Shown here one piece after another: positions 1 through 64,000 of a DNA stretch of 64,000 nucleotides (position 1 is its first letter; each line of letters starts with the position of its first letter). The position numbers were made by a program, and so were the translations under genes. A model generated the notes under the pieces. The model saw only the letters and a program-made list of their open reading frames with translations, did no database searches and was not told where the DNA came from. The stretch is from Acidimicrobiaceae bacterium. GTDB lineage: Bacteria; Actinomycetota; Acidimicrobiia; Acidimicrobiales; RAAP-2. Location of the stretch: the NCBI GenBank assembly GCA_003167415.1, contig PMTF01000013.1, forward strand, positions 38,692-102,691, given 5' to 3'.

Positions 1-1128
1 GACACCTCGCTGCAGTTCGTGGCCGAACGCGACCTGGCGCGACAATTGGCGGCGACCGACGCCGTGTCGGGCGTCGCGGTGGTGATGGACGTCAAGACCG
101 GCGAGATCCTGGCCGACGCGTCGCTGGCGAACACGAAGTCCCATCCCGGCGTCCTCGGAACCGCTCCGGTCTGGGGGAGCAGCGTCGGAGTGCCGGGGAT
201 CGAGCAGACGATTAGTAATCTCGCCTTCACCCAGACCTACGAACCGGGCTCGGTCTTCAAGATCGTCACCTTTTCCGCGGCGCTGCAGGCCGGACTGATC
301 ACGCCGTCGAGCGTGATCACCGTGCCGTCCTCGGTGGTCGTCGGCGGGCGCTACTTCCACGACGCCGAACAACACCCGCTCGAACACCTCACCGCGACCC
401 AGGTGCTCGCGCTCTCGTCCAACATCGGCACTTACGAGATCGGCACGCGTGTCGGCGAAAACGGTCTTTTGGGCCAAGTCGAGCGATTGGGCTTCGGCCA
501 GCCGACGAGCGTCGACTTCCCGGGCCAGTCACCCGGTCTGCTGGTGAATACCGCCAATTGGTACGCCAGCGACCAAGTTGCGTTACCCATCGGTCAGGTC
601 GACGCTGTGCCGCCAATACAAATCCTCGACGCCTACAACGCCATCGCGAACGGCGGCGTCTTCGTGGAACCGAAACTGGTCCGCGGGTACGTGTACGCGA
701 ACGGCGCCGTCCGGGCCACGCCCTCGAGCGCGAAGCGTGTGGCGATAAGTCCGAACGTGTCGGCCACGATGGTCAAGATGCTCGAGCAGGTCGTACTGTC
801 GGGCACCGGCACCAACGCCATCATCCCCGGCTACAGCGTGGCCGGCAAAACCGGCACCGCCACTATGCCCTATCCCGGGAAGGACAAACTCCTGGTCGGG
901 GATTACAACGCCAGTTTCGTGGGATTCGCCCCCGCGAACAATCCGGTACTGTCGATGATCGTGGTGGTGGAGCGTCCCGAAACGACGATTTTCGGTGGTG
1001 CCGTGGCCGCACCAATCTTCCAAGAGGTCATGTCCTACGCGTTACACCACTACAACATCCCTTCGAACGGTACGTACCAGAAGCCGCTCAAGGGCGCCGG
1101 TGCCTCGATCTCCTCGGACGTGACCTGA
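1..1128 (+). CDS. ftsI: Peptidoglycan D,D-transpeptidase FtsI/PbpB, C-terminal part (5' end outside window)
   Basis: The reading frame is open from base 1, so this is the C-terminal 375 residues of a class B penicillin-binding protein that cross-links septal peptidoglycan on the outer face of the membrane. The three transpeptidase motifs are all present: SVFK (active-site Ser near visible residue 84), SSN (about 139-141) and KTGT (about 283-286). The start listed in the ORF track (base 19) is only an internal codon. The stop overlaps the murE start by one base (TGATG), which places it first in the visible dcw operon. The N-terminal membrane anchor and dimerisation domain lie upstream. The family is certain; FtsI rather than another class B PBP is inferred from the dcw context. 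Confidence 0.95.
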   Translation, partial: DTSLQFVAERDLARQLAATDAVSGVAVVMDVKTGEILADASLANTKSHPGVLGTAPVWGSSVGVPGIEQTISNLAFTQTYEPGSVFKIVTFSAALQAGLITPSSVITVPSSVVVGGRYFHDAEQHPLEHLTATQVLALSSNIGTYEIGTRVGENGLLGQVERLGFGQPTSVDFPGQSPGLLVNTANWYASDQVALPIGQVDAVPPIQILDAYNAIANGGVFVEPKLVRGYVYANGAVRATPSSAKRVAISPNVSATMVKMLEQVVLSGTGTNAIIPGYSVAGKTGTATMPYPGKDKLLVGDYNASFVGFAPANNPVLSMIVVVERPETTIFGGAVAAPIFQEVMSYALHHYNIPSNGTYQKPLKGAGASISSDVT

Positions 1129-2525
1129 TGCAGTTGGGCGACATCCTGGACGATCTCAGCCTTGACGTGGCGACGGGGGGCCTTGAGATCACGCACGTCG
1201 ATATTGATTCGCGCGACTGCGTTCCCGGTTCACTCTTTTTCGCCCTACCCGGTTCGTCGAGCAACGGGGTGAACTTCGCCGCCGACGCCGTCCGTCGCGG
1301 TGCGCTGTGCGTCGTCGCCAGTACTCGCGTCGACGTCGCGGCACCGGTCGTGGTCGTGCCGGCGACGCAACTGACCGCGCTGTGCGCGCACGCCAGCGCC
1401 GCCGTGGTGGGACATCCCGAGACCAAGACTCGTCTGGTCGCCGTCACCGGTACCAACGGCAAAACCAGCGTGACCACGATTGTCGGGGAACTGGCTCGGG
1501 CCCTGTCGTGGAACGGCGCCAACATCGGCACGCTGACCAATGAACGCACCACGCCGGCCGCGCCCGAACTGTTCCGCACCCTGGCCTCGCTGGTGGAGGA
1601 CTTCGATCCATTGGTCCAAAGCTCGGTCGTGGCGATGGAGGTGTCGAGTCACGCCATGAGTCAGCACCGCGTCGACGGACTGGAGTTCACCGTCGCCGCG
1701 TTCACGAACCTCAGTCACGAACACCTCGACTACCACGGCTCGATGGAGGAGTACTTCGTGGTGAAGTCGCGTCTCTTCACTCCCGAACACTCGCATCGCG
1801 CCGTTATATGGGGCGACGACCCCTACGGCGAACGACTCGCCACCTCGACGACGCTGCCCGTGACCCGGGTCTCGCGCCGTGACGCCACCGACGTCGAGAC
1901 CACGCTCAAGGGGACGACCTTCTTTTGGCGCCGGCACCTCGTGAACTCCGCGTTGCTCGGTGACTACAACGTCGACAACTCCCTCATCGCCATGACCATC
2001 ATGAGCGTGCTGGGGGCCGACGACGCCGCGATCGCTGCCGCGATGGGGGAGGTCTCGTCCATTTCTGGTCGTTTCGACGTGGTGCGAGGAACCGACGTCA
2101 CGGTCATCGTGGACTACGCACACACGCCGGAAGGTCTGCGCCGTCTCTTGGAGGACGTGCGCGAAATGATGCCCGAGGGCCGCGTCATCACGGTATTCGG
2201 TTGCGGGGGCGACCGCGACCGCGCCAAGCGGTCCGAGATGGGCCTCGTCGCCTCGACCTTCTCGGACGTGACGTTCGTCACCTCCGACAATCCTCGTTCC
2301 GAGTCACCCGAGTCGATCATCGACGCCATCATGTCGGGCGTCGCGAGCGACGGCCAGGTCGTGCGTGACGCCGACCGGCGCAGTGCGATCTCGCGGGCGC
2401 TCGACGAGGCCGCGCCCGGTGACGTCGTCGTCGTCGCCGGCAAGGGACACGAGACGACGCAGACCATTGGTGACCTGGTCGTGCCCTTCGATGATCGCGT
2501 CGTCGCTCGCGAACTGCTGCGATGA
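1128..2525 (+). CDS. murE: UDP-MurNAc-L-Ala-D-Glu:2,6-diaminopimelate ligase MurE
   Basis: This cytosolic Mur ligase adds the third stem-peptide residue to UDP-MurNAc-L-Ala-D-Glu using ATP. The protein is 465 residues, normal for the family. It has the P-loop GTNGKT near residue 108, the central-domain motif EVSSHA, and the motif DNPR near residue 387, which is typical of enzymes that select meso-diaminopimelate over lysine. The ORF track begins far upstream inside ftsI. I chose the ATG that overlaps the ftsI stop (TGATG), where MurE homology begins. A meso-DAP cell wall is inferred from DNPR. Downstream one would expect murF, but mraY follows after seven bases. Confidence 0.96.
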   Translation: MQLGDILDDLSLDVATGGLEITHVDIDSRDCVPGSLFFALPGSSSNGVNFAADAVRRGALCVVASTRVDVAAPVVVVPATQLTALCAHASAAVVGHPETKTRLVAVTGTNGKTSVTTIVGELARALSWNGANIGTLTNERTTPAAPELFRTLASLVEDFDPLVQSSVVAMEVSSHAMSQHRVDGLEFTVAAFTNLSHEHLDYHGSMEEYFVVKSRLFTPEHSHRAVIWGDDPYGERLATSTTLPVTRVSRRDATDVETTLKGTTFFWRRHLVNSALLGDYNVDNSLIAMTIMSVLGADDAAIAAAMGEVSSISGRFDVVRGTDVTVIVDYAHTPEGLRRLLEDVREMMPEGRVITVFGCGGDRDRAKRSEMGLVASTFSDVTFVTSDNPRSESPESIIDAIMSGVASDGQVVRDADRRSAISRALDEAAPGDVVVVAGKGHETTQTIGDLVVPFDDRVVARELLR

Positions 2526-2532
2526 GGTACCC

Positions 2533-3567
2533 GTGCTGAGTCTGATGGAGTCCGGAGGCGTGGCCTTTCTCTTTTCGCTGTTCGTCACGCCCCTGTGGAT
2601 CCGATTCCTCACCCGTCGTTCGCTCGGGCAACGGATTCACGAAGACGCACCCTCGACCCACCTCGTCAAGGCCGGCACGCCCACCATGGGTGGCGTCATC
2701 ATCGTCGTGGCGGCGGTCATCGGTTACGCAATGGGTCACGTGGGCACCTCGATCGTCTTCACGCGCAGCGGGTTCTTGGTGTTGGCCGTCATCGTCGCGT
2801 CGGGATTCCTCGGATTCCTCGACGACTACATCGGCATTCGCAACGCACGCAACCTCGGACTCAACAAGCGCGGCAAGCTCGCCGGTCAGTTATTAATCGC
2901 CGCAGTGTTCGCGGTGCTGTCGATTGATTGGGTCCACACCTCGACCAACCTGTCCTTCACCCGTTTCTCATTGCCCGGTTTGAATCTGACGTCGGTCGGG
3001 TGGTTCCTGCTCGCGATGCTGGTGATCATCGCGAGTTCAAACGCGGTGAACCTCACCGACGGTCTCGACGGACTGGCGGCCGGTTCGGGAACGTTCTGCT
3101 TCGGCGTGTTGGCGATCATCGGTTACTGGCAGTTCCGTCACTTCTCGATCTACCACCTGCACGCCGCACTCGATCTCGGTCTCGTCGCCGTCGGTCTGGT
3201 CGGTGCGTGCCTCGGCTTCCTCTGGTGGAACGCGGCGCCGGCGCGCATCATGATGGGCGATACCGGGGCCCTCGCAATCGGCACCGGACTCGGTGCGTTG
3301 TGTCTCTTGATGAACCTCGACCTGTTGTTACCGGTGATCGGCGGACTCTTCGTCGCCGAGACGGCGTCGGTGATCCTCCAGGTGATCAGTTTCCGACTGT
3401 TCGGCCGGCGGATCTTTCGCATAGCGCCCTTTCATCACCACTTGGAAATGCATGATTGGCCCGAATTCACGATCATCGTGCGCCTGTGGATCGTCGCGGG
3501 TCTTCTCGCGATGCTCGGTCTCGGTGTCTTCTACGGCGACTTCTTGAAGATCGCCAAGGTGGTGTGA
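2533..3567 (+). CDS. mraY: Phospho-MurNAc-pentapeptide transferase MraY
   Basis: MraY is the integral membrane enzyme that moves phospho-MurNAc-pentapeptide from UDP to undecaprenyl phosphate, giving lipid I. At 344 residues with about ten hydrophobic segments it fits the family. Visible motifs include GTPTMGG near the N-terminus, the DDxx segment FLDDYIG, NLTDGLDGLA, and the histidine-rich FHHHLE near the C-terminus. The track start lies inside murE; I chose GTG 2533, seven bases past the murE stop, with a GAGG-like site just before it. ATG 2545 is an alternative. It sits directly after murE and overlaps ftsW, so both murF and murD are missing from their usual places. Confidence 0.95.
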   Translation: MLSLMESGGVAFLFSLFVTPLWIRFLTRRSLGQRIHEDAPSTHLVKAGTPTMGGVIIVVAAVIGYAMGHVGTSIVFTRSGFLVLAVIVASGFLGFLDDYIGIRNARNLGLNKRGKLAGQLLIAAVFAVLSIDWVHTSTNLSFTRFSLPGLNLTSVGWFLLAMLVIIASSNAVNLTDGLDGLAAGSGTFCFGVLAIIGYWQFRHFSIYHLHAALDLGLVAVGLVGACLGFLWWNAAPARIMMGDTGALAIGTGLGALCLLMNLDLLLPVIGGLFVAETASVILQVISFRLFGRRIFRIAPFHHHLEMHDWPEFTIIVRLWIVAGLLAMLGLGVFYGDFLKIAKVV

Positions 3568-3569
3568 TC

Positions 3570-4871
3570 GTGGCGATCCGTCAAAAGGACCTGCGTACCG
3601 ATACGCGTCCCCGGCGCGCGGTCCCCGCGAAGCGACCCCAGGAGCGCGGCCTGTTCCAACCCATGCCCCGCGGCGTCGCCAGCGGTCGCGTGCTGTTACT
3701 CGTCACGACGCTGCTCGTCACCTTCGGGACGATTGCGGTGGCTTCGGCCAGCGAAGGTCAAGCGTCGGCCAATGGGGGGACCACGTGGTCGATCATGATT
3801 CACGACCTGGTGTACCTCGGTTTCGGTCTGTTCGCGCTCTACCTCGCGTCACGCGTGCGCCTCGATCGATTGGTACGCGCCGCCCCGCTCCTGATACTTT
3901 TCGGCCTCGGACTCCTGCTCGCCGTGCGCGCCATCGGCGTGACCAGCAACGGTGGTAAACGGTGGCTCAACCTGCACGTGATCTACCTGCAGCCGTCGGA
4001 ACTGTTCAAGCTCTTCACGGTGCTCTTCATCGCGTGGCTGGTCCAGCATCACCACGACGAACTGGGCCATTGGCGTCAGCTCGCGGTGTGGACCCTGCCG
4101 GTCACCTTCGGGTGCGCGCTCATCGTCATCGAGCCCGACATCGGCACCTCCTCGGTGGTGGCGGTGATCGCCTTCGCCATGCTCGCGGTGGGCGGACTCT
4201 CGCGAAAGATGCTCGGACGAATCATGCTCCTCGGCGTCGCCGCCTTCGGGGCCTACGCGGCCTACAAGCCGTATTCGGCTGGGCGGTTGCTGTCGTTCGT
4301 GCACCCGAACACCCATTTACTTGGCAGCGGCTACCAGCTGTTGCAGAGCCGCATCGGTTTGGGCGCCGGCGGCGTCGGGGGTCTCGGCCTCGGCCACAGT
4401 CGTGAGAAGTGGGGGCTACTGCCCAACCCGCATACCGACTTCATCTTCACCATCATCGGTGAGGAGCTAGGACTCATCGGCACGCTGGCGGTGATCGCGT
4501 TGTTCGTCGCCTTCCTCTTCGCGGCGGTGCGCATCGCCCAGCAGTGCACCAACTCGGTCTATCGACTGATCGCGGTCGGGATCACCACCTGGATCGCGGT
4601 GGAAGCGTTGATCAACATCGCGTCGGTCGTCGGCTGGTGGGCCGTCACCGGAATCCCGCTGCCCTTCTTCTCCTACGGCGGGACGGCGTTGATCACCGAA
4701 CTGGCCGCCGTGGGGCTGCTTTACAACATCGCGCACGACCGCACGCACAGCGGCGACGTGACGATCCGCGAACACCGCATCACCAACTTCCGAGAGACCC
4801 TTGAACGAAAAACCGTCCCCCGTCCGGCGCCCCGCTCGCGCTCGATGAACGATCCGCGCCGGACCCGCTAA
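3570..4871 (+). CDS. ftsW: Lipid II-polymerising SEDS glycosyltransferase FtsW
   Basis: FtsW is a polytopic SEDS-family peptidoglycan polymerase of the division site and works with FtsI. The 433-residue protein has the family signatures GGKRWLNL, LQPSELFKL and, near the C-terminus, PLPFFSYGGT. The N-terminal 30 residues are basic and cytosolic. The start is set by an AAGGTGG ribosome-binding site at 3556-3562, seven bases before GTG 3570. GTG 3564 would overlap the mraY stop (GTGA) but leaves almost no spacing. Position between mraY and murG supports FtsW over RodA. The stop TAA overlaps the murG ATG by one base. Confidence 0.95.
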   Translation: MAIRQKDLRTDTRPRRAVPAKRPQERGLFQPMPRGVASGRVLLLVTTLLVTFGTIAVASASEGQASANGGTTWSIMIHDLVYLGFGLFALYLASRVRLDRLVRAAPLLILFGLGLLLAVRAIGVTSNGGKRWLNLHVIYLQPSELFKLFTVLFIAWLVQHHHDELGHWRQLAVWTLPVTFGCALIVIEPDIGTSSVVAVIAFAMLAVGGLSRKMLGRIMLLGVAAFGAYAAYKPYSAGRLLSFVHPNTHLLGSGYQLLQSRIGLGAGGVGGLGLGHSREKWGLLPNPHTDFIFTIIGEELGLIGTLAVIALFVAFLFAAVRIAQQCTNSVYRLIAVGITTWIAVEALINIASVVGWWAVTGIPLPFFSYGGTALITELAAVGLLYNIAHDRTHSGDVTIREHRITNFRETLERKTVPRPAPRSRSMNDPRRTR

Positions 4872-5989
4872 TGGCCGGCCCCATCGTCATCACCGGGGGT
4901 GGGACGGGGGGAGGAATCTTTCCCATGGTCGCGATCGCCGACCAGTTGCGCGTGCTCGGCATCGACGCCAGCGACCTTCGTTTCGTGGGGAGTCGACGCG
5001 GACAGGAGTCGACCTTGTTGGCCCCCAGCGACGTGGCGCTCACGCTGTTACCCGGTCGTGGCTTTCGTCGCTCGATCGTCCCGGACGCACTCCGACAGAA
5101 TCTCGAAGCCGCCGGGTCCTTGGCCCGGGCGGTGATGATGGCGCTGACCAAGATTCGCCAGTGGCGACCATCGGTCGTGGTGTCCCTGGGTGGCTACGCC
5201 TCGTTCGCGACGTCCCTGGCGGCCGTCGTGTGGCGACGCCCGCTGGTGCTGGTGCAACTGGACGCCGAACCGGGCGCCGCGCAACGACTGTTCACGCGCT
5301 TCGCACGCGCTCGATGTTGTGCCTTTCCCTCGAGCGATCCCAAGGCCGTCGTGACGGGTACGCCCCTTCGCGAGAGCATCGTCTCGGTCGATCGTTCCGA
5401 GGAGTCACGACGGGCGGCGCGCGCGACGATCGATCCGCCGATCGACGGCGATCGAACGGTCGTCGTGGTGATGACCGGCTCACTCGGCTCGACGCGTGTC
5501 AATCAGGCGGTGAGTGAACTGGCGCGGCGCTGGTCCCCTCGACGCGATCGAACGATTCTTCACGTGGCCGGACGACGCGACCTTGACGTCGTGCGCGCCG
5601 ACGCTCCCGTGACCGACGGTCTCGACTATCGGATCCTCGAATTCGGCGACATGACCGAGCTCTGGGCCGTCGCGGACGTGGCGATCTGTCGCGCCGGCGC
5701 GTCGACCGTCGCTGAGTTGACGACGCTCGGGATTCCCTCCGTACTGGTGCCCTTGCCGCACGCGCCCGGTGATCACCAGATGAAGAACGCCCTGGTGGTC
5801 GTCGAGGCCGGGGGCGCTCGACTCGTCCTGGATGCCGAGTGCACCGGCGCCAAACTCGATGACGTGTTGGTCACGATGACGGCGCCCGAAGCGCTCGATT
5901 CAATGGGGCGCGCGGCGAGAACCTTAGGCCGAAGTGACGGGGCCGTCGAGATCGCGCGGGTCGTCGCCCAAGTGCGTGGTCCGTCGTGA
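4871..5989 (+). CDS. murG: UDP-GlcNAc:lipid I N-acetylglucosaminyltransferase MurG (G-loop His replaced by Gly)
   Basis: MurG adds GlcNAc to lipid I on the cytosolic face of the membrane to make lipid II (GT-B fold). The protein is 372 residues. The first glycine-rich loop reads GGGTGGGIFP, where most MurG proteins have GGTGGH; the histidine position (residue 15 here, His19 in E. coli) is Gly. The codons are unambiguous (ggg gga gga). Other family regions are intact: the second G-loop TGSLGS, FGDMTELW, and the donor-binding CRAGASTVAELTTLG followed by PLPHAPGDHQ. It is coupled to ftsW (TAATG) and murC (GTGA). The gene is clearly MurG by sequence and context; whether the substitution affects catalysis cannot be read from sequence. 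Confidence 0.94.
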   Translation: MAGPIVITGGGTGGGIFPMVAIADQLRVLGIDASDLRFVGSRRGQESTLLAPSDVALTLLPGRGFRRSIVPDALRQNLEAAGSLARAVMMALTKIRQWRPSVVVSLGGYASFATSLAAVVWRRPLVLVQLDAEPGAAQRLFTRFARARCCAFPSSDPKAVVTGTPLRESIVSVDRSEESRRAARATIDPPIDGDRTVVVVMTGSLGSTRVNQAVSELARRWSPRRDRTILHVAGRRDLDVVRADAPVTDGLDYRILEFGDMTELWAVADVAICRAGASTVAELTTLGIPSVLVPLPHAPGDHQMKNALVVVEAGGARLVLDAECTGAKLDDVLVTMTAPEALDSMGRAARTLGRSDGAVEIARVVAQVRGPS

Positions 5990-7344
5990 ACGTGTTCGAG
6001 CCGGGCGTTCGGGTCCACGTCGTGGGCGTCGGCGGCGCGGGCATGAGCGGCCTGGCTCGGCTCCTCGTCGAGTCCGGCGCCGTGGTGAGCGGCAGCGACC
6101 TCGCCGACTCGGCCGTGCTCGAAGAGTTGCGCGCGATTGGCGTGACGGTCGCGGTCGGACACGAGGCGGTGAACGTCGCTCACGCCGACGTCGTGGTGTG
6201 GTCCCCGGCCGTGGCCCGTGACAACGCGGAACTGGTGGCGGCGCGCGAAGGCGGCGCGACGCTCCTGTCGCGCGCCGAGGTCCTGGCCGAACTGGCGACG
6301 GCGCGTCCGGTCATCGGTCTCACCGGTACCCACGGCAAGACGACCGCTGCCTCGATGATGGCCCACGTGCTGGCCGCCGACGGGCGCGACGCCGGGCGAC
6401 TCCTCGGCGCCGAGGTGCTCGGGGTCGGGGCCAACGGCCACTGGGGAAGCGACGGGGTCGTCCTCGAAGTCGACGAAAGCTACGGGACGTTCGCCCTCGT
6501 GCATCCGCACGCCCTGGGGCTGCTGAACGTCGAGGCCGACCACCTCGATCACTACGGCACGCTGGGGGCCCTCGAGCACGCCTTCGCCGAGTTACTTGAT
6601 CGCACCGACGGGCCCGTCGTCATCTGGAGTGACGACCCGGGCTGTCAGCGCGTGGCGACCATCGCCCATCGCCAAGTGGTTCGCGTCGGCACCGGTGACG
6701 CGCCGTGGCGGGCGGACGACGTCGAGGTCACGCGACACCAGGCTCGTTTCATTCTTCACGGACCGGCGACCGAGATGCGCGTGACCCTCCACGTGACCGG
6801 CGTCCACAACGTCGCTGACGCGGCGGTAGCGGCGGTCCTGGCGATAGAACTCGGGGTGTCACCCGACGCGATCCGCGCGGGACTGGCCAACTTTCGCGGG
6901 GCGCCGCGCCGTTTCGAACGGTTGGGTTCGTGGCGCGGGGTGGACGTCTACGAGAGTTACGCGCACTTGCCCGGTGAGATTCGAGCGATCCTCAGCGCGA
7001 CGCGCGCCGCCGGTTACGAACGAATCACCGCGGTCTTTCAACCCCATCGAGTGACGCGCACGCTCTCTTTGGTCGAGGACTTCGCGCCGGCCTTCGACCT
7101 CGCCTCGGCCGTCATCGTGACCGACATCTACACCGCCGGGGAACCGAATCCCACCGGCGTCACCGGCCAAGTGATCGCTGAGGCCATTCGGCGACGCGGC
7201 GCCGGCGTGGCGACGACGTACTGCAAGTCGATCGACGACGTTCCGGACGCGCTCGAAATCCTCCACGAGGACAGTGACGTCGTGGTGTTGCTCGGCGCGG
7301 GTGACGTGGCCGCGGTCGCCCCGAAACTCCGAGGTATGAGCTGA
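5986..7344 (+). CDS. murC: UDP-N-acetylmuramate:L-alanine ligase MurC
   Basis: MurC adds the first stem-peptide residue (L-Ala) to UDP-MurNAc with ATP in the cytosol. The protein has 452 residues. It shows the N-terminal nucleotide-sugar fold HVVGVGGAGMSG, the P-loop GTHGKTT near residue 110, EVDESYG, and the C-terminal FQPHRVTRT. The start is the GTG in the GTGA overlap with murG. One motif is divergent: the usual DDYAHHP region reads ESYAHLP. Position between murG and murB and the N-terminal domain separate it from MurD or Mpl. It is probably a functional MurC, since it is the only alanine-adding ligase seen. Confidence 0.94.
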   Translation: MNVFEPGVRVHVVGVGGAGMSGLARLLVESGAVVSGSDLADSAVLEELRAIGVTVAVGHEAVNVAHADVVVWSPAVARDNAELVAAREGGATLLSRAEVLAELATARPVIGLTGTHGKTTAASMMAHVLAADGRDAGRLLGAEVLGVGANGHWGSDGVVLEVDESYGTFALVHPHALGLLNVEADHLDHYGTLGALEHAFAELLDRTDGPVVIWSDDPGCQRVATIAHRQVVRVGTGDAPWRADDVEVTRHQARFILHGPATEMRVTLHVTGVHNVADAAVAAVLAIELGVSPDAIRAGLANFRGAPRRFERLGSWRGVDVYESYAHLPGEIRAILSATRAAGYERITAVFQPHRVTRTLSLVEDFAPAFDLASAVIVTDIYTAGEPNPTGVTGQVIAEAIRRRGAGVATTYCKSIDDVPDALEILHEDSDVVVLLGAGDVAAVAPKLRGMS

Positions 7345-8252
7345 TGTCGCTCGAAGAGCTCGTCGAGGTTGGCGGCGCGCGGGTGAAAGAGCACGCGCCC
7401 TTCGGGGCGCGCACCACCTATCGGGTCGGCGGCACCGTGCGCGCCCTGGTGACGCTGTCGTCGGTGGCCGATCTCGAGGAGTTGGGTCCCTCGATGTTGA
7501 CCAGCGGACTGGCGATGTTCGTGCTCGGCAACGGTTCGAACCTGTTGGTCGCCGACGGCGAGCACGAAGTCCTCGGGGTCCACCTGGTGGGGGAGTTCGA
7601 GGAACTACGCACGCGCGACGAAGACGACGTGGTCGTCGTCGACGCGGGCGCCGGTTTGGACCTCCCCATCGCCGCTCGTCGACTCGCCAAATCGGGCGTC
7701 GTCGGATTCGAATGGGCGGTCGGTGTGCCCGGGAGCTTCGGGGGAGCGGCGGTGATGAACGCCGGGGGTCACGGTTCGGACATGAATGAGTCCCTGGTCT
7801 CGGTCACGGTCTGGCACGACGGCGCGACGCGAACGTGGTCCAAGGAACTGTTGGACTACGGCTATCGCGCGAGTTCTCTTCGCAGTGACGATCTCGTGAC
7901 GGCGGTGCGGTTGCACCTGCGCGCCGGTGACAGCGAGGTGGCCCAAGAACGGATCCGCGAGATCGTTCGGTGGCGGCGCGAACACCAACCCGGCGGCGCC
8001 AACGCGGGCAGCGCCTTTCGCAATCCCGAGAACGATTTCGCCGGCCGGCTCATCGAAGCGGCCGGCTGCAAGGGACTGCGAATCGGGACCGCGGCCATCT
8101 CGGAGAAGCACGCGAATTTCATCATCGCCGACGCCGACGGACGCGCGAACGACGTCTATGAAGTGCTCAGCACCGTTCGCGAGTTGGTGCGCGAGTCCTG
8201 CGGAGTCGAACTGGTGAGCGAGCACCGATTCCTCGGATTCGAGACCTCGTGA
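7344..8252 (+). CDS. murB: UDP-N-acetylenolpyruvoylglucosamine reductase MurB
   Basis: MurB is the FAD-dependent, NADPH-using reductase that converts UDP-GlcNAc-enolpyruvate to UDP-MurNAc. The 302-residue protein has the FAD-binding segment GNGSNLLV (about 52-59), the core GVPGSFGGAAVMNAGG, the YRASSLR arginine region, and GSAFRNP, which contains the serine that acts as general acid in the family. The ATG overlaps the murC stop (TGATG). It is followed by ftsQ with a GTGA overlap, a common actinobacterial order (murC-murB-ftsQ). All key residues appear present. Confidence 0.95.
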   Translation: MSLEELVEVGGARVKEHAPFGARTTYRVGGTVRALVTLSSVADLEELGPSMLTSGLAMFVLGNGSNLLVADGEHEVLGVHLVGEFEELRTRDEDDVVVVDAGAGLDLPIAARRLAKSGVVGFEWAVGVPGSFGGAAVMNAGGHGSDMNESLVSVTVWHDGATRTWSKELLDYGYRASSLRSDDLVTAVRLHLRAGDSEVAQERIREIVRWRREHQPGGANAGSAFRNPENDFAGRLIEAAGCKGLRIGTAAISEKHANFIIADADGRANDVYEVLSTVRELVRESCGVELVSEHRFLGFETS

Positions 8253-9082
8253 GTCGCGCCACGCGCAGCGCGCGCGACGTCACGAACGCCGTGCCGACGC
8301 GACCGCGCGAGCCTCGGGTCGACCCGAGAGGACGCCGGGCGGCCAACGAAACGTCGCCCCAACCTCGGCGGCGGCGCTTCCGATTCATCCAATACACGAT
8401 GGTCACGGTGTTGGTCCTCGCCACGCTCGCCGTCGCGGGGGAGTGGGTTCTTCGCCAGTCCTATTTTCGCGTGCAACACATCACCTTCGTCGGCGTGCGT
8501 CACGAACCGCTGGCGCTGGTGATCGCCGCGTCCGGTCTCGAGGCCCACCCGACGATGATCGACGTCAACGACTCGACGGTGAAGGCGAACCTGGCGCAGT
8601 TCGCCTGGATTGACTCGGTGCACCTCACCAAGCACTGGCCCAATACCGTCGTCGTCACCGTTCACGAAAGCACCGCGGTCGCCGTGGCGTTCAACGCCCG
8701 ACACGTGCTGGAGTACGTGAGTCGCCAAGGACGCGACCTGGGCTCGGCGCCGCGGCGCGCGAACCTGCCCACCTTGCAGTTCGTGCGTCCGCGCAACGCG
8801 GTGTGGCCGTTCAGCCGCGCGGGTCGTTCCGCGGCGTTCGTCGCCGCGCAACTGCCACCGGCCTTCAGCGCCCAGGTCTCGATCGTCACCGAGAACGATC
8901 ACGGCGTGGTGACCTTGAAGATGACGACGCCGGTGACCTTCATCATCGGACCGCCGACGCAGTTGCACGCCAAATTCGTGGCGATTGCGTCAGTGATAGC
9001 GCACAGCACACTGCGCCCCGGTGACGTCGTCGACGCCACCGTTCCGGGTGAGTTGGCGGTAACCGGAACGCCGCCGTCGTAG
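8249..9082 (+). CDS. ftsQ: Cell division protein FtsQ/DivIB
   Basis: FtsQ is a bitopic membrane protein of the divisome that links cytosolic and outer-face components with FtsB and FtsL. The 277 residues comprise a basic proline/arginine-rich cytosolic tail (1-48), one transmembrane segment (about 49-70), a POTRA domain starting with FRVQHITFVGV, and an FtsQ domain. The start is the GTG in the GTGA overlap with murB. Sequence conservation in this family is low, so the assignment relies on domain layout and position directly before ftsZ. No ftsA follows, as in other Actinobacteria. Confidence 0.9.
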   Translation: MSRATRSARDVTNAVPTRPREPRVDPRGRRAANETSPQPRRRRFRFIQYTMVTVLVLATLAVAGEWVLRQSYFRVQHITFVGVRHEPLALVIAASGLEAHPTMIDVNDSTVKANLAQFAWIDSVHLTKHWPNTVVVTVHESTAVAVAFNARHVLEYVSRQGRDLGSAPRRANLPTLQFVRPRNAVWPFSRAGRSAAFVAAQLPPAFSAQVSIVTENDHGVVTLKMTTPVTFIIGPPTQLHAKFVAIASVIAHSTLRPGDVVDATVPGELAVTGTPPS

Positions 9083-9090
9083 GGCGCCAT

Positions 9091-9119
9091 TTGACCGAAA
9101 ACCAAGGTCTGACTAGCCT
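9091..9119 (+). promoter_or_regulatory. Candidate sigma-70 promoter for ftsZ
   Basis: TTGACC (9091-9096), a 17-base spacer, then TAGCCT (9114-9119) lie in the only sizeable gap of the dcw cluster. This would give ftsZ its own transcript with a leader of roughly 70 bases, in addition to read-through from ftsQ. Prediction from sequence only. Confidence 0.5.
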
Positions 9120-9197
9120 TCGATGACGTTTGTTCGCCAATGTTCGCTCCTTCGTCAGAGGTGCGACACAATGGAGGAGTCAACCCAAGGGGAGTTC

Positions 9198-10286
9198 ATG
9201 AGTCTCAATCAGAACAATTACCACGCCGTGATCAAAGTCATCGGCGTTGGTGGAGGCGGTGTGAACGCAGTCAATCGCATGATCTCCTCGGGACTTCGCA
9301 ATATCGAATTCATCGCGGCCAATACTGACGCCCAGGCGCTGCTCATGAGCGAGGCCGATCTAAAACTGGACATTGGACGCGAGCTAACCAAGGGACTCGG
9401 GGCCGGGAGCGACCCCGAGATCGGACGCCAGGCCGCCGAGGAACACCGCGGAGAGATCGAAGAGGCCCTGATGGAGACCGACATGGTCTTCATCACCGCC
9501 GGCGAGGGCGGCGGCACCGGTACCGGCGCGGCCCCGGTGGTCGCCGAAGTTGCTCGAGCGCTCGGCATTTTGACGATTGGCGTAGTCACGCGGCCCTTTT
9601 CCTTTGAGGGCAAGCGCCGCGCCACGCAAGCCGAGAAAGGAATCCAGTCCCTTCGCGAGAAGGTCGACACCCTCATCGTCATCCCCAACGACCGCTTGCT
9701 CTCGGTAACCGCAGCCGACACGTCGATGTTGGACGCTTTCAAGATCGCCGATGACGTACTTCTCTCGGCCGTTCGAGGCGTGACCGACCTGATTACCGTG
9801 CCCGGTCTGATCAACACCGACTTCGCCGACGTGAACGCCATCATGCGAAACGCCGGTACCGCCATCATGGGCGTGGGATCTTCCACCGGCGAGGGTCGAG
9901 CCGTGAACGCCGCGCGTGCGGCCATCACCTCGCCGTTGCTGGAAGCGTCCATCGACGGCGCCCGCGGAATCTTGATGAACATCGTGGGTGGACCGGACGT
10001 CACGCTGTCTGAAGTGACCGAGGCCGCCGAGATAATCCACTCGGTCGCTCACCCCGACGCCAACATCATCTTCGGCAGCGTCATCGACGATTCGATCGGC
10101 GACGCGGTGCGAGTCACGGTCATCGCCGCGGGCTTCGACCACAACGCGCCGGCCAAGGTTTCACCGCTCACGACGTCCGAGCCCTCCATGACCGAAGGTC
10201 CCCGCAGCGACATCTTCACCAGCACCACCAATGACGACTTCTTCGACGTCGGTGGCGATGACGATCTCCCCAGCTTCCTCCGCTGA
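9198..10286 (+). CDS. ftsZ: Cell division GTPase FtsZ
   Basis: FtsZ is the tubulin-like GTPase that forms the cytokinetic ring. The 362-residue protein has the tubulin signature [10 protein letters not shown] (about 104-113), NTDAQAL near residue 40, and the T7-loop region NTDFADVN. After a short linker it ends in DDDLPSFLR, the conserved C-terminal peptide that binds SepF and other partners. The track start at 9123 adds 25 residues. I chose ATG 9198 because an AAGGGGAG site sits just upstream and family homology begins there. The gene has a larger upstream gap (115 bases) than its neighbours. SepF is encoded two genes downstream. Confidence 0.97.
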
Positions 10287-10947
10287 CCCCCAGCTCGTCG
10301 CGCGCGTCGCCCAGAACCTGGCGACGCTTCGCGAGCGCATCTCGGCGACCGGTCGCGATCCCGTGTCGATTCGGATTGTCGCGGTCACCAAGACCTTCGG
10401 CGTCGAAGCCGTGCGAGCGGCGCTGGCCAACGGTCTGAACGACGTGGGGGAGAACTACGTCGACGAGCTCGAGGCGAAGTGCGCACAGAGTCGCGAACTG
10501 AATCTCCGATGGCACTTCTTGGGGGCGTTGCAGTCGAACAAGATCGCCCGGGTGACCGCGTGCGCCCAAGTGCTGAGCACGGTCTCACGGACGAAGGAGT
10601 TGGAGAGGATCGCCTCCTCCGATCACCGCCCCGCGATCTACGTGCAGGTGGACTACACCGGCGGCGCGTCGCGCAACGGCGCCCCGGCCGATGAAGTGGC
10701 GGCCCTCGTGCAGCGGGCCCTCGACCTCGAACTCGACGTTCAAGGACTCATGACCGTGGCGGCGCCCGATCCGGCACTGGCGCGTTCGGCCTTCGGAGCT
10801 TTGGCGGCGTTGCGCACGGATCTCGGCCTTAAGGAGTGTTCGATGGGAATGAGCGACGATCTAGAAGTGGCCTGTGAAATGGGCACGAGCGAGGTTCGAA
10901 TCGGACGCGCGCTCTTCGGGGAGCGGGTCGCCGCGAGCGCCCCCTGA
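10258..10947 (+). CDS. YggS-family PLP-binding protein (PLP homeostasis)
   Basis: This is a single-domain alanine-racemase-fold protein of the YggS/PROSC family, cytosolic, which binds pyridoxal phosphate and helps balance PLP and amino-acid pools; it has no confirmed enzymatic activity. The 229 residues include AVTKTFG, whose lysine is the PLP Schiff-base residue in the family, [18 protein letters not shown], and SMGMSDD near the C-terminus. I chose ATG 10258, which overlaps the ftsZ end by 29 bases. ATG 10231 is possible but would lengthen the overlap. Its position between ftsZ and sepF is common in Gram-positive bacteria. Confidence 0.9.
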
Positions 10948-10988
10948 CCTAACATGGGTGAAAGCGCCGGAACCGCAAGGAGATGTCG

Positions 10989-11573
10989 ATGAAAGATAAG
11001 TTGCGCGGGTTCTTAGGATTCCTAGGCCTCATTGAAGACGAGTACGGCGAATACGGCTCTACCGGAGCGGCGCCGGCGCGTCCCTTCACCGAATCCACCA
11101 CCGCCGAGGTCGAGCCGGAGTGGAGCGCTCCGAGCGCTCGACAGTTCCCGACCTCCTCAACGAATTCGGCGCCCCTGCGCCCGCTCTCCAATCCCCGTCC
11201 GTCGTCGATCTCCGTGCTCGACTCCTCGGGCCAGGCCTCGAGAGTTCGCCCGGTGGCCGGCGCCCCGAGGGGCGGGTCGTTCTCCCCGGAGCGCGACGTG
11301 GCCATCTTCGCGCCGCGTAGTTACGACGAGTCGCGTCGCATCACCGACCTGTTGCGTTCCAATCGCGCGGTGGTGCTCAACGTCAACTCGGTCGACCCGA
11401 ACCTCGGTCGACGACTGGTGGACTTCGCCTCGGGCACGGCCTACGCGTTGAACGCGAAGATCGAGATCCTCGGCAACAGCCTCTATCTCATGAGCCCCCA
11501 GGGCATGCACCTCGGCCCCGAAGCGAAAGATCGGCTGCGCGAGGCCAACTACCGCGACCTCGGCGGCGCATGA
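10989..11573 (+). CDS. sepF: Cell division protein SepF
   Basis: SepF tethers FtsZ filaments to the membrane and is essential for division in Actinobacteria, which lack FtsA. The 194 residues contain an N-terminal amphipathic membrane-binding helix (KDKLRGFLGFLGL), an acidic EDEYGEYG segment, a low-complexity Ser/Pro linker, and the C-terminal SepF domain (from about residue 95) with RSNRAVVLNV and DFASGTAYAL. AAGGAG at 10977-10982 directly abuts ATG 10983 but is six bases before ATG 10989, so I place the start at 10989. It is coupled to the downstream yggT by an ATGA overlap. Confidence 0.94.
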   Translation: MKDKLRGFLGFLGLIEDEYGEYGSTGAAPARPFTESTTAEVEPEWSAPSARQFPTSSTNSAPLRPLSNPRPSSISVLDSSGQASRVRPVAGAPRGGSFSPERDVAIFAPRSYDESRRITDLLRSNRAVVLNVNSVDPNLGRRLVDFASGTAYALNAKIEILGNSLYLMSPQGMHLGPEAKDRLREANYRDLGGA

Positions 11574-11812
11574 GATTTATTCAGGACCTGTTGACGCTCT
11601 ACATCCTGATCATCTTCGTCTCATCGCTGCTCAGTTGGTTCCCGACCACCACTTCGTCGGGCGGACTGTCGACCACGAAAATGGTGCTGGCGCGACTGAC
11701 CGAGCCGGTGCTTCGGCCGCTGCGACAGATCATCCCGGGCGCGCGCAGCGGCATCGATTTCTCACCTTTCGTGGCGATCCTCATCCTCTACATCATCAAG
11801 GCCAACATCTGA
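11570..11812 (+). CDS. YggT-family membrane protein
   Basis: This is an 80-residue integral membrane protein of the YGGT family, with two hydrophobic segments (about 4-24 and 62-79) flanking a loop containing TEPVLRPLRQIIP, the family's core motif. Its biochemical role is not settled. The gene regularly lies between sepF and divIVA in Gram-positive genomes, which suggests a part in division-site membrane organisation (inference). The ATG overlaps the sepF stop (ATGA). Confidence 0.9.
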   Translation: MRFIQDLLTLYILIIFVSSLLSWFPTTTSSGGLSTTKMVLARLTEPVLRPLRQIIPGARSGIDFSPFVAILILYIIKANI

Positions 11813-11845
11813 GTTCCCAATTCAACGACGTGACAATCAGAGCAC

Positions 11846-11851
11846 TATGGT
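11846..11851 (+). promoter_or_regulatory. -10 box of leaderless divIVA transcript
   Basis: TATGGT ends exactly six bases before the divIVA ATG (11858), and no Shine-Dalgarno sequence is present. The transcription start would therefore fall on the start codon. One of eleven such arrangements in this window. Confidence 0.55.
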
Positions 11852-11857
11852 GGCTGC

Positions 11858-12574
11858 ATGGATAGCACGGATTCCGCCTACTCGGCGCTCGAGGCCATCG
11901 ACACCGTGGCCTTCAAAATCGGGGTTCGGGGATACAACGTCGACGAGGTCGACGACTTCCTCGAGAAACTCTCGGGCGAGGTCCACCAGCTCAAGGAACT
12001 CGTGTCCCAACAGCGCCAGCAGTTGCGCCAGGCCGGCGAGCGCATCAACCAGCTCGACACGCGCTCGAGTGGCGACGCGCCGGCGTCGGCGCCGGCCGCC
12101 GCGCCCGCCGCGACGCCGCGACACATCAGCGTGTCGGGCGCCGAACAGGTGACCGCGATGATCGTCATGGCCCAGCAGTTCATCGAGCAGGCCCAGCAAG
12201 AGGCCGAAACCAAGGCCCGCGAGATGACCGCGGGCGCCCAGGAGCGGGCTCGCGAGATAGTCGCCGAAGCACGCAGTCGGGCCGAGGACGAAGTCAATCG
12301 CCTCAACGGTCTCAAGCAGCGACTGAGTGAAGACGTCGAGACGCTCACGCGTCAGCTCGATTCGGAGCGCAAGCGTCTCAGTGGCGCGCTCGCGGAGTTC
12401 TCGCGCTGGGTCGAGAGTTCGCTGCAAGTGGGCGGAGCTCGCGCGTCGGTCAGCGCCGCGCCCGAACCGGCGCCTCGTCCCATCAAGCCGCCCCCGGCAC
12501 CGGCGCCGGTGTCGGACCAGAGCGCCGGTCAAGTCCTTAACTTCGAAGCGCCCTCGTACGACGATCGACCGTAA
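11858..12574 (+). CDS. DivIVA/Wag31-family polar scaffold protein
   Basis: DivIVA proteins bind negatively curved membrane at poles and septa and direct polar wall growth in Actinobacteria. The 238-residue protein has the N-terminal lipid-binding DivIVA domain with FKIGVRGYNVDEVDDFLEKL (about 17-36), a Gln-rich coiled coil, an Ala/Pro linker near 72-88, a second long coiled coil (about 90-185), and a Pro-rich tail. It closes the dcw cluster. The start is fixed by homology and by a -10 box six bases upstream, indicating a leaderless transcript. Whether it is the major polar DivIVA or a paralogue cannot be told from one window. Confidence 0.9.
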   Translation: MDSTDSAYSALEAIDTVAFKIGVRGYNVDEVDDFLEKLSGEVHQLKELVSQQRQQLRQAGERINQLDTRSSGDAPASAPAAAPAATPRHISVSGAEQVTAMIVMAQQFIEQAQQEAETKAREMTAGAQERAREIVAEARSRAEDEVNRLNGLKQRLSEDVETLTRQLDSERKRLSGALAEFSRWVESSLQVGGARASVSAAPEPAPRPIKPPPAPAPVSDQSAGQVLNFEAPSYDDRP

Positions 12575-12633
12575 GTTCCTCGACAACTGGTAGGGTCGGC
12601 GCGCACTTGTTGTGCATCGTCGAGGAGTTCACC

Positions 12634-13644
12634 ATGTCGTCCCCAGGAAAAACCACGAAAAAGGCCCGGGCCAAGAAGGCGGCCGCCAAGAAGAGCGTGG
12701 TGACGAAGACCCGGGCCAAGAAAGTCGCACCGAAACGTCCCGTGGCCCCCAAAACGGTGAAGCGGTCCACGAAGAAGGTGGCGAAGAAGGCCGCCGCGAA
12801 GAAGGCACCCGCGAAAAAGGCCCCGGCCAAGCCGGCGAAGCCGGCGAAGAAGGTCGCCATCGTGAGCGCCGCCCAGCGCGCCGCCGCCGCCAAGAAGATC
12901 GCCGCCGCCAGGGCCCGGGCCGCCGCCGCCGCGAAACTCTTGAAGGAGCGCGAAGCCAGGGCCAGGGCCGCCGAAAAGGCCAAGGCCGCCGCCGCCAAAG
13001 CGAAAGCGTTGGCCGCGGCGAAGGCGAAGAAGGAACGTGACGCCAAGGCCAAGATCGCCGCCAAAGAACGCGAAGTGCTGCGCAAGGCCCGCGAGAAGTC
13101 CGCCGCGGAAGCGAAGAAGCAACGCGAAATCGACGCGAAGCGTAAGGCCATCGAAGCCGAGAAGCAGCGCAAGATCCGTGAGATCGAGCGACGCAATCAA
13201 GAGGAGCTGAAGCGTCAAGAACGTCGCGAGGCCGAAGAGCGCAAGCGTCTCGAAGCGCTCGAGCGCAAGATGCACTCCAAGCCCTACGCCGACGAACCGG
13301 AGTTCCTCGAAGAGTTGCGTCAGCTCTTGCTCGAGACGCGCAACGCCACCAACGACGACATCGTCGTGATGGAGTCCGAAGCCGACGAGATGTTGGTCGA
13401 CCGCGAACGTCTCGAGTATGACGACGAGGACGGCAGCAGCGTCGCGTCGGACATTCAGCGCGACCAAAAGAAGGACCTGGCCTCACTGCTTCGTTTGAAG
13501 GTCGACGAGATCGACGTCGCCCTGGGGCGCATCGCCGACGGCAGTTACGGGCGCTGTGACGAGTGCTTCGAGGCTATTTCGAAGCCCCGTCTGCTGGCCC
13601 AATTGCCGGTCTTTATGTGTGTCTCGTGTCGCGCAAGCGTCTAA
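12634..13644 (+). CDS. Lysine/alanine-rich protein with C-terminal DksA/TraR-type C4 zinc finger
   Basis: The 336-residue protein is a composite. Residues 1 to about 90 are an Ala-Lys-Pro repeat tail of the kind found in histone H1-like and actinobacterial HU tails. Residues about 90-220 form a long, highly charged Ala/Lys/Glu/Arg coiled coil. The C-terminus has a DksA/TraR zinc finger with CDEC and CVSC pairs separated by 17 residues. The track start (TTG 12607) is replaced by ATG 12634, which has GAGGAG six bases upstream. It lies directly before lspA, the usual place of dksA-like genes in Actinobacteria. A role in binding nucleic acid and RNA polymerase is an inference from the domains; no specific function is known to me. 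Confidence 0.85.
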   Translation: MSSPGKTTKKARAKKAAAKKSVVTKTRAKKVAPKRPVAPKTVKRSTKKVAKKAAAKKAPAKKAPAKPAKPAKKVAIVSAAQRAAAAKKIAAARARAAAAAKLLKEREARARAAEKAKAAAAKAKALAAAKAKKERDAKAKIAAKEREVLRKAREKSAAEAKKQREIDAKRKAIEAEKQRKIREIERRNQEELKRQERREAEERKRLEALERKMHSKPYADEPEFLEELRQLLLETRNATNDDIVVMESEADEMLVDRERLEYDDEDGSSVASDIQRDQKKDLASLLRLKVDEIDVALGRIADGSYGRCDECFEAISKPRLLAQLPVFMCVSCRASV

Positions 13645-14096
13645 TTGATCGGATCAATTACACGGTCATCGTGATCGCCCTCGTCGTAACGGCCATGGAC
13701 GCACTGTCCAAAATCTGGGCCCGTCACGCGCTCCAATCGCACGCCATTCACGTCGGCGGTGGGATCTGGCTGCGACTGCAGTACAACTCGGGTATCTCGT
13801 TCTCCTTCAACCAGACCAGGTCCGTGCTTACTACGATCGTCACCGTCGTCGTCGCCCTCGCGGTCGTGGCCGTGGGCCTGCGGGCTCGTCGGGGTCTGGC
13901 CACGGTCGGCTTCGGTCTGTTGATCGGCGGTGGCGTCGCCAACGTCGTCGACCGACTCTCGGCCAATCCCCATCAAGTGACCGACTTCATCGCGTTGGGA
14001 TCGTTCCCCGTTTTCAATTTCGCCGACGTAGCGATCACCGCCGGATTCATTACTCTGCTGGTGGCCGCGTTGACGGGCGAGAAGCTGCTCGCGTGA
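13626..14096 (+). CDS. lspA: Lipoprotein signal peptidase LspA
   Basis: LspA is the membrane aspartyl peptidase that removes signal peptides from prolipoproteins after lipid attachment. The 156-residue protein has four hydrophobic segments, the YNSGISFSF segment, and both catalytic aspartate motifs (NVVDRL and NFADVAI). The track start at 13563 lies well inside the zinc-finger gene. I chose GTG 13626 (MSRKRL), giving an 18-20 base overlap with the upstream stop. GTG 13617 is an alternative, and neither has a clear ribosome-binding site, so coupling to the upstream gene is likely. A lipoprotein substrate is encoded in this window at 36.6 kb. Confidence 0.92.
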   Translation: MSRKRLIDRINYTVIVIALVVTAMDALSKIWARHALQSHAIHVGGGIWLRLQYNSGISFSFNQTRSVLTTIVTVVVALAVVAVGLRARRGLATVGFGLLIGGGVANVVDRLSANPHQVTDFIALGSFPVFNFADVAITAGFITLLVAALTGEKLLA

Positions 14097-15067
14097 GTGA
14101 CGACGACGCCCTCAACGTCTTTGACGGCGAAACGTTGGATTTGATTGTTCCGGGCACGCTGGACGAGATTCGCATCGATCGCGTGCTCGCGCTGTTGACG
14201 GGCCTCTCGCGTTCCGAGGCGAACGAGATCATCGCCAGTGGCGCCGTGACCTTGAACGACAAGGTGATCGTCAAGTCCTCGACGCCGGTCGTAGACGGTC
14301 AACGACTGGTAGCGGTATTGCCGGCCCCGGAGAGCACGCACGTGGCGGCCGACGCGAGTGTCCCGGTCGACGTGGTGCTCGACGACGTCGACTTCGCCGT
14401 CGTCAACAAAGCCCCGGGCCAAGTCGTGCACCCGGGCGCCGGACACCGCGACGGCACGTTGGTCGCCGGGTTGCTCGCGCTGTATCCCCAGATGCGAGAT
14501 CTCAGTGCGGAGGGACTCTGTGATCCCCAACGCCCGGGCATCGTGCACCGACTCGATAAAGGGACCTCGGGCGTCCTGGTCGTCGCCAAGACGCCCGAGG
14601 GTTTTTCGAATCTGAGTACGCAGTTGGCCGAGCGTCTCATGGAGCGCACCTACTACGGCATGGTGGAGGGCCACGTCGCCGAAGAGCGCGGCGTGGTCGA
14701 CGCACCGATCGGACGCTCGACGCGAACGCCGACCGTGATGGCGGTCCGGTCGGACGGTCGTTCGGCGCGCACGGGCTATGAGGTTCTCGCTCGAATCGAG
14801 AAGCCCCACGCCATGTCACTGTTGCGATTGCAACTCGATACCGGACGGACGCATCAGATTCGCGTGCACCTCGCGACCATTGGGCATCCGGTCGTGAACG
14901 ACCCGCGCTACGGTCATCGGCGCGAGAAACGTCTGGCCGAGGACCGATTCTTCCTGCACTCGACCACGCTGTCGTTCGCGCACCCGAGGACCGACGAATG
15001 GATCACCACCAGCGTGCCGTTGCCGTCGGATCTGCGAGCGTTGGTTCCGGAGTCGGTGGAGTTCTAG
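14093..15067 (+). CDS. RluD/RluA-family rRNA pseudouridine synthase
   Basis: This enzyme isomerises specific uridines in 23S rRNA. The 324-residue protein has an N-terminal S4 RNA-binding domain (about 20-80: RIDRVLALLTG) and a pseudouridine synthase domain with HRLDKGTSGVLVVAKT, whose Asp is the catalytic nucleophile, followed by GRTHQIRVHL. It overlaps lspA by GTGA, the conserved lspA-rluD pairing. Exact target positions cannot be assigned from sequence. Its TAG stop lies in a CTAG palindrome that also supplies the stop of the convergent sigma factor gene. Confidence 0.92.
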   Translation: MSDDDALNVFDGETLDLIVPGTLDEIRIDRVLALLTGLSRSEANEIIASGAVTLNDKVIVKSSTPVVDGQRLVAVLPAPESTHVAADASVPVDVVLDDVDFAVVNKAPGQVVHPGAGHRDGTLVAGLLALYPQMRDLSAEGLCDPQRPGIVHRLDKGTSGVLVVAKTPEGFSNLSTQLAERLMERTYYGMVEGHVAEERGVVDAPIGRSTRTPTVMAVRSDGRSARTGYEVLARIEKPHAMSLLRLQLDTGRTHQIRVHLATIGHPVVNDPRYGHRREKRLAEDRFFLHSTTLSFAHPRTDEWITTSVPLPSDLRALVPESVEF

Positions 15068-15915
15068 GCCACTTCGCGCGCGGCCACCACGGCCGAGTCC
15101 TCGCGAAGTAGGGCCAGCGCCTCTTCTTCGGCGCGACGAACGCGGCGAACGCCGATGTCCATCTTGGTCGCCGTCGCCTGCAGCGAAAGGGGAGTGGCTC
15201 CGTTGAGCCCGAAGCGCAGGCTCAGCACCTCACGTTGCAGGTCGTTCAGCTTCTCGAGGGCGCCGTGGAGTTGGTCGTCCATCATGGTCTGCTCGATGTC
15301 ACCGACCCAGTCGTGCTGGCTGGGGGCCACGAGGTCGCCCAGGGTCGTCGCGGAATCCGACGACGCGGGCTGATCGAGGCTCGCCGTGACGCCGGCGAGT
15401 CCGTGCAGGTTGTCGCGCTCGGCTTTGGTCATGCCGGTCGCTTCGCTCAGTTCATCGTCGGTCGGCTTGCGGCCGAAGATCGAAGTCAGTTCGGCCGTGG
15501 TCGCCTCGAGGCGCTGGAGTTGCTCTCCGACTTCGAGCGGAATTCGGATGGTGCGACCGTGCTGTTGGACGGCGCGCTGTAGCGCTTGTCGAATCCACCA
15601 AGTGGCGTAGGTCGAGAACTTGAAGCCGCGCTCCCAGTCGAACTTCTCGACGGCGCGCAGGAGTCCAAAAGTTCCCTCTTGGACGAGGTCGATCATTTCG
15701 ACGCCACGGTCCTGGTAGCGGCGGGCCCAGTGCAGGACCAGTCGCAGGTTGGCGGCGACCATTTGCTTCTTGGCCTCTTCGTCGCCAGCGGTTACGCGCT
15801 TGGCCAGTTCGACCTGTTCGTCGTAATTGGGCATCGGGTAACGGTCAAGGTCACGCATCAAAAGGCCCAACATGTCGTTGGTATTCACGGCGGATCGGCG
15901 GGGGGTGGTAATCAT
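15064..15915 (-). CDS. RNA polymerase sigma-70 family factor (group 1/2-like)
   Basis: This 283-residue sigma factor has region 2 with AANLRLVLHWARRY, DLVQEGTFGLLRAVEKFD and the -10 recognition helix YATWWIRQALQRAV, a region 3 segment, and region 4 with LNDLQREVLSLRFGL. It lacks the long acidic N-terminal extension of primary sigma factors, so it is probably a group 2 (HrdB/SigB-like) factor; that is an inference. The start has a strong GGAGGAG site six bases before the ATG and a consensus promoter upstream (TTGAAC-17-TAAATT). It faces rluD and shares its CTAG stop. No anti-sigma factor is adjacent. Confidence 0.9.
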   Translation of the reverse strand: MITTPRRSAVNTNDMLGLLMRDLDRYPMPNYDEQVELAKRVTAGDEEAKKQMVAANLRLVLHWARRYQDRGVEMIDLVQEGTFGLLRAVEKFDWERGFKFSTYATWWIRQALQRAVQQHGRTIRIPLEVGEQLQRLEATTAELTSIFGRKPTDDELSEATGMTKAERDNLHGLAGVTASLDQPASSDSATTLGDLVAPSQHDWVGDIEQTMMDDQLHGALEKLNDLQREVLSLRFGLNGATPLSLQATATKMDIGVRRVRRAEEEALALLREDSAVVAAREVA

Positions 15916-15983
15916 TTGAATCTCCTCCTGAATTCATCGAAAACTCGCCCGTGAGCGGTAATTTCTCCTACGAACGTATATGT

Positions 15984-16012
15984 AATTTACCACGATTTTT
16001 GGAGTAGTTCAA
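15984..16012 (-). promoter_or_regulatory. Sigma-70 promoter of the sigma factor gene
   Basis: On the minus strand TTGAAC (16012-16007), a 17-base spacer and TAAATT (15989-15984) form the cleanest promoter in the window, in an unusually AT-rich stretch. The expected leader is about 60 bases and ends in GGAGGAG before the ATG at 15915. Confidence 0.65.
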
Positions 16013-16046
16013 GGCCCGGATTCTCTGAAAATAATAAGAATCCTCG

Positions 16047-16496
16047 TCAAGCGCTATGCGTGCGCTTGACCGGCCGACCACCGCGCGCTTGGAGGACCAT
16101 GTCGGCCAAGGTGAAGCTCGAGAGGTGCTCGCGCATGTGGTTGCCGACGTCGGCCCAGACGCCGAGCAGCACGCATTGGCCCTCGTGATCACAGGCGCCG
16201 TCCTTGTGGGGTTCGCCGAAATCACCCGCGACAATCGGACCGTCGACCGCGGCGACGATTTCGGCCAGGGTGATCCGCTCGGCCGGTCGCGCCAGCACAT
16301 AGCCACCGCCCACCCCGCGCTTAGAACGCACCAGACCGACGCCCTTCAGGCTCAGAAGGATCTGTTCGAGGTAAGGCTGAGGCAGGCCGGTTCGTCGAGC
16401 GAGGTCGCGTACCGAGGTCGGCGTCGAGAGGTCTGAGCCAAGGGCGAGGCTCAGCAGCGCCCGGCTGGCGTAGTCACCTCGCGTCGAAACTCTCAC
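16047..16496 (-). CDS. Rrf2-family transcriptional regulator
   Basis: The 149-residue protein has the Rrf2 winged helix (STRGDYASRALLSLA at the N-terminus, then TGLPQPYLEQIL and SKRGVGGGYVLARP) and a dimerisation helix. Family members such as IscR and NsrR sense Fe-S status or nitric oxide through a bound cluster. Here the ligand loop has two cysteines (CDHEGQC) where IscR-type proteins have three; the third position is tryptophan. The cluster may therefore be absent, or ligated differently. The GTG start has TAGATT six bases upstream and no ribosome-binding site, suggesting a leaderless mRNA. It is divergent from the proteasome activator gene; no Suf/Isc genes are adjacent. Confidence 0.88.
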   Translation of the reverse strand: MRVSTRGDYASRALLSLALGSDLSTPTSVRDLARRTGLPQPYLEQILLSLKGVGLVRSKRGVGGGYVLARPAERITLAEIVAAVDGPIVAGDFGEPHKDGACDHEGQCVLLGVWADVGNHMREHLSSFTLADMVLQARGGRPVKRTHSA

Positions 16497-16502
16497 CCCC
16501 TC

Positions 16503-16508
16503 AATCTA
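16503..16508 (-). promoter_or_regulatory. -10 box of leaderless Rrf2 regulator transcript
   Basis: On the minus strand TAGATT ends six bases before the GTG start codon at 16496. The intergenic space shared with the divergent gene is only 78 bases. Confidence 0.5.
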
Positions 16509-16574
16509 CCGTCGAAGGGTCGCCAAAACCTCGGGAGTGCACGATGACGTTGGTTTGTCTGGCACAGTGGAAGG

Positions 16575-17060
16575 GTGGAAGAGACCCCCAACGAAAACGT
16601 GACCGTGAACCCCGACGAAGTGCTCTCGCCGGGCCAGGGGGAGGGTCCGAGTGAGGACGAGAACTCGGACTACATCAGCCAACCGGCGAAGGTAATGCGC
16701 ATCGGTTCGATGGTGAAATCGCTCCTGGATGAGGCGCGCAGCGCTCCCTTGGACGAGGCGGGTCGAGCCCGGTTGCGCGAAATCTACGAGACGTCCATCA
16801 GCGAACTCTCCGGTGCGCTCTCGCCGGACCTCGGCACCGAACTCTCGAAGATGGCCTTACCCTTCAGCGCCGACGTCCCCACCGAATCCGAGCTGCGCAT
16901 CGCCCAGGCGCAGCTGGTCGGGTGGCTCGAAGGCCTCTTTCACGGTATTCAGGCGTCACTCTTCGCCCAACAGGCCGCCGCCGCCGCGCAACTCGAAAAG
17001 ATGCGCGATCGATCTCTCCCGCCGGGCGTCGGCGAGCCGCGCGCCGGCACGTATCTCTAG
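16575..17060 (+). CDS. Bacterial proteasome activator Bpa/PafE
   Basis: This matches the actinobacterial Bpa/PafE family (DUF2587; Rv3780 in M. tuberculosis), an ATP-independent ring that opens the 20S proteasome gate and feeds it unfolded proteins. The 161-residue protein has an acidic disordered N-terminus (1-35), then QPAKVMRIGSM, APLDEAGRARL, LRIAQAQLVGWLEGLFHGIQ and LPPGVG. It ends in GTYL, close to the C-terminal GQYL that docks into the proteasome. This implies proteasome genes elsewhere in the genome. The GTG start is preceded by CACAGT six bases upstream, a weak -10 candidate. The gene is divergent from the Rrf2 gene. Confidence 0.93.
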   Translation: MEETPNENVTVNPDEVLSPGQGEGPSEDENSDYISQPAKVMRIGSMVKSLLDEARSAPLDEAGRARLREIYETSISELSGALSPDLGTELSKMALPFSADVPTESELRIAQAQLVGWLEGLFHGIQASLFAQQAAAAAQLEKMRDRSLPPGVGEPRAGTYL

Positions 17061-17140
17061 GTGACCCGTGACACGCGCTCACTACTCTCGATCGTGAACG
17101 AGCACCGTTCTCGTGGCATCGCGAAAGGGATTATCAGCTG

Positions 17141-20100
17141 ATGGCTGAGGGCTTCGTCCACCTCCACAACCACACCGAGTACTCGATGCTCGACGGCGCG
17201 GCGCGCGTGGAAGAGATGGTGCTCGCGGCCAAAGCCGACGGACAGCGCGCGATCGCCATCACGGACCACGGCAACCTCTACGGGGTCATCGATTTCTACG
17301 AAGCCTGCCGCAGGCATGGTGTGACACCGATCATCGGACTCGAGGCCTACATGGCGGCCAACTCGCGTTTCGACCGACCGCCGCGTCGCGGCAAGATCGA
17401 CGACACGGGCGGCGAGACCGAGGGCGGCCAGAAGCTTTACCACCACCTGACCCTGCTCGCGACCTCGAACGAGGGATATCGAAATCTTCGCGAACTTTCC
17501 TCGCTCGCGTTCCTCGAGGGGTACTACTACAAGCCCCGGCTCGACTGGGACCTGCTCGAGCGCTACAACGTGGGACTCATCGCGACGTCGGGTTGTCTCG
17601 GTGGCGTGGTCCTGCAGGCGCTGATGCACGACGACTACCCGAAGGCGCTCGAACTGGCCGGTCGCCTCCAGAGCATCTTTGGCCCCGAGAGTTTCTTCAT
17701 CGAGCTACAAGATCACGGCCTCCCCGAACAGGAACGAACGAATCCCCAACTCCTCCAGATCGCGAAGGAGCTCCGAGCCCCGTTGGTGGCGACCAACGAT
17801 CTGCACTACGTGCACCACGACGACGCCGAAATGCACGACGCCCTACTATGCATCGGCACCGGTTCCTTGGTCGCCGACCCCAACCGCTTTCGGTTCCACA
17901 GCGATCAGCACTACCTGAAGTCGGCCGCGGAGATGCGCTATCTCTTTCGCGACCTGCCCGAAGCCTGTGACAACACGCTCGCGATCGCCGAGCGCGCGTC
18001 GGTCACCATCGAGTTCGACAACGACGCGTTGCCCGAGTTCCCGATCCCCGAGTCGTTTCGCGCCGACACGCACAAAGAGGGAGCGAATCGACTCCTGCGG
18101 GACCTCGTCTTGCGCGGCGCCCACGAACGATACGGCGAGCACCTGAGCGACGAGGTGGTCGACCGACTCGAGAAGGAGCTCGGGGTCGTGGCCGACATGG
18201 GCTTCTCGGACTACTTCCTCGTGGTGTGGGACCTCATTCGTCACGCGCGCGAACAGGGAATCCGCGTCGGACCTGGTCGGGGATCTTCGGCCGGCTGTTG
18301 CATCGCGTACTGCCTGCGCATCGTGGACCTCGATCCGATCCATTACGGTTTGATCTTCGAACGATTCTTGAATCCCGGTCGACGTTCCATGCCCGACATC
18401 GACATGGACTTTGACGAGCGATTCCGCGGCGACATGATTCGCTACGCCGCCGAGCGCTACGGCTCGGACCACGTGGCCCAGATCGTGACCTTCTCAACGA
18501 TCAAGGCGCGCGCCGCGGTGCGCGACGCCGCGCGCGTGCTCGGCTACCCACCGCAACTAGGCGACAAAATCGCCAAAGCAATGCCGCCCCTCGTTATGGG
18601 TCAAGATCTGCCCCTCGGAGCCTGCTTCCAGCCGACGCCCGGGTACGAGGGACGTTTCGTCGAAGCGGCCGAGCTGCGAAATCTCTACGACAGCGACGTC
18701 GAAGTCAAGCACTCGATCGACGTCGCGATGGGCTTCGTCGACAAGCGCCGCCAGGACGGCATCCACGCGGCCGCGGTCGTGATCACCAAGGAGCCGATGC
18801 TCGACTACGTGCCCGTGCAACGAAAGTCCGGGCCGTCGGGTTCGGGTGAGGACGCGCCGATCGTGACCCAGTACGAGGCGTCGGCGATTGAGAAACTCGG
18901 ACTGTTGAAGATGGACTTCTTGGGGCTGCGGAACCTGGCGATCATCGAACGGGCCCTGGAGAACATTCGCCGGCGCCACGGCGTCGAGGTCGACATCGAC
19001 AACGTCGCGCTCGATGATCCCAAGGTCTACGAGATGTTGCGGCTCGGCAATTCGATCGGCATCTTTCAACTCGAGGGTGACAAGATGCGCCAGCTCATGC
19101 GGCGCCTCGCGCCCACCGGATTCGACGACATCGCCGCCCTCAACGCGCTGTACCGGCCGGGACCGCTCTCGGAGAACGTGCACAACGACTTCGCCGATCG
19201 CAAGAACGGTCGTCAGGCGGTCAGTTACGACCACCCCGATTTAGAGTCGATCCTCGGCGAGACCTCGGGGCTGATGATCTACCAAGAGGACATCATGCGC
19301 GTCGCTACCCTGATCGCGGGCTTCTCGATGACCGAGGCCGACGATCTGCGCAAGGCCTGTTCGAAGAAGATTCGCGAGATGATTCGCGCCCAACGTTCGA
19401 AGTTCGTCGACGGCGCCGAACGCGAAGGGTACGGTCGCGACCTCGGTGAGACGATCTTCAACAAGATCGAGCCCTTCGCCGACTACGCCTTCCCGAAGAG
19501 TCACGCCTACGGCTACGCGCTGCTCGGCTACCAAGACGCGTGGCTCAAGGTGAACTATCCCGTCGAGTACATGGCGGCCCTCCTGACGTCGTTTCGCGAC
19601 GACAAGGACAAGACGTCGGTCTATCTCAACGAGGCCCGTCAGATGGGAATCACCATCGGTGTACCCAACGTGAACGAGTCCTTCGCCGAGTACGCCCCGA
19701 GCCTCTCGCAGGACCAGACGATCCTCTTCGGCTTGGCAGCCGTGCGCAACGTCGGCGAAGCCCTGGTGGAGAAGATCGTGGATGAGCGCGAGTCCCACGG
19801 CCACTTCAGTTCCATCTATGACTTCGTGCGCCGCGTGGACCCCTTGGTGCTCAACCGCCGCACGATGGAGTCCCTGATCAAGGCCGGCGCATTCGACGCC
19901 CTGGGCGTGCCTCGTCTGGGCTTCTTGTTGAAGGTCGACGAAATCTGTGACGTGACGCTCGCTCGTCGGCGCGACCACGCGCTCGGCATCACGACGCTGT
20001 TCGCCGCCTTCGGCGAGGGTGACGGACATGACTGGGAGGGGACCGACGTCGCGCTTTCGGACATCGAGTTCGATAAGTCGGTGAAGCTCGACTTCGAGCG

Positions 20101-20698
20101 CGAGATGTTGGGCACGTACATTTCGGACCACCCGCTCTACGAGGTGGAGAGTCAACTGGCGATGAAGACCGACGGCTCCATCATCAGCGTTCGCGAACGA
20201 GGCGAAGAGCTGGCGCACGCCGGCAAAGCCGTCACCGTGGGGGGCATTCTCGCCGAGGTCCAGATTCGTACGACCAAGATGGGCAAGCAGTACGCGCGCG
20301 TCGTATTGGAAGACCTCGGGGCCTCCATGGAGATCAACTTCTCGGCGAACAATTTCGAGAAATTCAGCGGTTTTCTGGCCAAGGACAACATCGTGCTGGT
20401 GAAGGTGCGCCCCGGTTTCGAAGAGGAGCTTCGCTTTAGCGCGATGGACGTCGAAATGTTAAGCGTGCAACGCGGCAACGAAGATTTACGTCTGGCGCTG
20501 CGTCCCGAGGACCTCACGCAGAGTTCAATTGCCACGCTGCGCGAGATTCTTTCTCGATATCCCGGCCGTTCGCCGGTCATTGTGGAGACCGGTACGGCCG
20601 GCAGGGCCTTCAAACTAGGCCCGGAGTTCAACGTCAACATCGCGAGTGTCGTTGCCGATCTTCGTACCGAATTCGGTCGAAACGTCATAAAGGCCTAG
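17141..20698 (+). CDS. dnaE: DNA polymerase III alpha subunit DnaE (DnaE1 type)
   Basis: This is the replicative DNA polymerase catalytic subunit, 1185 residues, normal for DnaE1. It starts with a PHP domain (HLHNHTEYS, ITDHGNLYG, GCLGG, DLHYVHHDD), whose metal-binding residues look intact; in actinobacterial DnaE1 this domain provides proofreading. The polymerase core follows, with GPGRGSSAG and the catalytic PDIDMDFD (about residue 420) and LLKMDFLGL (about 590). Then come tandem helix-hairpin-helix segments and a C-terminal OB fold (VTVGGILAEVQ). AAAGGGA lies ten bases before the ATG. It is not the shorter error-prone DnaE2 type. Confidence 0.97.
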   Translation: MAEGFVHLHNHTEYSMLDGAARVEEMVLAAKADGQRAIAITDHGNLYGVIDFYEACRRHGVTPIIGLEAYMAANSRFDRPPRRGKIDDTGGETEGGQKLYHHLTLLATSNEGYRNLRELSSLAFLEGYYYKPRLDWDLLERYNVGLIATSGCLGGVVLQALMHDDYPKALELAGRLQSIFGPESFFIELQDHGLPEQERTNPQLLQIAKELRAPLVATNDLHYVHHDDAEMHDALLCIGTGSLVADPNRFRFHSDQHYLKSAAEMRYLFRDLPEACDNTLAIAERASVTIEFDNDALPEFPIPESFRADTHKEGANRLLRDLVLRGAHERYGEHLSDEVVDRLEKELGVVADMGFSDYFLVVWDLIRHAREQGIRVGPGRGSSAGCCIAYCLRIVDLDPIHYGLIFERFLNPGRRSMPDIDMDFDERFRGDMIRYAAERYGSDHVAQIVTFSTIKARAAVRDAARVLGYPPQLGDKIAKAMPPLVMGQDLPLGACFQPTPGYEGRFVEAAELRNLYDSDVEVKHSIDVAMGFVDKRRQDGIHAAAVVITKEPMLDYVPVQRKSGPSGSGEDAPIVTQYEASAIEKLGLLKMDFLGLRNLAIIERALENIRRRHGVEVDIDNVALDDPKVYEMLRLGNSIGIFQLEGDKMRQLMRRLAPTGFDDIAALNALYRPGPLSENVHNDFADRKNGRQAVSYDHPDLESILGETSGLMIYQEDIMRVATLIAGFSMTEADDLRKACSKKIREMIRAQRSKFVDGAEREGYGRDLGETIFNKIEPFADYAFPKSHAYGYALLGYQDAWLKVNYPVEYMAALLTSFRDDKDKTSVYLNEARQMGITIGVPNVNESFAEYAPSLSQDQTILFGLAAVRNVGEALVEKIVDERESHGHFSSIYDFVRRVDPLVLNRRTMESLIKAGAFDALGVPRLGFLLKVDEICDVTLARRRDHALGITTLFAAFGEGDGHDWEGTDVALSDIEFDKSVKLDFEREMLGTYISDHPLYEVESQLAMKTDGSIISVRERGEELAHAGKAVTVGGILAEVQIRTTKMGKQYARVVLEDLGASMEINFSANNFEKFSGFLAKDNIVLVKVRPGFEEELRFSAMDVEMLSVQRGNEDLRLALRPEDLTQSSIATLREILSRYPGRSPVIVETGTAGRAFKLGPEFNVNIASVVADLRTEFGRNVIKA

Positions 20699-20740
20699 TG
20701 GCGCCAGAGTGTTGTGTAAAGAGTCGTAGAATGTATTCCT

Positions 20741-21412
20741 ATGGCAATGACCGTCTCTACGAAGGACACCACCGCGCTCAGCGACGCAGAACTCGCCGAG
20801 ATGGCCGACCTCTGCGTCGACCGCGAGCCCAATTTTGACATTGGCTTCCTCTCCAAGCAACGAGAGGAGTGGGTGCTGGTCACCCAAGTGCGCGAGGGCA
20901 ACAAGTTGCGCGGCTATTCGTTTTGCACGCTCGAGCGGATTGGCGGCACGCCGTCACTACTGGTCGGGCTTTTGCTCGTGGACCGCAACGCCAAGTCCGA
21001 CCAGACGCTGAAGGCGATCCTGCACGACCAGTTCCGCCGAGCGTTACTGGCCTTCCCCGACGAGGACGTGCTGCTGGGCTCTCGACTCACCTCACCGGAC
21101 GGCTTTCGCGCCTTCGCCGGTCTCGAAGACGTCGTGCCGCGACTGGGCTACAAGCCGACCGGCGAGGACCGCGCCTGGGGCCGACGACTGGCCAAGCGCT
21201 TCGGCTCGGAAAAGTCGATCGACGACAAGACCTTCATCATGAGCGTCTCACCGGGACCGGTCGGCGGGCTCGACTACGTCGCGTCCAAGGGTCCGATTCC
21301 CGACGGTGTGGAGACCTTCTTCGCCGGCCTCAAGCCGCAAAAGGGCGAGCGCTTAGTGGTCTTCGGCTGGGCCATGGCCGAGTCCCTGGCCTCGGGCAAA
21401 CTGCCCAAGTAA
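20741..21412 (+). CDS. Conserved hypothetical protein, 223 aa
   Basis: I do not recognise a named family. The 223-residue protein is soluble, with mixed alpha/beta composition and codon use like its neighbours, so it is a real gene. Central strands (SLLVGLLLVDRN) followed by a helix and a second conserved-looking block (EDVLLGSRLTSPDGFRAF) would fit an acyltransferase-like fold, but this is only an impression. TAGAAT lies eight bases before the ATG, with no ribosome-binding site. It converges on the 239-residue hypothetical gene, leaving one base between the stops, and follows dnaE by 42 bases. Confidence 0.8.
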   Translation: MAMTVSTKDTTALSDAELAEMADLCVDREPNFDIGFLSKQREEWVLVTQVREGNKLRGYSFCTLERIGGTPSLLVGLLLVDRNAKSDQTLKAILHDQFRRALLAFPDEDVLLGSRLTSPDGFRAFAGLEDVVPRLGYKPTGEDRAWGRRLAKRFGSEKSIDDKTFIMSVSPGPVGGLDYVASKGPIPDGVETFFAGLKPQKGERLVVFGWAMAESLASGKLPK

Positions 21413-21413
21413 T

Positions 21414-22133
21414 TCAACCGCGCGGCAGAAGTCCCGTGCAGCTCTTGTAGCAGTGGCCGTCGATCGGTTTGGACAACGTCGTCAGCACGTAGGTCGGTCG
21501 GAATCCCAGGGCCGCCGCCAGGTCTTTACCGGCCAGCGACGGGCGTCGCGTCGCCTCCATCGTTCGAATGGCGTGGGCGTCCTCACACAGCAGCCACACG
21601 TCGTCCCCGAACCAACCGAAGCGAACCCACGTGGAACCGTCGTCGTGTCGACGAAGCAGTTGGGGCCCGCGATCGGCGGCGATGAGCGCGACGCTCGGTC
21701 GCTCGCCGCGGAACTCCCAATACGGCGCGCTGGGACCGCGAAAACCGAACAGCGGCCCGTCGGCCGGGCTGGCCAACTGCTCGAGCCACCGACGCACGCG
21801 TCGTCCGTGGTAGGTCCCGAGTCGGCGCGGCAGATCGGCGAGGGTGACCGCCTCGGGTTGGGCGAGGTCGTTGCGCTCGATGTCCTCGGCCAGTTGGCCC
21901 TCGACGACGTCGAAGACCGCGAGGTCCGTCACGTAATCCGACGGCCAGGGAATACGCCAGCGCATGATGGCCTGGGACTTGAGATCGACGACGGTGGTCG
22001 TTTCGTTCGTCGAGCCCAGTACCAGCCCGTAGACGGTGGCGCCACCCGTGAGTTCGACGCTCGAGCGCTGGGGCATGCGCTCGACGAGGCGTTTGTTGGC
22101 CCGGGCGGCCTGGTCGCGAGTGAAGATCGACAT
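21414..22133 (-). CDS. Hypothetical protein, 239 aa, translationally coupled to the YyaL-type gene
   Basis: No family recognised. The 239-residue protein is soluble, Arg- and Trp-rich, with beta-rich repeats such as VELTGGATVYGLVLGSTNETTTVVDL near the N-terminus. It ends in GHCYKSCTGLLPRG, containing a C-X3-C pair. Its ATG overlaps the stop of the upstream thioredoxin-domain gene by one base (TGATG), so the two are almost certainly co-expressed. Third-position GC matches the neighbours. A functional link to the upstream protein, for example the terminal cysteines as a redox partner site, is speculation. Confidence 0.8.
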   Translation of the reverse strand: MSIFTRDQAARANKRLVERMPQRSSVELTGGATVYGLVLGSTNETTTVVDLKSQAIMRWRIPWPSDYVTDLAVFDVVEGQLAEDIERNDLAQPEAVTLADLPRRLGTYHGRRVRRWLEQLASPADGPLFGFRGPSAPYWEFRGERPSVALIAADRGPQLLRRHDDGSTWVRFGWFGDDVWLLCEDAHAIRTMEATRRPSLAGKDLAAALGFRPTYVLTTLSKPIDGHCYKSCTGLLPRG

Positions 22134-24136
22134 CAGGCTCCCACGATACGCAACTGCGCGTCGAGCGCCTTCACGGTCTCGACCGGCATCTGACAGACGC
22201 CCCCGCGACAGACGTAGGCGGAGCCGGAGTGACGACTCTCGAGCGGGGCCAAAGGGCCGGTCCCCGTCACCAGAACCGCGCGCCTCGTGAAATGCGAACG
22301 AACGTGGTCACTCAGTGCGTTCGCGTCGCCCGGAACGACCACCTCCACGCCCGAGAGCGCGAACCCGGCCGCCTCGAGCAGGTCCGGGACCGCGCTGGGA
22401 TGGTGGGCCAGCAGCGACGCCGCGAGTTCGACGAGTCGCTGCGCGACGCTCAGGGTGTCGGTGTCACCGGTACACAGGGCCAGTCGAGCGAAGGCGCGAC
22501 ACGCGACGGCGTGACTCGACGGTGTCGCTCCATCGAAAATCTCCTTGGGCTGGGCGTGCAGATCGGTGACGAGGTCACTTCGGGCATTGATTCCATTGCC
22601 GACGTGCGGAGAGTTCGACGTCGGCACCTCACCGTCCCAGTAGTGCTCGAGCAAGTAGCGCGCGAGTGAGCTCGCCGACTCGAGCCACTCAGCGTCGCCG
22701 GTCGCCTCGAAGGCGTCCACGGACGCGTCGAGCGTCCAGGCGACGTCACTCGCGCTGGCGTGGGCGCGCTGGCCCTCGGTTCGCCACCACACGCCGTCGC
22801 GGAAGTGCGTTTGGCGCAGCGATCGGAGAAGCGAGGTTCCGCGCGCGACGTGGGGCGCTTCGCCGCTCTCGAAGAGGGCCGACGCGAACATCGCGTTCCA
22901 TTCGAGTATCACCTTTTCGTCGCGACTGGGTTGGCTTCGCCGGGCGCGCGAACGAACCAGCGCCTCTCGGGCCGCCATTAGGGCGACCGGGGTAGAGAAG
23001 GGCTCGTCGACGTCGAGACGAGGGATCGAGCGGCCTTCGAACGCGCCCGGCTCTTCTATTCGCCAACGTTGCAGAGCGGCGTCGACGACAACGACGAGGC
23101 CGTCGCGCTCGAGGGCGTCGGTCACTTCGCGCGGGGTCCACGTGACGTGGGAGCCTTCAACACCGCCGGCGTCGGCGTCGAGGGCCGAGGCGAATCCGCT
23201 CTCCACGGCGAGGTCATTCAAGACAAACTCAATCGTGTCCCGGGCCACCTCGCGCCACTCGTCGTGTTCGGGCATCGCTTTGGCCGCACGAAGGTACGCC
23301 CGGGTCAGTAGGGCCTGGTCGCTCAGCATTTTTTCGAAGTGCGGGACATGCCACCCGGCGTCCACGCTGTATCGCGCAAAGCCCCCACGAAGATGGTCGT
23401 AGATACCTCGGCGAGACATCGCGTCCAACGTCCGCTCAACCGCGAACCGTGCCTCGTCGTCATTGAACTCCAACAGCGCCTCGACGTAACTGGGCCGTGG
23501 AAACTTTGGTGCGTTCCCGAAGCCGCCTTCGGCGTCGACGCGCGCCACGAGTTCGTCGCGCAGTCGTTGACGCGACGCGGCCAAATCGAGCCTTTCCGTG
23601 AACGGCGCGAGATGATCGATGAATCGGACCTCGCGTTCGAGCGCTCGCGAGAGTTCATCGGCCTGGCGTTCGACATCGTCGCGCCGATTGATCCAGGCCT
23701 CGTGCATCGCCGTCAACAGACCGGTAAAACTGGCCTGACCGTAACGTTCGACCGGCGGATAGTACGTGCCCGCCATGAAGGGACGCCCGTCGGACACGAG
23801 GAACACCGACATCGGCCAGCCGCCCTGTCCGCTCACCAATTGAGTCGCCGCCATATAGAGGGCGTCGACGTCGGGACGCTCTTCGCGATCGACTTTGATG
23901 GGTACGAAGAACTCGTTGAGCAGTGCGGCGACGTTGGGGTCTTCAAAGGACTCGTGTGCCATCACGTGGCACCAGTGGCACGCGGCGTAACCGACGGAGA
24001 GGAAGACCGGACGGTCGAGTCGACCGGCTTCTTCGAGCGATTCTTTACTCCAGGTACGCCACTCCACGGGGTTGTCGACGTGGTCCAATAGGTAGGAAGA
24101 TTCCAGTTGGTCTCGCACGTCGCGCAGTAGTGGCAT
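22133..24136 (-). CDS. YyaL/SSP411-family thioredoxin-domain protein (DUF255)
   Basis: The 667-residue cytosolic protein belongs to the YyaL/spermatogenesis-associated protein 20 family. An N-terminal thioredoxin-like domain (about 1-160) has the active-site-like CHWCHVMAHESFED and GQGGWPMSVFL. The rest is an (alpha/alpha)6-barrel domain related to N-acylglucosamine 2-epimerases (DHLRGGFARYSVD, VPHFEKMLSDQA, EWNAMFASAL). Physiological substrates are unknown for the family. The start ATG has GAGG eight bases upstream on the minus strand. A possible 63-residue ORF lies 20 bases upstream and a coupled hypothetical gene lies downstream. Confidence 0.93.
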   Translation of the reverse strand: MPLLRDVRDQLESSYLLDHVDNPVEWRTWSKESLEEAGRLDRPVFLSVGYAACHWCHVMAHESFEDPNVAALLNEFFVPIKVDREERPDVDALYMAATQLVSGQGGWPMSVFLVSDGRPFMAGTYYPPVERYGQASFTGLLTAMHEAWINRRDDVERQADELSRALEREVRFIDHLAPFTERLDLAASRQRLRDELVARVDAEGGFGNAPKFPRPSYVEALLEFNDDEARFAVERTLDAMSRRGIYDHLRGGFARYSVDAGWHVPHFEKMLSDQALLTRAYLRAAKAMPEHDEWREVARDTIEFVLNDLAVESGFASALDADAGGVEGSHVTWTPREVTDALERDGLVVVVDAALQRWRIEEPGAFEGRSIPRLDVDEPFSTPVALMAAREALVRSRARRSQPSRDEKVILEWNAMFASALFESGEAPHVARGTSLLRSLRQTHFRDGVWWRTEGQRAHASASDVAWTLDASVDAFEATGDAEWLESASSLARYLLEHYWDGEVPTSNSPHVGNGINARSDLVTDLHAQPKEIFDGATPSSHAVACRAFARLALCTGDTDTLSVAQRLVELAASLLAHHPSAVPDLLEAAGFALSGVEVVVPGDANALSDHVRSHFTRRAVLVTGTGPLAPLESRHSGSAYVCRGGVCQMPVETVKALDAQLRIVGA

Positions 24137-24156
24137 CGATTTACCTCGAGGAGACC

Positions 24157-24348
24157 TTAGGTGTTTCGGAGAATCTTGCGGTCGAGGTCCTCTTCGACGA
24201 CGTGCCTACAAGGTTCGCCGGCCACGTAGATAAATGCGAGATCGCCGAGACGCGACTCGAGAGGACAAACATTCAGCGGTTCGCCGTAGCGAAGCTTGTG
24301 ACCCGTTAGTTCTCGCGTGTTAAGAGCGTGGGCGGGCACCGTCGTCAC
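24157..24348 (-). CDS. Possible small protein, 63 aa, upstream of the YyaL-type gene
   Basis: The ORF fills most of the gap between the divergent YyaL-type and dehydrogenase genes, ends 20 bases before the former, and starts with GTG. The protein is charged and soluble, with a segment like FIYVAGEPCRHVVEEDLDRKI that reads as protein and contains two cysteines. Third-position GC is high but lower than in neighbours. There is no clear ribosome-binding site and no homologue I can name. It could instead be leader sequence. Confidence 0.45.
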   Translation of the reverse strand: MTTVPAHALNTRELTGHKLRYGEPLNVCPLESRLGDLAFIYVAGEPCRHVVEEDLDRKILRNT

Positions 24349-24392
24349 TGACTACTCTGAACAGCGTCACGGCAACGCAGAGGGGGGGAGTG

Positions 24393-25373
24393 ATGGTCGA
24401 GCCACTTCGGTGGGGCATCCTCGGCACTGGGAGCATCGCCCATACCTTCGCGAGCGACCTCCGATTCATCGACGAGGGTGTGGTCGCGGCTGTTGGGTCG
24501 CGTTCGCCAAACTCCGCGGACTCCTTTGGCGATCAGTTTGGCGTGCCACTTCGCTTCGATTCCTACGAAGCACTCGTCGACTCCGCGCTAGTCGACGTCG
24601 TGTACGTGGCGACGCCACACCCCATGCACTTCGCCAACGCCATGCTGGCTCTCGAACACGACAAACCGGTGCTCGTCGAGAAGGCCTTCACGATGACCGC
24701 GCGCGAGGCCCGTGAGCTCGTCGCCGTGGCCCGCGCCAAGGGGCTCTTCCTCATGGAGGCGATGTGGACGAGATTTCTTCCCCACATGGTTGCCGTGCGA
24801 AAACTGATCAGCGACGGCGCACTCGGAGACATCGTCACGGTCGAGGCCGACCACGGTCAGTGGTTCGCGCCCGATCCCGCCTCACGACTGTTCGCTCCCG
24901 ATCTGGGCGGCGGGGCTCTACTCGACCTTGGGGTCTATCCGGTGTCCTTCGCCTCGATGGTCCTGGGCGCTCCCGATCGTCTCACCGCGCTCGTTGATCC
25001 AGCCTTCAGCGGCGTCGACGGACAGACCTCGATGCTCTTTGGTTATGCGAGCGGCGCGCACGCGGTTCTCACCTGCACTTTGGGCGCTCGCACCCCAACT
25101 CGGGCCTGCATCTCGGGTACGAAGGCGCGCATCGAGATCGATGGTGATTTCTACGCACCATCGTCGTTCGCGCTCATTCCCCGAGAGGGAAACGAGCAAC
25201 GGTTTGACTTTCCAAAGCAAGGTCGTGGCCTGTACTATCAGGCCCAAGAGGTCGCGCGATGCCTCGGCGAGGGTCGCCTGGAGAGCGACGTCATGCCGCT
25301 CGATGAGTCGATCTCGATCATGGCGACCATGGAACGCGTGCTCGCTTTTTTATATATCCAGAAGGCTTTGTAG
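24393..25373 (+). CDS. Gfo/Idh/MocA-family NAD(P)-dependent sugar dehydrogenase
   Basis: The 326-residue protein has an N-terminal Rossmann fold (GILGTGSIAHTF), the family motif EKAFTMTAREA, whose Lys corresponds to the catalytic lysine, and the C-terminal domain with DLGVYPVSFA. The layout is that of the dihydrodiol dehydrogenase/D-xylose 1-dehydrogenase branch, so oxidation of a pentose or similar sugar with NADP is likely but not certain. A GGGGGGAG site precedes both GTG 24390 and ATG 24393; I chose the ATG. It sits 276 bases before a CUT2 sugar ABC transporter in the same orientation, which supports a role in using the imported sugar. Confidence 0.85.
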   Translation: MVEPLRWGILGTGSIAHTFASDLRFIDEGVVAAVGSRSPNSADSFGDQFGVPLRFDSYEALVDSALVDVVYVATPHPMHFANAMLALEHDKPVLVEKAFTMTAREARELVAVARAKGLFLMEAMWTRFLPHMVAVRKLISDGALGDIVTVEADHGQWFAPDPASRLFAPDLGGGALLDLGVYPVSFASMVLGAPDRLTALVDPAFSGVDGQTSMLFGYASGAHAVLTCTLGARTPTRACISGTKARIEIDGDFYAPSSFALIPREGNEQRFDFPKQGRGLYYQAQEVARCLGEGRLESDVMPLDESISIMATMERVLAFLYIQKAL

Positions 25374-25565
25374 ACCGACTCACGTTGGCGCTCGCTGTAA
25401 CCCATCAAAGACGAGCGAAGGGGAACCAAGGTTCGGCGTCGAGATTGGCGCGGCATTCGTAGGCGAGGGTGGACGACGAGATTTCCTCGGCGGGGGCCCA
25501 CCGGCGAAGTCCCAATCTCGTCGGCCGCATGTTTTTGTCGTCACGTCCGTGCTACGTTTTTCCTG

Positions 25566-25591
25566 CGAACGTCGCTGTCACGGGACGTTCG
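25566..25591. promoter_or_regulatory. Inverted repeat, candidate operator upstream of the sugar ABC operon
   Basis: CGAACGTC (25566-25573) and GACGTTCG (25584-25591) form a perfect 8-bp dyad with a 10-base centre, 58 bases before the binding-protein start. The spacing fits a dimeric regulator contacting two successive major grooves. No regulator gene lies nearby, and the site has not been matched to a known family. Confidence 0.45.
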
Positions 25592-25648
25592 TGAAGTAAT
25601 CACAGAAACTGGCATCGTTGGGGTGCCACTGAGGGGTTGGGGAAAATA

Positions 25649-26881
25649 ATGAATTTTAGAAAAGGAAGGGCCCTTGCGGCCGTTGCCTTGGCGGGGACAT
25701 TCATCGCCTTGGCAGTTCCGTCAGTGAGTTCGGCGTCTGGCACAGTATCCGCCACGACGTTTAATGCGAACTACACGACCATGGCGGACTTGACGGCCAT
25801 TACGGCTGCGGGCACCGGTGGTATCGGCGTCATTTTGCCGGACGAAGTCTCGTCAAACCGCTACGTCGACTTTGACGCACCGAACTTGTCGACGGCTCTC
25901 TCCGACGCAGGTCTTCTGCCAACTGACTTGAACGTGCAAAACGCCCTCGGCGTGGACGCCACGGAGATCAGCATCGCGCAAGGCGACATTGCCTCAGGCG
26001 ACAAAGTCCTCATCATGGACCCGCTTGACGCAACTACCGGCATCACGATTGAGTCAGACGCGGCTAAGGCCGGCGTTGGAGTCGTTGACTATGACCGTCT
26101 GACGGTTGGTGGATCTGGCAAGTACTACGTGAGCTTCAACAATGTCGCGGTGGGCACGCTCATCGGACAAGGTGAGCTCGCGTGCATCACGGCGTACAAG
26201 ATCAAGAAGCCACTGGTGTACGTGATGAACGGCAGCACCTCGACGGACAACAACGCCGTGCTGTTTGCCAAGGGTTATGACGCGGTACTGAACGGTAAGG
26301 GCTACAAGGCCTCGGTCGGCGGTACCGGCAACTCGAAGACGATCAACGAGACGGGTACCGGAACATGGACGCCCGCAACCGCGTTGACGGACTTCCAGGG
26401 TGCGTACTCGAAGAACCCGAAGATCGATGCAGTGGTGACGCCGAACGACGAGAACGCCGCGCCGATCATTTCCTACTTGCAGAAGAAGGGTCTGAAGCCG
26501 GACAAGATTCCGTTCACCGGACAGGACGCCACGTTGACCGGTTTCCAGAACATCATCTCTGGATACCAGTGCGGCACCGTGTACAAGCCCATTTGGCAAG
26601 AGGCTCAGGCCGCTGCTGCATTGGCCATCTACATGCGCGCCGGCAAGACGCCGCCTAAGGCTCTTGTTAACGGCACCACCTCTGACCCAACGACGAAGCG
26701 CGCTGTTCCCTCGGTCCTCTTGAAGGCCTCGTGGGTGACGGCGACGAAGATTCAGTCAACGGTCATCGCCAACGGTGTTATCAACGCGGTTGCTTTGTGC
26801 ACCAATGTAAAGCCAAAGGTTTCGGGTGACTCCAAGTTGCCCACGTACAAGGCCGACTGCAAGAAAGACAAGATTTCCTAA
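25649..26881 (+). CDS. CUT2-type sugar ABC transporter substrate-binding protein
   Basis: The 410-residue exported protein has a signal peptide: basic NFRKGR, a hydrophobic core, then VSSASG at about residue 30, with no lipobox cysteine. It is a periplasmic-binding-protein-like type I fold of the xylose/ribose group (Peripla_BP_4 type). Segments such as DKVLIMDPLDA, NAAPIISYLQKKG and KIPFTGQDATLTGFQNI fit XylF-like proteins. I replaced the TTG of the track with ATG 25649, which has GGGG upstream. Codons are more T-ended than in neighbouring genes, as in highly expressed or transferred genes. Substrate is inferred to be a pentose or hexose, not proven. Confidence 0.88.
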   Translation: MNFRKGRALAAVALAGTFIALAVPSVSSASGTVSATTFNANYTTMADLTAITAAGTGGIGVILPDEVSSNRYVDFDAPNLSTALSDAGLLPTDLNVQNALGVDATEISIAQGDIASGDKVLIMDPLDATTGITIESDAAKAGVGVVDYDRLTVGGSGKYYVSFNNVAVGTLIGQGELACITAYKIKKPLVYVMNGSTSTDNNAVLFAKGYDAVLNGKGYKASVGGTGNSKTINETGTGTWTPATALTDFQGAYSKNPKIDAVVTPNDENAAPIISYLQKKGLKPDKIPFTGQDATLTGFQNIISGYQCGTVYKPIWQEAQAAAALAIYMRAGKTPPKALVNGTTSDPTTKRAVPSVLLKASWVTATKIQSTVIANGVINAVALCTNVKPKVSGDSKLPTYKADCKKDKIS

Positions 26882-26907
26882 GCAAGTAAGTAAGTAAAAA
26901 GGTCATT

Positions 26908-26970
26908 CCATGTCCGAGTCCGCTACAGGAGAGCCCGTTAACGCGGGAGCCGTAGCGGACTCGGACATGG
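26908..26970 (+). repeat. Perfect 19-bp inverted repeat enclosing the ABC ATPase start codon
   Basis: CCATGTCCGAGTCCGCTAC (26908-26926) is followed after 25 bases by its exact reverse complement (26952-26970). The centre itself contains CCCG-N6-CGGG. The ATPase start ATG (26910-26912) is inside the left arm, while its AAGG ribosome-binding site (26899-26902) is just outside. In RNA this forms a very stable stem. It may lower ATPase/permease translation relative to the binding protein, or stabilise upstream mRNA; both are inferences. Confidence 0.9.
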
Positions 26971-27722
26971 GCGTTGACCCGTCAATGCTGTTGAGCCTGC
27001 GCGGCGTGACGAAGCATTTCGGAGCCGTCCAGGCTCTTCGACAAGTCGATCTCGACGTTCCCGCGGGCCAAGTCACCGCGTTAGTCGGTGACAACGGCGC
27101 GGGTAAGTCCACGCTCATCAAAGCGGTTGCGGGCATCTGGGAGCCGTCCAGTGGGACCATGTACTGGCAAGGTAAGAAGATTGACATTCACACTCCGAAA
27201 GAAGCGGCCTTACTCGGTATTGCCACGGTGTATCAAGACCTCGCACTGTGTGACAATCTCGACATCGTTGCCAACATGTACTTGGGCTTCGAGTCCACCA
27301 AGAAGCACGTACTCGATGAGATCACGATGGAAAAGCGTACGCAACAGACGCTGAAAGATCTTTCCGTCACCACGGTGCACTCGGTACGCCAGCTGGTGGC
27401 GTCACTATCGGGCGGACAGCGTCAATCCGTCGCCGTCGCGCGTGCGGTTATGCGCGACGCGAAGCTGGTCATCATGGACGAACCCACCGCGGCGCTGGGA
27501 GTCTCTCAGACGGCCCAAGTCTTGGCTCTCATCAAGACCCTGGCGTCAAGGGGCATCGGTGTCCTCGTAATTTCGCACAACCTCAATGACGTCTTCGAGG
27601 TGGCCGACCGCGTGGCCGTCATGTATCTCGGCACTTTGGTGAGTAGCGGGCCCGTCGCCAACTACACGATGTCGAGCACCGTCGAACTCATCACCACCGG
27701 CGTGGTCTCGCGCGCCGCGTAA
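26910..27722 (+). CDS. CUT2-type sugar ABC transporter ATP-binding protein, single ABC domain
   Basis: The 270-residue cytosolic ATPase has Walker A GDNGAGKST, Q-loop VYQDLAL, signature LSGGQRQSVAVARAV, Walker B LVIMDEPTAALG and the H-loop SHNLNDVFEV. It has only one nucleotide-binding domain, unlike the tandem 500-residue RbsA/XylG/MglA proteins, and resembles the short FrcA type; two copies would assemble per transporter. The first 20 residues are encoded by an inverted repeat that encloses the start codon. ATG 26967, where homology begins soon after, is a possible alternative start. It lies between the binding-protein and permease genes. Confidence 0.9.
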   Translation: MSESATGEPVNAGAVADSDMGVDPSMLLSLRGVTKHFGAVQALRQVDLDVPAGQVTALVGDNGAGKSTLIKAVAGIWEPSSGTMYWQGKKIDIHTPKEAALLGIATVYQDLALCDNLDIVANMYLGFESTKKHVLDEITMEKRTQQTLKDLSVTTVHSVRQLVASLSGGQRQSVAVARAVMRDAKLVIMDEPTAALGVSQTAQVLALIKTLASRGIGVLVISHNLNDVFEVADRVAVMYLGTLVSSGPVANYTMSSTVELITTGVVSRAA

Positions 27723-27763
27723 CTTGTATCTGACAGGCCCATTCATTCGCGAAAGAGTTTTCC

Positions 27764-29011
27764 TTGGCTACTACCTCTGAACCCCTACCAGAAACTCCCG
27801 TTTTAGAGCTGACGAAGACGACTCTGACCGCTCGCCTGACCGGTCTTATCGGATCCGACGTGGGTATCGTTCCGGTTCTCATTGCGCTCGTGGTGCTCAT
27901 CATCTATTTCGAAGTTCGCAGTTCTGTATTTCTCAAGCCGGACAACATCACCAACCTTTTCGTTCAGGCGATCATCTTCATATTCCTAGGTATGGCCGAG
28001 GTCTGGCTACTCCTCCTCGGCGAAATCGACCTTTCCCTCGGTTGGATGGCCGGCCTGAGCGGGTCCATTGCGGCGATCTACACCAATATCCAGTTCGGCT
28101 GGCCCTGGTGGCTGGCCTTCCTCGCGGCCTTGGTCGTGTGCACGGCCATCGGCGGCCTGTGGGGCCTTATCGTCGTGAAACTGAACTTGCCGTCGTTCAT
28201 CGTCACCCTGGCCGGAAGTTTCATCCTCGAAGGCGTCCTCCTCTATATCCTCGACCGCGTCTTTGAAGGAGGCGGTGCACCGATTCAGAGCAGTGAGTTG
28301 ACCAACCTCACCGTTGGAAACCTGACACCGACGTGGACCTGGATCTTTGTCATCGCAGTAATAGCCGTATCGGCCGCAGTCATGATCTTTCGTGAACGAT
28401 CGCGCCGCGCCGCGGGCCTCGAGGTTCCCCCGTTCTATCGAATCGTGGTCAAACTCGTCGCGCTGACCGCGGTGAGCGTGGCCCTCGCGTGGCTCTTTAA
28501 CACGAATCGCGGGGCGTTCATAAAAATCGAGGGCATGCCCTTCGCGGTGCCGATGGTGTTCGGGGTGCTCGGGATCTACTCCTTCATCTTGGCGCGCACG
28601 AAGTTCGGTCGCTATATGTACGCCATCGGAGGCAACAGAGAAGCGGCCCGTCGCGCCGGCATTCCGGTGAATCGTTACCGCGTCTACGCCTTCATGCTCG
28701 GTGGCTTCACCGCCGGCATCGCCGGGCTGTTCTACGTGTCGCGCCTCGGTGGCTACTCGTCCAGTTCGACGGATCCCTCGCTCGTGCTCTACGCCGTCGC
28801 CGCCGCCGTGATCGGTGGCACGAGTCTCTACGGCGGCCGAGGCAAGATGACCTACCCGGTCGTGGGCGGCATCATTTTGGCCGTGATCAACAACGGGCTG
28901 GTGCTCATCCAGATCACTTCGACTATGGTCTACGTCATTACGGGCGTCGTCCTCTTGGGCGCGATTACGGTTGACTCGTTGGCTCGCAAGAGCCAGACGT
29001 TGCTCAAATAG
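27764..29011 (+). CDS. CUT2-type sugar ABC transporter permease (XylH-like)
   Basis: The 415-residue polytopic membrane protein belongs to the BPD_transp_2 family used by ribose, xylose and related sugars. About ten to twelve hydrophobic segments are visible. The motif AIGGNREAARRAGIPVNRYR, which contacts the ATPase in this family, is near residue 285, followed by AGIAGLFYVSRL and GGTSLYGGRGK. An insertion of about 60 residues after the fifth segment, present in XylH-like permeases, is seen here too. The start is a TTG with AAAGAG six bases upstream. The gene lies 41 bases after the ATPase gene and completes the transporter operon. Confidence 0.9.
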   Translation: MATTSEPLPETPVLELTKTTLTARLTGLIGSDVGIVPVLIALVVLIIYFEVRSSVFLKPDNITNLFVQAIIFIFLGMAEVWLLLLGEIDLSLGWMAGLSGSIAAIYTNIQFGWPWWLAFLAALVVCTAIGGLWGLIVVKLNLPSFIVTLAGSFILEGVLLYILDRVFEGGGAPIQSSELTNLTVGNLTPTWTWIFVIAVIAVSAAVMIFRERSRRAAGLEVPPFYRIVVKLVALTAVSVALAWLFNTNRGAFIKIEGMPFAVPMVFGVLGIYSFILARTKFGRYMYAIGGNREAARRAGIPVNRYRVYAFMLGGFTAGIAGLFYVSRLGGYSSSSTDPSLVLYAVAAAVIGGTSLYGGRGKMTYPVVGGIILAVINNGLVLIQITSTMVYVITGVVLLGAITVDSLARKSQTLLK

Positions 29012-29037
29012 TTCAGTTTTATCTTCGCGCGAATGCC

Positions 29038-30147
29038 CTAGAAGAGATTCGCCAAGTCGTCGCGGCGAATCTTGCCATTGATGGTGCGCGGAATCGCCGC
29101 GACGAATCGGATTTCCTTGGGCTTGGCCCAGGGGCCGATTCGTTCTTCCGCGACCGAACGCACGGTGTCTTCGCTTACGGATCCGTCACTCACGATCAGC
29201 GCCACGACCCGTTGGCCCCATTCGCTGTCCTCGAGCCCGGTGACCGCGACGTCACGCACGCCGTCGATCGTGGCGAGCACGAACTCAAGCTCTTCGGGCC
29301 AGAGCTTCTCACCGCCGGTGTTGACCACGAATCCGAGGCGACCCTTCACCGAGACCCGCTGACCGTGGACTTCGCCGGCGTCACCCGTCGGAAACCAATC
29401 GTCGCGACCATCCGGTCCGGTCACGTGTGGCCTCGGACTGTCTCGGTACGAGCGAAAGAGGGTGGGGCTTCGAACGCAGATTTCCCCGTCCACGATCGCG
29501 ACATCAACGCCGGGTAGCGCCAAGCCGTCATAGACGACGCCCGATCCGGTCTCGGTCATGCCCCAGGTCGTGATCACGTTCACGGGAAGGGCTGTCGGCG
29601 GCCGCGCGCCGCCCAACAACACTGCGTGATAGCCGCTCAAGTCGTGACGAGCCAGTTGCGTTCGAACCACCGAGACGTGTGTGGCACCGTGGTTGGCCGC
29701 GGCTGCGAGGTCTTCGCCATCCCCCCAGTGCAATGTGGCGTCACTGAGTACCGCCCTCAAAATGACGGCGAGACCGCCAATGTGACAGGCCGGAAGACAG
29801 GGCGCCCAGACCGGTGGTGTCTCGCCGCGAAGCGTCGACTGCGTGATCTTGGCGCTCGCGCGAAGGGCCGACCAGGAAAGTTCGACGGCTTTAGGCTCGC
29901 CACTCGAACCCGAGGTCAACATCACCAGGCCAATCTCGTCATCGACCGGAGTGCCGTTCGCCAATTCGGTACGTCCGTCGACGTCGCGCACCGCGGTGGC
30001 GCCTAGTCGTTCGAGTTCTTCCAGACGTCGACGCGGCGACGTTCGCCGATCCAAAACGCAAAAGGCGAGCGAAGCGTCAACTGCTTCGCGAATCGCGCGT
30101 TCGAGGTCCGGACCGAGCTCGTAATCGAGCGCGAGCAGGGAAGTCAC
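29038..30147 (-). CDS. menE: O-succinylbenzoate-CoA ligase MenE (short actinobacterial form)
   Basis: MenE activates o-succinylbenzoate to its CoA ester in menaquinone synthesis. The 369-residue protein lacks most of the N-terminal domain of larger acyl-CoA synthetases, as do other actinobacterial MenE proteins. It has the AMP-binding P-loop LTSGSSGEPK, the motif TTWGMTETG, WFPTGDAGE, VKGRLGF and the C-terminal lysine motif RTINGKIRR. The GTG start carries TATTCT six bases upstream and no ribosome-binding site, so the transcript is probably leaderless. It is divergent from menB across 222 bases. Confidence 0.92.
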   Translation of the reverse strand: MTSLLALDYELGPDLERAIREAVDASLAFCVLDRRTSPRRRLEELERLGATAVRDVDGRTELANGTPVDDEIGLVMLTSGSSGEPKAVELSWSALRASAKITQSTLRGETPPVWAPCLPACHIGGLAVILRAVLSDATLHWGDGEDLAAAANHGATHVSVVRTQLARHDLSGYHAVLLGGARPPTALPVNVITTWGMTETGSGVVYDGLALPGVDVAIVDGEICVRSPTLFRSYRDSPRPHVTGPDGRDDWFPTGDAGEVHGQRVSVKGRLGFVVNTGGEKLWPEELEFVLATIDGVRDVAVTGLEDSEWGQRVVALIVSDGSVSEDTVRSVAEERIGPWAKPKEIRFVAAIPRTINGKIRRDDLANLF

Positions 30148-30153
30148 GAAACC

Positions 30154-30159
30154 AGAATA
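30154..30159 (-). promoter_or_regulatory. -10 box of leaderless menE transcript
   Basis: On the minus strand TATTCT ends six bases before the GTG start at 30147. Confidence 0.5.
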
Positions 30160-30369
30160 GATGTCGAGGACCTAGGTTGTCCTTACAAGCGTTGGCGCCC
30201 CGTGGCCTCGATACGTCACGAACGAAGGATTGTCGCCGAAGCGGACACGGTGTGGGGTGTCCGAGAGCCTCATTGGGCGAACGACTTGTGGCCCACGAGA
30301 CTCGACCGTGAAAACGCGGCGCCCGACGTGTTGATGACCCCCGTTTAATTGGAAAGTAGTTTGGACGCC

Positions 30370-31263
30370 ATGGCCGAAACCGTTATCCAAGGTTCACCGA
30401 TCGACCCCGTGGAGGAGTTCCGTTCCTGGCCGCCGCCCGAGTGGCGGCGCTCCGGAGAGTTCGACGACATCATCTACGAATCCTCCGAAGGGATGGCCCG
30501 CGTTACCATCAACCGCCCCCAGGTCCGCAACGCCTTTCGTCCCCAGACGCTCTTCGAGCTGTCGCGCGCCTTCGAAATGGCTCGCGACGACGTCACCGTC
30601 GGCGCCATCATCCTGACCGGGTCCGGTCCCGACGCGTTCTGCTCCGGGGGCGATCAGAGTATTCGTGGTGACGACGGCTACATGGGGGACGATGACGTTG
30701 CTCGTCAAGGTGTCGGTCGCCTCAACGTCCTCGACCTGCAGATTCAGATCCGTCGACTGCCGAAGCCGGTGATCGCTCAGATTGCCGGTTACGCCATCGG
30801 CGGAGGGCATATCTTGCACTTGGTCTGCGACCTCTCGATCGCGGCCGAGAACGCGCGTTTCGGCCAGACCGGACCGAAGGTGGGTTCCTTCGACGGGGGG
30901 TACGGGTCATCGCTGTTGGCGCGCACCGTCGGCGTGAAGCGCGCTAAGGAAATTTGGTTCCTCTGTCGTCAGTACGACGCCAAACAGGCGCTCGAGTGGG
31001 GACTCGTCAATACTGTCGTGGCGCTCGATCAACTCGAGGGCGAGACCGTCGCGTGGTGCCGCCAGATCCTGACGCTGTCGCCGATCGCGCTGCGGATGCT
31101 CAAGGCCGGGTTCAACGCGGCCGAGGACGGCATGGCCGGCATCCAGCAGTTGGCCGGGGACGCCACCATGCTGTTCTACATGTCCGAAGAGGGTCAAGAG
31201 GGTCGCAACGCTTTCGTCGAACACCGCAAGCCGGACTTTTCGAAGTTTCCTAAGCGTCCATGA
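30370..31263 (+). CDS. menB: 1,4-dihydroxy-2-naphthoyl-CoA synthase MenB
   Basis: MenB, a crotonase-fold enzyme, closes the second aromatic ring of o-succinylbenzoyl-CoA. The 297-residue protein has [25 protein letters not shown], and [12 protein letters not shown] with the Asp/Tyr region typical of MenB rather than other crotonases, plus [10 protein letters not shown]. It starts at ATG 30370; the track's TTG 30349 is rejected because it lengthens the protein without homology. TAGTTT ends seven bases before this ATG, so the transcript may be leaderless. The stop overlaps menA by ATGA. Confidence 0.95.
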
Positions 31264-32135
31264 CCGAGGCTCCCGGGCCCCTCCGGCGATGGGTGCTCGC
31301 GGCCCGTGGGCGCACGTTGCCCGCCGCCATGGTGCCGGTCATCGTGGGCGTGTCGCTCATTCGACCGCGCACGATCAACTGGGGCAACTCGGCCCTGTGC
31401 CTCGTCGTGGCGCTCGCCCTGCAAGTCGGCACGAATTACGCCAACGACTACTCCGACGGCATCCGCGGCACCGACGAAGTGCGGGTCGGTCCCTTTCGAC
31501 TGACCGCGTCGAAACTGGTGCCGGCGCGCACGGTTCGAAACGCCGCCTTCGCGTCGTTCTTCCTCGCCGGCGTCGCGGGACTACTGCTCGCGTCTCGGAC
31601 CTCATGGTGGCTGGTGGGGATCGGCGCCACGGCGATCGCGGCCGGGTGGTTCTACACGGGGGGACCGCGACCGTACGGCTACTACGGGTTCGGGGAGCTC
31701 TTCGTCTTCATCTATTTCGGCCTGGTCGCCACCGTCGGCACCGCCTACGTGCAACACCTGAGCATTCCCGATCGATCGTGGTGGCTCGGCGTGGCGACGG
31801 GCTTCATGGCCTGCGCGCTGCTCGAGGCGAACAACCTACGTGACGTGGAAGGCGACCGGTCGTCGGGCAAGAGGACCTTGGCCGCGCGACTGACGCGAGG
31901 ACGAGCGCCGTGGCTCTTCACGGTGTGCGTCGGCGGCGTGCTGGTCGGCATGGCCGGCGCCGGTCACAGTGTGATCGGTATCGTCGCCGTCCTTCTCTAC
32001 GTCCCGGCCGTGCGTTTGGCGTTCTCGAAGAAGAACGGTCGTGAGCTTCTGCCGATGTTGCGGTATTCGGCGCGCGCGCAACTCCAACTCGGCGCGTTGC
32101 TCGCCGTGGTGCTCGTGTTCAGAGTTGGCGTGTGA
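31260..32135 (+). CDS. menA: 1,4-dihydroxy-2-naphthoate polyprenyltransferase MenA
   Basis: MenA is a UbiA-family integral membrane prenyltransferase that attaches the polyprenyl tail to dihydroxynaphthoate, giving demethylmenaquinone. The 291-residue protein has about eight to nine hydrophobic segments and both aspartate-rich motifs: [12 protein letters not shown] (about 62-73) and NNLRDVEGD (about 193-201). Coupling to menB (ATGA) and the first motif separate it from other UbiA relatives. Its end overlaps the 3' end of the convergent menH by 17 bases. Confidence 0.94.
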
Positions 32136-32871
32136 AGCGCTGAACGAGTTCGGCGCTTCGCTCCGGTTGCTCCAGATGCGCGGCGTGATGCGCGTCGGCG
32201 ACGATCTCCGCGCGCCCGTCGACCACGTTCTCGGCAATAGCCGTTGCTTCGAGACGGAACTTTTGATCGAGGGCGCCGGCCAACGCCAGCGTGGGCATTG
32301 AGAGTGACGCCAACTCCGTGGCGAGCCAGCGCTGCGTGCCGGTCCCGGCCAGTCGAAGCGAGCCGGCGAGGCCTGCGGCGTGAGAACTTCGTGCGGCGCG
32401 CTCCAGCGGGTCATTGGGCAGCGACGCAAACATCGCGCGGGCGAGCCATTCGTCGAGGAAGGCGTCGGCGCCGATCGATTCGATGCGTTGGGCGAGCGCG
32501 TCGTCACTTCGACGTCGTTCGTCACGCTCGAGCGGGTCCATGATGCCTCGCGTCGCGCCCAGCAGCACCAAACGATTGACGCGCGCGGGGTAGTGAAGTG
32601 CGAAGTGCAGGGCGACACGTGCCCCGAAGGAGTAGCCGCCCAGCGCGAAGGGTTCGCCGGGAAGTACCTCGGCGAGCAAATCGGCCGTCTCGTCCAGCGA
32701 CGCCAGAATTGTCGCGTTCTCGCCGTGTCCGGGCAGGTCGAGAGTCAGAAGCTCGTTCGTTCCTGTCAGAATGGATCGAAACCGATGTGCCGAGTCCTTG
32801 GTCTGCGTGAATCCGTGGAACCACACGAGGAGTGGGCCCGAGCCGCGACGTTGGACACCGAGGAGTGACAT
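32119..32871 (-). CDS. menH: Alpha/beta-hydrolase, probable SHCHC synthase MenH
   Basis: The 250-residue alpha/beta-hydrolase most likely eliminates pyruvate from SEPHCHC in menaquinone synthesis. It has FHGFTQTKD near the oxyanion region, DLPGHG, the nucleophile elbow GGYSFGARVAL (Ser in GxSxG), and a C-terminal catalytic His in DAHHAAHLEQP. The track start lies 71 residues upstream inside menD on the other strand. I chose ATG 32871, where homology begins; a GTG two codons upstream is possible. The function is assigned from motifs together with its position between menA and menD. Confidence 0.87.
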   Translation of the reverse strand: MSLLGVQRRGSGPLLVWFHGFTQTKDSAHRFRSILTGTNELLTLDLPGHGENATILASLDETADLLAEVLPGEPFALGGYSFGARVALHFALHYPARVNRLVLLGATRGIMDPLERDERRRSDDALAQRIESIGADAFLDEWLARAMFASLPNDPLERAARSSHAAGLAGSLRLAGTGTQRWLATELASLSMPTLALAGALDQKFRLEATAIAENVVDGRAEIVADAHHAAHLEQPERSAELVQRFTRQL

Positions 32872-34535
32872 TGCCACAGAGCGTACCGAGCCCGAGTCAG
32901 GTGCAGGCCACGTACGCGGCGACCTTGTTTGACGAATGGATCCGGTTGGGACTTCGCGACGTCGTGCTCTGTCCCGGCTCACGATCAACGCCGCTCGCCC
33001 TTGCGTGCGCGTCACGTGGTGAACTGCGCGTACACGTTCGCATTGACGAGCGAAGCGCCGGGTTCTTCGCCCTTGGTCGCGCACTCGCCACCCGCGAGCC
33101 GGTGGCGATTGTGGTGACCAGTGGAACGGCGGCAGCAGAACTCCACGCGTGCGTTGCCGAGGCCTCGCAAGCGTTCGTGCCGCTGCTCGTGCTCACCGCC
33201 GATCGTCCGCCCGAACTCCACGGCGTCGGTGCGCCCCAGACGATCGACCAGCACCGACTCTTCGGCGACATGGTGCGTCTCTTCGAAGATCCCGGTACCG
33301 CGCAACTCGAGGACGCGGCCTCGTGGCGCGAGCTGGCCGCACGGCTGTGGAGCGCGGCGACCCAACGTGACGAGGAGAGTTCGAGTCCCGGTCCGGTCCA
33401 CTTGAACGCCGCGTTCATTGAACCGCTGGTCGCTGACGCGCTGGCGCTTCCCAAACCCTCGACGCCGACGTCGACCTCGCGCCGGCGACCCGTTAACCGT
33501 GCCGGACTCGAAGACCTTCGCGTGTTGGGCGTCGCCGGTCACGGCGTCTCGAGCCAGACGGTCGAGGACTGCCTGTCACTGAACTGGGCCGTCGTCGGCG
33601 ACGCGACGGCGCTGGGCACCATTGCGTACTTCGACGCACTGTTGCGAGACGCGCGATTCGCTGAGGATGTCATCCCCGACGTGGTGGTCCGTTTCGGCGG
33701 ACTGCCCGCCTCTCGAACGCTGCAAGAGCGCCTTCGCGCGTGGCAGGTGCGAACCATCGGATTCGACGGAGCCGGCTTCGTGTCCGATCCCGATCGAATC
33801 GTTACCGAGAGCCTGCGCGGCGTGCCCGATCCGCAGCACGAGCCGAAGGCCGACGGCGAGTATGTGCGGCTCTGGAACGAGGCGTCGACGCACGTCAGTG
33901 ATTGGTTGACGAAACTCGACCGCGAAGACGACGCCCTGCAGGAGCTGTCGGTCGCTCGTTGCGTGGTCGAGGTGAGTTCACGACGTGACATTCCTCTCGT
34001 CATCGGATCGTCCATGCCGATACGCGACGTGGAATGGTGGACACCGGCGCGCACGTCACCTACCTACGCCAATCGCGGGGTGAACGGCATCGACGGCGTC
34101 GTGTCCACCGCGCTCGGAGTGGCGGCCGGATCACGGTCCATCGGATTCGTGGGCGACATCACGATGCTGCACGACGTGTCAGCGCTGGTGGACGGATTGG
34201 GCGAGGCGGGCGGGACGTGCGCGTTGGTCGTAGCGGACAATCACGGGGGAGGAATATTCTCCTTCCTCGCCCAGCGCGCGGCCGTCGACGACGCCCGTTT
34301 CGAACAGCTCTTCGCCACCCCTCGGGCGCACGACCTCGTCGCGATCGCCCGAGCCTTCGGTCATGAAGGTCTGCGCGTGACGACCCGTTCGCAACTGCGA
34401 AGTGCCCTCGAGGCGGCCCTGGACCGGCGTGGACTGACGGTGATCGTGGCCGACGTGCCGTCGCGCGACCAGAACGTACGACTGCACGACGAGTGGAACG
34501 AGAGAGTGAAGAGCATCCTCGAAGGCCTTCGATGA
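32871..34535 (+). CDS. menD: SEPHCHC synthase MenD
   Basis: MenD is the thiamine-diphosphate enzyme that joins isochorismate and 2-oxoglutarate, the first committed step of menaquinone synthesis. The 554-residue protein has VVLCPGSRSTPLAL and the glutamate motif RIDERSAGFFALG, VVTSGTAAAELHACV, TADRPPELHG, and the ThDP/Mg motif GDITMLHD followed by NHGGGIF. The start is set by GAGGAG (32860-32865), five bases before TTG 32871; GTG 32865 is the alternative. The first base is shared with the first base of the divergent menH start codon. It overlaps ccdA by ATGA. Confidence 0.94.
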   Translation: MPQSVPSPSQVQATYAATLFDEWIRLGLRDVVLCPGSRSTPLALACASRGELRVHVRIDERSAGFFALGRALATREPVAIVVTSGTAAAELHACVAEASQAFVPLLVLTADRPPELHGVGAPQTIDQHRLFGDMVRLFEDPGTAQLEDAASWRELAARLWSAATQRDEESSSPGPVHLNAAFIEPLVADALALPKPSTPTSTSRRRPVNRAGLEDLRVLGVAGHGVSSQTVEDCLSLNWAVVGDATALGTIAYFDALLRDARFAEDVIPDVVVRFGGLPASRTLQERLRAWQVRTIGFDGAGFVSDPDRIVTESLRGVPDPQHEPKADGEYVRLWNEASTHVSDWLTKLDREDDALQELSVARCVVEVSSRRDIPLVIGSSMPIRDVEWWTPARTSPTYANRGVNGIDGVVSTALGVAAGSRSIGFVGDITMLHDVSALVDGLGEAGGTCALVVADNHGGGIFSFLAQRAAVDDARFEQLFATPRAHDLVAIARAFGHEGLRVTTRSQLRSALEAALDRRGLTVIVADVPSRDQNVRLHDEWNERVKSILEGLR

Positions 34536-35275
34536 TCGCCACGCTTCCGAGTTCGTTGTTGGCCGCGTTGCCGATCGCCGTCGCCGCCGGATTCGTCTCG
34601 TTCATCTCGCCGTGCGTGTTGCCGCTCCTGCCGGGTTACCTGGCGTTCTTAAGCGGCGCCGCCGGTTCGCTCGAAGGTCGTTCCGGTCGTGGGCGAGCGG
34701 TGCTCGGCTCGATCTCGTTCATCATCGGCTTCTCCATCGTGTTCGTCAGCGTGGGCGCTCTGTTCGGGGGCTTCGGGCACTTGCTGAGGGATCACGAACG
34801 AACGTTGTCGATCGTGTTCGGTTCGGTGACCATTTTGTTGGGGCTCTTCTTCGCGGGTTGGTGGCCCTCGCGGTGGCTGAATCGCGAGCGACGAATCCAT
34901 CACCTGCCGCGGGTCTCGATCCTCGGCGCGGGCGCGCTCGGATTCCTGTTCGCACTCGGGTGGACCCCGTGCCTCGGTCCCACGCTCGGCGCGATCGTGG
35001 CACTCGCGGCCATGAACTCGGACGCGACCGCGTTACGCGGGTCGATCCTCGCGTTCTTCTACTGCCTCGGACTCGGCATCCCCTTCGTCGTGGCGGCCCT
35101 GGCGACCGAGTGGGTCACGACGGCCTCGTCGTGGTTGCGTCGCCACCAACGCGCCATTGGTCGCATCGGCGGACTCTTGCTCGTGGTCATCGGGATTCTC
35201 GAAGTGACCGGCGCGTGGCATTCGTTCGTGATCTGGTTGCAGGTGCACTTTCCGTCGGGGCGCACAACCTTGTAG
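34532..35275 (+). CDS. ccdA: Cytochrome c biogenesis/thiol-disulfide membrane transporter CcdA
   Basis: CcdA passes electrons across the membrane to extracytoplasmic thioredoxin-like proteins that keep apocytochrome c or other thiols reduced. The 247-residue protein has six hydrophobic segments. The two redox cysteines are in ISPCVLPLLPG (helix 1) and GWTPCLGPTLG (helix 4). The start is the ATG in the ATGA overlap with menD, not the upstream track start. No ResA/CcsX or ResB/ResC partner is adjacent, so the electron acceptor is unknown here. Linkage to menaquinone genes may simply reflect shared respiratory function. Confidence 0.92.
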   Translation: MIATLPSSLLAALPIAVAAGFVSFISPCVLPLLPGYLAFLSGAAGSLEGRSGRGRAVLGSISFIIGFSIVFVSVGALFGGFGHLLRDHERTLSIVFGSVTILLGLFFAGWWPSRWLNRERRIHHLPRVSILGAGALGFLFALGWTPCLGPTLGAIVALAAMNSDATALRGSILAFFYCLGLGIPFVVAALATEWVTTASSWLRRHQRAIGRIGGLLLVVIGILEVTGAWHSFVIWLQVHFPSGRTTL

Positions 35276-35289
35276 GTATCGACGCCTCG

Positions 35290-35295
35290 TAGACT
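35290..35295 (+). promoter_or_regulatory. -10 box of leaderless tyrS transcript
   Basis: TAGACT ends six bases before the tyrS ATG (35302), with no ribosome-binding site. No T-box leader is present, unlike tyrS in many Firmicutes. Confidence 0.55.
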
Positions 35296-35301
35296 AGGTC
35301 G

Positions 35302-36585
35302 ATGAAACTACGTGACGACTGGGAGTTTCGTGGTCTGATTCATCAAACCACGGACGACGCGATACTTGATCGCCTTACCGACGGCGGCGTCACGGCCTAT
35401 ATCGGTTTCGACCCCACGGCCCCCTCGCTGCATTTGGGCCACCTCATGCAGCTCTGTACCCTTCGCCGATTGCAACTCGCCGGAAACCGGCCGATCTCCC
35501 TGGCCGGCGGTGGCACCGGTCTCATTGGCGATCCCAGTTTCAAGGCGGTCGAACGACCGCTCCTCACGCTCGAAGAGATTGAGGCCAATCTGGAGGGGAT
35601 CCGAGAGCAGCTCGCTCGCTTCCTCGATTTCACCGAGAGCGCGGGCCCCACCAAGGCGCTGCTGTTGAACAACGCCGACTGGCTGACGACGGTGTCGCTG
35701 ACCGACTTCTTGCGCGACGTGGGAAAGCACTTCACCGTCAACCAAATGATCGCCAAGGACATCGTGAAGAGTCGGCTCGATCGAGACGACGTGGGCCTCT
35801 CGTTCACCGAGTTCTCGTACATGCTGTTGCAGGCCTACGACTTCTTGCGCCTGAACCTCGATCACGACTGCACGTTGCAGTTGGGCGGATCGGACCAGTG
35901 GGGCAACATCACGGTCGGCACCGAGCTGGTGCGCAAGGCCACCGGTCACCGCGCCGACGGCGTGACGACGCCGTTACTATTGCGCGCCGACGGTCAGAAG
36001 TTTGGCAAGTCCGAGGGCGGTAACGAGAACGTGTGGCTGGACGCCACGATGACCTCGCCCTTCGCGTTGCACCAGTTCCTCTTGAACGCCGACGACGTCG
36101 CGACCCCGGCGATGCTGCGCTACTTCACCTTTCTCGATCACGAGACGATCCTCGAATTGGACGAGGCCACGCGCCTCGCGCCCCAAGAACGTCGAGCCCA
36201 ACGAGCCGCGGCGAACGCCATTGTCACCATGGTCCACGGGGAGGACGCCACGAGACGGGCCGAGCGCGCCGGCGAAGCGCTCTTCGCCGAGACGATCGCC
36301 GATCTCGATGAAGCGACGCTCTTGCAAGTAGTCGCCGACGCACCGTCGTCGAAGGTGGCGCGCAGCGAGCTGGAAGGCGGCATCGACGCCGCCGAACTGG
36401 TGATGCGCGCTGAACTGGCGACGTCGTTGGGCGAGGCGCGGCGCTACGTGGAACAAGGGGGCGTCTACGTGAACAACGTTCGGGTGGAGACCGGCGCGCG
36501 CGTCAACGCCACCCAGTTGTTGCACGGTCGCTACGTGATCCTTCGTCGCGGTCGGCGTCAAATGCACCTGGTGGTCGTTGCGTGA
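35302..36585 (+). CDS. tyrS: Tyrosyl-tRNA synthetase
   Basis: This class I aminoacyl-tRNA synthetase charges tRNA-Tyr. The 427-residue protein has the HIGH-type motif HLGH (SLHLGHLMQL, near residue 46), the tyrosine-binding GGSDQWGNI, the KMSKS-type loop KFGKSEGGN, and a C-terminal S4 RNA-binding domain (about 355-425: YVEQGGVYVNN). The start ATG is leaderless by the -10 box at 35290. The stop overlaps the next gene's GTG (GTGA). Confidence 0.97.
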   Translation: MKLRDDWEFRGLIHQTTDDAILDRLTDGGVTAYIGFDPTAPSLHLGHLMQLCTLRRLQLAGNRPISLAGGGTGLIGDPSFKAVERPLLTLEEIEANLEGIREQLARFLDFTESAGPTKALLLNNADWLTTVSLTDFLRDVGKHFTVNQMIAKDIVKSRLDRDDVGLSFTEFSYMLLQAYDFLRLNLDHDCTLQLGGSDQWGNITVGTELVRKATGHRADGVTTPLLLRADGQKFGKSEGGNENVWLDATMTSPFALHQFLLNADDVATPAMLRYFTFLDHETILELDEATRLAPQERRAQRAAANAIVTMVHGEDATRRAERAGEALFAETIADLDEATLLQVVADAPSSKVARSELEGGIDAAELVMRAELATSLGEARRYVEQGGVYVNNVRVETGARVNATQLLHGRYVILRRGRRQMHLVVVA

Positions 36586-37010
36586 TTCGTCGCGTCGCGG
36601 CGCTGCTCGCGGCGGGGATCCTGCTCGCGGCGTGCGGTTCGATTAGTCCGAGCCGAGCGATGTCGGGATGGGTGAAACAGAGTGGCTTCACGAGCAACGT
36701 CCAGTCGCTCTACCAAGACGTCAAGACCTCCGCCAAGGACCTTCGGAATCTTTCATTGATGAGCAACGACCTTCACACGTTCTGCAACGTGCTCTTCGTC
36801 GACGACGGCTCGATGCAGTCGTCGCTGCCCACGCCCGATCGGCAAGCGACGGCCCTGCTCGATAAGGCCTACCGGGACTTCGCGACGGCGGCGGTGGAGT
36901 GCTACAGCGCCATCGCCGTGGCCGGCGATCGAGCGAAGTCCCTCGCGGCCCTGAGCAGTGGTGCCGCGCTGTTGTCCGAGGCGCGGGCGCGCGTGGCGAC
37001 CGCTAGTTAA
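36582..37010 (+). CDS. Small putative lipoprotein, 142 aa
   Basis: A type II signal peptide is visible: RR, a hydrophobic core, then the lipobox LLAACGS with Cys at about residue 18. The mature protein should be lipid-anchored outside the membrane and processed by LspA (encoded in this window). The rest is mainly helical with two more cysteines (TFCNVLF and VECYSAI), which could form a disulfide. No named family recognised. The GTG start overlaps the tyrS stop (GTGA), so it is co-transcribed with tyrS, though a functional link is not obvious. Confidence 0.8.
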   Translation: MIRRVAALLAAGILLAACGSISPSRAMSGWVKQSGFTSNVQSLYQDVKTSAKDLRNLSLMSNDLHTFCNVLFVDDGSMQSSLPTPDRQATALLDKAYRDFATAAVECYSAIAVAGDRAKSLAALSSGAALLSEARARVATAS

Positions 37011-37017
37011 GAAGCGG

Positions 37018-37242
37018 CTAAGAACTCGGCGGTCGAAGGTCGATCTCGAGGCGCAAGATCCCGTCCTCGAGAGTGGCCGTCGCGTCACCCAGCATGGCGA
37101 AGTCCTGGAAGTCCAGGTTGGCGGCGTCAATGACGCGTTGCCGCTCGGGACCTTCCACCGGTGGGAATCCGCGCCGTTTAACGGCCTCGGCCCGTTCACG
37201 GAATCGAAGCACCATCTCGTTGGGATCAAAGGCAGGGCTCAC
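37018..37242 (-). CDS. Small conserved-looking hypothetical protein, 74 aa
   Basis: A soluble, charged protein with an N-terminal helical half (VLRFRERAEAVKRRGF) and a C-terminal segment (FAMLGDATATLEDGILRLEIDL) that looks like a short beta hairpin. Function is not recognised. Support comes from a TATCAT box exactly six bases before the GTG start, as in other leaderless genes here, and from strong third-position GC. It converges on the lipoprotein gene, leaving seven bases between the stops. Confidence 0.65.
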   Translation of the reverse strand: MSPAFDPNEMVLRFRERAEAVKRRGFPPVEGPERQRVIDAANLDFQDFAMLGDATATLEDGILRLEIDLRPPSS

Positions 37243-37248
37243 GTTGCG

Positions 37249-37254
37249 ATGATA
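37249..37254 (-). promoter_or_regulatory. -10 box of leaderless 74-aa gene
   Basis: On the minus strand TATCAT ends six bases before the GTG start at 37242. Confidence 0.45.
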
Positions 37255-37356
37255 GGGGCTTCACGCGAGTATCCAGTTGGTAACATAGATATTCAACTCA
37301 GTACTCCTGGGTTGTGGTCGCCGCCAGTTATGGCCCGCGGCCGGTGAGGAGTGGAC

Positions 37357-37569
37357 GTGAAAAAAGGCCGCCATCGTCGGTTTGTTGAAGCTCGCGAACT
37401 CAAACGCTCGACCGGACCCCGCGCAACAACTTGTGTGGAATGTGGCGCCGCGCCCGAAGACGTCCACGCGGAGTGGTGTCTCGCCGAAGAGGACCGCTAC
37501 GACGAGATTCTCGGCTCGTTGCCCCGAACCACGTTCAACGAAGAGGACCCCCTCGCCGCTGAGGGCTAG
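37357..37569 (+). CDS. Small Cys-containing hypothetical protein, 70 aa
   Basis: The 70-residue protein starts with a basic stretch (KKGRHRRFVEARELKR), has a C-X2-C pair (CVECG) and a third cysteine in EWCLAEE, and ends acidic. A metal-binding knuckle is possible but incomplete (three cysteines plus nearby histidine). GAGGAG (37346-37351) lies five bases before GTG 37357, which is therefore a better start than GTG 37351. It overlaps the 3' end of the convergent 246-aa gene by four bases. No family recognised. Confidence 0.65.
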   Translation: MKKGRHRRFVEARELKRSTGPRATTCVECGAAPEDVHAEWCLAEEDRYDEILGSLPRTTFNEEDPLAAEG

Positions 37570-38306
37570 GCCCTTTTTCGCATAACGGGGTGGGGAAGAC
37601 GCGTGCCCTTGGGCTGCGCCGAACGCTTGTTCATGTACGCCAGCAACTGGTCGTAAACCACCTGGCCGACCATCGCCACGAGCTCTTCGGACATGGAGTC
37701 GACGACGCGGTTCTTGCCGATGAACGCCGCGGGGTCCTCCGTGCACCACCAATGGAAGTCGGCGCCGCCGTCGCCCCAGTGACTACGGTTCCACTGCGAA
37801 ATACGAGTGATGACGTGTCCGCTCTCTTCGACTTCGTCGTCGCGTCGTAGCGGGAGTTGCCAGCAGACGTCGGGCTTCAGCGGGATGTAACTCTCTTCAT
37901 TATCGATCGCCATGACGTGCAGCGCGCAGCCCGGGCCTCGATGAAAGTCCGGGCGGTTGAGAAAGATGCAGGCGTCTTGCACCAGACGGGTGACGATCTC
38001 CCCGTTCTTCTTCACTCGAGTCGTTCCCTGGCGGCCCTTGGACTTGAACTGCCACTGGTCGGCGGTCAGGCGCTTGGCCGCCTTCTCGACGCGGCGCTGG
38101 TCCTTCTCGTCCGTGAAGTGGGCCCCGTAACTGCAACAGCCCTGGACGAGCTCGGGGGTGGCTTCGGTGAGCACGCCCTGGCACCCGGCGCCGAAGATGC
38201 ACTTCCAGTGGCTCTCCAGGAAAGTCACGTCGAACATCCACGTGCGCTGACGCTTGGTGTCTTCGAAGCTGATCCACTCGTGGGCGTCAGAGGGTATTGA
38301 ACTCAC
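37566..38306 (-). CDS. Cysteine-containing conserved hypothetical protein, 246 aa
   Basis: The 246-residue soluble protein has clustered cysteines and histidines: WKCIFGAGCQGV, GCCSYGAHF, CIFLNR, CALHVM and DVCWQLPL. The pattern recalls YkgJ-like CxxxxC metal-binding proteins, in which cysteines ligate Zn or an Fe-S cluster, but I cannot assign it to that family with confidence. Acidic and aromatic patches (NRSHWGDGGADFHWWC) follow. The GTG start has TAAGTT six bases upstream, so it is leaderless. It is divergent from the Nfu-type Fe-S gene, which makes a cluster-related role tempting but unproven. Confidence 0.78.
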   Translation of the reverse strand: MSSIPSDAHEWISFEDTKRQRTWMFDVTFLESHWKCIFGAGCQGVLTEATPELVQGCCSYGAHFTDEKDQRRVEKAAKRLTADQWQFKSKGRQGTTRVKKNGEIVTRLVQDACIFLNRPDFHRGPGCALHVMAIDNEESYIPLKPDVCWQLPLRRDDEVEESGHVITRISQWNRSHWGDGGADFHWWCTEDPAAFIGKNRVVDSMSEELVAMVGQVVYDQLLAYMNKRSAQPKGTRLPHPVMRKRA

Positions 38307-38312
38307 GGCAAG

Positions 38313-38318
38313 AACTTA
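38313..38318 (-). promoter_or_regulatory. -10 box of leaderless 246-aa gene
   Basis: On the minus strand TAAGTT ends six bases before the GTG start at 38306. Confidence 0.45.
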
Positions 38319-38344
38319 CTCGCGTAAAGAGCAGTACTTACCCA

Positions 38345-38350
38345 TACACT
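38345..38350 (+). promoter_or_regulatory. -10 box of leaderless Nfu-type gene
   Basis: TACACT ends six bases before the ATG at 38357. The divergent -10 of the 246-aa gene lies 26 bases away, so the two promoters share a 50-base region. Confidence 0.5.
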
Positions 38351-38356
38351 TGAGAC

Positions 38357-39004
38357 ATGACAAGTGTCGAAACTTTTGAAGTCCTCACGTTGACCGATGA
38401 GGCTCGTAACGTCGTCACCGACGCCCTCAACGCCGAAGATCACGCGGAGACGTTGGCGCTCTACGTCGAGGTCACCGGCACGCGTGGCGCCGGGTACTCC
38501 TACGACCTGTACTTCTCGGACCGCGCCGACGCGCCCGAGGGCGCCGCGATCGGCAGTGACGGTGGCGTGACGATTGTGGTGCCGCCCAAGAGCGTGGAAC
38601 GGCTGCGCGGCAGTCGGCTGGAGTTCGCCAACGAAGGCGGCGGTTTGGTTCTGGTGAACCCGAACGTGCCCACGCCCGAAGAGATCAACCCCGGCGTACC
38701 AGCGGACATCCTGGCGCTGGGCATCACTGGACCGCTGGCCCTGTTGGCGATTGACGTCCTCGAGTCCAGTGTCAATCCCGCGATCGCCTCCCACGGGGGA
38801 CGCGCCGATCTGATCGCTCTCGACGAGGAGAAGAAGGTCGCGTACCTCAAACTCTCCGGTGGTTGCCAGGGATGCGCGATGAGTCGATTGACGCTCTCCC
38901 AGGGCATCGAGACCCAACTCATCGAAGCTATTCCGGAACTGACCGGCGTCATCGACGTCACCGACCACGCCTCGGGAGAGAATCCGTTCTACGCCAAAGA
39001 GTAA
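38357..39004 (+). CDS. Nfu/NifU-type Fe-S cluster carrier protein (NfuA-like)
   Basis: The 215-residue protein has an N-terminal degenerate A-type (HesB/IscA-like) domain (about 1-100) that lacks the cluster cysteines, and a C-terminal NifU domain (about 120-205) with the cluster-binding CXXC in SGGCQGCAMS. This is the NfuA architecture, which carries Fe-S clusters from assembly scaffolds to target enzymes in the cytosol. The ATG is preceded by a -10 box at six bases. It stands alone, with no suf or isc genes nearby. Confidence 0.88.
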   Translation: MTSVETFEVLTLTDEARNVVTDALNAEDHAETLALYVEVTGTRGAGYSYDLYFSDRADAPEGAAIGSDGGVTIVVPPKSVERLRGSRLEFANEGGGLVLVNPNVPTPEEINPGVPADILALGITGPLALLAIDVLESSVNPAIASHGGRADLIALDEEKKVAYLKLSGGCQGCAMSRLTLSQGIETQLIEAIPELTGVIDVTDHASGENPFYAKE

Positions 39005-39023
39005 AGACGCTCTTCGGTCGTTC

Positions 39024-39029
39024 TAGAAT
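39024..39029 (+). promoter_or_regulatory. -10 box of leaderless aroC transcript
   Basis: TAGAAT ends six bases before the aroC ATG (39036). It would drive the aroC-aroK-aroB-aroQ operon. Confidence 0.55.
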
Positions 39030-39035
39030 TACCTG

Positions 39036-40226
39036 ATGTTGCGCTTCCTCACGGCCGGAGAGAGTCACGGTCCTTCCCTAAGCGTCATCGTCGAGGGCCT
39101 GCCCGCGGGACTCGCGATCGGCGTCGAAGAGATCGCCGACGAATTGGCGCGACGTCGACTGGGGTACGGACGAGGACCTCGAATGCGCTTCGAGCGCGAT
39201 GAACTGCGACTCATCGGTGGCGTGCGCCACGGGCGCACACTCGGTTCACCGGTCGCCGTCGAGATCCTGAACTCCGAGTGGCCCAAATGGGAACTCGAGA
39301 TGTCGGCCGCTCCGGGCACGCCGACGCAGAAGCAAACCAAACCGCGTCCCGGTCACGCCGATTTGGCCGGCATGCAGAAGTACAGCTTCGATGACGCGCG
39401 CGACGTGCTGGAGCGAGCCAGCGCCCGTGAGACGGCGGCGCGCGTCGTCGCCGGCGCCCTCGCCAAGGCGCTCCTGTCGACCATCGGGGTGGCGATCGTG
39501 AGCCACGTGACACGCATCGGCGAGGTCACCACGCCGAGTGATCGGCGACCGCTTCCCGGGGATCTCGAGACGGTCGACGACAACGAGGTCCGTTGTTTTG
39601 ATCCCGAGAGCGCCGCCGCGATGGTCCTCGAAATCAAGGCCGCCGCGAAGGTCGGCGACTCCCTCGGCGGCATCGTCGAAGTCATCGCCTACGGCGTGCC
39701 GGTGGGGCTCGGCAGCCACGTGCACTGGGATCGCAAGCTCGACGGAATGCTCGCGGGCGCCCTCATGAGCATCCACGCGGTGAAGGCGGTCGAAATCGGA
39801 GATGGCTTCGCCCAGGCCGCCCAGCGCGGCAGTGTCGCGCACGACGCGATCGCCGTCGACGACACCTTTGATCAGGGAGGCGGTTTCATTCGTCGCAGCG
39901 ATCACGCCGGTGGCACCGAGGGAGGGATCTCCTCGGGCGCGCCGATCATCGCGAAGGTCGCGATGAAGCCGCTCTCCACCCTGAATCGACCGGTCCTCGA
40001 AACCGTGGACGTGGTAACCCACGAAACCGCGGTCTCGTTCAAGGAACGCACCGACGTCACCGCGGTGCCGGCGCTCGGCGTCGTCACCGAAGCGATGATG
40101 GCGCTCGTCTTGGCCAATGAGGCCCTACGCAAGTTCGGCGGCGATTCAGTGGAGGAGTTCTCGCGCAATCACGCGTCCTACATTGCGAATCTCGGTTCGA
40201 CCTCATCAGCCGCCCGTCCCGAGTAA
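39036..40226 (+). CDS. aroC: Chorismate synthase
   Basis: This FMN-dependent enzyme converts EPSP to chorismate, the last shikimate-pathway step and the source of isochorismate for the menaquinone genes in this window. The 396-residue protein starts at the family's conserved N-terminus (LRFLTAGESHGPSL), and has RRLGYGRGPRM, RPGHADLAG, RASARETAARV and SDHAGGTEGGIS. All signature regions are intact. It is first in an aroC-aroK-aroB-aroQ operon, two bases before aroK. Confidence 0.97.
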   Translation: MLRFLTAGESHGPSLSVIVEGLPAGLAIGVEEIADELARRRLGYGRGPRMRFERDELRLIGGVRHGRTLGSPVAVEILNSEWPKWELEMSAAPGTPTQKQTKPRPGHADLAGMQKYSFDDARDVLERASARETAARVVAGALAKALLSTIGVAIVSHVTRIGEVTTPSDRRPLPGDLETVDDNEVRCFDPESAAAMVLEIKAAAKVGDSLGGIVEVIAYGVPVGLGSHVHWDRKLDGMLAGALMSIHAVKAVEIGDGFAQAAQRGSVAHDAIAVDDTFDQGGGFIRRSDHAGGTEGGISSGAPIIAKVAMKPLSTLNRPVLETVDVVTHETAVSFKERTDVTAVPALGVVTEAMMALVLANEALRKFGGDSVEEFSRNHASYIANLGSTSSAARPE

Positions 40227-40228
40227 CC

Positions 40229-40735
40229 GTGGGTCACCTCGTTCTCGTGGGTCTTCCGGGCGTCGGAAAGACGACGTTGGCTCGAGCACTGGCCGAGCGC
40301 TGGCACACCGAGGCCCTCGACACCGACGATGTGCTGGCTTCGGCCGTGGGTGCGTCGGCCGCGCAGTACCTGCGCGACGAGGGGGAGAAGAACTACCGGA
40401 CTCGCGAATTCGAGGCGCTGAGGGCGGCCCTCCACGAGGCGAGCGACGCGGTCATCGCGACCGGTGGCGGGATCGTCTGTTCATCGGGCGCGCGTGCGGC
40501 GCTGTCAGAAGAGTTCACGCTCTGGCTGGACTGTGATGACGACGTCATCCTCGCTCGTCTCGGCGACGGGGATCGACCACTGCTCGCCGCGGGTCCGGCC
40601 GAGGGACTGGCGCGACTGCGGAGCGAACGAGAAGAGTGGTACCGCGAAGTCTCACGGGGCCGGATAGACACGTCAGCGCCGCTCGATGAGGTCGTCGCGC
40701 ACGTGGCGCGTGAAGTCGATAGGTTGACGCGATGA
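40229..40735 (+). CDS. aroK: Shikimate kinase
   Basis: AroK phosphorylates shikimate with ATP. The 168-residue protein has the P-loop GLPGVGKTTLAR (about 6-17), DTDDVLA for Mg and shikimate binding, the EKNYRTREFEAL segment, and ATGGGIV in the central part. The start is a GTG two bases after the aroC stop. It overlaps aroB by ATGA. Confidence 0.95.
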   Translation: MGHLVLVGLPGVGKTTLARALAERWHTEALDTDDVLASAVGASAAQYLRDEGEKNYRTREFEALRAALHEASDAVIATGGGIVCSSGARAALSEEFTLWLDCDDDVILARLGDGDRPLLAAGPAEGLARLRSEREEWYREVSRGRIDTSAPLDEVVAHVAREVDRLTR

Positions 40736-41781
40736 ACGTGAGCGTCGAACTCGGAGAGCGCTCGTACGACGTCGTGCTCGGCGACGGCGCGCGCCACCAG
40801 CTCGCCGAACTGATCCGGCAGCGCGCGCCGCGAGCCCGAGTCGCCGTGATCGTGACGACGCCCTCGATCGCTCTCCAACCGTGGTTCGAGGTCACCAGCG
40901 GAATTGAACAGCACGTACTGACGGTGCCCGACGGAGAAGCGGCGAAGGCGCTCGACGTGCTCGAGGTGCTGTTAGAAGAGGTGGCGCAGTTCGAACTGTC
41001 GCGATTTGACGTGCTGGTGGGCATCGGCGGCGGGGCGTTGACCGACCTCGTGGGCTTTGCCGCCGCCACGTATTTGCGCGGGGTTTCGCTGGTGCAGATG
41101 CCGACGTCGCTGGTGGGCCAGGTGGACGCGGCGATCGGTGGGAAGACCGGCGTCAACTTGCGATCGGGCAAGAACCTGGTGGGCGCGTTTCACCAACCGA
41201 TCGGCGTCTTGTGTGACTTGGCGACGATTGCCACGTTGCCGGAGCGTGAACGTCTCGCCGGACTGGGCGAGGTCGCGAAATGTTGGCTCCTGGAAGGTGG
41301 TTTTGCCGCCGAGTTGGCCGACGTCTCCTTGCACGACCTGATCGTGATGTCGGTACAACTGAAGGCGGCGGTCGTGAGCGCCGACGAACAAGAGGGCGGG
41401 CGTCGCGCGCTGTTGAACTACGGGCACACCCTCGCCCACGCCCTCGAAAAACTGGCGCTCGCTCGCGATAGCGATGAGTTGCGACACGGCGAGGCGGTCG
41501 CCATCGGCCTGGCCTTCGCCGTCCGAGTGGCCGAAGCGCTCGGTCGGGTCGATCACAGCGAAGTGCTGCGCCACGACGATGTGCTGGAGTTCTTTGGACT
41601 CCAACGTCGAATTCCCGAACACTTTCCCACGTCGTCGCTGCTCGAAGCGATGGCCCACGACAAGAAGGCCCATCACGACTTGACCTTCGTGCTGGCGGGC
41701 GCCGAGGGTTTCGAGACCGTACACGACGTCGACCCACAACTCGTGAGTGACGTACTGGAGAGATTCCAAGGAGAACCATGA
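40732..41781 (+). CDS. aroB: 3-dehydroquinate synthase
   Basis: AroB is the NAD- and metal-dependent enzyme that cyclises DAHP to 3-dehydroquinate. The 349-residue protein has the NAD-binding GIGGGALTDLVGFAAATY, QMPTSLVGQVDAAIGGKTG, a metal ligand region in GLGEVAKCW, and the metal-binding histidines in NYGHTLAHALE and HGEAVAIGL. It overlaps its neighbours by ATGA on both sides. Family members acting on other substrates (DOIS) are less likely in this operon. Confidence 0.96.
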   Translation: MNVSVELGERSYDVVLGDGARHQLAELIRQRAPRARVAVIVTTPSIALQPWFEVTSGIEQHVLTVPDGEAAKALDVLEVLLEEVAQFELSRFDVLVGIGGGALTDLVGFAAATYLRGVSLVQMPTSLVGQVDAAIGGKTGVNLRSGKNLVGAFHQPIGVLCDLATIATLPERERLAGLGEVAKCWLLEGGFAAELADVSLHDLIVMSVQLKAAVVSADEQEGGRRALLNYGHTLAHALEKLALARDSDELRHGEAVAIGLAFAVRVAEALGRVDHSEVLRHDDVLEFFGLQRRIPEHFPTSSLLEAMAHDKKAHHDLTFVLAGAEGFETVHDVDPQLVSDVLERFQGEP

Positions 41782-42224
41782 GTAACGAAATCCTGCTGTT
41801 GTCGGGACCGAACCTCGATCTCCTCGGAACGCGCAACCCCGAGATCTACGGGACCACCACGCTGACTGAGCACGTGGAGCGCTTTCGCCAGCTCGCGAGC
41901 GACGCCGGTTTCAGCGTCCGTCACGTGCAGTCGAATTTCGAGGGCGATCTCATCGAAGCGGTGCACGCCGCGCGAGGAGATGCGGTGGCGATCGTGATTA
42001 ACGCCGGGGCGCTCACGCACTCCTCGTGGGCCCTCGCCGACGCGCTCGACACGTTCACGGGGATCAAAGTCGAAGTACATATCTCGAATCCGGCGGCCCG
42101 AGAACCTTTTCGTCACCTCAGCACGCTGGCCGGTTCGGTCAGTGGCTCGATTGCCGGATTCGGTGCCACGAGTTACGAATTGGCCCTCGACGCCGTTCGG
42201 CGATTGACCTCAACTTCGTCCTAG
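41778..42224 (+). CDS. aroQ: 3-dehydroquinate dehydratase, type II
   Basis: This type II dehydroquinase removes water from 3-dehydroquinate. The 148-residue protein begins LLLSGPNLDLLGTRNPEIYG, carrying the flexible-loop Arg and catalytic Tyr, and has VQSNFEGDLIEAVH, INAGALTHSS and EVHISNPAAREPFRH with the catalytic His. The length is typical of the dodecameric type II enzyme, unlike the larger AroD. Its TAG stop is part of CCTAGT, which could pair with sequence in the efp leader palindrome. Confidence 0.95.
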   Translation: MSNEILLLSGPNLDLLGTRNPEIYGTTTLTEHVERFRQLASDAGFSVRHVQSNFEGDLIEAVHAARGDAVAIVINAGALTHSSWALADALDTFTGIKVEVHISNPAAREPFRHLSTLAGSVSGSIAGFGATSYELALDAVRRLTSTSS

Positions 42225-42238
42225 TCGAGCACGTAACA

Positions 42239-42261
42239 GCGTTGCCTAGACTAGGCAACGC
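42239..42261. repeat. 23-bp palindrome in the aroQ-efp gap
   Basis: GCGTTGCCTAG, one base, CTAGGCAACGC is a perfect dyad in a 63-base gap. In RNA it can form a stem of eight pairs with a seven-base loop. There is no T-tract, so it is not a standard intrinsic terminator. It may be an operator, an attenuating hairpin, or a terminator of the type without a U-tail. A competing pairing with CCTAGT over the aroQ stop is possible. The TAGACT at its centre also resembles a -10 box. Confidence 0.8.
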
Positions 42262-42287
42262 ACGATTCGCGAAAGGTCGCCCCGCTC

Positions 42288-42851
42288 ATGCCTGCAATTT
42301 CAACGTCGGACATTAGAAACGGCATCACCATAAAGCTCGACGACGGTCTCTTCACGGTCATTGAGTTCCAGCACGTGAAGCCGGGAAAGGGCGGAGCGTT
42401 CGTGCGAACCAAGTTGCGCAATGCGCGTTCCGGCGCGGTGATCGAGCGAACGTACCGATCGGACGAGCGCCTGGAGCAGGCGATGATGGACAAGCGCGAC
42501 ACCCAGTACCTCTACCGCGACGGCGACGACTACATCTTCATGGACCAGTCGACCTACGACCAGGTGCCGGTCTCCTCGAAGAGCCTGGGTGAGGCGGCCA
42601 ACTTTCTCAAGGAGACCGGCAAGGCCATGCTGATCTTGCACGACGACGAGATCATCGGAGTGGAGCTTCCCGCGTCGGTCGAGTTGACGATCACCGAAAC
42701 CGAACCGGGCATCCAAGGCGACCGGGTGTCGGGTGCGCGCAAATCCGCGACCTTAGAGACCGGTCTCGTCGTGCAGGTTCCCTTATTCGTCGGACCCGGT
42801 GAACTCATCAAGGTCGACACCCGCACCGGTGAATACATGACCCGGGCCTAG
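42288..42851 (+). CDS. efp: Translation elongation factor P
   Basis: EF-P relieves ribosome stalling at polyproline stretches. The 187-residue protein has the three beta-barrel domains of the family. The domain I tip loop reads KPGKGGAF, with Lys at the position that is modified in some bacteria. The C-terminal signature region includes GDRVSGARKSATLETG. No EpmA, EarP or YmfI-type modifying enzyme is seen nearby, so the modification state is open. GAAAGG lies eleven bases before the ATG. The gene is followed by nusB after one base. Confidence 0.95.
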   Translation: MPAISTSDIRNGITIKLDDGLFTVIEFQHVKPGKGGAFVRTKLRNARSGAVIERTYRSDERLEQAMMDKRDTQYLYRDGDDYIFMDQSTYDQVPVSSKSLGEAANFLKETGKAMLILHDDEIIGVELPASVELTITETEPGIQGDRVSGARKSATLETGLVVQVPLFVGPGELIKVDTRTGEYMTRA

Positions 42852-42852
42852 C

Positions 42853-43254
42853 GTGAGCGAACTCGGCGTTCGGCGACACCACTCTCGCGAACGCGCACTG
42901 GAGATCATGTACGAGGCATCGATGAAAGAGCGACCGCTGCTCGTCGTCGTGGAAGAACTCAACTTGCGACCCGACGACTACGCGATGGCGCTTTTGACCT
43001 CCAGTGAGCTCAACGAACCTCGCGCCAACGAGCTCATCAGCGAATTCTCGATCGACTGGCCGCTCGAAAGAATCGCTCTGGTCGACCGACTGGTGATGAC
43101 GTTGGCGGTCGGCGAAATGATGCTGGATGATCCACCACCGAAAGCCGTGATCCTCGACGAAGCCGTTGAACTGGCCAAGGTGTACTCCACCGACGCCTCG
43201 CCGAAATTTGTCAATGGCGTGTTGTCCTCGATCGCTGATCACATCCTCAACTGA
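42853..43254 (+). CDS. nusB: Transcription antitermination factor NusB
   Basis: NusB binds boxA RNA with NusE (S10) in rRNA antitermination complexes. The 133-residue, mainly helical protein begins RRHHSRERALEIMYEA, the family's conserved RNA-binding start (normally R..AR..A.Q.LY), and ends with DEAVELAKVYSTDASPKFVNGVL, its signature. The start is the GTG one base after the efp stop. The efp-nusB-pyr order matches mycobacteria. Confidence 0.93.
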   Translation: MSELGVRRHHSRERALEIMYEASMKERPLLVVVEELNLRPDDYAMALLTSSELNEPRANELISEFSIDWPLERIALVDRLVMTLAVGEMMLDDPPPKAVILDEAVELAKVYSTDASPKFVNGVLSSIADHILN

Positions 43255-43287
43255 GCGAGGGAGTCTGACGGATTAGCCGTCGCGCTC
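43253..43287. terminator. Possible bidirectional hairpin between convergent nusB and the membrane-protein gene
   Basis: GACGG-attag-CCGTC (43267-43281) is flanked by an outer GAGCG/CGCTC pair (43253-43257 and 43283-43287). It lies at the meeting point of two convergent genes. There is no T-tract, so intrinsic termination is uncertain. Confidence 0.35.
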
Positions 43288-43596
43288 ATCGGGCGGGGCC
43301 GCGGGATCACGCTGATGCACGGTGGCTAAATACGCGTTCCACGCATCGAGCTCCGGGTCGACGTCGTCGAAGACCACGGGACGGTGAGGGCCCTCACCTC
43401 GTACATCTTGGCGCAGCTTGTGCCACATGTACACCGCGTAACCGGCGAGTAGCGGCCATTCGAACACGTAGGCCCACGAGAGCGTGTTGCCACCGAGGGC
43501 GCGCTTGATTTCAAAGACGAAGGCCGGGATACAGATCAATTCGGCCAAGAAGAGTCCGAGATTGATTCGGAACATACTCTTGGGTCGAGCGGCCAT
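43273..43596 (-). CDS. Small membrane protein, about 107 aa, function unknown
   Basis: The protein has two hydrophobic segments, INLGLFLAELICIPAFVF and WAYVFEWPLLAGYAVYMW, then a charged C-terminal tail ending in PDERDG. The track start adds about 42 residues. I prefer ATG 43596 because TAAAAT lies seven bases upstream and no ribosome-binding site supports the longer forms. ATG 43641 (MTDTLTG) remains possible. It converges on nusB and is divergent from pyrR. No family recognised. Confidence 0.65.
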   Translation of the reverse strand: MAARPKSMFRINLGLFLAELICIPAFVFEIKRALGGNTLSWAYVFEWPLLAGYAVYMWHKLRQDVRGEGPHRPVVFDDVDPELDAWNAYLATVHQRDPAAPPDERDG

Positions 43597-43792
43597 ACCG
43601 ACGATTTTAAACTCGTCGATCCCGGTCAATGTGTCCGTCATTCGCGGAGAACAGGGGTTCGGACACTGTTCGGGCCACGGTGCGGTAGGTATTGGGGGCG
43701 TGAGTCGCCGCGGACGTCGCAACGACTACGATTAACACGAATCAATGACACAACACGGCCCTGACGGTGGTTCGAAAGACCACGTCGAGGGG

Positions 43793-43832
43793 CTGTCGTG
43801 AAGCGGGTCCCGTGAGGCTCGTACGACAGGAG
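43793..43832 (+). promoter_or_regulatory. PyrR-binding loop overlapping the pyrR ribosome-binding site
   Basis: GGTCCCGTGAGGCT (43806-43819) matches the PyrR-binding loop consensus ARUCCNGNGAGGYU at every constrained position but the first. It is enclosed by a perfect 7-bp stem, CTGTCGT (43793-43799) with ACGACAG (43823-43829). The right arm runs into the AGGAG ribosome-binding site (43828-43832) before ATG 43837. No terminator follows, so PyrR plus UMP would block translation, as described for the M. smegmatis pyr operon, rather than attenuate transcription. Confidence 0.85.
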
Positions 43833-43836
43833 AACG

Positions 43837-44406
43837 ATGAGTAACGAGGACGAACGCCAGGCGCGAACACGCGGCTTGGCGTTCACTGCGAAGAGTCAGC
43901 TCATGACCGCCGATGACGTGAAGCGCGCCCTCCGGCGTATGGCCCACGAAATCGTCGAGCGCAACCACGCCGTAGGGTCGCTATCCATCATCGGACTTCA
44001 GACCGGCGGCAAGGAACCCGCGGTCGCGCTCGCGTCGATACTCGCTGAAATCTCCGGGGAGTCAGTGAGCGCCGGAATGCTCGACGTCTCGTTCTATCGC
44101 GATGACCTGTCGCGGAACCCCCTACCGACGTCGTCGGCCACGGATATCGACCACGACCTCACCAATCGCACGGTCGTGCTCGTTGACGACGTCCTCTTCA
44201 CTGGTCGCACCATCCGCGCGGCCCTTAACGCGCTCTCCGATTGGGGCCGACCCCGCACGGTGCAATTGGCCGTGCTCGTCGACCGCGGCCACCGCGAACT
44301 GCCGATCCGACCCGACTACGTCGGCAAGAATCTCCCGACGTCCCAGGACGAAGCGATCGTGGCCAACCTCGAAGGCGTCTGGATCGGCACGAGGGCGCCG
44401 TCGTGA
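43837..44406 (+). CDS. pyrR: Pyrimidine operon RNA-binding regulator/uracil phosphoribosyltransferase PyrR
   Basis: PyrR binds UMP/UTP and a hairpin in pyr mRNA to shut off pyrimidine synthesis when nucleotides are ample; it often has weak UPRT activity. The 189-residue protein has the PRPP motif VVLVDDVLFTGRTIRAAL (about 110-127), GLQTGG, and the basic patch of the family. AGGAG lies four bases before the ATG. A PyrR-binding loop sits immediately upstream, indicating autoregulation. It is the first gene of the operon pyrR-pyrB-pyrC-carA-carB-pyrD-pyrF; a TACGAT at 43727 is a possible -10. Confidence 0.95.
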   Translation: MSNEDERQARTRGLAFTAKSQLMTADDVKRALRRMAHEIVERNHAVGSLSIIGLQTGGKEPAVALASILAEISGESVSAGMLDVSFYRDDLSRNPLPTSSATDIDHDLTNRTVVLVDDVLFTGRTIRAALNALSDWGRPRTVQLAVLVDRGHRELPIRPDYVGKNLPTSQDEAIVANLEGVWIGTRAPS

Positions 44407-45386
44407 TCGAGTCAATCCGGGGTCGCAACCTCCTCTCGCTCGATGACCTGTCGAAGGAGGCGATCATCGAAGTCCTCGACACCGCCGAGTCGTTCGTCGA
44501 GGTGAATCGCCGGAGCATCAAGAAGGTGCCCGCCTTGAAGGGCCGTGTCGTGGCTTCGCTGTTCTTTGAAGAGTCGACCCGCACTCGACTCAGTTTCGAA
44601 ACGGCGGCCAAACGCCTGAGCGCCGACGTTCTCTCGTTGGCGGTGGCGTCGAGCAGCGTGAAAAAAGGCGAGTCGCTGCGCGACACGATCGCCACGATCG
44701 ATGCCCTGGGCATTGACGCCGTCGTATTGCGCCACCGTTCCAGTGGTGCGGCGTTGCAGGTGAGTCGCTACGTGCCCCACGTGCGGGTCATCAATGGTGG
44801 CGACGGTCAGCACCAACACCCGACCCAAGGTCTCTTGGACGCCTTCACGATCCGACAGGTGCTCAGCGAACAACGTGACACCACCGGACTCGAGTCCGGT
44901 GGTGAGTTGTTCCACGGTCTCAAGATTCTGATTGTGGGCGACATCCGCCACAGTCGGGTCGCGCGCAGCGACGTCGCGGCCTACGCCACCCTCGGCGCCG
45001 AGGTACGACTTTGTGCACCGGGCACACTCCTGCCCGACGGAGTGGCGACCTGGCCGGTGACGGTGGCGCATGACGTCGACGAAGCGCTCGCGTGGGCCGA
45101 CGTGGTGGGCCTCCTTCGTCTCCAAAGCGAACGGGGGTCGGGGGCCTTTGTCGCCAGTCTGGACGAATTCACCTTCACCCACGGGCTCACCGTCGAGCGC
45201 GCGCGACTCTTGAAGCCCCAGGCGTTGATCATGCACCCCGGTCCGATGAACCGCGGCGTCGAAATCGATTCTCGGGTGGTCGATTCGAGACGGGCCATCG
45301 TCGAACGCCAGGTCGGCAACGGCGTGCCGATCCGCATGGCGGTGTTGTACTTGAGTGTGGCGGGATCGCGAGAGGGGGAACAGTGA
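44403..45386 (+). CDS. pyrB: Aspartate carbamoyltransferase catalytic subunit
   Basis: PyrB condenses carbamoyl phosphate with aspartate. The 327-residue protein has the carbamoyl-phosphate loop ESTRTRLSFETA (about 56-67), a Lys in VKKGESLRDT, GDGQHQHPTQGLLDAF with catalytic His/Gln, and HPGPMNRGVEI near the C-terminus. The start is the GTG in the GTGA overlap with pyrR, not the longer track ORF. No pyrI regulatory subunit is present, as expected outside enteric bacteria. It overlaps pyrC by GTGA. Confidence 0.96.
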   Translation: MIESIRGRNLLSLDDLSKEAIIEVLDTAESFVEVNRRSIKKVPALKGRVVASLFFEESTRTRLSFETAAKRLSADVLSLAVASSSVKKGESLRDTIATIDALGIDAVVLRHRSSGAALQVSRYVPHVRVINGGDGQHQHPTQGLLDAFTIRQVLSEQRDTTGLESGGELFHGLKILIVGDIRHSRVARSDVAAYATLGAEVRLCAPGTLLPDGVATWPVTVAHDVDEALAWADVVGLLRLQSERGSGAFVASLDEFTFTHGLTVERARLLKPQALIMHPGPMNRGVEIDSRVVDSRRAIVERQVGNGVPIRMAVLYLSVAGSREGEQ

Positions 45387-46693
45387 GCGCCATCATCATT
45401 CGACAGGGCCTCGTGGTGGGTGCGCACGCCAGCAGCGTCGCCGACGTCTTGATCGTGGACGGAACGATCGTCGAGGTCGGTACGGACATTGACGCGCCGA
45501 ACGACGCCCACGAAGTTGACGCGCGCGACTGCTGGGTGGGGCCGGGCTTCGTCGACCTGCACGCGCACCTTCGAGAACCCGGACGTGAGGCCGCCGAAAC
45601 GATCGAGAGCGGTGCACGCGCCGGCGCCCTCGGTGGTTACTGCGCGCTGGTCGCGATGCCCAACACCGAACCGGCGCTCGATAGCGTCGCGCTGGTGGCC
45701 TACGTGCTGGAGCGCGGGCTTCGCACGCCACTCGATATCGCGGTCGCCGGGGCCATCACCAAGGACCGTCGGGGCGAGTCACTGGCGCCCATGGCCGAGA
45801 TGGCCGCCCTGGGGGTCCGACTCTTCACCGACGACGGCGTCGGCGTTCAAGATCCGTCGGTCATGCGCCGCGCCCTCACCTACGCGAAACCCCTCGGCGT
45901 GCGTCTGGCCCAGCACTGTGAGGACGAACAGCTGGCCGCCGGCGGGACCATGAACGAAGGAGCGTTGAGCGGTCGACTCGGTCTGGTGGGCCGCCCGGCG
46001 CTGGCCGAAGAGCTCATGGTGCTTCGCGACATTGAGCTCGTGCGCTTGACCGGCTCGCCGTTGCACTTCTTACACCTCTCCACGAGCCGCTCGCTGGAGA
46101 TGGTGGTTCGCGCCCGCGACGAGGGCCTGCCGGTCAGCTTCGAAGTCGCGCCACATCACTTCACTCTCGACGAGAGCGCCTGTGCCACGTACGATCCGGT
46201 CTTCAAGGTCCACCCACCGCTGCGTTCGCGCGGTGACGTCGAAGCGTTGGTCGAGGCGCTTCGTCGAGGCGTGGTCGACGCCGTGGCGACCGACCACGCT
46301 CCGCACGCGCCCGAATTGAAGGATCTGGCGTTCGACGAAGCGCCGGCCGGGATGCTCGGACTCGAGCACGCCGCGTCGCTCACGGTCGAAGCCCTCGGAC
46401 CGTCGCCTGATCCCCAAACGTTCTACCAAATGCTCAGTCGAGGACCGGCGCGCATCGCGCAGTTGCGTCGAGAGGACGACCGGGTTCGACACAGCGCGCA
46501 CGGCGGCGCCATGGTCGTGGGTGAGGACGCCAACGTCACGGTCTTCGATCCGGCCGGGCTCTGGAGCGTCGATCGCCACGCGCTGGCCAGTCGATCGATG
46601 AATACGCCTTACGACGGGCGGGCCCTGGTCGGTCGGGTGCGCGCCACCATCGCTAAGGGTCGTCTCGTCGTCGAAGAAGGTCGACTCACGTGA
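45383..46693 (+). CDS. pyrC: Dihydroorotase (type I)
   Basis: PyrC cyclises carbamoyl aspartate to dihydroorotate. The 436-residue length and motifs are those of type I dihydroorotase: the metal-binding DLHAHLREPG (about 56-65), AMPNTEP, QHCEDEQLA, a HFLHLST histidine, and the C-terminal VATDHAPHAPELK with the catalytic Asp. AGAGGGGG precedes the GTG start, which overlaps the pyrB stop. The track start inside pyrB is rejected. Coupled to carA by GTGA. Confidence 0.95.
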   Translation: MSAIIIRQGLVVGAHASSVADVLIVDGTIVEVGTDIDAPNDAHEVDARDCWVGPGFVDLHAHLREPGREAAETIESGARAGALGGYCALVAMPNTEPALDSVALVAYVLERGLRTPLDIAVAGAITKDRRGESLAPMAEMAALGVRLFTDDGVGVQDPSVMRRALTYAKPLGVRLAQHCEDEQLAAGGTMNEGALSGRLGLVGRPALAEELMVLRDIELVRLTGSPLHFLHLSTSRSLEMVVRARDEGLPVSFEVAPHHFTLDESACATYDPVFKVHPPLRSRGDVEALVEALRRGVVDAVATDHAPHAPELKDLAFDEAPAGMLGLEHAASLTVEALGPSPDPQTFYQMLSRGPARIAQLRREDDRVRHSAHGGAMVVGEDANVTVFDPAGLWSVDRHALASRSMNTPYDGRALVGRVRATIAKGRLVVEEGRLT

Positions 46694-47781
46694 TTCGCGT
46701 GCCCTCCGTGCTCGTTCTCAATGACGGCTCGACGTTCGAGGGTTACGCCGCGGGGCATCTGCCTGACGAGGGCCTCACCAGCGGCGAGTTGGTCTTCAAC
46801 ACGGCTCTCACGGGCTACCAGGAGGTCATCACCGACCCGAGCTACGCCGGCCAAATCATCAGCTTCACCTACCCGCACATAGGCAACTACGGCGTCACGC
46901 CGCTCGATGACGAATCGCTGCGACCGTGGTGCCAGGGCGTGGTGATGCGCGAACTCTCGCACGTTCCCTCCAACTGGCGTTCGGAGGGTCCCCTCGAGGG
47001 GTTCTTGCGCCAGCACCGCGTCGCGGCCATCGTGGGCGTCGACACCCGTCGACTCACCCGACACTTACGCTCCCACGGCGCCCTGCCGGGCGCCTTCGGA
47101 CACGGCGATCCCGACCTCGTCGCGGCGGCCGCTCGAATGGCCCTGGGGACCGATGGCACGGACCTGGTGACCCGGGTGTCGACGACAAAGACGTATTCCC
47201 GCGGCGCGGGAGAGCGCCACGTGGTCGCCCTCGATTACGGCATCAAGACCATGATGGTGCACCACCTCGCCGAACGTTTTCGCGTGAGCGTCGTGCCGGC
47301 CGCCACGAGCGCCGACGAGATTCGTTCGCTTAATCCTGACGGCGTGTTCCTCTCGAACGGTCCGGGTGATCCCGCGGCCCTGGGCGGTCAGGTTCGCGTG
47401 CTGGAAGAACTGTTGGGCACCGTTCCGATCTTCGGCATCTGCCTGGGCCATCAGCTGCTGGCCCAGGCCCTCGGCGGTCGCACCTTCAAACTGCCCTTCG
47501 GTCATCACGGCAGCAATCACCCGGTCTGTGACTTGGCGACCGGGCGAATCGAAATCACGGCGCAGAACCACAACTACGCCGTCGAGCCGGACTCGTTGGC
47601 GCGCGGCGTCGTCAGCCACGTCAATTTGAACGACGGCGTTATCGAGGGCGTGTCGGCCCCGAGCGAGCGCTGCTTTTCCGTGCAGTATCACCCCGAAGCC
47701 GGTCCCGGACCCCACGACGCGCGCTACCTCTTCGATCGCTTCGAGGACGCCCTTGGCGACGGCGCCACGATGAGCGCCTGA
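46690..47781 (+). CDS. carA: Carbamoyl-phosphate synthase small (glutaminase) subunit
   Basis: CarA releases ammonia from glutamine and passes it to CarB. The 363-residue protein has the N-terminal CPSase domain ([26 protein letters not shown]) and a class I glutamine amidotransferase domain with [15 protein letters not shown], containing the Cys nucleophile, and [15 protein letters not shown], containing catalytic His and Glu. The GTG start overlaps the pyrC stop. It provides carbamoyl phosphate for both pyrimidines and arginine. Confidence 0.96.
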
Positions 47782-50700
47782 TGCCCAGGCGCGAAGACCT
47801 GCACTCGATCATGGTCATCGGCTCCGGACCGATCGTCATCGGCCAGGCCTGTGAATTCGACTACTCGGGCACCCAGGCCTGCCAGGTACTGCGCGCCGAA
47901 GGATTCAAAGTGATCCTGGTGAACTCCAATCCCGCCACGATCATGACCGACCCCGCGACGGCCGACGTCACCTACGTCGAGCCGTTGGACGCCGACGTGC
48001 TGACTGACATCATTGATCGGGAACGTCCCGACGCGTTGTTGCCGACGTTGGGCGGACAGACGGCCCTCAACTTGACGATGGAGCTCGTGCGACGGGGCGT
48101 CACCGATCGCTTCGGCGTCGAAGTCATCGGTGCTCGACCGGACGCCATCGCCACCGCCGAGGACCGCGACCGCTTCAAATCGGCGATGGCCGACATCGGC
48201 TTGGCCGTCCCCGAATCCGGTTTCGCGCGCGACGTGCACGAGGCGTACGCGATCGCGGTGGGCATTGGTTGGCCGGTGATGATTCGACCGAGTTTCATCC
48301 TCGGCGGCGCGGGCACCGGCATCGCTCACGACGAATCGCAACTACGCACGTTGGCGGGCGAGGGCCTCGCGGCCTCACCGATCTCCGAGATCCTCGTCGA
48401 GCGTTCCGTGGCCGGTTGGAAGGAGTTCGAACTCGAAGTGATGCGCGACGCCGCCGATAACTGTGTGGTCGTCTGCGGCATAGAGAACTTCGATCCGATG
48501 GGCGTGCACACCGGTGACTCCATCACGGTCGCCCCTATTCAGACGCTCTCGGACGTCGAGTACCAGGCGATGCGCGACGACGCCTTCGCGGTCCTGCGCC
48601 GGGTGGGCGTGGAGACCGGGGGATCCAACGTGCAGTTCGCGGTCGACCCCGCGACGGGCGAGCGACTCGTCATTGAGATGAATCCCCGAGTCAGCCGATC
48701 GAGCGCCCTCGCTTCGAAGGCCACCGGTTTTCCGATCGCCAAGATCGCCGCGCGCTTGGCCGTCGGCTACACGCTCGACGAAATCCGCAATGACATCACC
48801 GAAGTGACGCCGGCCAGTTTCGAACCAGTCATCGACTACGTGGTGACGAAGATCCCGCGCTGGGCCTTCGAGAAACTGCCCGGGGCGACCGCAGAGCTCG
48901 GGACGAGGATGCAGTCGGTCGGTGAGGTGATGGCCATCGGCCGCAACTTCGCCGAGTCGCTGCAGAAGGCCGTTCGCTCGCTCGAACAGGGCCGGGTCGG
49001 TTTCGCGCTGGGACGTCACTCGGAATTCGTCGACTTCGACCTCGAACGGCTCTGGCACAGCAGCGTCGTCGCCACGCCGGAACGACTTTTCGCCCTGCAC
49101 GAACTGCTGTGGCGCGGAGCCTCCATCGACGACGTCGTCGCTCGCACCGGCATCGACTGCTGGTTCATCCAGCAGTTGAGCGAAATCATTGAGCGTGAGC
49201 GCGAACTCGGTCCCGACGTCGCGCTGGAGTCCTTCGACGCGCGAACGTGGCGCCGCTACAAACAGTGGGGATTCTCTGATCCGCAGATCGCCGATCTGTG
49301 CGGTCGCGACGTCTCGGACGTGACGGCGCTGCGTCGCGCGGCCGGCGTGGTCACGACGTTCAACACTGTCGACACCTGCGCCGCCGAGTTCGAAGCGTCG
49401 ACGCCGTATCACTACAGCACCTACGAGGACGCGAGCGAGGTCCGTCCGTCGGCTCGCGATCGCGTGATCATTCTCGGCTCCGGCCCGAATCGAATCGGTC
49501 AGGGCATCGAATTCGACTACTGCTGTGTGCACGCCTCGTTCGCCCTTCGCGACATGGGCTACGAGAGCGTCATGGTGAACTGCAATCCCGAAACCGTGTC
49601 GACGGACTATTCGACGTCGGACCGGCTCTACTTCGAGCCGCTGACGCCCGAAGACGTGGCCGAGGTGATCGCCGCCGAGCGCGCCGCGTGCGTCGACGGC
49701 GCTCGGGTGCTCGGCGTGATCGTGTCACTCGGCGGACAGACGCCGCTCAAGCTCTCGCACTCGCTGGACCCGGCCCTGGTACTGGGCACGCCCGTCGCCT
49801 CCATCGATTCGGCCGAAGACCGAGAACGGTGGTCGGCGATCTGTCGATCCTTAGGTCTGCGCCAGCCGCCCGGGGACGTGGCACTCACGTTGGTCGACGC
49901 CAAGACCATCGTGCGCGAGATCGGTTATCCGGTGCTGGTGCGGCCGAGTTACGTACTCGGCGGACGCGCTATGGAGATCGTCTACGACGACGCCTCGCTC
50001 GAGCGAGTGATGAAGGATCTGACGAGTCTGCACGGATCGTTGGCCCGGGAGGGCGGCGTCTCGCAGAGCCGGCCGATCCTGATTGACAGCTTCCTCGAAG
50101 ACGCCATCGAAGTGGACGTCGACGCCGTGCGCGACATTCCCGGCGACGTCTTCGTGGCGGGCGTCATGGAGCACGTCGAAGAGGCGGGCGTGCACTCCGG
50201 TGACTCGGCGTGCGCCCTACCGCCCCAAACGCTGAGTGACGCCGTGCTCGCGACGTTGCACGCCTACACCAAGAAGATCGCCGAGGCCCTCGGCGTCGTC
50301 GGTCTGATCAACGTGCAGTACGCCGTGAAGGATGAGGAGGTCTACGTCCTCGAGGCCAATCCGCGCGCCTCCAGGACGGTGCCCTTCGTCGCCAAGTCGA
50401 CCGGCGTCGCCTTGGCGCAGGTCGCGGTGCGCGTGATGATGGGCCAGACGTTGCGTGAGCTGGTCGAGCGGGGCGTGGTCCCTGCCGCGACCCCGGTGCC
50501 GGCGTACGTGTCGGTCAAAGAAGCGGTGTTACCGTTCAACCGCTTTCCCGGCGTGGACACCGTGCTCGGTCCCGAGATGCGCTCGACCGGAGAGGTCATG
50601 GGGGTGGGCGAAAGCTTCGGCATCGCCTTCGCCAAGGCCCAGCTGGCCGCGGGCACGCGCCTGCCCGACCACGGCCAGGTCTTCATGAGCCTCGCTGACC

Positions 50701-51074
50701 GCGACAAGGTGCAAGGACTCGAGCTCGCGCGACTCCTCGAGGACTTGGGATTCACGCTCGCCGCCACGGTCGGGACGGCCGGGTACCTGCGCGCTCACGG
50801 CGTGGAGGTGGCCACGCTGGTCGGCAAGGTCGGTCTCGCGGAGATGGGCGTGGATGCCGTCTCGATGATCGCGGCCGGCGAGGTGCAACTCGTCGTCAAC
50901 ACGCCCTCGGGCAGCGGCGCGCGCGCCGACGGCGCACTCATTCGAGGCGCCTGCGTGGTGCACGCCGTGTCGTGCCTCACGACGATCAGCGCCGGATTCG
51001 CGGCCGCCAAGGGGATTGCCGACACGCGGTCCCGGGGCTGGCGGGTCGCGTCGCTCCAGGAGTTGCACCGATGA
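47781..51074 (+). CDS. carB: Carbamoyl-phosphate synthase large subunit
   Basis: CarB makes carbamoyl phosphate from bicarbonate, ammonia and two ATP. The 1097-residue protein shows the internal duplication of the family: two biotin-carboxylase-like/ATP-grasp halves, each beginning with a GSGP(I/N)-RIGQ-type region (about residues 13 and 570) and containing RPSFILGG or RPSYVLGGR, followed by the C-terminal MGS-like regulatory domain (about 950-1090). It is coupled to carA by TGATG and to pyrD by ATGA. The length is normal. Confidence 0.96.
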
Positions 51075-51979
51075 GTGAGCTCGCCACCAACGTGGGCGCC
51101 GTGGCGCTGCGTTCGCCGATCCTGACCGCGGCCGGCACCTCGGGTTACGGCGACGAACTCGCCGGATACGGCGATCTCTCCTCGCTCGGCGCCGTCGTCG
51201 TCAAGTCACTGGCCGCCTTTGCGTGGGAGGGCAACGCCGCGCCGCGCGTGGCCGCCTCGGGTGAGCACATGCTCAATTCGGTGGGACTCGCTGGCCCGGG
51301 CGTCGCATCGTGGCGCGCGCACTATCTGCCGGATCTCGAAGGACGACACTGCGACGTCGTGGCCTCGATTTGGGGTCGTACCGTCACCGAGTTCGGTGAT
51401 GCGGCCGAGGCGATGCGCGGCGCCCACGTGATCGCGATGGAGATAAACGCGAGCTGTCCGAACCTCGAGAGCCGATCCTCGATATTCGCGCACTCGGCGT
51501 TAGCGACCGCCGAGATCGTTCGCGCGGCGAAGGTGGCCGGTCTCCCACTGTGGATCAAGCTCAGTCCCAATACGCCCGATCTCGTCGCGATCGCCGACGC
51601 CGCGCTTGACGCCGGCGCGGACGCCCTGGTGCTCGCCAACACCGTGCTCGGACTCGGCATCGACATCGAACGGCGTCGGCCGTCTCTCGGTAACGGTGGG
51701 GGCGGGCTGAGTGGTCCGGGCATACTGCCGATCGCGTTGCGCTGCGTGTACGAATGTCGCGCCGCGTTTCCCGGCACGCCCATCGTGGGCGTCGGGGGCG
51801 TGAGCAGCGGCGAAGACGCCGTCGCGATGATCATGGCCGGCGCGAACGCCGTCGAAGTCGGCACGGCCACGTTCGCCAATCCGCGAGCTCCTTGGATGGT
51901 GCAACGGGGACTGGAGCGCTGGCTGCAACAACATAACGTGAGTCGAGTGGCGGACCTCGTGGGAGCGGCGCATGGATGA
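51071..51979 (+). CDS. pyrD: Dihydroorotate dehydrogenase, class 1B-like (PyrDB), without adjacent PyrK
   Basis: This FMN enzyme oxidises dihydroorotate to orotate. The 302-residue protein lacks a membrane-binding N-terminus. It has Cys as the catalytic base in EINASCPN (class 2 enzymes have Ser), [20 protein letters not shown] and the phosphate-binding [19 protein letters not shown]. This is the class 1B pattern, whose members normally need the Fe-S/FAD subunit PyrK to use NAD. No pyrK lies between carB and pyrD or elsewhere in the operon. The start is the ATG in the ATGA overlap with carB. The ORF overlaps pyrF by eight bases. Confidence 0.92.
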
Positions 51980-52808
51980 GACGTTTGGCACGCGACTGCG
52001 CGATCGCATACGCGCTCTCGGACCACTGTGTGTCGGGGTCGACCCCAGTCGAGAGTTACTAGAGTCCTGGGACCGCGGTGACACGGTCGAGGGCATGGAG
52101 TTCTTTGCGCGCGCCGCGCTCGAAGCGATCGTGGGCACCGCGGCCGCGATCAAACCGCAGGTCGCGTTCTTCGAACGATTCGGCTCGGCCGGCTATCGGG
52201 TGCTCGAGCAACTCATTCGTGACGCGCACGACGCCGACGTCCTCGTCGTGGCCGACGCCAAACGCGGCGACTTCCTCGTCACCAATAACGGCTACGCCGA
52301 AGCCTGGTTGGCCGAGCGCTCCCCGCTTCGCGTCGACGCCGTGACGGCCAGTCCCTATCTCGGGGTCGACGCGCTGGCGCCTCTCTTTACGCTCGCCCGG
52401 GAGAACACTCGAGGCGTCTTTGTCCTCGTGGCGACGTCGAACAACGAGGGGCGGGCCGTGCAAGGAGCTCGTACGCCCGACGGTGAACGGGTGGAGGACC
52501 TCGTCCTTCGCTCGATCGCGGAACTGAACCAGCGCGACGACGGTCTCGGTTCTGTGGGCGCCGTGATCGGCGCCACTCGTGACGCCCCCGAATTCGATCT
52601 CGCGCACCTGGGCGGTCCCTTCCTCGTGCCGGGCGTAGGTGCGCAGGGCGGCAGTGCCGAGAACGTGGCGCGACTGTTCGCTCGCTGTCCGGCCGACACC
52701 GTGCTTGTGAATGTTGCACGATCCATACTGAAGGCCGGTCCCGAGCGTTCCGCGCTGCGTGACGCCGCGCGGCGATGGCGCGATGATCTCAATCAGGCGT
52801 TGGCCTGA
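51972..52808 (+). CDS. pyrF: Orotidine-5'-phosphate decarboxylase (type 2)
   Basis: PyrF decarboxylates OMP to UMP, ending the pathway. The 278-residue protein is the longer type 2 form found in mycobacteria. It has LCVGVDPS near the N-terminus, IKPQVAFFE, the catalytic DAKRGDF (about 95-101) and FLVPGVGAQGG for phosphate binding. The orotate phosphoribosyltransferase gene pyrE is not in this operon, as in mycobacteria. The ATG lies eight bases inside the pyrD end. Confidence 0.95.
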   Translation: MDETFGTRLRDRIRALGPLCVGVDPSRELLESWDRGDTVEGMEFFARAALEAIVGTAAAIKPQVAFFERFGSAGYRVLEQLIRDAHDADVLVVADAKRGDFLVTNNGYAEAWLAERSPLRVDAVTASPYLGVDALAPLFTLARENTRGVFVLVATSNNEGRAVQGARTPDGERVEDLVLRSIAELNQRDDGLGSVGAVIGATRDAPEFDLAHLGGPFLVPGVGAQGGSAENVARLFARCPADTVLVNVARSILKAGPERSALRDAARRWRDDLNQALA

Positions 52809-52829
52809 ACAAAAGTCAGCGCAGGGGAG

Positions 52830-52835
52830 TAATCT
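52830..52835 (+). promoter_or_regulatory. -10 box of leaderless mihF transcript
   Basis: TAATCT ends six bases before GTG 52842. A CTGAAC-like element (52804-52809) upstream could serve as a poor -35. It separates the mihF-gmk-rpoZ-coaBC-metK-priA unit from the pyr operon. Confidence 0.5.
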
Positions 52836-52841
52836 GACATC

Positions 52842-53162
52842 GTGACTCCCACACCGCCGAACCTCTCGCAAGAACAGCGCGTCGAGGCATCGCGATTGGC
52901 CGTAGCGAATCGTCGTCGACGCGCGGAAGTCAAGCGCCAAGTGAAGTCGGGCGAGCTGTCACTGGAAGAACTTTTCGACCTGGCCGCGCGCGAAGAGTGC
53001 GTGGCGCAGATGCGCGCCTATGACCTCATCAGTGCGCTTCCCGCCATTGGCGAAGTGAAGGCCGAACGAATTATGAACAACGCGTCGATCGCCAAGACCC
53101 GGCGGATCCGGGGCCTCGGTCCCAAGCAGCGCGCAGAACTGTTTCGAGCTCTTGTCCGCTGA
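52842..53162 (+). CDS. mihF: Actinobacterial integration host factor mIHF
   Basis: mIHF is a small nucleoid protein of Actinobacteria, unrelated to the HU/IHF fold, that bends DNA and was first described as a host factor for phage L5 integration. The 106-residue protein has a long N-terminal helix (SQEQRVEASRLAVANRRRRAEVKRQV) and the helix-two-turn-helix core with LPAIGEVKAERIM and IRGLGPKQRAEL. The GTG start is leaderless by the -10 at 52830. Pairing with gmk is conserved in Actinobacteria. Confidence 0.95.
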   Translation: MTPTPPNLSQEQRVEASRLAVANRRRRAEVKRQVKSGELSLEELFDLAAREECVAQMRAYDLISALPAIGEVKAERIMNNASIAKTRRIRGLGPKQRAELFRALVR

Positions 53163-53724
53163 GCCCTTCATTGCGGTTCTCATCGGTCCGGGCGGCGTTG
53201 GCAAAGGCACTCTGGCTCGAGCGCTCGTTGAGGCCGACCCGCGTCTGTGGCTGAGTAAGAGTTGGACCACGCGTCCGGTGCGAGCGACCGAAGACGGTAC
53301 GGAGTACTACTTCGTCGACCGTGCCACGTTCGAACGGGCCATCGAGGACGACTCGTTCTTGGAGTGGGCTGAGTTCCACGGCAACCTGTACGGGACGCCT
53401 CGTCCCCAGGCCGGCGAGCACGACGTGCTGCTCGAGATCGAAGTCCAAGGCGCCGAGCAGGTCCTCGCGCACGACGCCACGGCCGTGGTCATCCTCGTGG
53501 TCGCTCCGTCGATGGAGCAACTCGAAGAACGACTGCGGGGCCGTGGCGACGGCGACGAGCACGTGGAAAAGCGACTCTCGAGTGCACCGCACGAACTCGC
53601 GAAAGGCCAGGCGATTGCTACGCGCGTCGTGGTTAATGACGACGTGGAGCGGGCAACGAGGGAAATCCTCTCTATACTGGAAGAACTCCGCCCAGCCCGG
53701 CGATCCCCCTCGAAAAAGGACTGA
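53152..53724 (+). CDS. gmk: Guanylate kinase
   Basis: Gmk phosphorylates GMP to GDP. The 190-residue protein has the P-loop GPGGVGKGTLAR (about 12-23), the GMP-binding SKSWTTRPVRATEDGTEYYFVD with its Arg and Tyr residues, FLEWAEFHGNLYGTP and EIEVQGAEQV. The start is a TTG eleven bases inside the mihF end, which keeps the N-terminus short before the P-loop. Guanylate-kinase activity of this family member is expected from intact motifs. Confidence 0.94.
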   Translation: MSAEPFIAVLIGPGGVGKGTLARALVEADPRLWLSKSWTTRPVRATEDGTEYYFVDRATFERAIEDDSFLEWAEFHGNLYGTPRPQAGEHDVLLEIEVQGAEQVLAHDATAVVILVVAPSMEQLEERLRGRGDGDEHVEKRLSSAPHELAKGQAIATRVVVNDDVERATREILSILEELRPARRSPSKKD

Positions 53725-53729
53725 ACACC

Positions 53730-54083
53730 ATGGCCGAACGCCCCACCCTCGTCGATCCGCCCATCGAGACCCTCTTGAACAAGGTGGGCGATTCGAAGTT
53801 CACGCTGGTGGCCGTCTCGGCGATCCGGGCCCGTGAGATCAACGAGTACTACAACGGCCTCGGATCGGGCCACGGGGCCCTGATTCCGCCGCAGGTGACG
53901 TCGCTTTCCAATAAGTCACTGTCGTTGGCGATGGAAGAGCTCTACCAGGGCAAACTGGAGTTCCACCGCCCCACCGCCGAAGAACTCGAAGATGAGCGTC
54001 TCCAAGCGGTCGCGTTAGAAGAGGCCCGTCAGGACGCCAACAGCGACCTTGACGCCTTCACCGATGCCCTCCGCGACGCCTGA
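53730..54083 (+). CDS. rpoZ: RNA polymerase omega subunit
   Basis: The omega subunit helps assemble RNA polymerase by folding around beta-prime. The 117-residue protein has the omega core LLNKVGDSKFTLVAVSAIRAREINEYYN (quoted in part as DSKFTLV and RAREINEY), a PPQVTSLSNKSLSLAMEEL segment typical of actinobacterial omega, and an acidic C-terminal tail. It follows gmk after five bases and overlaps coaBC by 20 bases. The gmk-rpoZ-coaBC order is widespread. Confidence 0.94.
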   Translation: MAERPTLVDPPIETLLNKVGDSKFTLVAVSAIRAREINEYYNGLGSGHGALIPPQVTSLSNKSLSLAMEELYQGKLEFHRPTAEELEDERLQAVALEEARQDANSDLDAFTDALRDA

Positions 54084-55296
54084 GTCGTCCCCACCTCGAA
54101 TAGTCCTCGGCGTGGCCGGCGGCATCGCCGCTTACAAGTCAGTTGAACTGTTGCGTCTCCTGCGCGACGCCAACTACCACGTGGCTCCGATTCTCACCCC
54201 CGACGCCACGCGCTTCGTGGGGGCGCTGACCTTTAGCGCGCTCGCGAGCGAGCCGGCGCGCACGAACCTGTTCGGGGATCCCTCGACGCCGATTCCGCAC
54301 ACGCACCTCGGACAAAACGCCGACCTGATCGTCGTCGCGCCGGCCACGGCGCATCTCATCGCGCGTTACGCCATGGGACTTGCCGACGACCTGTTGAGCG
54401 CCACGTTGATGGCCACCAAAGCGCCCGTGCTGCTGTGTGCGGCGATGCACTCCGAGATGTGGGCGCAACCATCGGTGCAGGAGAATCTCGCCACGTTGCG
54501 ACGGCGCGGCGTCATGGTGCTCGAGCCCGAGACCGGTCACCTCGCCGGCGGCGACGTCGGCGTCGGTCGAATGGCCGAGCCGGCGGCAATTTTCGAGCTG
54601 GTCGAGAAGATCGTGCGCGGCTACCGCGGTCCGCTCAGCGCCAAGCGCGTCTTGATCAGTGCCGGGGGAACTCGTGAAGCAATCGATCCGGTGCGCGTTC
54701 TCGCCAATCGCTCTTCCGGTCGCCAGGGTTACGCCCTGGCCGAAGTCGCGCACCGGCTGGGCGCCACGGTGACCTTGGTGACGACCGTCGAGCGCGAGCT
54801 CGCGCTCGACGTGGCCGCGGCCATCGACGTCGTTCACGTCGAGAGCGCGGCGCAGATGCGTGACGCCATGCTGGAGAGGTTCGCGAACAGCGACTGCGCG
54901 ATCATGGCGGCCGCGGTGACCGATTTCACGGTCACGCCGGCGAGCGAAAAGATCAAAAAAGTCGCCGGACTTCCTTCCCTTCAATTCGAACTCACCGCCG
55001 ACATCGTCCAAGACCTGGTCGCCGCACGCACCGCGTCGCAGGTCGTGGTGGCCTTCGCGGCCGAGACGACGAACGTCATCGAGAACGCTCGAGAGAAATT
55101 GCAGCGCAAAGACGTGGACCTGTTAGTGGTGAATGACGTCTCGGCCCCGGGCGTCGGCTTCGAGCACGCGACCAACGAAGTCGTCGTGCTGGGCCGTGAC
55201 GGGGTCGCGCAACCGGTGTCGCTGCGATCGAAAGAAGCGGTGGCGATGGCGATCTTGGCTAGGGTGGCCTCATTGCTATCGCAAGGAGCCCCATGA
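54064..55296 (+). CDS. coaBC: Bifunctional phosphopantothenoylcysteine decarboxylase/phosphopantothenate-cysteine ligase CoaBC
   Basis: CoaBC makes 4'-phosphopantetheine in CoA synthesis. The 410-residue protein has the FMN-binding CoaC domain (about 15-190) with [26 protein letters not shown] (catalytic His) and CAAMHSEMW. The CoaB domain (about 195-405) has [21 protein letters not shown] and MAAAVTDF, with the KIKK CTP-binding region. The track TTG 54049 is replaced by ATG 54064, which lies inside the rpoZ end. It overlaps metK by ATGA. Confidence 0.95.
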
Positions 55297-56489
55297 GCGA
55301 CCGCACCCTCTTCACGTCGGAGTCGGTGACCGAAGGACACCCCGACAAGGTCGCCGATCAGGTTTCGGACGCCGTCCTCGACGCCATCCTCGCCCAGGAC
55401 CCCACCGCGCGAGTGGCCTGTGAGACGTTGCTCACCACCGGACTGTGCGTGGTGGCCGGCGAGATCTCCACCAGCGCGTACGTCGACATCAATCACCTCG
55501 CGCGCGAGACCATTATCGGCATCGGCTACGACGACGGCGCTATGGGCTTCGACGGACGCAGTTGCGGAATCTTGGTCACGCTCGACAAGCAGAGTCCCGA
55601 CATCGCCGACGGTGTCGACGTGGCGCTCGAACAGCGCTCCGGCGCCGGGGACGAGGACGTTCTGAACTCTCAAGGGGCCGGCGACCAGGGCATGATGTTC
55701 GGTTACGCCTGCAGCGACAACGATGACTTCATGCCCCTGCCGATCTGGCTGGCCCATCGCCTGGCCATGCGATTGGCCCAGGTTCGTCGTTCCGGGCTCA
55801 TCCCGTATCTGCGGCCCGACGGCAAGACCCAAGTGACCGTGGTCTACGAAGACGGCAAACCGGTGGCGATCGATACCGTGCTGATCTCGACCCAACACGA
55901 GGACGGCATCGACTCGCTCACGACGATCAAGAACGACGTCCTCGAGCACGTGATCATGCCGATGCTGCCCGCTGACCTCGACGCCACGTCGATGAAGATC
56001 TTCGTGAACCCTTCGGGGAAATTCGTGTTGGGTGGACCGCACGCCGACACCGGACTCACCGGTCGAAAGATCATCGTGGACACCTACGGCGGGATGGCCC
56101 GTCACGGCGGCGGTGCCTTCTCGGGCAAGGATCCCTCGAAGGTCGATCGCTCGGGCGCCTACGCCGCGCGCTGGGTCGCCAAGCACGTCGTCGCCGCCGG
56201 TGCGGCCGAGCGTTGCGAAGTCCAGGTCGCCTACGCCATCGGCGTGGCGCGACCGGTGTCGGTCCTGGTCGACACCTTCGGAACGGAGCGCGTCGATCGC
56301 GCCACGATCGCCAAGGCCGTCGACGCCCTGTTCGATCTTCGCCCCGCGGCGATCATCCGCGACCTCGACCTACGTCGTCCGATCTATCAGCGCACCGCCG
56401 CCTACGGCCACTTCGGCCGCAGTGATCAAGGTTTCACCTGGGAGCAGACATCGCGGGTCGACGATCTGCGCCGAGAACTGTCGCTGTAG
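55293..56489 (+). CDS. metK: S-adenosylmethionine synthetase
   Basis: MetK makes S-adenosylmethionine from methionine and ATP. The 398-residue protein has the conserved [17 protein letters not shown] at residues about 11-27, the hexapeptide-type [12 protein letters not shown], and [23 protein letters not shown] near the C-terminus; all metal and phosphate-binding motifs are intact. There is no SAM riboswitch; the ATG overlaps the coaBC stop (ATGA), so regulation is by the operon. priA begins two bases after its stop. Confidence 0.97.
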
Positions 56490-56491
56490 CA

Positions 56492-58204
56492 GTGAGCGCC
56501 GCGCGCGCCGTTCGCATCATCACCGAGGTCGCGGCCGTCGATCGCCCCTTCGACTACCTGGTCACCGAGAAGACGGCGCGCGTCGCGGTCGGAGACCGGG
56601 TGCGCGTGGACTTCAACGGCCGCTCCGTTCGGGGTTGGGTCACCGACCGGGCCGCGGTCAGCCCCGACCTCAAGCCCTTGGTGAAATGGCTGGGTTACGG
56701 ACCACCGGCGTCGCTGCTCGAGTTGTTGGCCTGGGCCAGTGTGCGTTGGTACAGCCCGGTGAGTCGCTTCCTCGCCTCGTCGTCACCGAAACGTCTCATC
56801 ACTGAACTGCCGTCGGCCCCCGAGTCGAAGGCCCTCGCGAGCGCCGTATTGGCCGGCGTCAACGAGGTAGAGCCGGGGGTGCTCGAAGTCGCCCCGACGA
56901 CGGACCCCCTGGGATTGATTCTCGCCGCCTGCGAAGCGACCCGCGAGAAAGAGGGCTCGCTGTTGGTCCTCGTACCGACCGAGTCGTGGGCCGGTCGACT
57001 GCGGGGTCGTTTGGAACAGCGAGGGTGCGACGTCGCCTCCGGCGAGGACCAGTGGGACCGAATGCGCGCCGGCTGGCCCGTGGTCGTCGGCGCCCGGGGC
57101 ACGGCGCTCGCGCCGGTGCCCAAGGTCCGTGGCGCCGTCATTGTCGACGCCGACGACGAGGCCTATCGCAACGCGGGGGCGCCGACGTGGGACGCGGTGA
57201 CCATGCTGCGCGAGCGATGTCGTCGCGACGCGGCGCCGTTGTGGTGTACGTCGAGCGTGCCGTCGCCGTCTTTGTTGAACGACGGCGCCTATCGCTCGTG
57301 GGGCGACGTGACGGGTGGCTGGCCGCGGGTCACCATCGTCGATCGACGATTGAGCGACCCGCACGACGGCGTCCTCGCTCGCGAGGCGCTCGCGACCGCG
57401 CGACGAGCCCTCGAAGGCGACGATCCGGTGGCCGTCGTCGTCGTCTTGCAGCGCCTCGGCGATGGCCGTCTCTTCGCGTGCGCCAAGTGCGGAGAGCTCG
57501 CCCGTTGTGAGGTGTGCGGACAGGCCGAAGAAGAGAGTGACGGCCTTTTGGCGTGTCGAGAGCGCCACGAGCCCCGAGCCAACTTCTGTCGAACGTGCGG
57601 AGCGACGAATCTGAAACGCGTTCGAATCGGCGTGACGACGTTGGCTCGCGACGTCGCGGCGCAGCTCGCTCAGAAGGTCAGTGAGGTGACGGCCACCACG
57701 CCACTCGACGCGGCTCTAGAGCGAGTCGTCGTCGGAACCGAAGCCGTGTGGCAACGAGTTCGACGTTGCGGTGTCGTCATCTTCGTCGACTTCGATCAGT
57801 ATCTATTAGCACCGCGCGCGTCGGCGCGTCACAGGGCGATCACCGCCGTGGGCAAAGCCGGTCGACTCGTGGGACCGCGTCGCGAGGGACGCGGTGCGGT
57901 CGTTCTGCAGACTCGCCGGAGTGACGACCCGGTCGTGGACGCTCTCGTACGAGCGAACTTCGATGAGATCATCGACCAGGACGTGAAAACGGCGCGAGTG
58001 CTCGAACTCGCACCCTACGGCGCTGAAGCCGAGGTCTCGGGCGAGGGCGCCGAGGCATTCGTCGAAGGCTTGCGCGAGTACCGAGTCACTATTCGTCCGT
58101 CGTCGACCGGGTTCATCGTGCGCACGCACGACCTGACGACGTTAACCGCCGCGCTGCGCGCCGCCCCGCGACCGCTCGCCAAGGTACGCGTCGCGGTGCA
58201 GTAG
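56492..58204 (+). CDS. priA: PriA-like primosome protein with degenerate helicase domain
   Basis: PriA normally recognises stalled forks and reloads the replisome. The 570-residue protein keeps the N-terminal 3'-DNA-binding domain (RPFDYLVTEKTARVAVGDRVRVDF), the cysteine zinc sites of the helicase insert (CAKCGELARCEVCG, then NFCRTCGATN) and the C-terminal region. The ATPase motifs have eroded: no Walker A GxGKT is present, and the DEEH box reads DADDEAY. This matches the actinobacterial PriA-like proteins that lack helicase motifs. It is about 150-200 residues shorter than E. coli PriA. A structural role is inferred. Coordinated with metK (two-base gap). Confidence 0.9.
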   Translation: MSAARAVRIITEVAAVDRPFDYLVTEKTARVAVGDRVRVDFNGRSVRGWVTDRAAVSPDLKPLVKWLGYGPPASLLELLAWASVRWYSPVSRFLASSSPKRLITELPSAPESKALASAVLAGVNEVEPGVLEVAPTTDPLGLILAACEATREKEGSLLVLVPTESWAGRLRGRLEQRGCDVASGEDQWDRMRAGWPVVVGARGTALAPVPKVRGAVIVDADDEAYRNAGAPTWDAVTMLRERCRRDAAPLWCTSSVPSPSLLNDGAYRSWGDVTGGWPRVTIVDRRLSDPHDGVLAREALATARRALEGDDPVAVVVVLQRLGDGRLFACAKCGELARCEVCGQAEEESDGLLACRERHEPRANFCRTCGATNLKRVRIGVTTLARDVAAQLAQKVSEVTATTPLDAALERVVVGTEAVWQRVRRCGVVIFVDFDQYLLAPRASARHRAITAVGKAGRLVGPRREGRGAVVLQTRRSDDPVVDALVRANFDEIIDQDVKTARVLELAPYGAEAEVSGEGAEAFVEGLREYRVTIRPSSTGFIVRTHDLTTLTAALRAAPRPLAKVRVAVQ

Positions 58205-58248
58205 GCGTGCTGAGGCCGCCACGCGAAAGAGTTTCCGAGGGCCAGCGA

Positions 58249-58254
58249 TAACGT
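58249..58254 (+). promoter_or_regulatory. -10 box of leaderless def transcript
   Basis: TAACGT ends six bases before GTG 58261. The intervening GGGGGA could also act as a very close ribosome-binding site, so leaderless translation is less certain here. Confidence 0.4.
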
Positions 58255-58260
58255 GGGGGA

Positions 58261-58794
58261 GTGACGACGCTTCCTATTCGTATCTACGGCGACCCGGTCC
58301 TGACCCAGGTGACGACCGAGATCGAGAACATCGACGGTCGCATCGCGGCGCTCGCCCAGACGATGATCGAGACGATGAACGAGGCGCCGGGCGTGGGGCT
58401 GGCCGCCAATCAAGTGGGCGTCCAAAAGCGCCTCTTCGTCTACGACCAGGGTGAAGGTCCCCACGTCGTCGTGAACCCCAAGATTCTCGAGACCGACGGC
58501 GAGTGGACGTACGAAGAGGGCTGCCTCTCGGTGCCCGGACTCAGTTGGGAAATCACTCGAGCCAACGCGGTCCACCTCGTGGGCTTCGACCTCGACGGAA
58601 ACGAGATCGACGTGCAGACCGACGAGTACGAGGGCCGCATCCTCCAACACGAGATGGACCACCTCGACGGGGTCTTGCTCCTCGAACGACTCAACGCCGA
58701 CCAGCGACGTGAGGCCAAGCAGATACTTCGTGCCCGCAATCTGGAACTGAGCGGTTCGGACCCCGACGGACTCCACCTGTTGCTGGGTGAGTAA
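58261..58794 (+). CDS. def: Peptide deformylase
   Basis: Def removes the formyl group from nascent N-termini. The 177-residue metalloenzyme has all three motifs: GVGLAANQVG (about 42-51), EEGCLSVPG with the metal Cys, and QHEMDHLDGVLL with two metal His residues and catalytic Glu. The C-terminal extension of about 20 residues is typical of actinobacterial type I/III relatives. Its TAA stop directly abuts the fmt GTG, so formylation and deformylation genes form one unit. Confidence 0.96.
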   Translation: MTTLPIRIYGDPVLTQVTTEIENIDGRIAALAQTMIETMNEAPGVGLAANQVGVQKRLFVYDQGEGPHVVVNPKILETDGEWTYEEGCLSVPGLSWEITRANAVHLVGFDLDGNEIDVQTDEYEGRILQHEMDHLDGVLLLERLNADQRREAKQILRARNLELSGSDPDGLHLLLGE

Positions 58795-59670
58795 GTGCGT
58801 CTCGCTTTCCTCGGCACGCCCGAGGCGGCCGTCCCGTCGCTTCGCGCCCTCGTCGGCGCCGGTCACGACGTCGCTCTAGTCATCACTCGGCCCGATCGCA
58901 AGCGTGGTCGAGGCGGCCAGCTGTCACCCAGTCCCGTCAAGGCCTGCGCACAAGAGTTGGGTCTCGCCATCGGTCATCGACTCAGCGAACTGGACGACTT
59001 CGACGTCGAGCGCGGCGTCGTGGTGGCCTACGGTCGACTGATCGCGCCCGAGGTTTTAGCCCGCGTCGCGATGCTCAACGTTCACTTCTCGCTGCTGCCT
59101 CGGTGGCGCGGAGCCGCCCCCGTCGAGCGCGCGATCCTGGCGGGCGACACCGAGACGGGCGTCAGCATCATGACCCTCGAGGCCGAACTCGACACCGGTC
59201 CCGTGCACCTCGAACAACGCGTCGCGATTGACGCGAAATCGCTGACGTCACTTCTAGGTGAACTCGCGACCGTGGGTGCTCAGGCACTCACTGAGGTCCT
59301 CGGTTCGCCCGAACTGTTGGCACACCCTCGCGCGCAAGAGGGGGACGTCACGTACGCCGCGAAGCTCACCAAAGAGGACTTCCACCTCACGAGTGCATCG
59401 TCGGCCGCGCAGCTCTTGCGAATTGTTCAGTTGGGCCAGGCGTTCACCATGGTCGCTGAGCGCCGACTACTCGTGGAAAGTGCGGTCGAATACGAAGGCG
59501 CCGTTGTGGCCCGCGGATCAATCGCGCTGCGTGACGCTGCGGTCATTCTGGGGGCGGCGGAAGGGGCGATCGCCCTGCAAATCGTGCGCCCCGAGAGCGG
59601 CAAGTCAATGAGTGCGACGGCGTGGTGGACCGGTGCGAGACTCGATGAAGCCGTCGTTCAATGGGCGTGA
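58795..59670 (+). CDS. fmt: Methionyl-tRNA formyltransferase
   Basis: Fmt formylates initiator Met-tRNA using 10-formyl-THF. The 291-residue protein has FLGTPEAAVPSLRAL at the N-terminus, the catalytic NVHFSLLPRWRGAAPVERAI (Asn/His; quoted as HFSLLPRWRGAAP), an Asp in ELDTGPV, and the C-terminal tRNA-binding OB fold (about 205-285). The start is the GTG directly following the def stop. In mycobacteria the rRNA methylase gene rsmB (fmu) follows fmt; here rpe follows instead. Confidence 0.95.
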   Translation: MRLAFLGTPEAAVPSLRALVGAGHDVALVITRPDRKRGRGGQLSPSPVKACAQELGLAIGHRLSELDDFDVERGVVVAYGRLIAPEVLARVAMLNVHFSLLPRWRGAAPVERAILAGDTETGVSIMTLEAELDTGPVHLEQRVAIDAKSLTSLLGELATVGAQALTEVLGSPELLAHPRAQEGDVTYAAKLTKEDFHLTSASSAAQLLRIVQLGQAFTMVAERRLLVESAVEYEGAVVARGSIALRDAAVILGAAEGAIALQIVRPESGKSMSATAWWTGARLDEAVVQWA

Positions 59671-59686
59671 ACAAATCGGCCCCGAA

Positions 59687-59692
59687 TAGGCT
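59687..59692 (+). promoter_or_regulatory. -10 box of leaderless rpe transcript
   Basis: TAGGCT ends six bases before GTG 59699. It would start the rpe-ribD-ribBA-ribH unit. Confidence 0.5.
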
Positions 59693-59698
59693 GCCGTT

Positions 59699-60388
59699 GT
59701 GACTTCCATCGACGCAGGCCCTTCCGGAACACTGCGCGTGGCGCCGTCGATTCTGGCCGCCGATTTCGGCTCGTTGGCCAACGCGGTTCGTGAGATTGAC
59801 GCCGAAACGGATTGGCTCCACGTGGACGTCATGGACGGCCACTTCGTTCCGAACGTCTCGATCGGTCCGCCCGTCGTGAAGTCCCTTCGCCAGTACAGCG
59901 CGAGGTTCTTCGACTGCCATTTGATGATGAGTGAACCGGGTCGCTACCTCGAAGCGTTCCGCCTAGCCGGCGCCGACGGTTGCACGGTGCACGTCGAGGT
60001 CGGCTCGACCGCCTCGTTGATTGACGAAGCGCACGCGATGGGCCTTCGCGTGGGCTTGGCCGCCAATCCCGATACGCCGTTCTCGAAGGTGGCGTCGTTT
60101 CTCGGTGACATCGACCTTTTGTTGCTGATGACGGTCTTTCCCGGCTTTGGTGGTCAATCGTTCATCGGCGACGTGATGGGCAAGGTGAAGGAAGCTCGTC
60201 ACGAAGTCGACGTCAACGACTTGGCCCTCGATATCGAGGTCGATGGCGGCATCGACCTGGAGACCGCCCCGATCGCGGTGGAGGCGGGCGCCAACGTCCT
60301 CGTCGCCGGATCGGCCATCTTCCACAGTCCTGATCCACTGAACGCGGCGCACGAACTTCGCGTCGCCGCCAGGACGGGCCGAGCATGA
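59699..60388 (+). CDS. rpe: Ribulose-phosphate 3-epimerase
   Basis: Rpe interconverts ribulose-5-phosphate and xylulose-5-phosphate; ribulose-5-phosphate is also the substrate of the RibB half of ribBA downstream. The 229-residue TIM barrel has VAPSILAADF, HVDVMDGHFVPN with metal His and catalytic Asp, CHLMM, MTVFPGFGGQ and EVDGGI with the second catalytic Asp. The GTG start is leaderless by the -10 at 59687. Overlaps ribD by ATGA. Confidence 0.96.
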   Translation: MTSIDAGPSGTLRVAPSILAADFGSLANAVREIDAETDWLHVDVMDGHFVPNVSIGPPVVKSLRQYSARFFDCHLMMSEPGRYLEAFRLAGADGCTVHVEVGSTASLIDEAHAMGLRVGLAANPDTPFSKVASFLGDIDLLLLMTVFPGFGGQSFIGDVMGKVKEARHEVDVNDLALDIEVDGGIDLETAPIAVEAGANVLVAGSAIFHSPDPLNAAHELRVAARTGRA

Positions 60389-61371
60389 AGTTCTCCAACA
60401 CTGAGTTGATGACCATGGCGATCGGGGCCGGGGACAAGGCGCGCTACCTGTCGCCGCCGAACCCCTGGGTCGGAGCCCTGGTCGTCAGTGATCGCGGGGT
60501 CGTCTTGAGTGAGGGCCACACCCAGGTACCGGGAGAGTCACACGCCGAGATCGAGGCGCTGCGCCGCGCCGGTGACGGCGCTCGGGGATCGACGATGGTC
60601 GTCACCCTGGAGCCCTGCTCCCACGAGGGACGCACCGGTCCCTGCGTCGAGGCGATCGTCGAAGCGGGCGTGTCACGAGTGATCGTCGGCACCATCGATC
60701 CCGATCCTCGCGTCTCGGGTGCCGGTGTGGAACTGTTGAAGGCCTCCGGGGTTGACGTTGAAGTCGGCGTGGAGGAACCGGCGGTACGGGCCCAACTCGC
60801 ACCCTATATATGGCACCGGGTGACGGGGCGCCCGTACGTGGTCTTGAAGGTCGCGAGCACCCTCGACGGTGTCGTCGCGATGGCCGACGGCACGAGCCAA
60901 TGGATCACCGGCGAAGAGGCGCGCCGTGACGCCCACGTGCTTCGAGCGCAGAGTCAGGCGGTGCTGGTGGGCGCCGGCACGGCGCGCAGCGACGACCCGG
61001 CCTTGACCGCGCGACTCGGTGACCTCGTGCTCGAGCCGCTACGAATCGTTCTGGGCACGGCGCCCGCCGGCGCCCAGATGCGGCCTTGTCTCGAGCTGAG
61101 GGGTGATCTGGCGCAGGTACTCGACGAAATCGGCAACCACGACGTCTTGCAACTCCTCGTGGAGGGCGGTCCCACCACGGCGAGTTCGTTCCTCGAAGCC
61201 GGGCTGGTGAACCACATCGTCTGGTACCAATCGGCGTCCTTCGCCGGCAGTGACGGAACGCTCGGCGCCCTTCGGGGACTCTCGACGTCGACCATCACGG
61301 CGCTGCGGCGAGGTCGGATCGTCGGTGTTCAACGGGTCGGAGAAGATATTCGAATAGACGTGGAGGTCTAA
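60385..61371 (+). CDS. ribD: Bifunctional riboflavin deaminase/reductase RibD
   Basis: RibD carries out deamination and side-chain reduction of the pyrimidine intermediate of riboflavin synthesis. The 328-residue protein has an N-terminal zinc deaminase domain (about 1-140) with PNPWVGALVV, SHAEIEALR and EPCSHEGRTGPC, and a C-terminal DHFR-like reductase domain (about 145-328) with VVLKVASTLDG and LVEGGPTTASSFL. There is no FMN riboswitch: the start overlaps the rpe stop (ATGA). It is coupled to ribBA by TAATG. Confidence 0.95.
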   Translation: MKFSNTELMTMAIGAGDKARYLSPPNPWVGALVVSDRGVVLSEGHTQVPGESHAEIEALRRAGDGARGSTMVVTLEPCSHEGRTGPCVEAIVEAGVSRVIVGTIDPDPRVSGAGVELLKASGVDVEVGVEEPAVRAQLAPYIWHRVTGRPYVVLKVASTLDGVVAMADGTSQWITGEEARRDAHVLRAQSQAVLVGAGTARSDDPALTARLGDLVLEPLRIVLGTAPAGAQMRPCLELRGDLAQVLDEIGNHDVLQLLVEGGPTTASSFLEAGLVNHIVWYQSASFAGSDGTLGALRGLSTSTITALRRGRIVGVQRVGEDIRIDVEV

Positions 61372-62591
61372 TGGCACTGTCAACCATCGAAGAGGCGATT
61401 CATCAGTTGCGACAGGGCGGCATGGTGGTCGTCGTTGATGACGAAGATCGTGAGAACGAGGGTGACCTCATCATGCCGGCCCAGGACGTCACGAGCGAGA
61501 GCACGGCCTTCTTCCTCGAGTACACCTCGGGCGTCTTCTGCGTGCCGATCGAGTCGACGCGCGCCGACGCGCTCGACCTCCCCTTGATGGTGGTCGCGAA
61601 CACTGAAGCCCAGCGCACCGCCTTCACCGTGACCGTTGACTATCGACACGGCACGTCGACGGGCATTTCGGCCAGTGACCGCGCGGCGACGATCCGAGCG
61701 CTCATCGACCCCGACACGCGACCGAGCGACCTCAATCGACCGGGTCACATCTTCCCACTGCGCTACCGAGCGGGTGGCGTCTTAAAGCGCGCCGGTCACA
61801 CCGAGGCGACGGTCGATCTCTGTCGACTCGCGGGCAAGCAGCCTTCCGGGGTGCTCTGTGAGATCGTCACCGCTGACAAGTCGGGGATGGCCCGCCTGCC
61901 CGAACTCGACGCTTTCGCCCGGGAGCACGAACTGCCGATCATCTCGATCTCCGACCTGATCCGATATCGGCGCCATCACGAAAAACTCGTCAAGCGCATC
62001 GCCGAAGCGTCACTGCCCACCGAACACGGTCAGTTCCAGGCGTACGTGTTTGAGAACGTCCTCGACGGCGAACAACACATGGCTCTGGTCTACGGCGATA
62101 TCTCGACGACGCCCAACGTACTCGTACGCGTTCACTCGGAGTGTCTGACCGGTGACGTGTTTGGCTCGATGCGCTGTGACTGCGGACCCCAACTGGAAAC
62201 GGCGCTGGCGAAGGTCGCGGCCGAAGGGGCCGGCGTCGTCGTGTACTTGCGGGGCCACGAGGGCCGCGGCATCGGCCTGGGCCACAAGATCCGGGCCTAC
62301 GCTTTGCAAGAAGACGGTCGCGACACCGTCGACGCCAACATCGAACTCGGCCTCCCTGTCGACTCGCGCGAGTACGGGATCGGCGCTCAGATCCTGGTCG
62401 ACCTCGGCGTCACCTCGATGCGGGTGATGACCAACAATCCCTCGAAGTACGGCGGCCTGGAGGGGTTCGGACTCAACATCGTCGAGCGCGTGCCGCTCGA
62501 GAGCAGCCCCACGGCCTTCAACATCGACTATCTACGCACGAAGCGCGAGCGACTCGGTCACATGCTCGGGGGACTCGATGACGTCGAATGA
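61371..62591 (+). CDS. ribBA: Bifunctional DHBP synthase/GTP cyclohydrolase II RibBA
   Basis: The N-terminal half (about 1-205) is RibB, making dihydroxybutanone phosphate, with VVDDEDRENEGDL and RHGTSTGISASDRA. The C-terminal half (about 210-406) is GTP cyclohydrolase II, with the zinc site CLTGDVFGSMRCDCGPQ and RGHEGRGIGLGHK. Length (406) and all motifs are normal. It provides both committed precursors of riboflavin. The riboflavin synthase gene ribE, which often lies between ribD and ribBA in Actinobacteria, is absent here. Confidence 0.96.
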   Translation: MALSTIEEAIHQLRQGGMVVVVDDEDRENEGDLIMPAQDVTSESTAFFLEYTSGVFCVPIESTRADALDLPLMVVANTEAQRTAFTVTVDYRHGTSTGISASDRAATIRALIDPDTRPSDLNRPGHIFPLRYRAGGVLKRAGHTEATVDLCRLAGKQPSGVLCEIVTADKSGMARLPELDAFAREHELPIISISDLIRYRRHHEKLVKRIAEASLPTEHGQFQAYVFENVLDGEQHMALVYGDISTTPNVLVRVHSECLTGDVFGSMRCDCGPQLETALAKVAAEGAGVVVYLRGHEGRGIGLGHKIRAYALQEDGRDTVDANIELGLPVDSREYGIGAQILVDLGVTSMRVMTNNPSKYGGLEGFGLNIVERVPLESSPTAFNIDYLRTKRERLGHMLGGLDDVE

Positions 62592-63117
62592 CGAAACGAA
62601 CCTCGACCCACGTCGGGTCGAAACGCTCCGTCAGCGAGTCGGTGAACACTTGGAAGGCGCACCCGTGGGCCGCGGTGTTCGCGTCGCCCTCGTCTGCAGT
62701 CGCTTCAACGGAGGGATAACGACGCGCCTCCTCGAAGGCGCGCTCGACGTCTTGTGTGCCGCCGGGGTCGATCGAAGCGACATCGCCGTGGGTTGGGTGC
62801 CGGGCGCCTTCGAGATCCCGTTGATGGCGCTCGCGTTCGCCGACGGCGATCGGCCGGTCGACGCGGTGATCACGCTCGGCGCCGTTATCCGCGGCGAAAC
62901 GGCGCACTACGAAATCGTGTCGGGTGAGTGTGCTCGAGGGGTCCAAGACGTCCAGCTCAGTACCCGCGTGCCAGTCGCCTTCGGGGTGCTGACGGTCAAC
63001 ACCCTCGATCAGGCGCTCGAACGCTCTTCGAATGATGAGAGCAACAAGGGTCGCGAAGCGGCGACGACGGCGCTTGAAATGGTGTCGGTGCTCCGACAGG
63101 GATCACTCGGTTCGTAG
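62578..63117 (+). CDS. ribH: 6,7-dimethyl-8-ribityllumazine synthase
   Basis: RibH condenses the RibA/RibD-derived pyrimidine with dihydroxybutanone phosphate. The 179-residue protein has ALVCSRFNGGITTRLLEGA, GWVPGAFEIPL, LGAVIRGETAHYE with the catalytic His region, and FGVLTVNTLDQALERS. The first 25 residues are an extra acidic N-terminus encoded partly within the ribBA end; the ATG lies 14 bases inside it. It overlaps the cold-shock-like gene by one base (TAGTG). Confidence 0.94.
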   Translation: MTSNDETNLDPRRVETLRQRVGEHLEGAPVGRGVRVALVCSRFNGGITTRLLEGALDVLCAAGVDRSDIAVGWVPGAFEIPLMALAFADGDRPVDAVITLGAVIRGETAHYEIVSGECARGVQDVQLSTRVPVAFGVLTVNTLDQALERSSNDESNKGREAATTALEMVSVLRQGSLGS

Positions 63118-63329
63118 TGGAGCTGCGGGGTCGGATCGAAGCGTTCGACGACCACCGGGGTGACGGACTGGTGCGTAGCGACACGGGTGAGGCTCTCTAC
63201 TTTCACTGCGTGAACATTGTCGACGGATCACGCAGCATCGCTCTTGGCGTAATCGTCTCAGCGCGCCGGGGCGTTGGACATCTTGGTCACGACGAGGCAC
63301 GTGAGATTGTGAAACTCACGGACGGCTAA
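63117..63329 (+). CDS. Small cold-shock-domain-like protein, 70 aa
   Basis: The 70-residue protein begins LRGRIEAFDDHRGDGLVRSD and continues LYFHCVNI, the spacing of the first strands of a cold-shock/OB fold (GxVxxFDxxxGxGxI...F.H). The classical RNP motifs (KGFGFI, VFVHF) are only partly kept, so nucleic-acid binding is likely but not assured. The GTG start overlaps the ribH stop by one base, so it is co-transcribed with the riboflavin genes. A role in that pathway is not evident. Confidence 0.78.
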   Translation: MELRGRIEAFDDHRGDGLVRSDTGEALYFHCVNIVDGSRSIALGVIVSARRGVGHLGHDEAREIVKLTDG

Positions 63330-63373
63330 AGGCGACGCGGGTCGATCAACTAATTAGTGATGGCGGCGTGGCA

Positions 63374-63772
63374 CTACAGCGTCGTCGTGTGGCCGGGCTT
63401 GACCGGGGGCCCGCCGAGCAGGGCCAGCGCGTTGGAGCGGGCGATGGTGGCCTCGGTGATCGCGTAGCGGTACGTCGCTCGCGCACTGATTCGCTGGGTG
63501 GAGTTGGAGGCCGTGCCGATCGCGGACGCCAGGTTCGCCTTGGCGATGGCGACGGCGGCGAGAAAGGTGACATTGACCACCTTCAGTTTGGCCAGGTAGA
63601 GCTTCTCGGCCGCGCGGTACTGGCGCATATTCTTGATGACCGGCGTTTTGGCGACGATGGTCGTGGTGGTGGGCGTGGTGGTGGTTCCCGCGAGGGCCAG
63701 GGCGGGCGTGCCCAGGGCGAGCGTCACGACGATCGCCACCGAGGCGATGGTGCGCTGAGCGAGACTTTTCAT
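63374..63772 (-). CDS. Small secreted Ala/Thr-rich protein, 132 aa
   Basis: The protein has a Sec signal peptide (KSLAQRTIASVAIVVTLALG, then PALALAG near residue 30), a Thr-rich stretch (TTTTPTTTT), and a predicted helical mature domain rich in Ala, ending in HTTTL. The track start lies 60 residues upstream. ATG 63772 is preferred because AAAGG lies seven bases upstream on the minus strand and the signal peptide begins there. No family recognised; it is probably an exported or wall-associated small protein. Confidence 0.72.
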   Translation of the reverse strand: MKSLAQRTIASVAIVVTLALGTPALALAGTTTTPTTTTIVAKTPVIKNMRQYRAAEKLYLAKLKVVNVTFLAAVAIAKANLASAIGTASNSTQRISARATYRYAITEATIARSNALALLGGPPVKPGHTTTL

Positions 63773-63944
63773 TGCCGACCTTTCAAAGGAACACCCAATC
63801 GTACCGAGCAATCCTTGGAATTTCCTGTGAATCGAATGAATATCGGTTGTGAAGGTCGCCTTCGTTGTGATCATCGACCGACCGGAGATCGCCCGATCAA
63901 TTGAATTCGTCCAGTATTGCAACGCCCGAGGGTACGTCACCGAG

Positions 63945-64000
63945 ATGTCCAAACACGTGCACGGTGAGAAGGCACCGGCACCAAAACAATCGGCGCGCCG
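63945..64000 (+). CDS. Possible start of a gene leaving the window
   Basis: An ATG at 63945 opens an uninterrupted frame to the window edge (18 codons: MSKHVHGEKAPAPKQSAR). TACGTC lies six bases upstream, a poor -10, and CGAG a few bases before the ATG. The start is basic and proline-rich. Nothing can be said about function. Confidence 0.35.
   Translation, partial: MSKHVHGEKAPAPKQSAR

Follow-up and report, generated by a model that had tools for sequence, protein, structure and literature searches.

How one operon can supply an ABC importer with many copies of the binding protein for each pump is, to our knowledge, understood in a few model bacteria only. A sugar ABC operon in the 64-kb stretch of DNA analysed here (the window) raises this question at a precise spot, as the start codon of its ATPase gene, downstream of the gene for the sugar-binding protein (SBP), lies inside a perfect inverted repeat. 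Does this repeat act as DNA or as RNA, and on which step of the operon's expression?

The inverted repeat at the operon junction

The repeat is established at the boundary between binding protein and translocator, as an earlier note on this DNA had stated, with the SBP gene upstream and the ATPase and permease genes downstream (Table 1). The note's two 19-bp arms (CCATGTCCGAGTCCGCTAC on the left and GTAGCGGACTCGGACATGG on the right) proved to be exact reverse complements at the positions it gave (100% complementarity, 25-nt spacer). With spacers of up to 60 allowed, no other perfect inverted repeat in the 64 kb exceeds 12 bp, the length of the runner-up, and by our own estimate a 19-bp perfect repeat with such spacing has a chance of about 2e-5 of occurring in 64 kb. 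Folding of 26870-27010 as RNA, which the note had proposed, gave one long hairpin (-66.9 kcal/mol, z = -7.0) and none of 200 shuffles was equally stable; the note's view that the repeat did not arise by chance is borne out. The junction is also the most stable 80-nt fold of the whole window (rank 1 of the 7990 windows of that size). Specifically, the predicted structure pairs 26901-26905 with 26975-26979 (GGTCA/TGACC) and 26907-26926 with 26952-26971 (a main stem of 20 pairs), while the smaller inner CCCG/CGGG hairpin of the note reappears as CCCGT/GCGGG (26934-26938 with 26943-26947). All three bases of the ATPase ATG are paired, their partner being CAT at 26966-26968.

Table 1. Features of the sugar ABC operon and its junction hairpin, in window positions.
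Feature	Position	Strand	Basis
Sugar-binding protein (SBP) gene, ChvE/XylF-like, stop TAA 26879-26881	25637-26881	+	Pfam Peripla_BP_4 PF13407, E 1.4e-34; match to NCBIfam ChvE/XylF that does not reach the cut-off
Whole predicted hairpin: outer pairs, 20-pair main stem and apical hairpin	26901-26979	+	RNA fold, window rank
Left arm of the 19-bp repeat, holds the ATPase start codon	26908-26926	+	
Single-domain sugar ABC ATPase	26910-27722	+	ABC_tran PF00005, E 6.9e-31; xylose ABC ATPase as best NCBIfam match, which does not reach the cut-off
Lineage-specific ATPase N-terminal extension hosting the hairpin	26910-26987	+	26 codons; outgroup ATPases without the extension
ATPase start codon ATG, paired	26910-26912	+	
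Apical hairpin CCCGT-TAAC-GCGGG	26934-26947	+	RNA fold
Right arm of the 19-bp repeat, translated within the ATPase N-terminal extension	26952-26970	+	
Sugar ABC permease, BPD_transp_2, GguB-like	27764-29011	+	Profile matches

The ATPase start does lie in the left arm, and the statement that the repeat is translated as the first 20 residues of the protein holds approximately, with ATG 26967 as a possible in-frame alternative start in this species. The extension that results has 25-32 codons across the genus, and several outgroup ATPases begin just a few residues ahead of the core. In eight of the 61 relatives considered below it must be translated, since no other in-frame ATG, GTG or TTG occurs between the upstream start and the ATPase core. 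Pairwise identity of the extension is 40% (30% when shuffled) versus 76% for the core; on this measure the extension peptide itself is not the conserved feature.

Concerning the surroundings, a 12-bp perfect inverted repeat (29057-29068/29094-29105) is located just past the permease gene, within the 3' end of a convergent acyl-CoA-ligase-like ORF. The region 29038-34535 carries menaquinone-biosynthesis-like ORFs (MenE-, MenB- and MenA-like, a hydrolase and MenD-like, recognised by eye from their translations), among which opposite-strand ORFs overlap around 32119-33084.

Conservation, covariation and position of the hairpin

An orthologue of the ATPase was detected at E < 1e-90 in 63 of 99 genomes of the genus, and 61 non-redundant junctions (uncultured Acidimicrobiales) were aligned. 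A hairpin lies over the start of the ATPase gene in these 61 junctions, with a main stem of 10-37 pairs (median 20) whose base is located 2-51 nt (median 14) past the SBP stop, and in 44 of them it outranks every other fold of the locus. Relatives lacking the dyad, by which the earlier note would have let its reading fall, were thus not encountered within the genus. The arms themselves differ by clade: CCATGTCCGAGTCCGCTAC in the window is replaced by CCGAGCCCGTGACG in L005, CCACCCCCGAG in L007 and GACACCGCCTTCCATTGCCAC in L153. RNAalifold predicted a stem of 13 pairs, 12 of which show double compensatory changes. In a 26-pair structure that we built ourselves, 243 cells of the alignment are changed on both sides, compared with 118 +/- 11 in shuffles (0 of 500 as high) and with 72-113 in controls where the partner strand was slid by 1-3 columns, and parsimony on a tree of the ATPase core counted 60 switches from one Watson-Crick pair to another in the stem. 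The compensatory arm changes that the note had suggested looking for in related genomes are consequently abundant. Judged by this covariation, the hairpin is real, conserved and functional.

Whether selection acts on the RNA was approached through strand asymmetry. On the tree, Watson-Crick pairs changed to G-U 40 times and to A-C 21 times (binomial p 0.01), and the reverse changes to Watson-Crick numbered 13 from G-U and 1 from A-C (binomial p 0.0009), as expected for an RNA of the coding strand. The two cruder counts, however, are symmetric, with internal G-U pairs over both strands at 86:86 and flanked mismatches at 21 G-U versus 19 A-C, and the total fold energy compared between the two strands was uninformative. 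As the asymmetry appears in the tree-based count only, selection at the RNA level is likely, short of proven.

In other genera of the family the junction bears a hairpin of different sequence, and in 13 of 15 cases no fold elsewhere in the locus is stronger. It may be wholly ahead of the start codon, in the intergenic space (L236, L240, L245, L248, L249), hold the start codon in its loop or apical part (L235, L237, L239), or lie wholly past it (L232, L234). This shifting position indicates that it is the end of the SBP gene which the hairpin follows and that capture of the start codon, which the earlier note had treated as the essential feature, is mostly a trait of the window's genus. More distant actinobacteria present strong junction hairpins in some cases (L027, L028, L055) and none in others. 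Beyond the genus, a covariance model had matches across the order with E values of 1e-6 to 0.05; these were sampled, and the 14 inspected are unrelated GC-rich sequence. The plasmid collection searched gave no match.

Function of the hairpin and comparison with known systems

We consider it fairly probable that the element is an RNA hairpin at the boundary between the SBP and the ATPase-permease parts of one operon mRNA, keeping the SBP in excess mainly through protection of its 3' end and secondarily through restrained initiation on the ATPase. Its computed support consists of the predicted hairpin, the conservation despite sequence change, the position, the missing U-tract and the recurrence at other SBP genes. 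By analogy with known systems, transcription would read through the whole operon and the hairpin would fold just past the SBP stop codon; the distal ATPase-permease RNA would then be cut and degraded 3'-5', and as exonucleases would get no further than the hairpin, a stable SBP message would remain. In this genus the base of the hairpin includes or adjoins the ATPase start, typically about 10 nt past the SBP stop (28 nt here), so that de novo initiation would also be restrained and ATPase translation would rely mostly on ribosomes finishing the SBP. In our ranking, protection of the 3' end of the SBP mRNA, one of the options in the earlier note, fits best, since it agrees with the absence of a U-tract as well as with the changing place of the hairpin around the start, while occlusion of the start codon in the window's genus is probably an additional effect. 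A counterpoint to protection is that a hairpin inside an ORF would be melted whenever the ATPase is translated.

The element is of a kind already known, the hairpin at the boundary between SBP and translocator, in a variant located within the ORF. The prototype is malE-malF of Escherichia coli, where malE is stabilised by a 3' hairpin (Dar and Sorek, 2018; PMC5927463). Among the 26 protective hairpins reported there for all operons, which lack a U-tract, 17 lie within the coding sequence of the downstream gene; in five ABC operons the stabilised gene is always the SBP, whose mRNA the hairpin shields from 3'-5' decay (PMC5927463). The junctions studied here share with this type a stable hairpin directly 3' of the SBP gene, an evolutionarily conserved structure (covariation against both shuffles and slid controls) and the lack of a uridine tract. 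They differ in position: the E. coli hairpins have a mean distance of 107 +/- 56 nt from the beginning of the downstream ORF, whereas the putatively protective stem studied here begins at the start codon or close to it and sits in the N-terminal extension of 25-32 codons. Hairpins at gene boundaries are also tied to subunit stoichiometry in the cip-cel operon of Ruminiclostridium cellulolyticum, whose stem-loop processing sites set it via processing and stability (PMC10311766); those hairpins are intergenic and belong to another gene family.

A different mode of action is documented in cellulolytic Clostridia, where stem-loops after the SBP genes of ABC importers are partial internal terminators (Wu et al., 2022; PMC9045158). 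Were the same to apply here, just part of the transcripts would reach the ATPase and permease genes. The likeness is considerable, as it covers the place directly after the SBP gene, the long GC-rich stem, the operon order and the presumed aim of SBP excess, and the clostridial cases include long GC-rich stems with little U. Here, however, the stem extends into the next ORF, and the genus has a long loop on top of the main stem (25 nt in the window), unlike the tight GC hairpins of terminators. The U-rich tract that follows the GC-rich stem of an intrinsic terminator was not seen at the 61 loci, where T after the stem amounts to 2.2 per 10 nt against a background of 2.0. No terminator-like site was called at the window junction. 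The absence of the U-tract makes termination less likely rather than excluding it, since the type IV elements of the clostridial study also have no obvious U-tract (PMC9045158), and we regard this account as unlikely. Somewhat more credit, though still on the doubtful side, goes to control of translation only, in which the hairpin would sequester the ATPase start and the ATPase would be made almost exclusively through translational coupling, with ribosomes re-initiating after termination on the SBP. Start codons within hairpins do couple translation to an upstream gene in synthetic elements of the same layout (synTCE; PMC11602170). The ATG is fully paired in 31 of the 61 loci and has at least two of its three bases paired in 47, the distance from SBP stop to ATPase start has its mode at 9-10 nt in the genus (28 nt in the window species), and an SD-like motif precedes the start at only eight of the 61, by our estimate no more than chance. 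Unlike in synTCE, occlusion is not constant across the family: 14 of the 61 loci have none or one of the start-codon bases paired, and in several sister genera the start codon is outside the hairpin, which lies wholly upstream or wholly downstream of it. This sliding lowers the standing of start-codon occlusion as the core function.

If the palindrome acted as DNA, with no RNA role, mutation bias (template switching from one arm to the other) would maintain its perfect match, or it would serve as a cruciform or protein site. The nearly complete Watson-Crick pairing of the stems and the equal G-U and A-C deviations in the two crude counts are in favour of this account, but the arms differ completely between clades, which argues against a sequence-specific protein site, the tree-based counts run the other way, and mutation bias fails to explain why hairpins turn up again at this junction in other genera and also after other SBP genes. 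The protein site proposed in the earlier note is accordingly not supported, and we hold any purely DNA-level account to be very unlikely. Finally, a riboswitch or protein-responsive attenuator sensing the sugar is suggested by the long internal loop and, in some members of the genus, by an apical CGTCC/GGAC hairpin; as the junction alignment has one invariant column of 114, loop sequence and length vary freely and Rfam gave no match for the hairpin, the ligand response that the note had envisaged finds no support and appears extremely improbable. An invertible segment, a transposon end, a riboswitch and a sequence-specific operator were dropped as candidates, the arm sequence not being conserved and the position being fixed within the operon.

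Hairpins at other SBP genes

A covariance-model search of the organism's own genome retrieved the window copy as the only match above noise, which is to be expected when the fold, and not the sequence, defines an element. Compared by fold, four of the seven Peripla_BP_4 genes of this genome (the window's, L260, L261 and L264) are directly followed by a hairpin that is stronger than any other at their locus. In the L261-type operon the hairpin occupies the opening codons of the ATPase gene (encoding TPGDD-LVVAGVS) and recurs in most of the 18 same-genus loci sampled, among which one pair is compensated and several G-U changes occur; the arm sequences are much more conserved there, which makes this case weaker evidence.

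Three traits are new with respect to the known hairpins: a very long, covarying stem encloses the start codon, an N-terminal extension is dedicated to it, and a second operon has a comparable in-ORF hairpin. A bolder variant of the boundary-hairpin reading for the genus is a two-state switch: the folded hairpin would shield the SBP message and block the ATPase start, while each ribosome initiating on the ATPase would melt it and expose the SBP message to decay, so that translocator synthesis and survival of the SBP mRNA would be mutually exclusive, and the extension would have grown to carry the RNA element. This reading takes in the comparable hairpin in the second sugar operon; we think it improbable. 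Apart from this, a presumed stoichiometry element can be traced through many species in which nearly all its letters have changed, it has moved with respect to the start codon and it has been absorbed into the next coding sequence, with the fold kept. These loci offer a natural series for testing what selection maintains, be it mRNA protection, termination or control of initiation, and the unusual N-terminal extensions found in these ATPases may be owed to the RNA and not to the protein.

Several of the individual hairpins can be described further. The second sugar ABC operon of the genus (L261 and L266-L283) carries GGACCCCCGGCGACGACCTGGTCGTCGCCGGGGTGTCC within the codons for the N-terminus of an AraG/MglA-like ATPase, directly after another SBP gene. 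At L260 and L264, perfect GC-rich hairpins (CTCACCCCACCGGAG-ATTCC-CTCCGGTGGGGTGAG and CCCACGGCCGACTC-GAGAA-GAGTCGGCCGTGGG) directly follow SBP genes, and at L282 (G007:C89) a very long perfect hairpin, GACAAAGACCCGGGAG-CTCT-CTCCCGGGTCTTTGTC, is established just upstream of an ABC ATPase gene.
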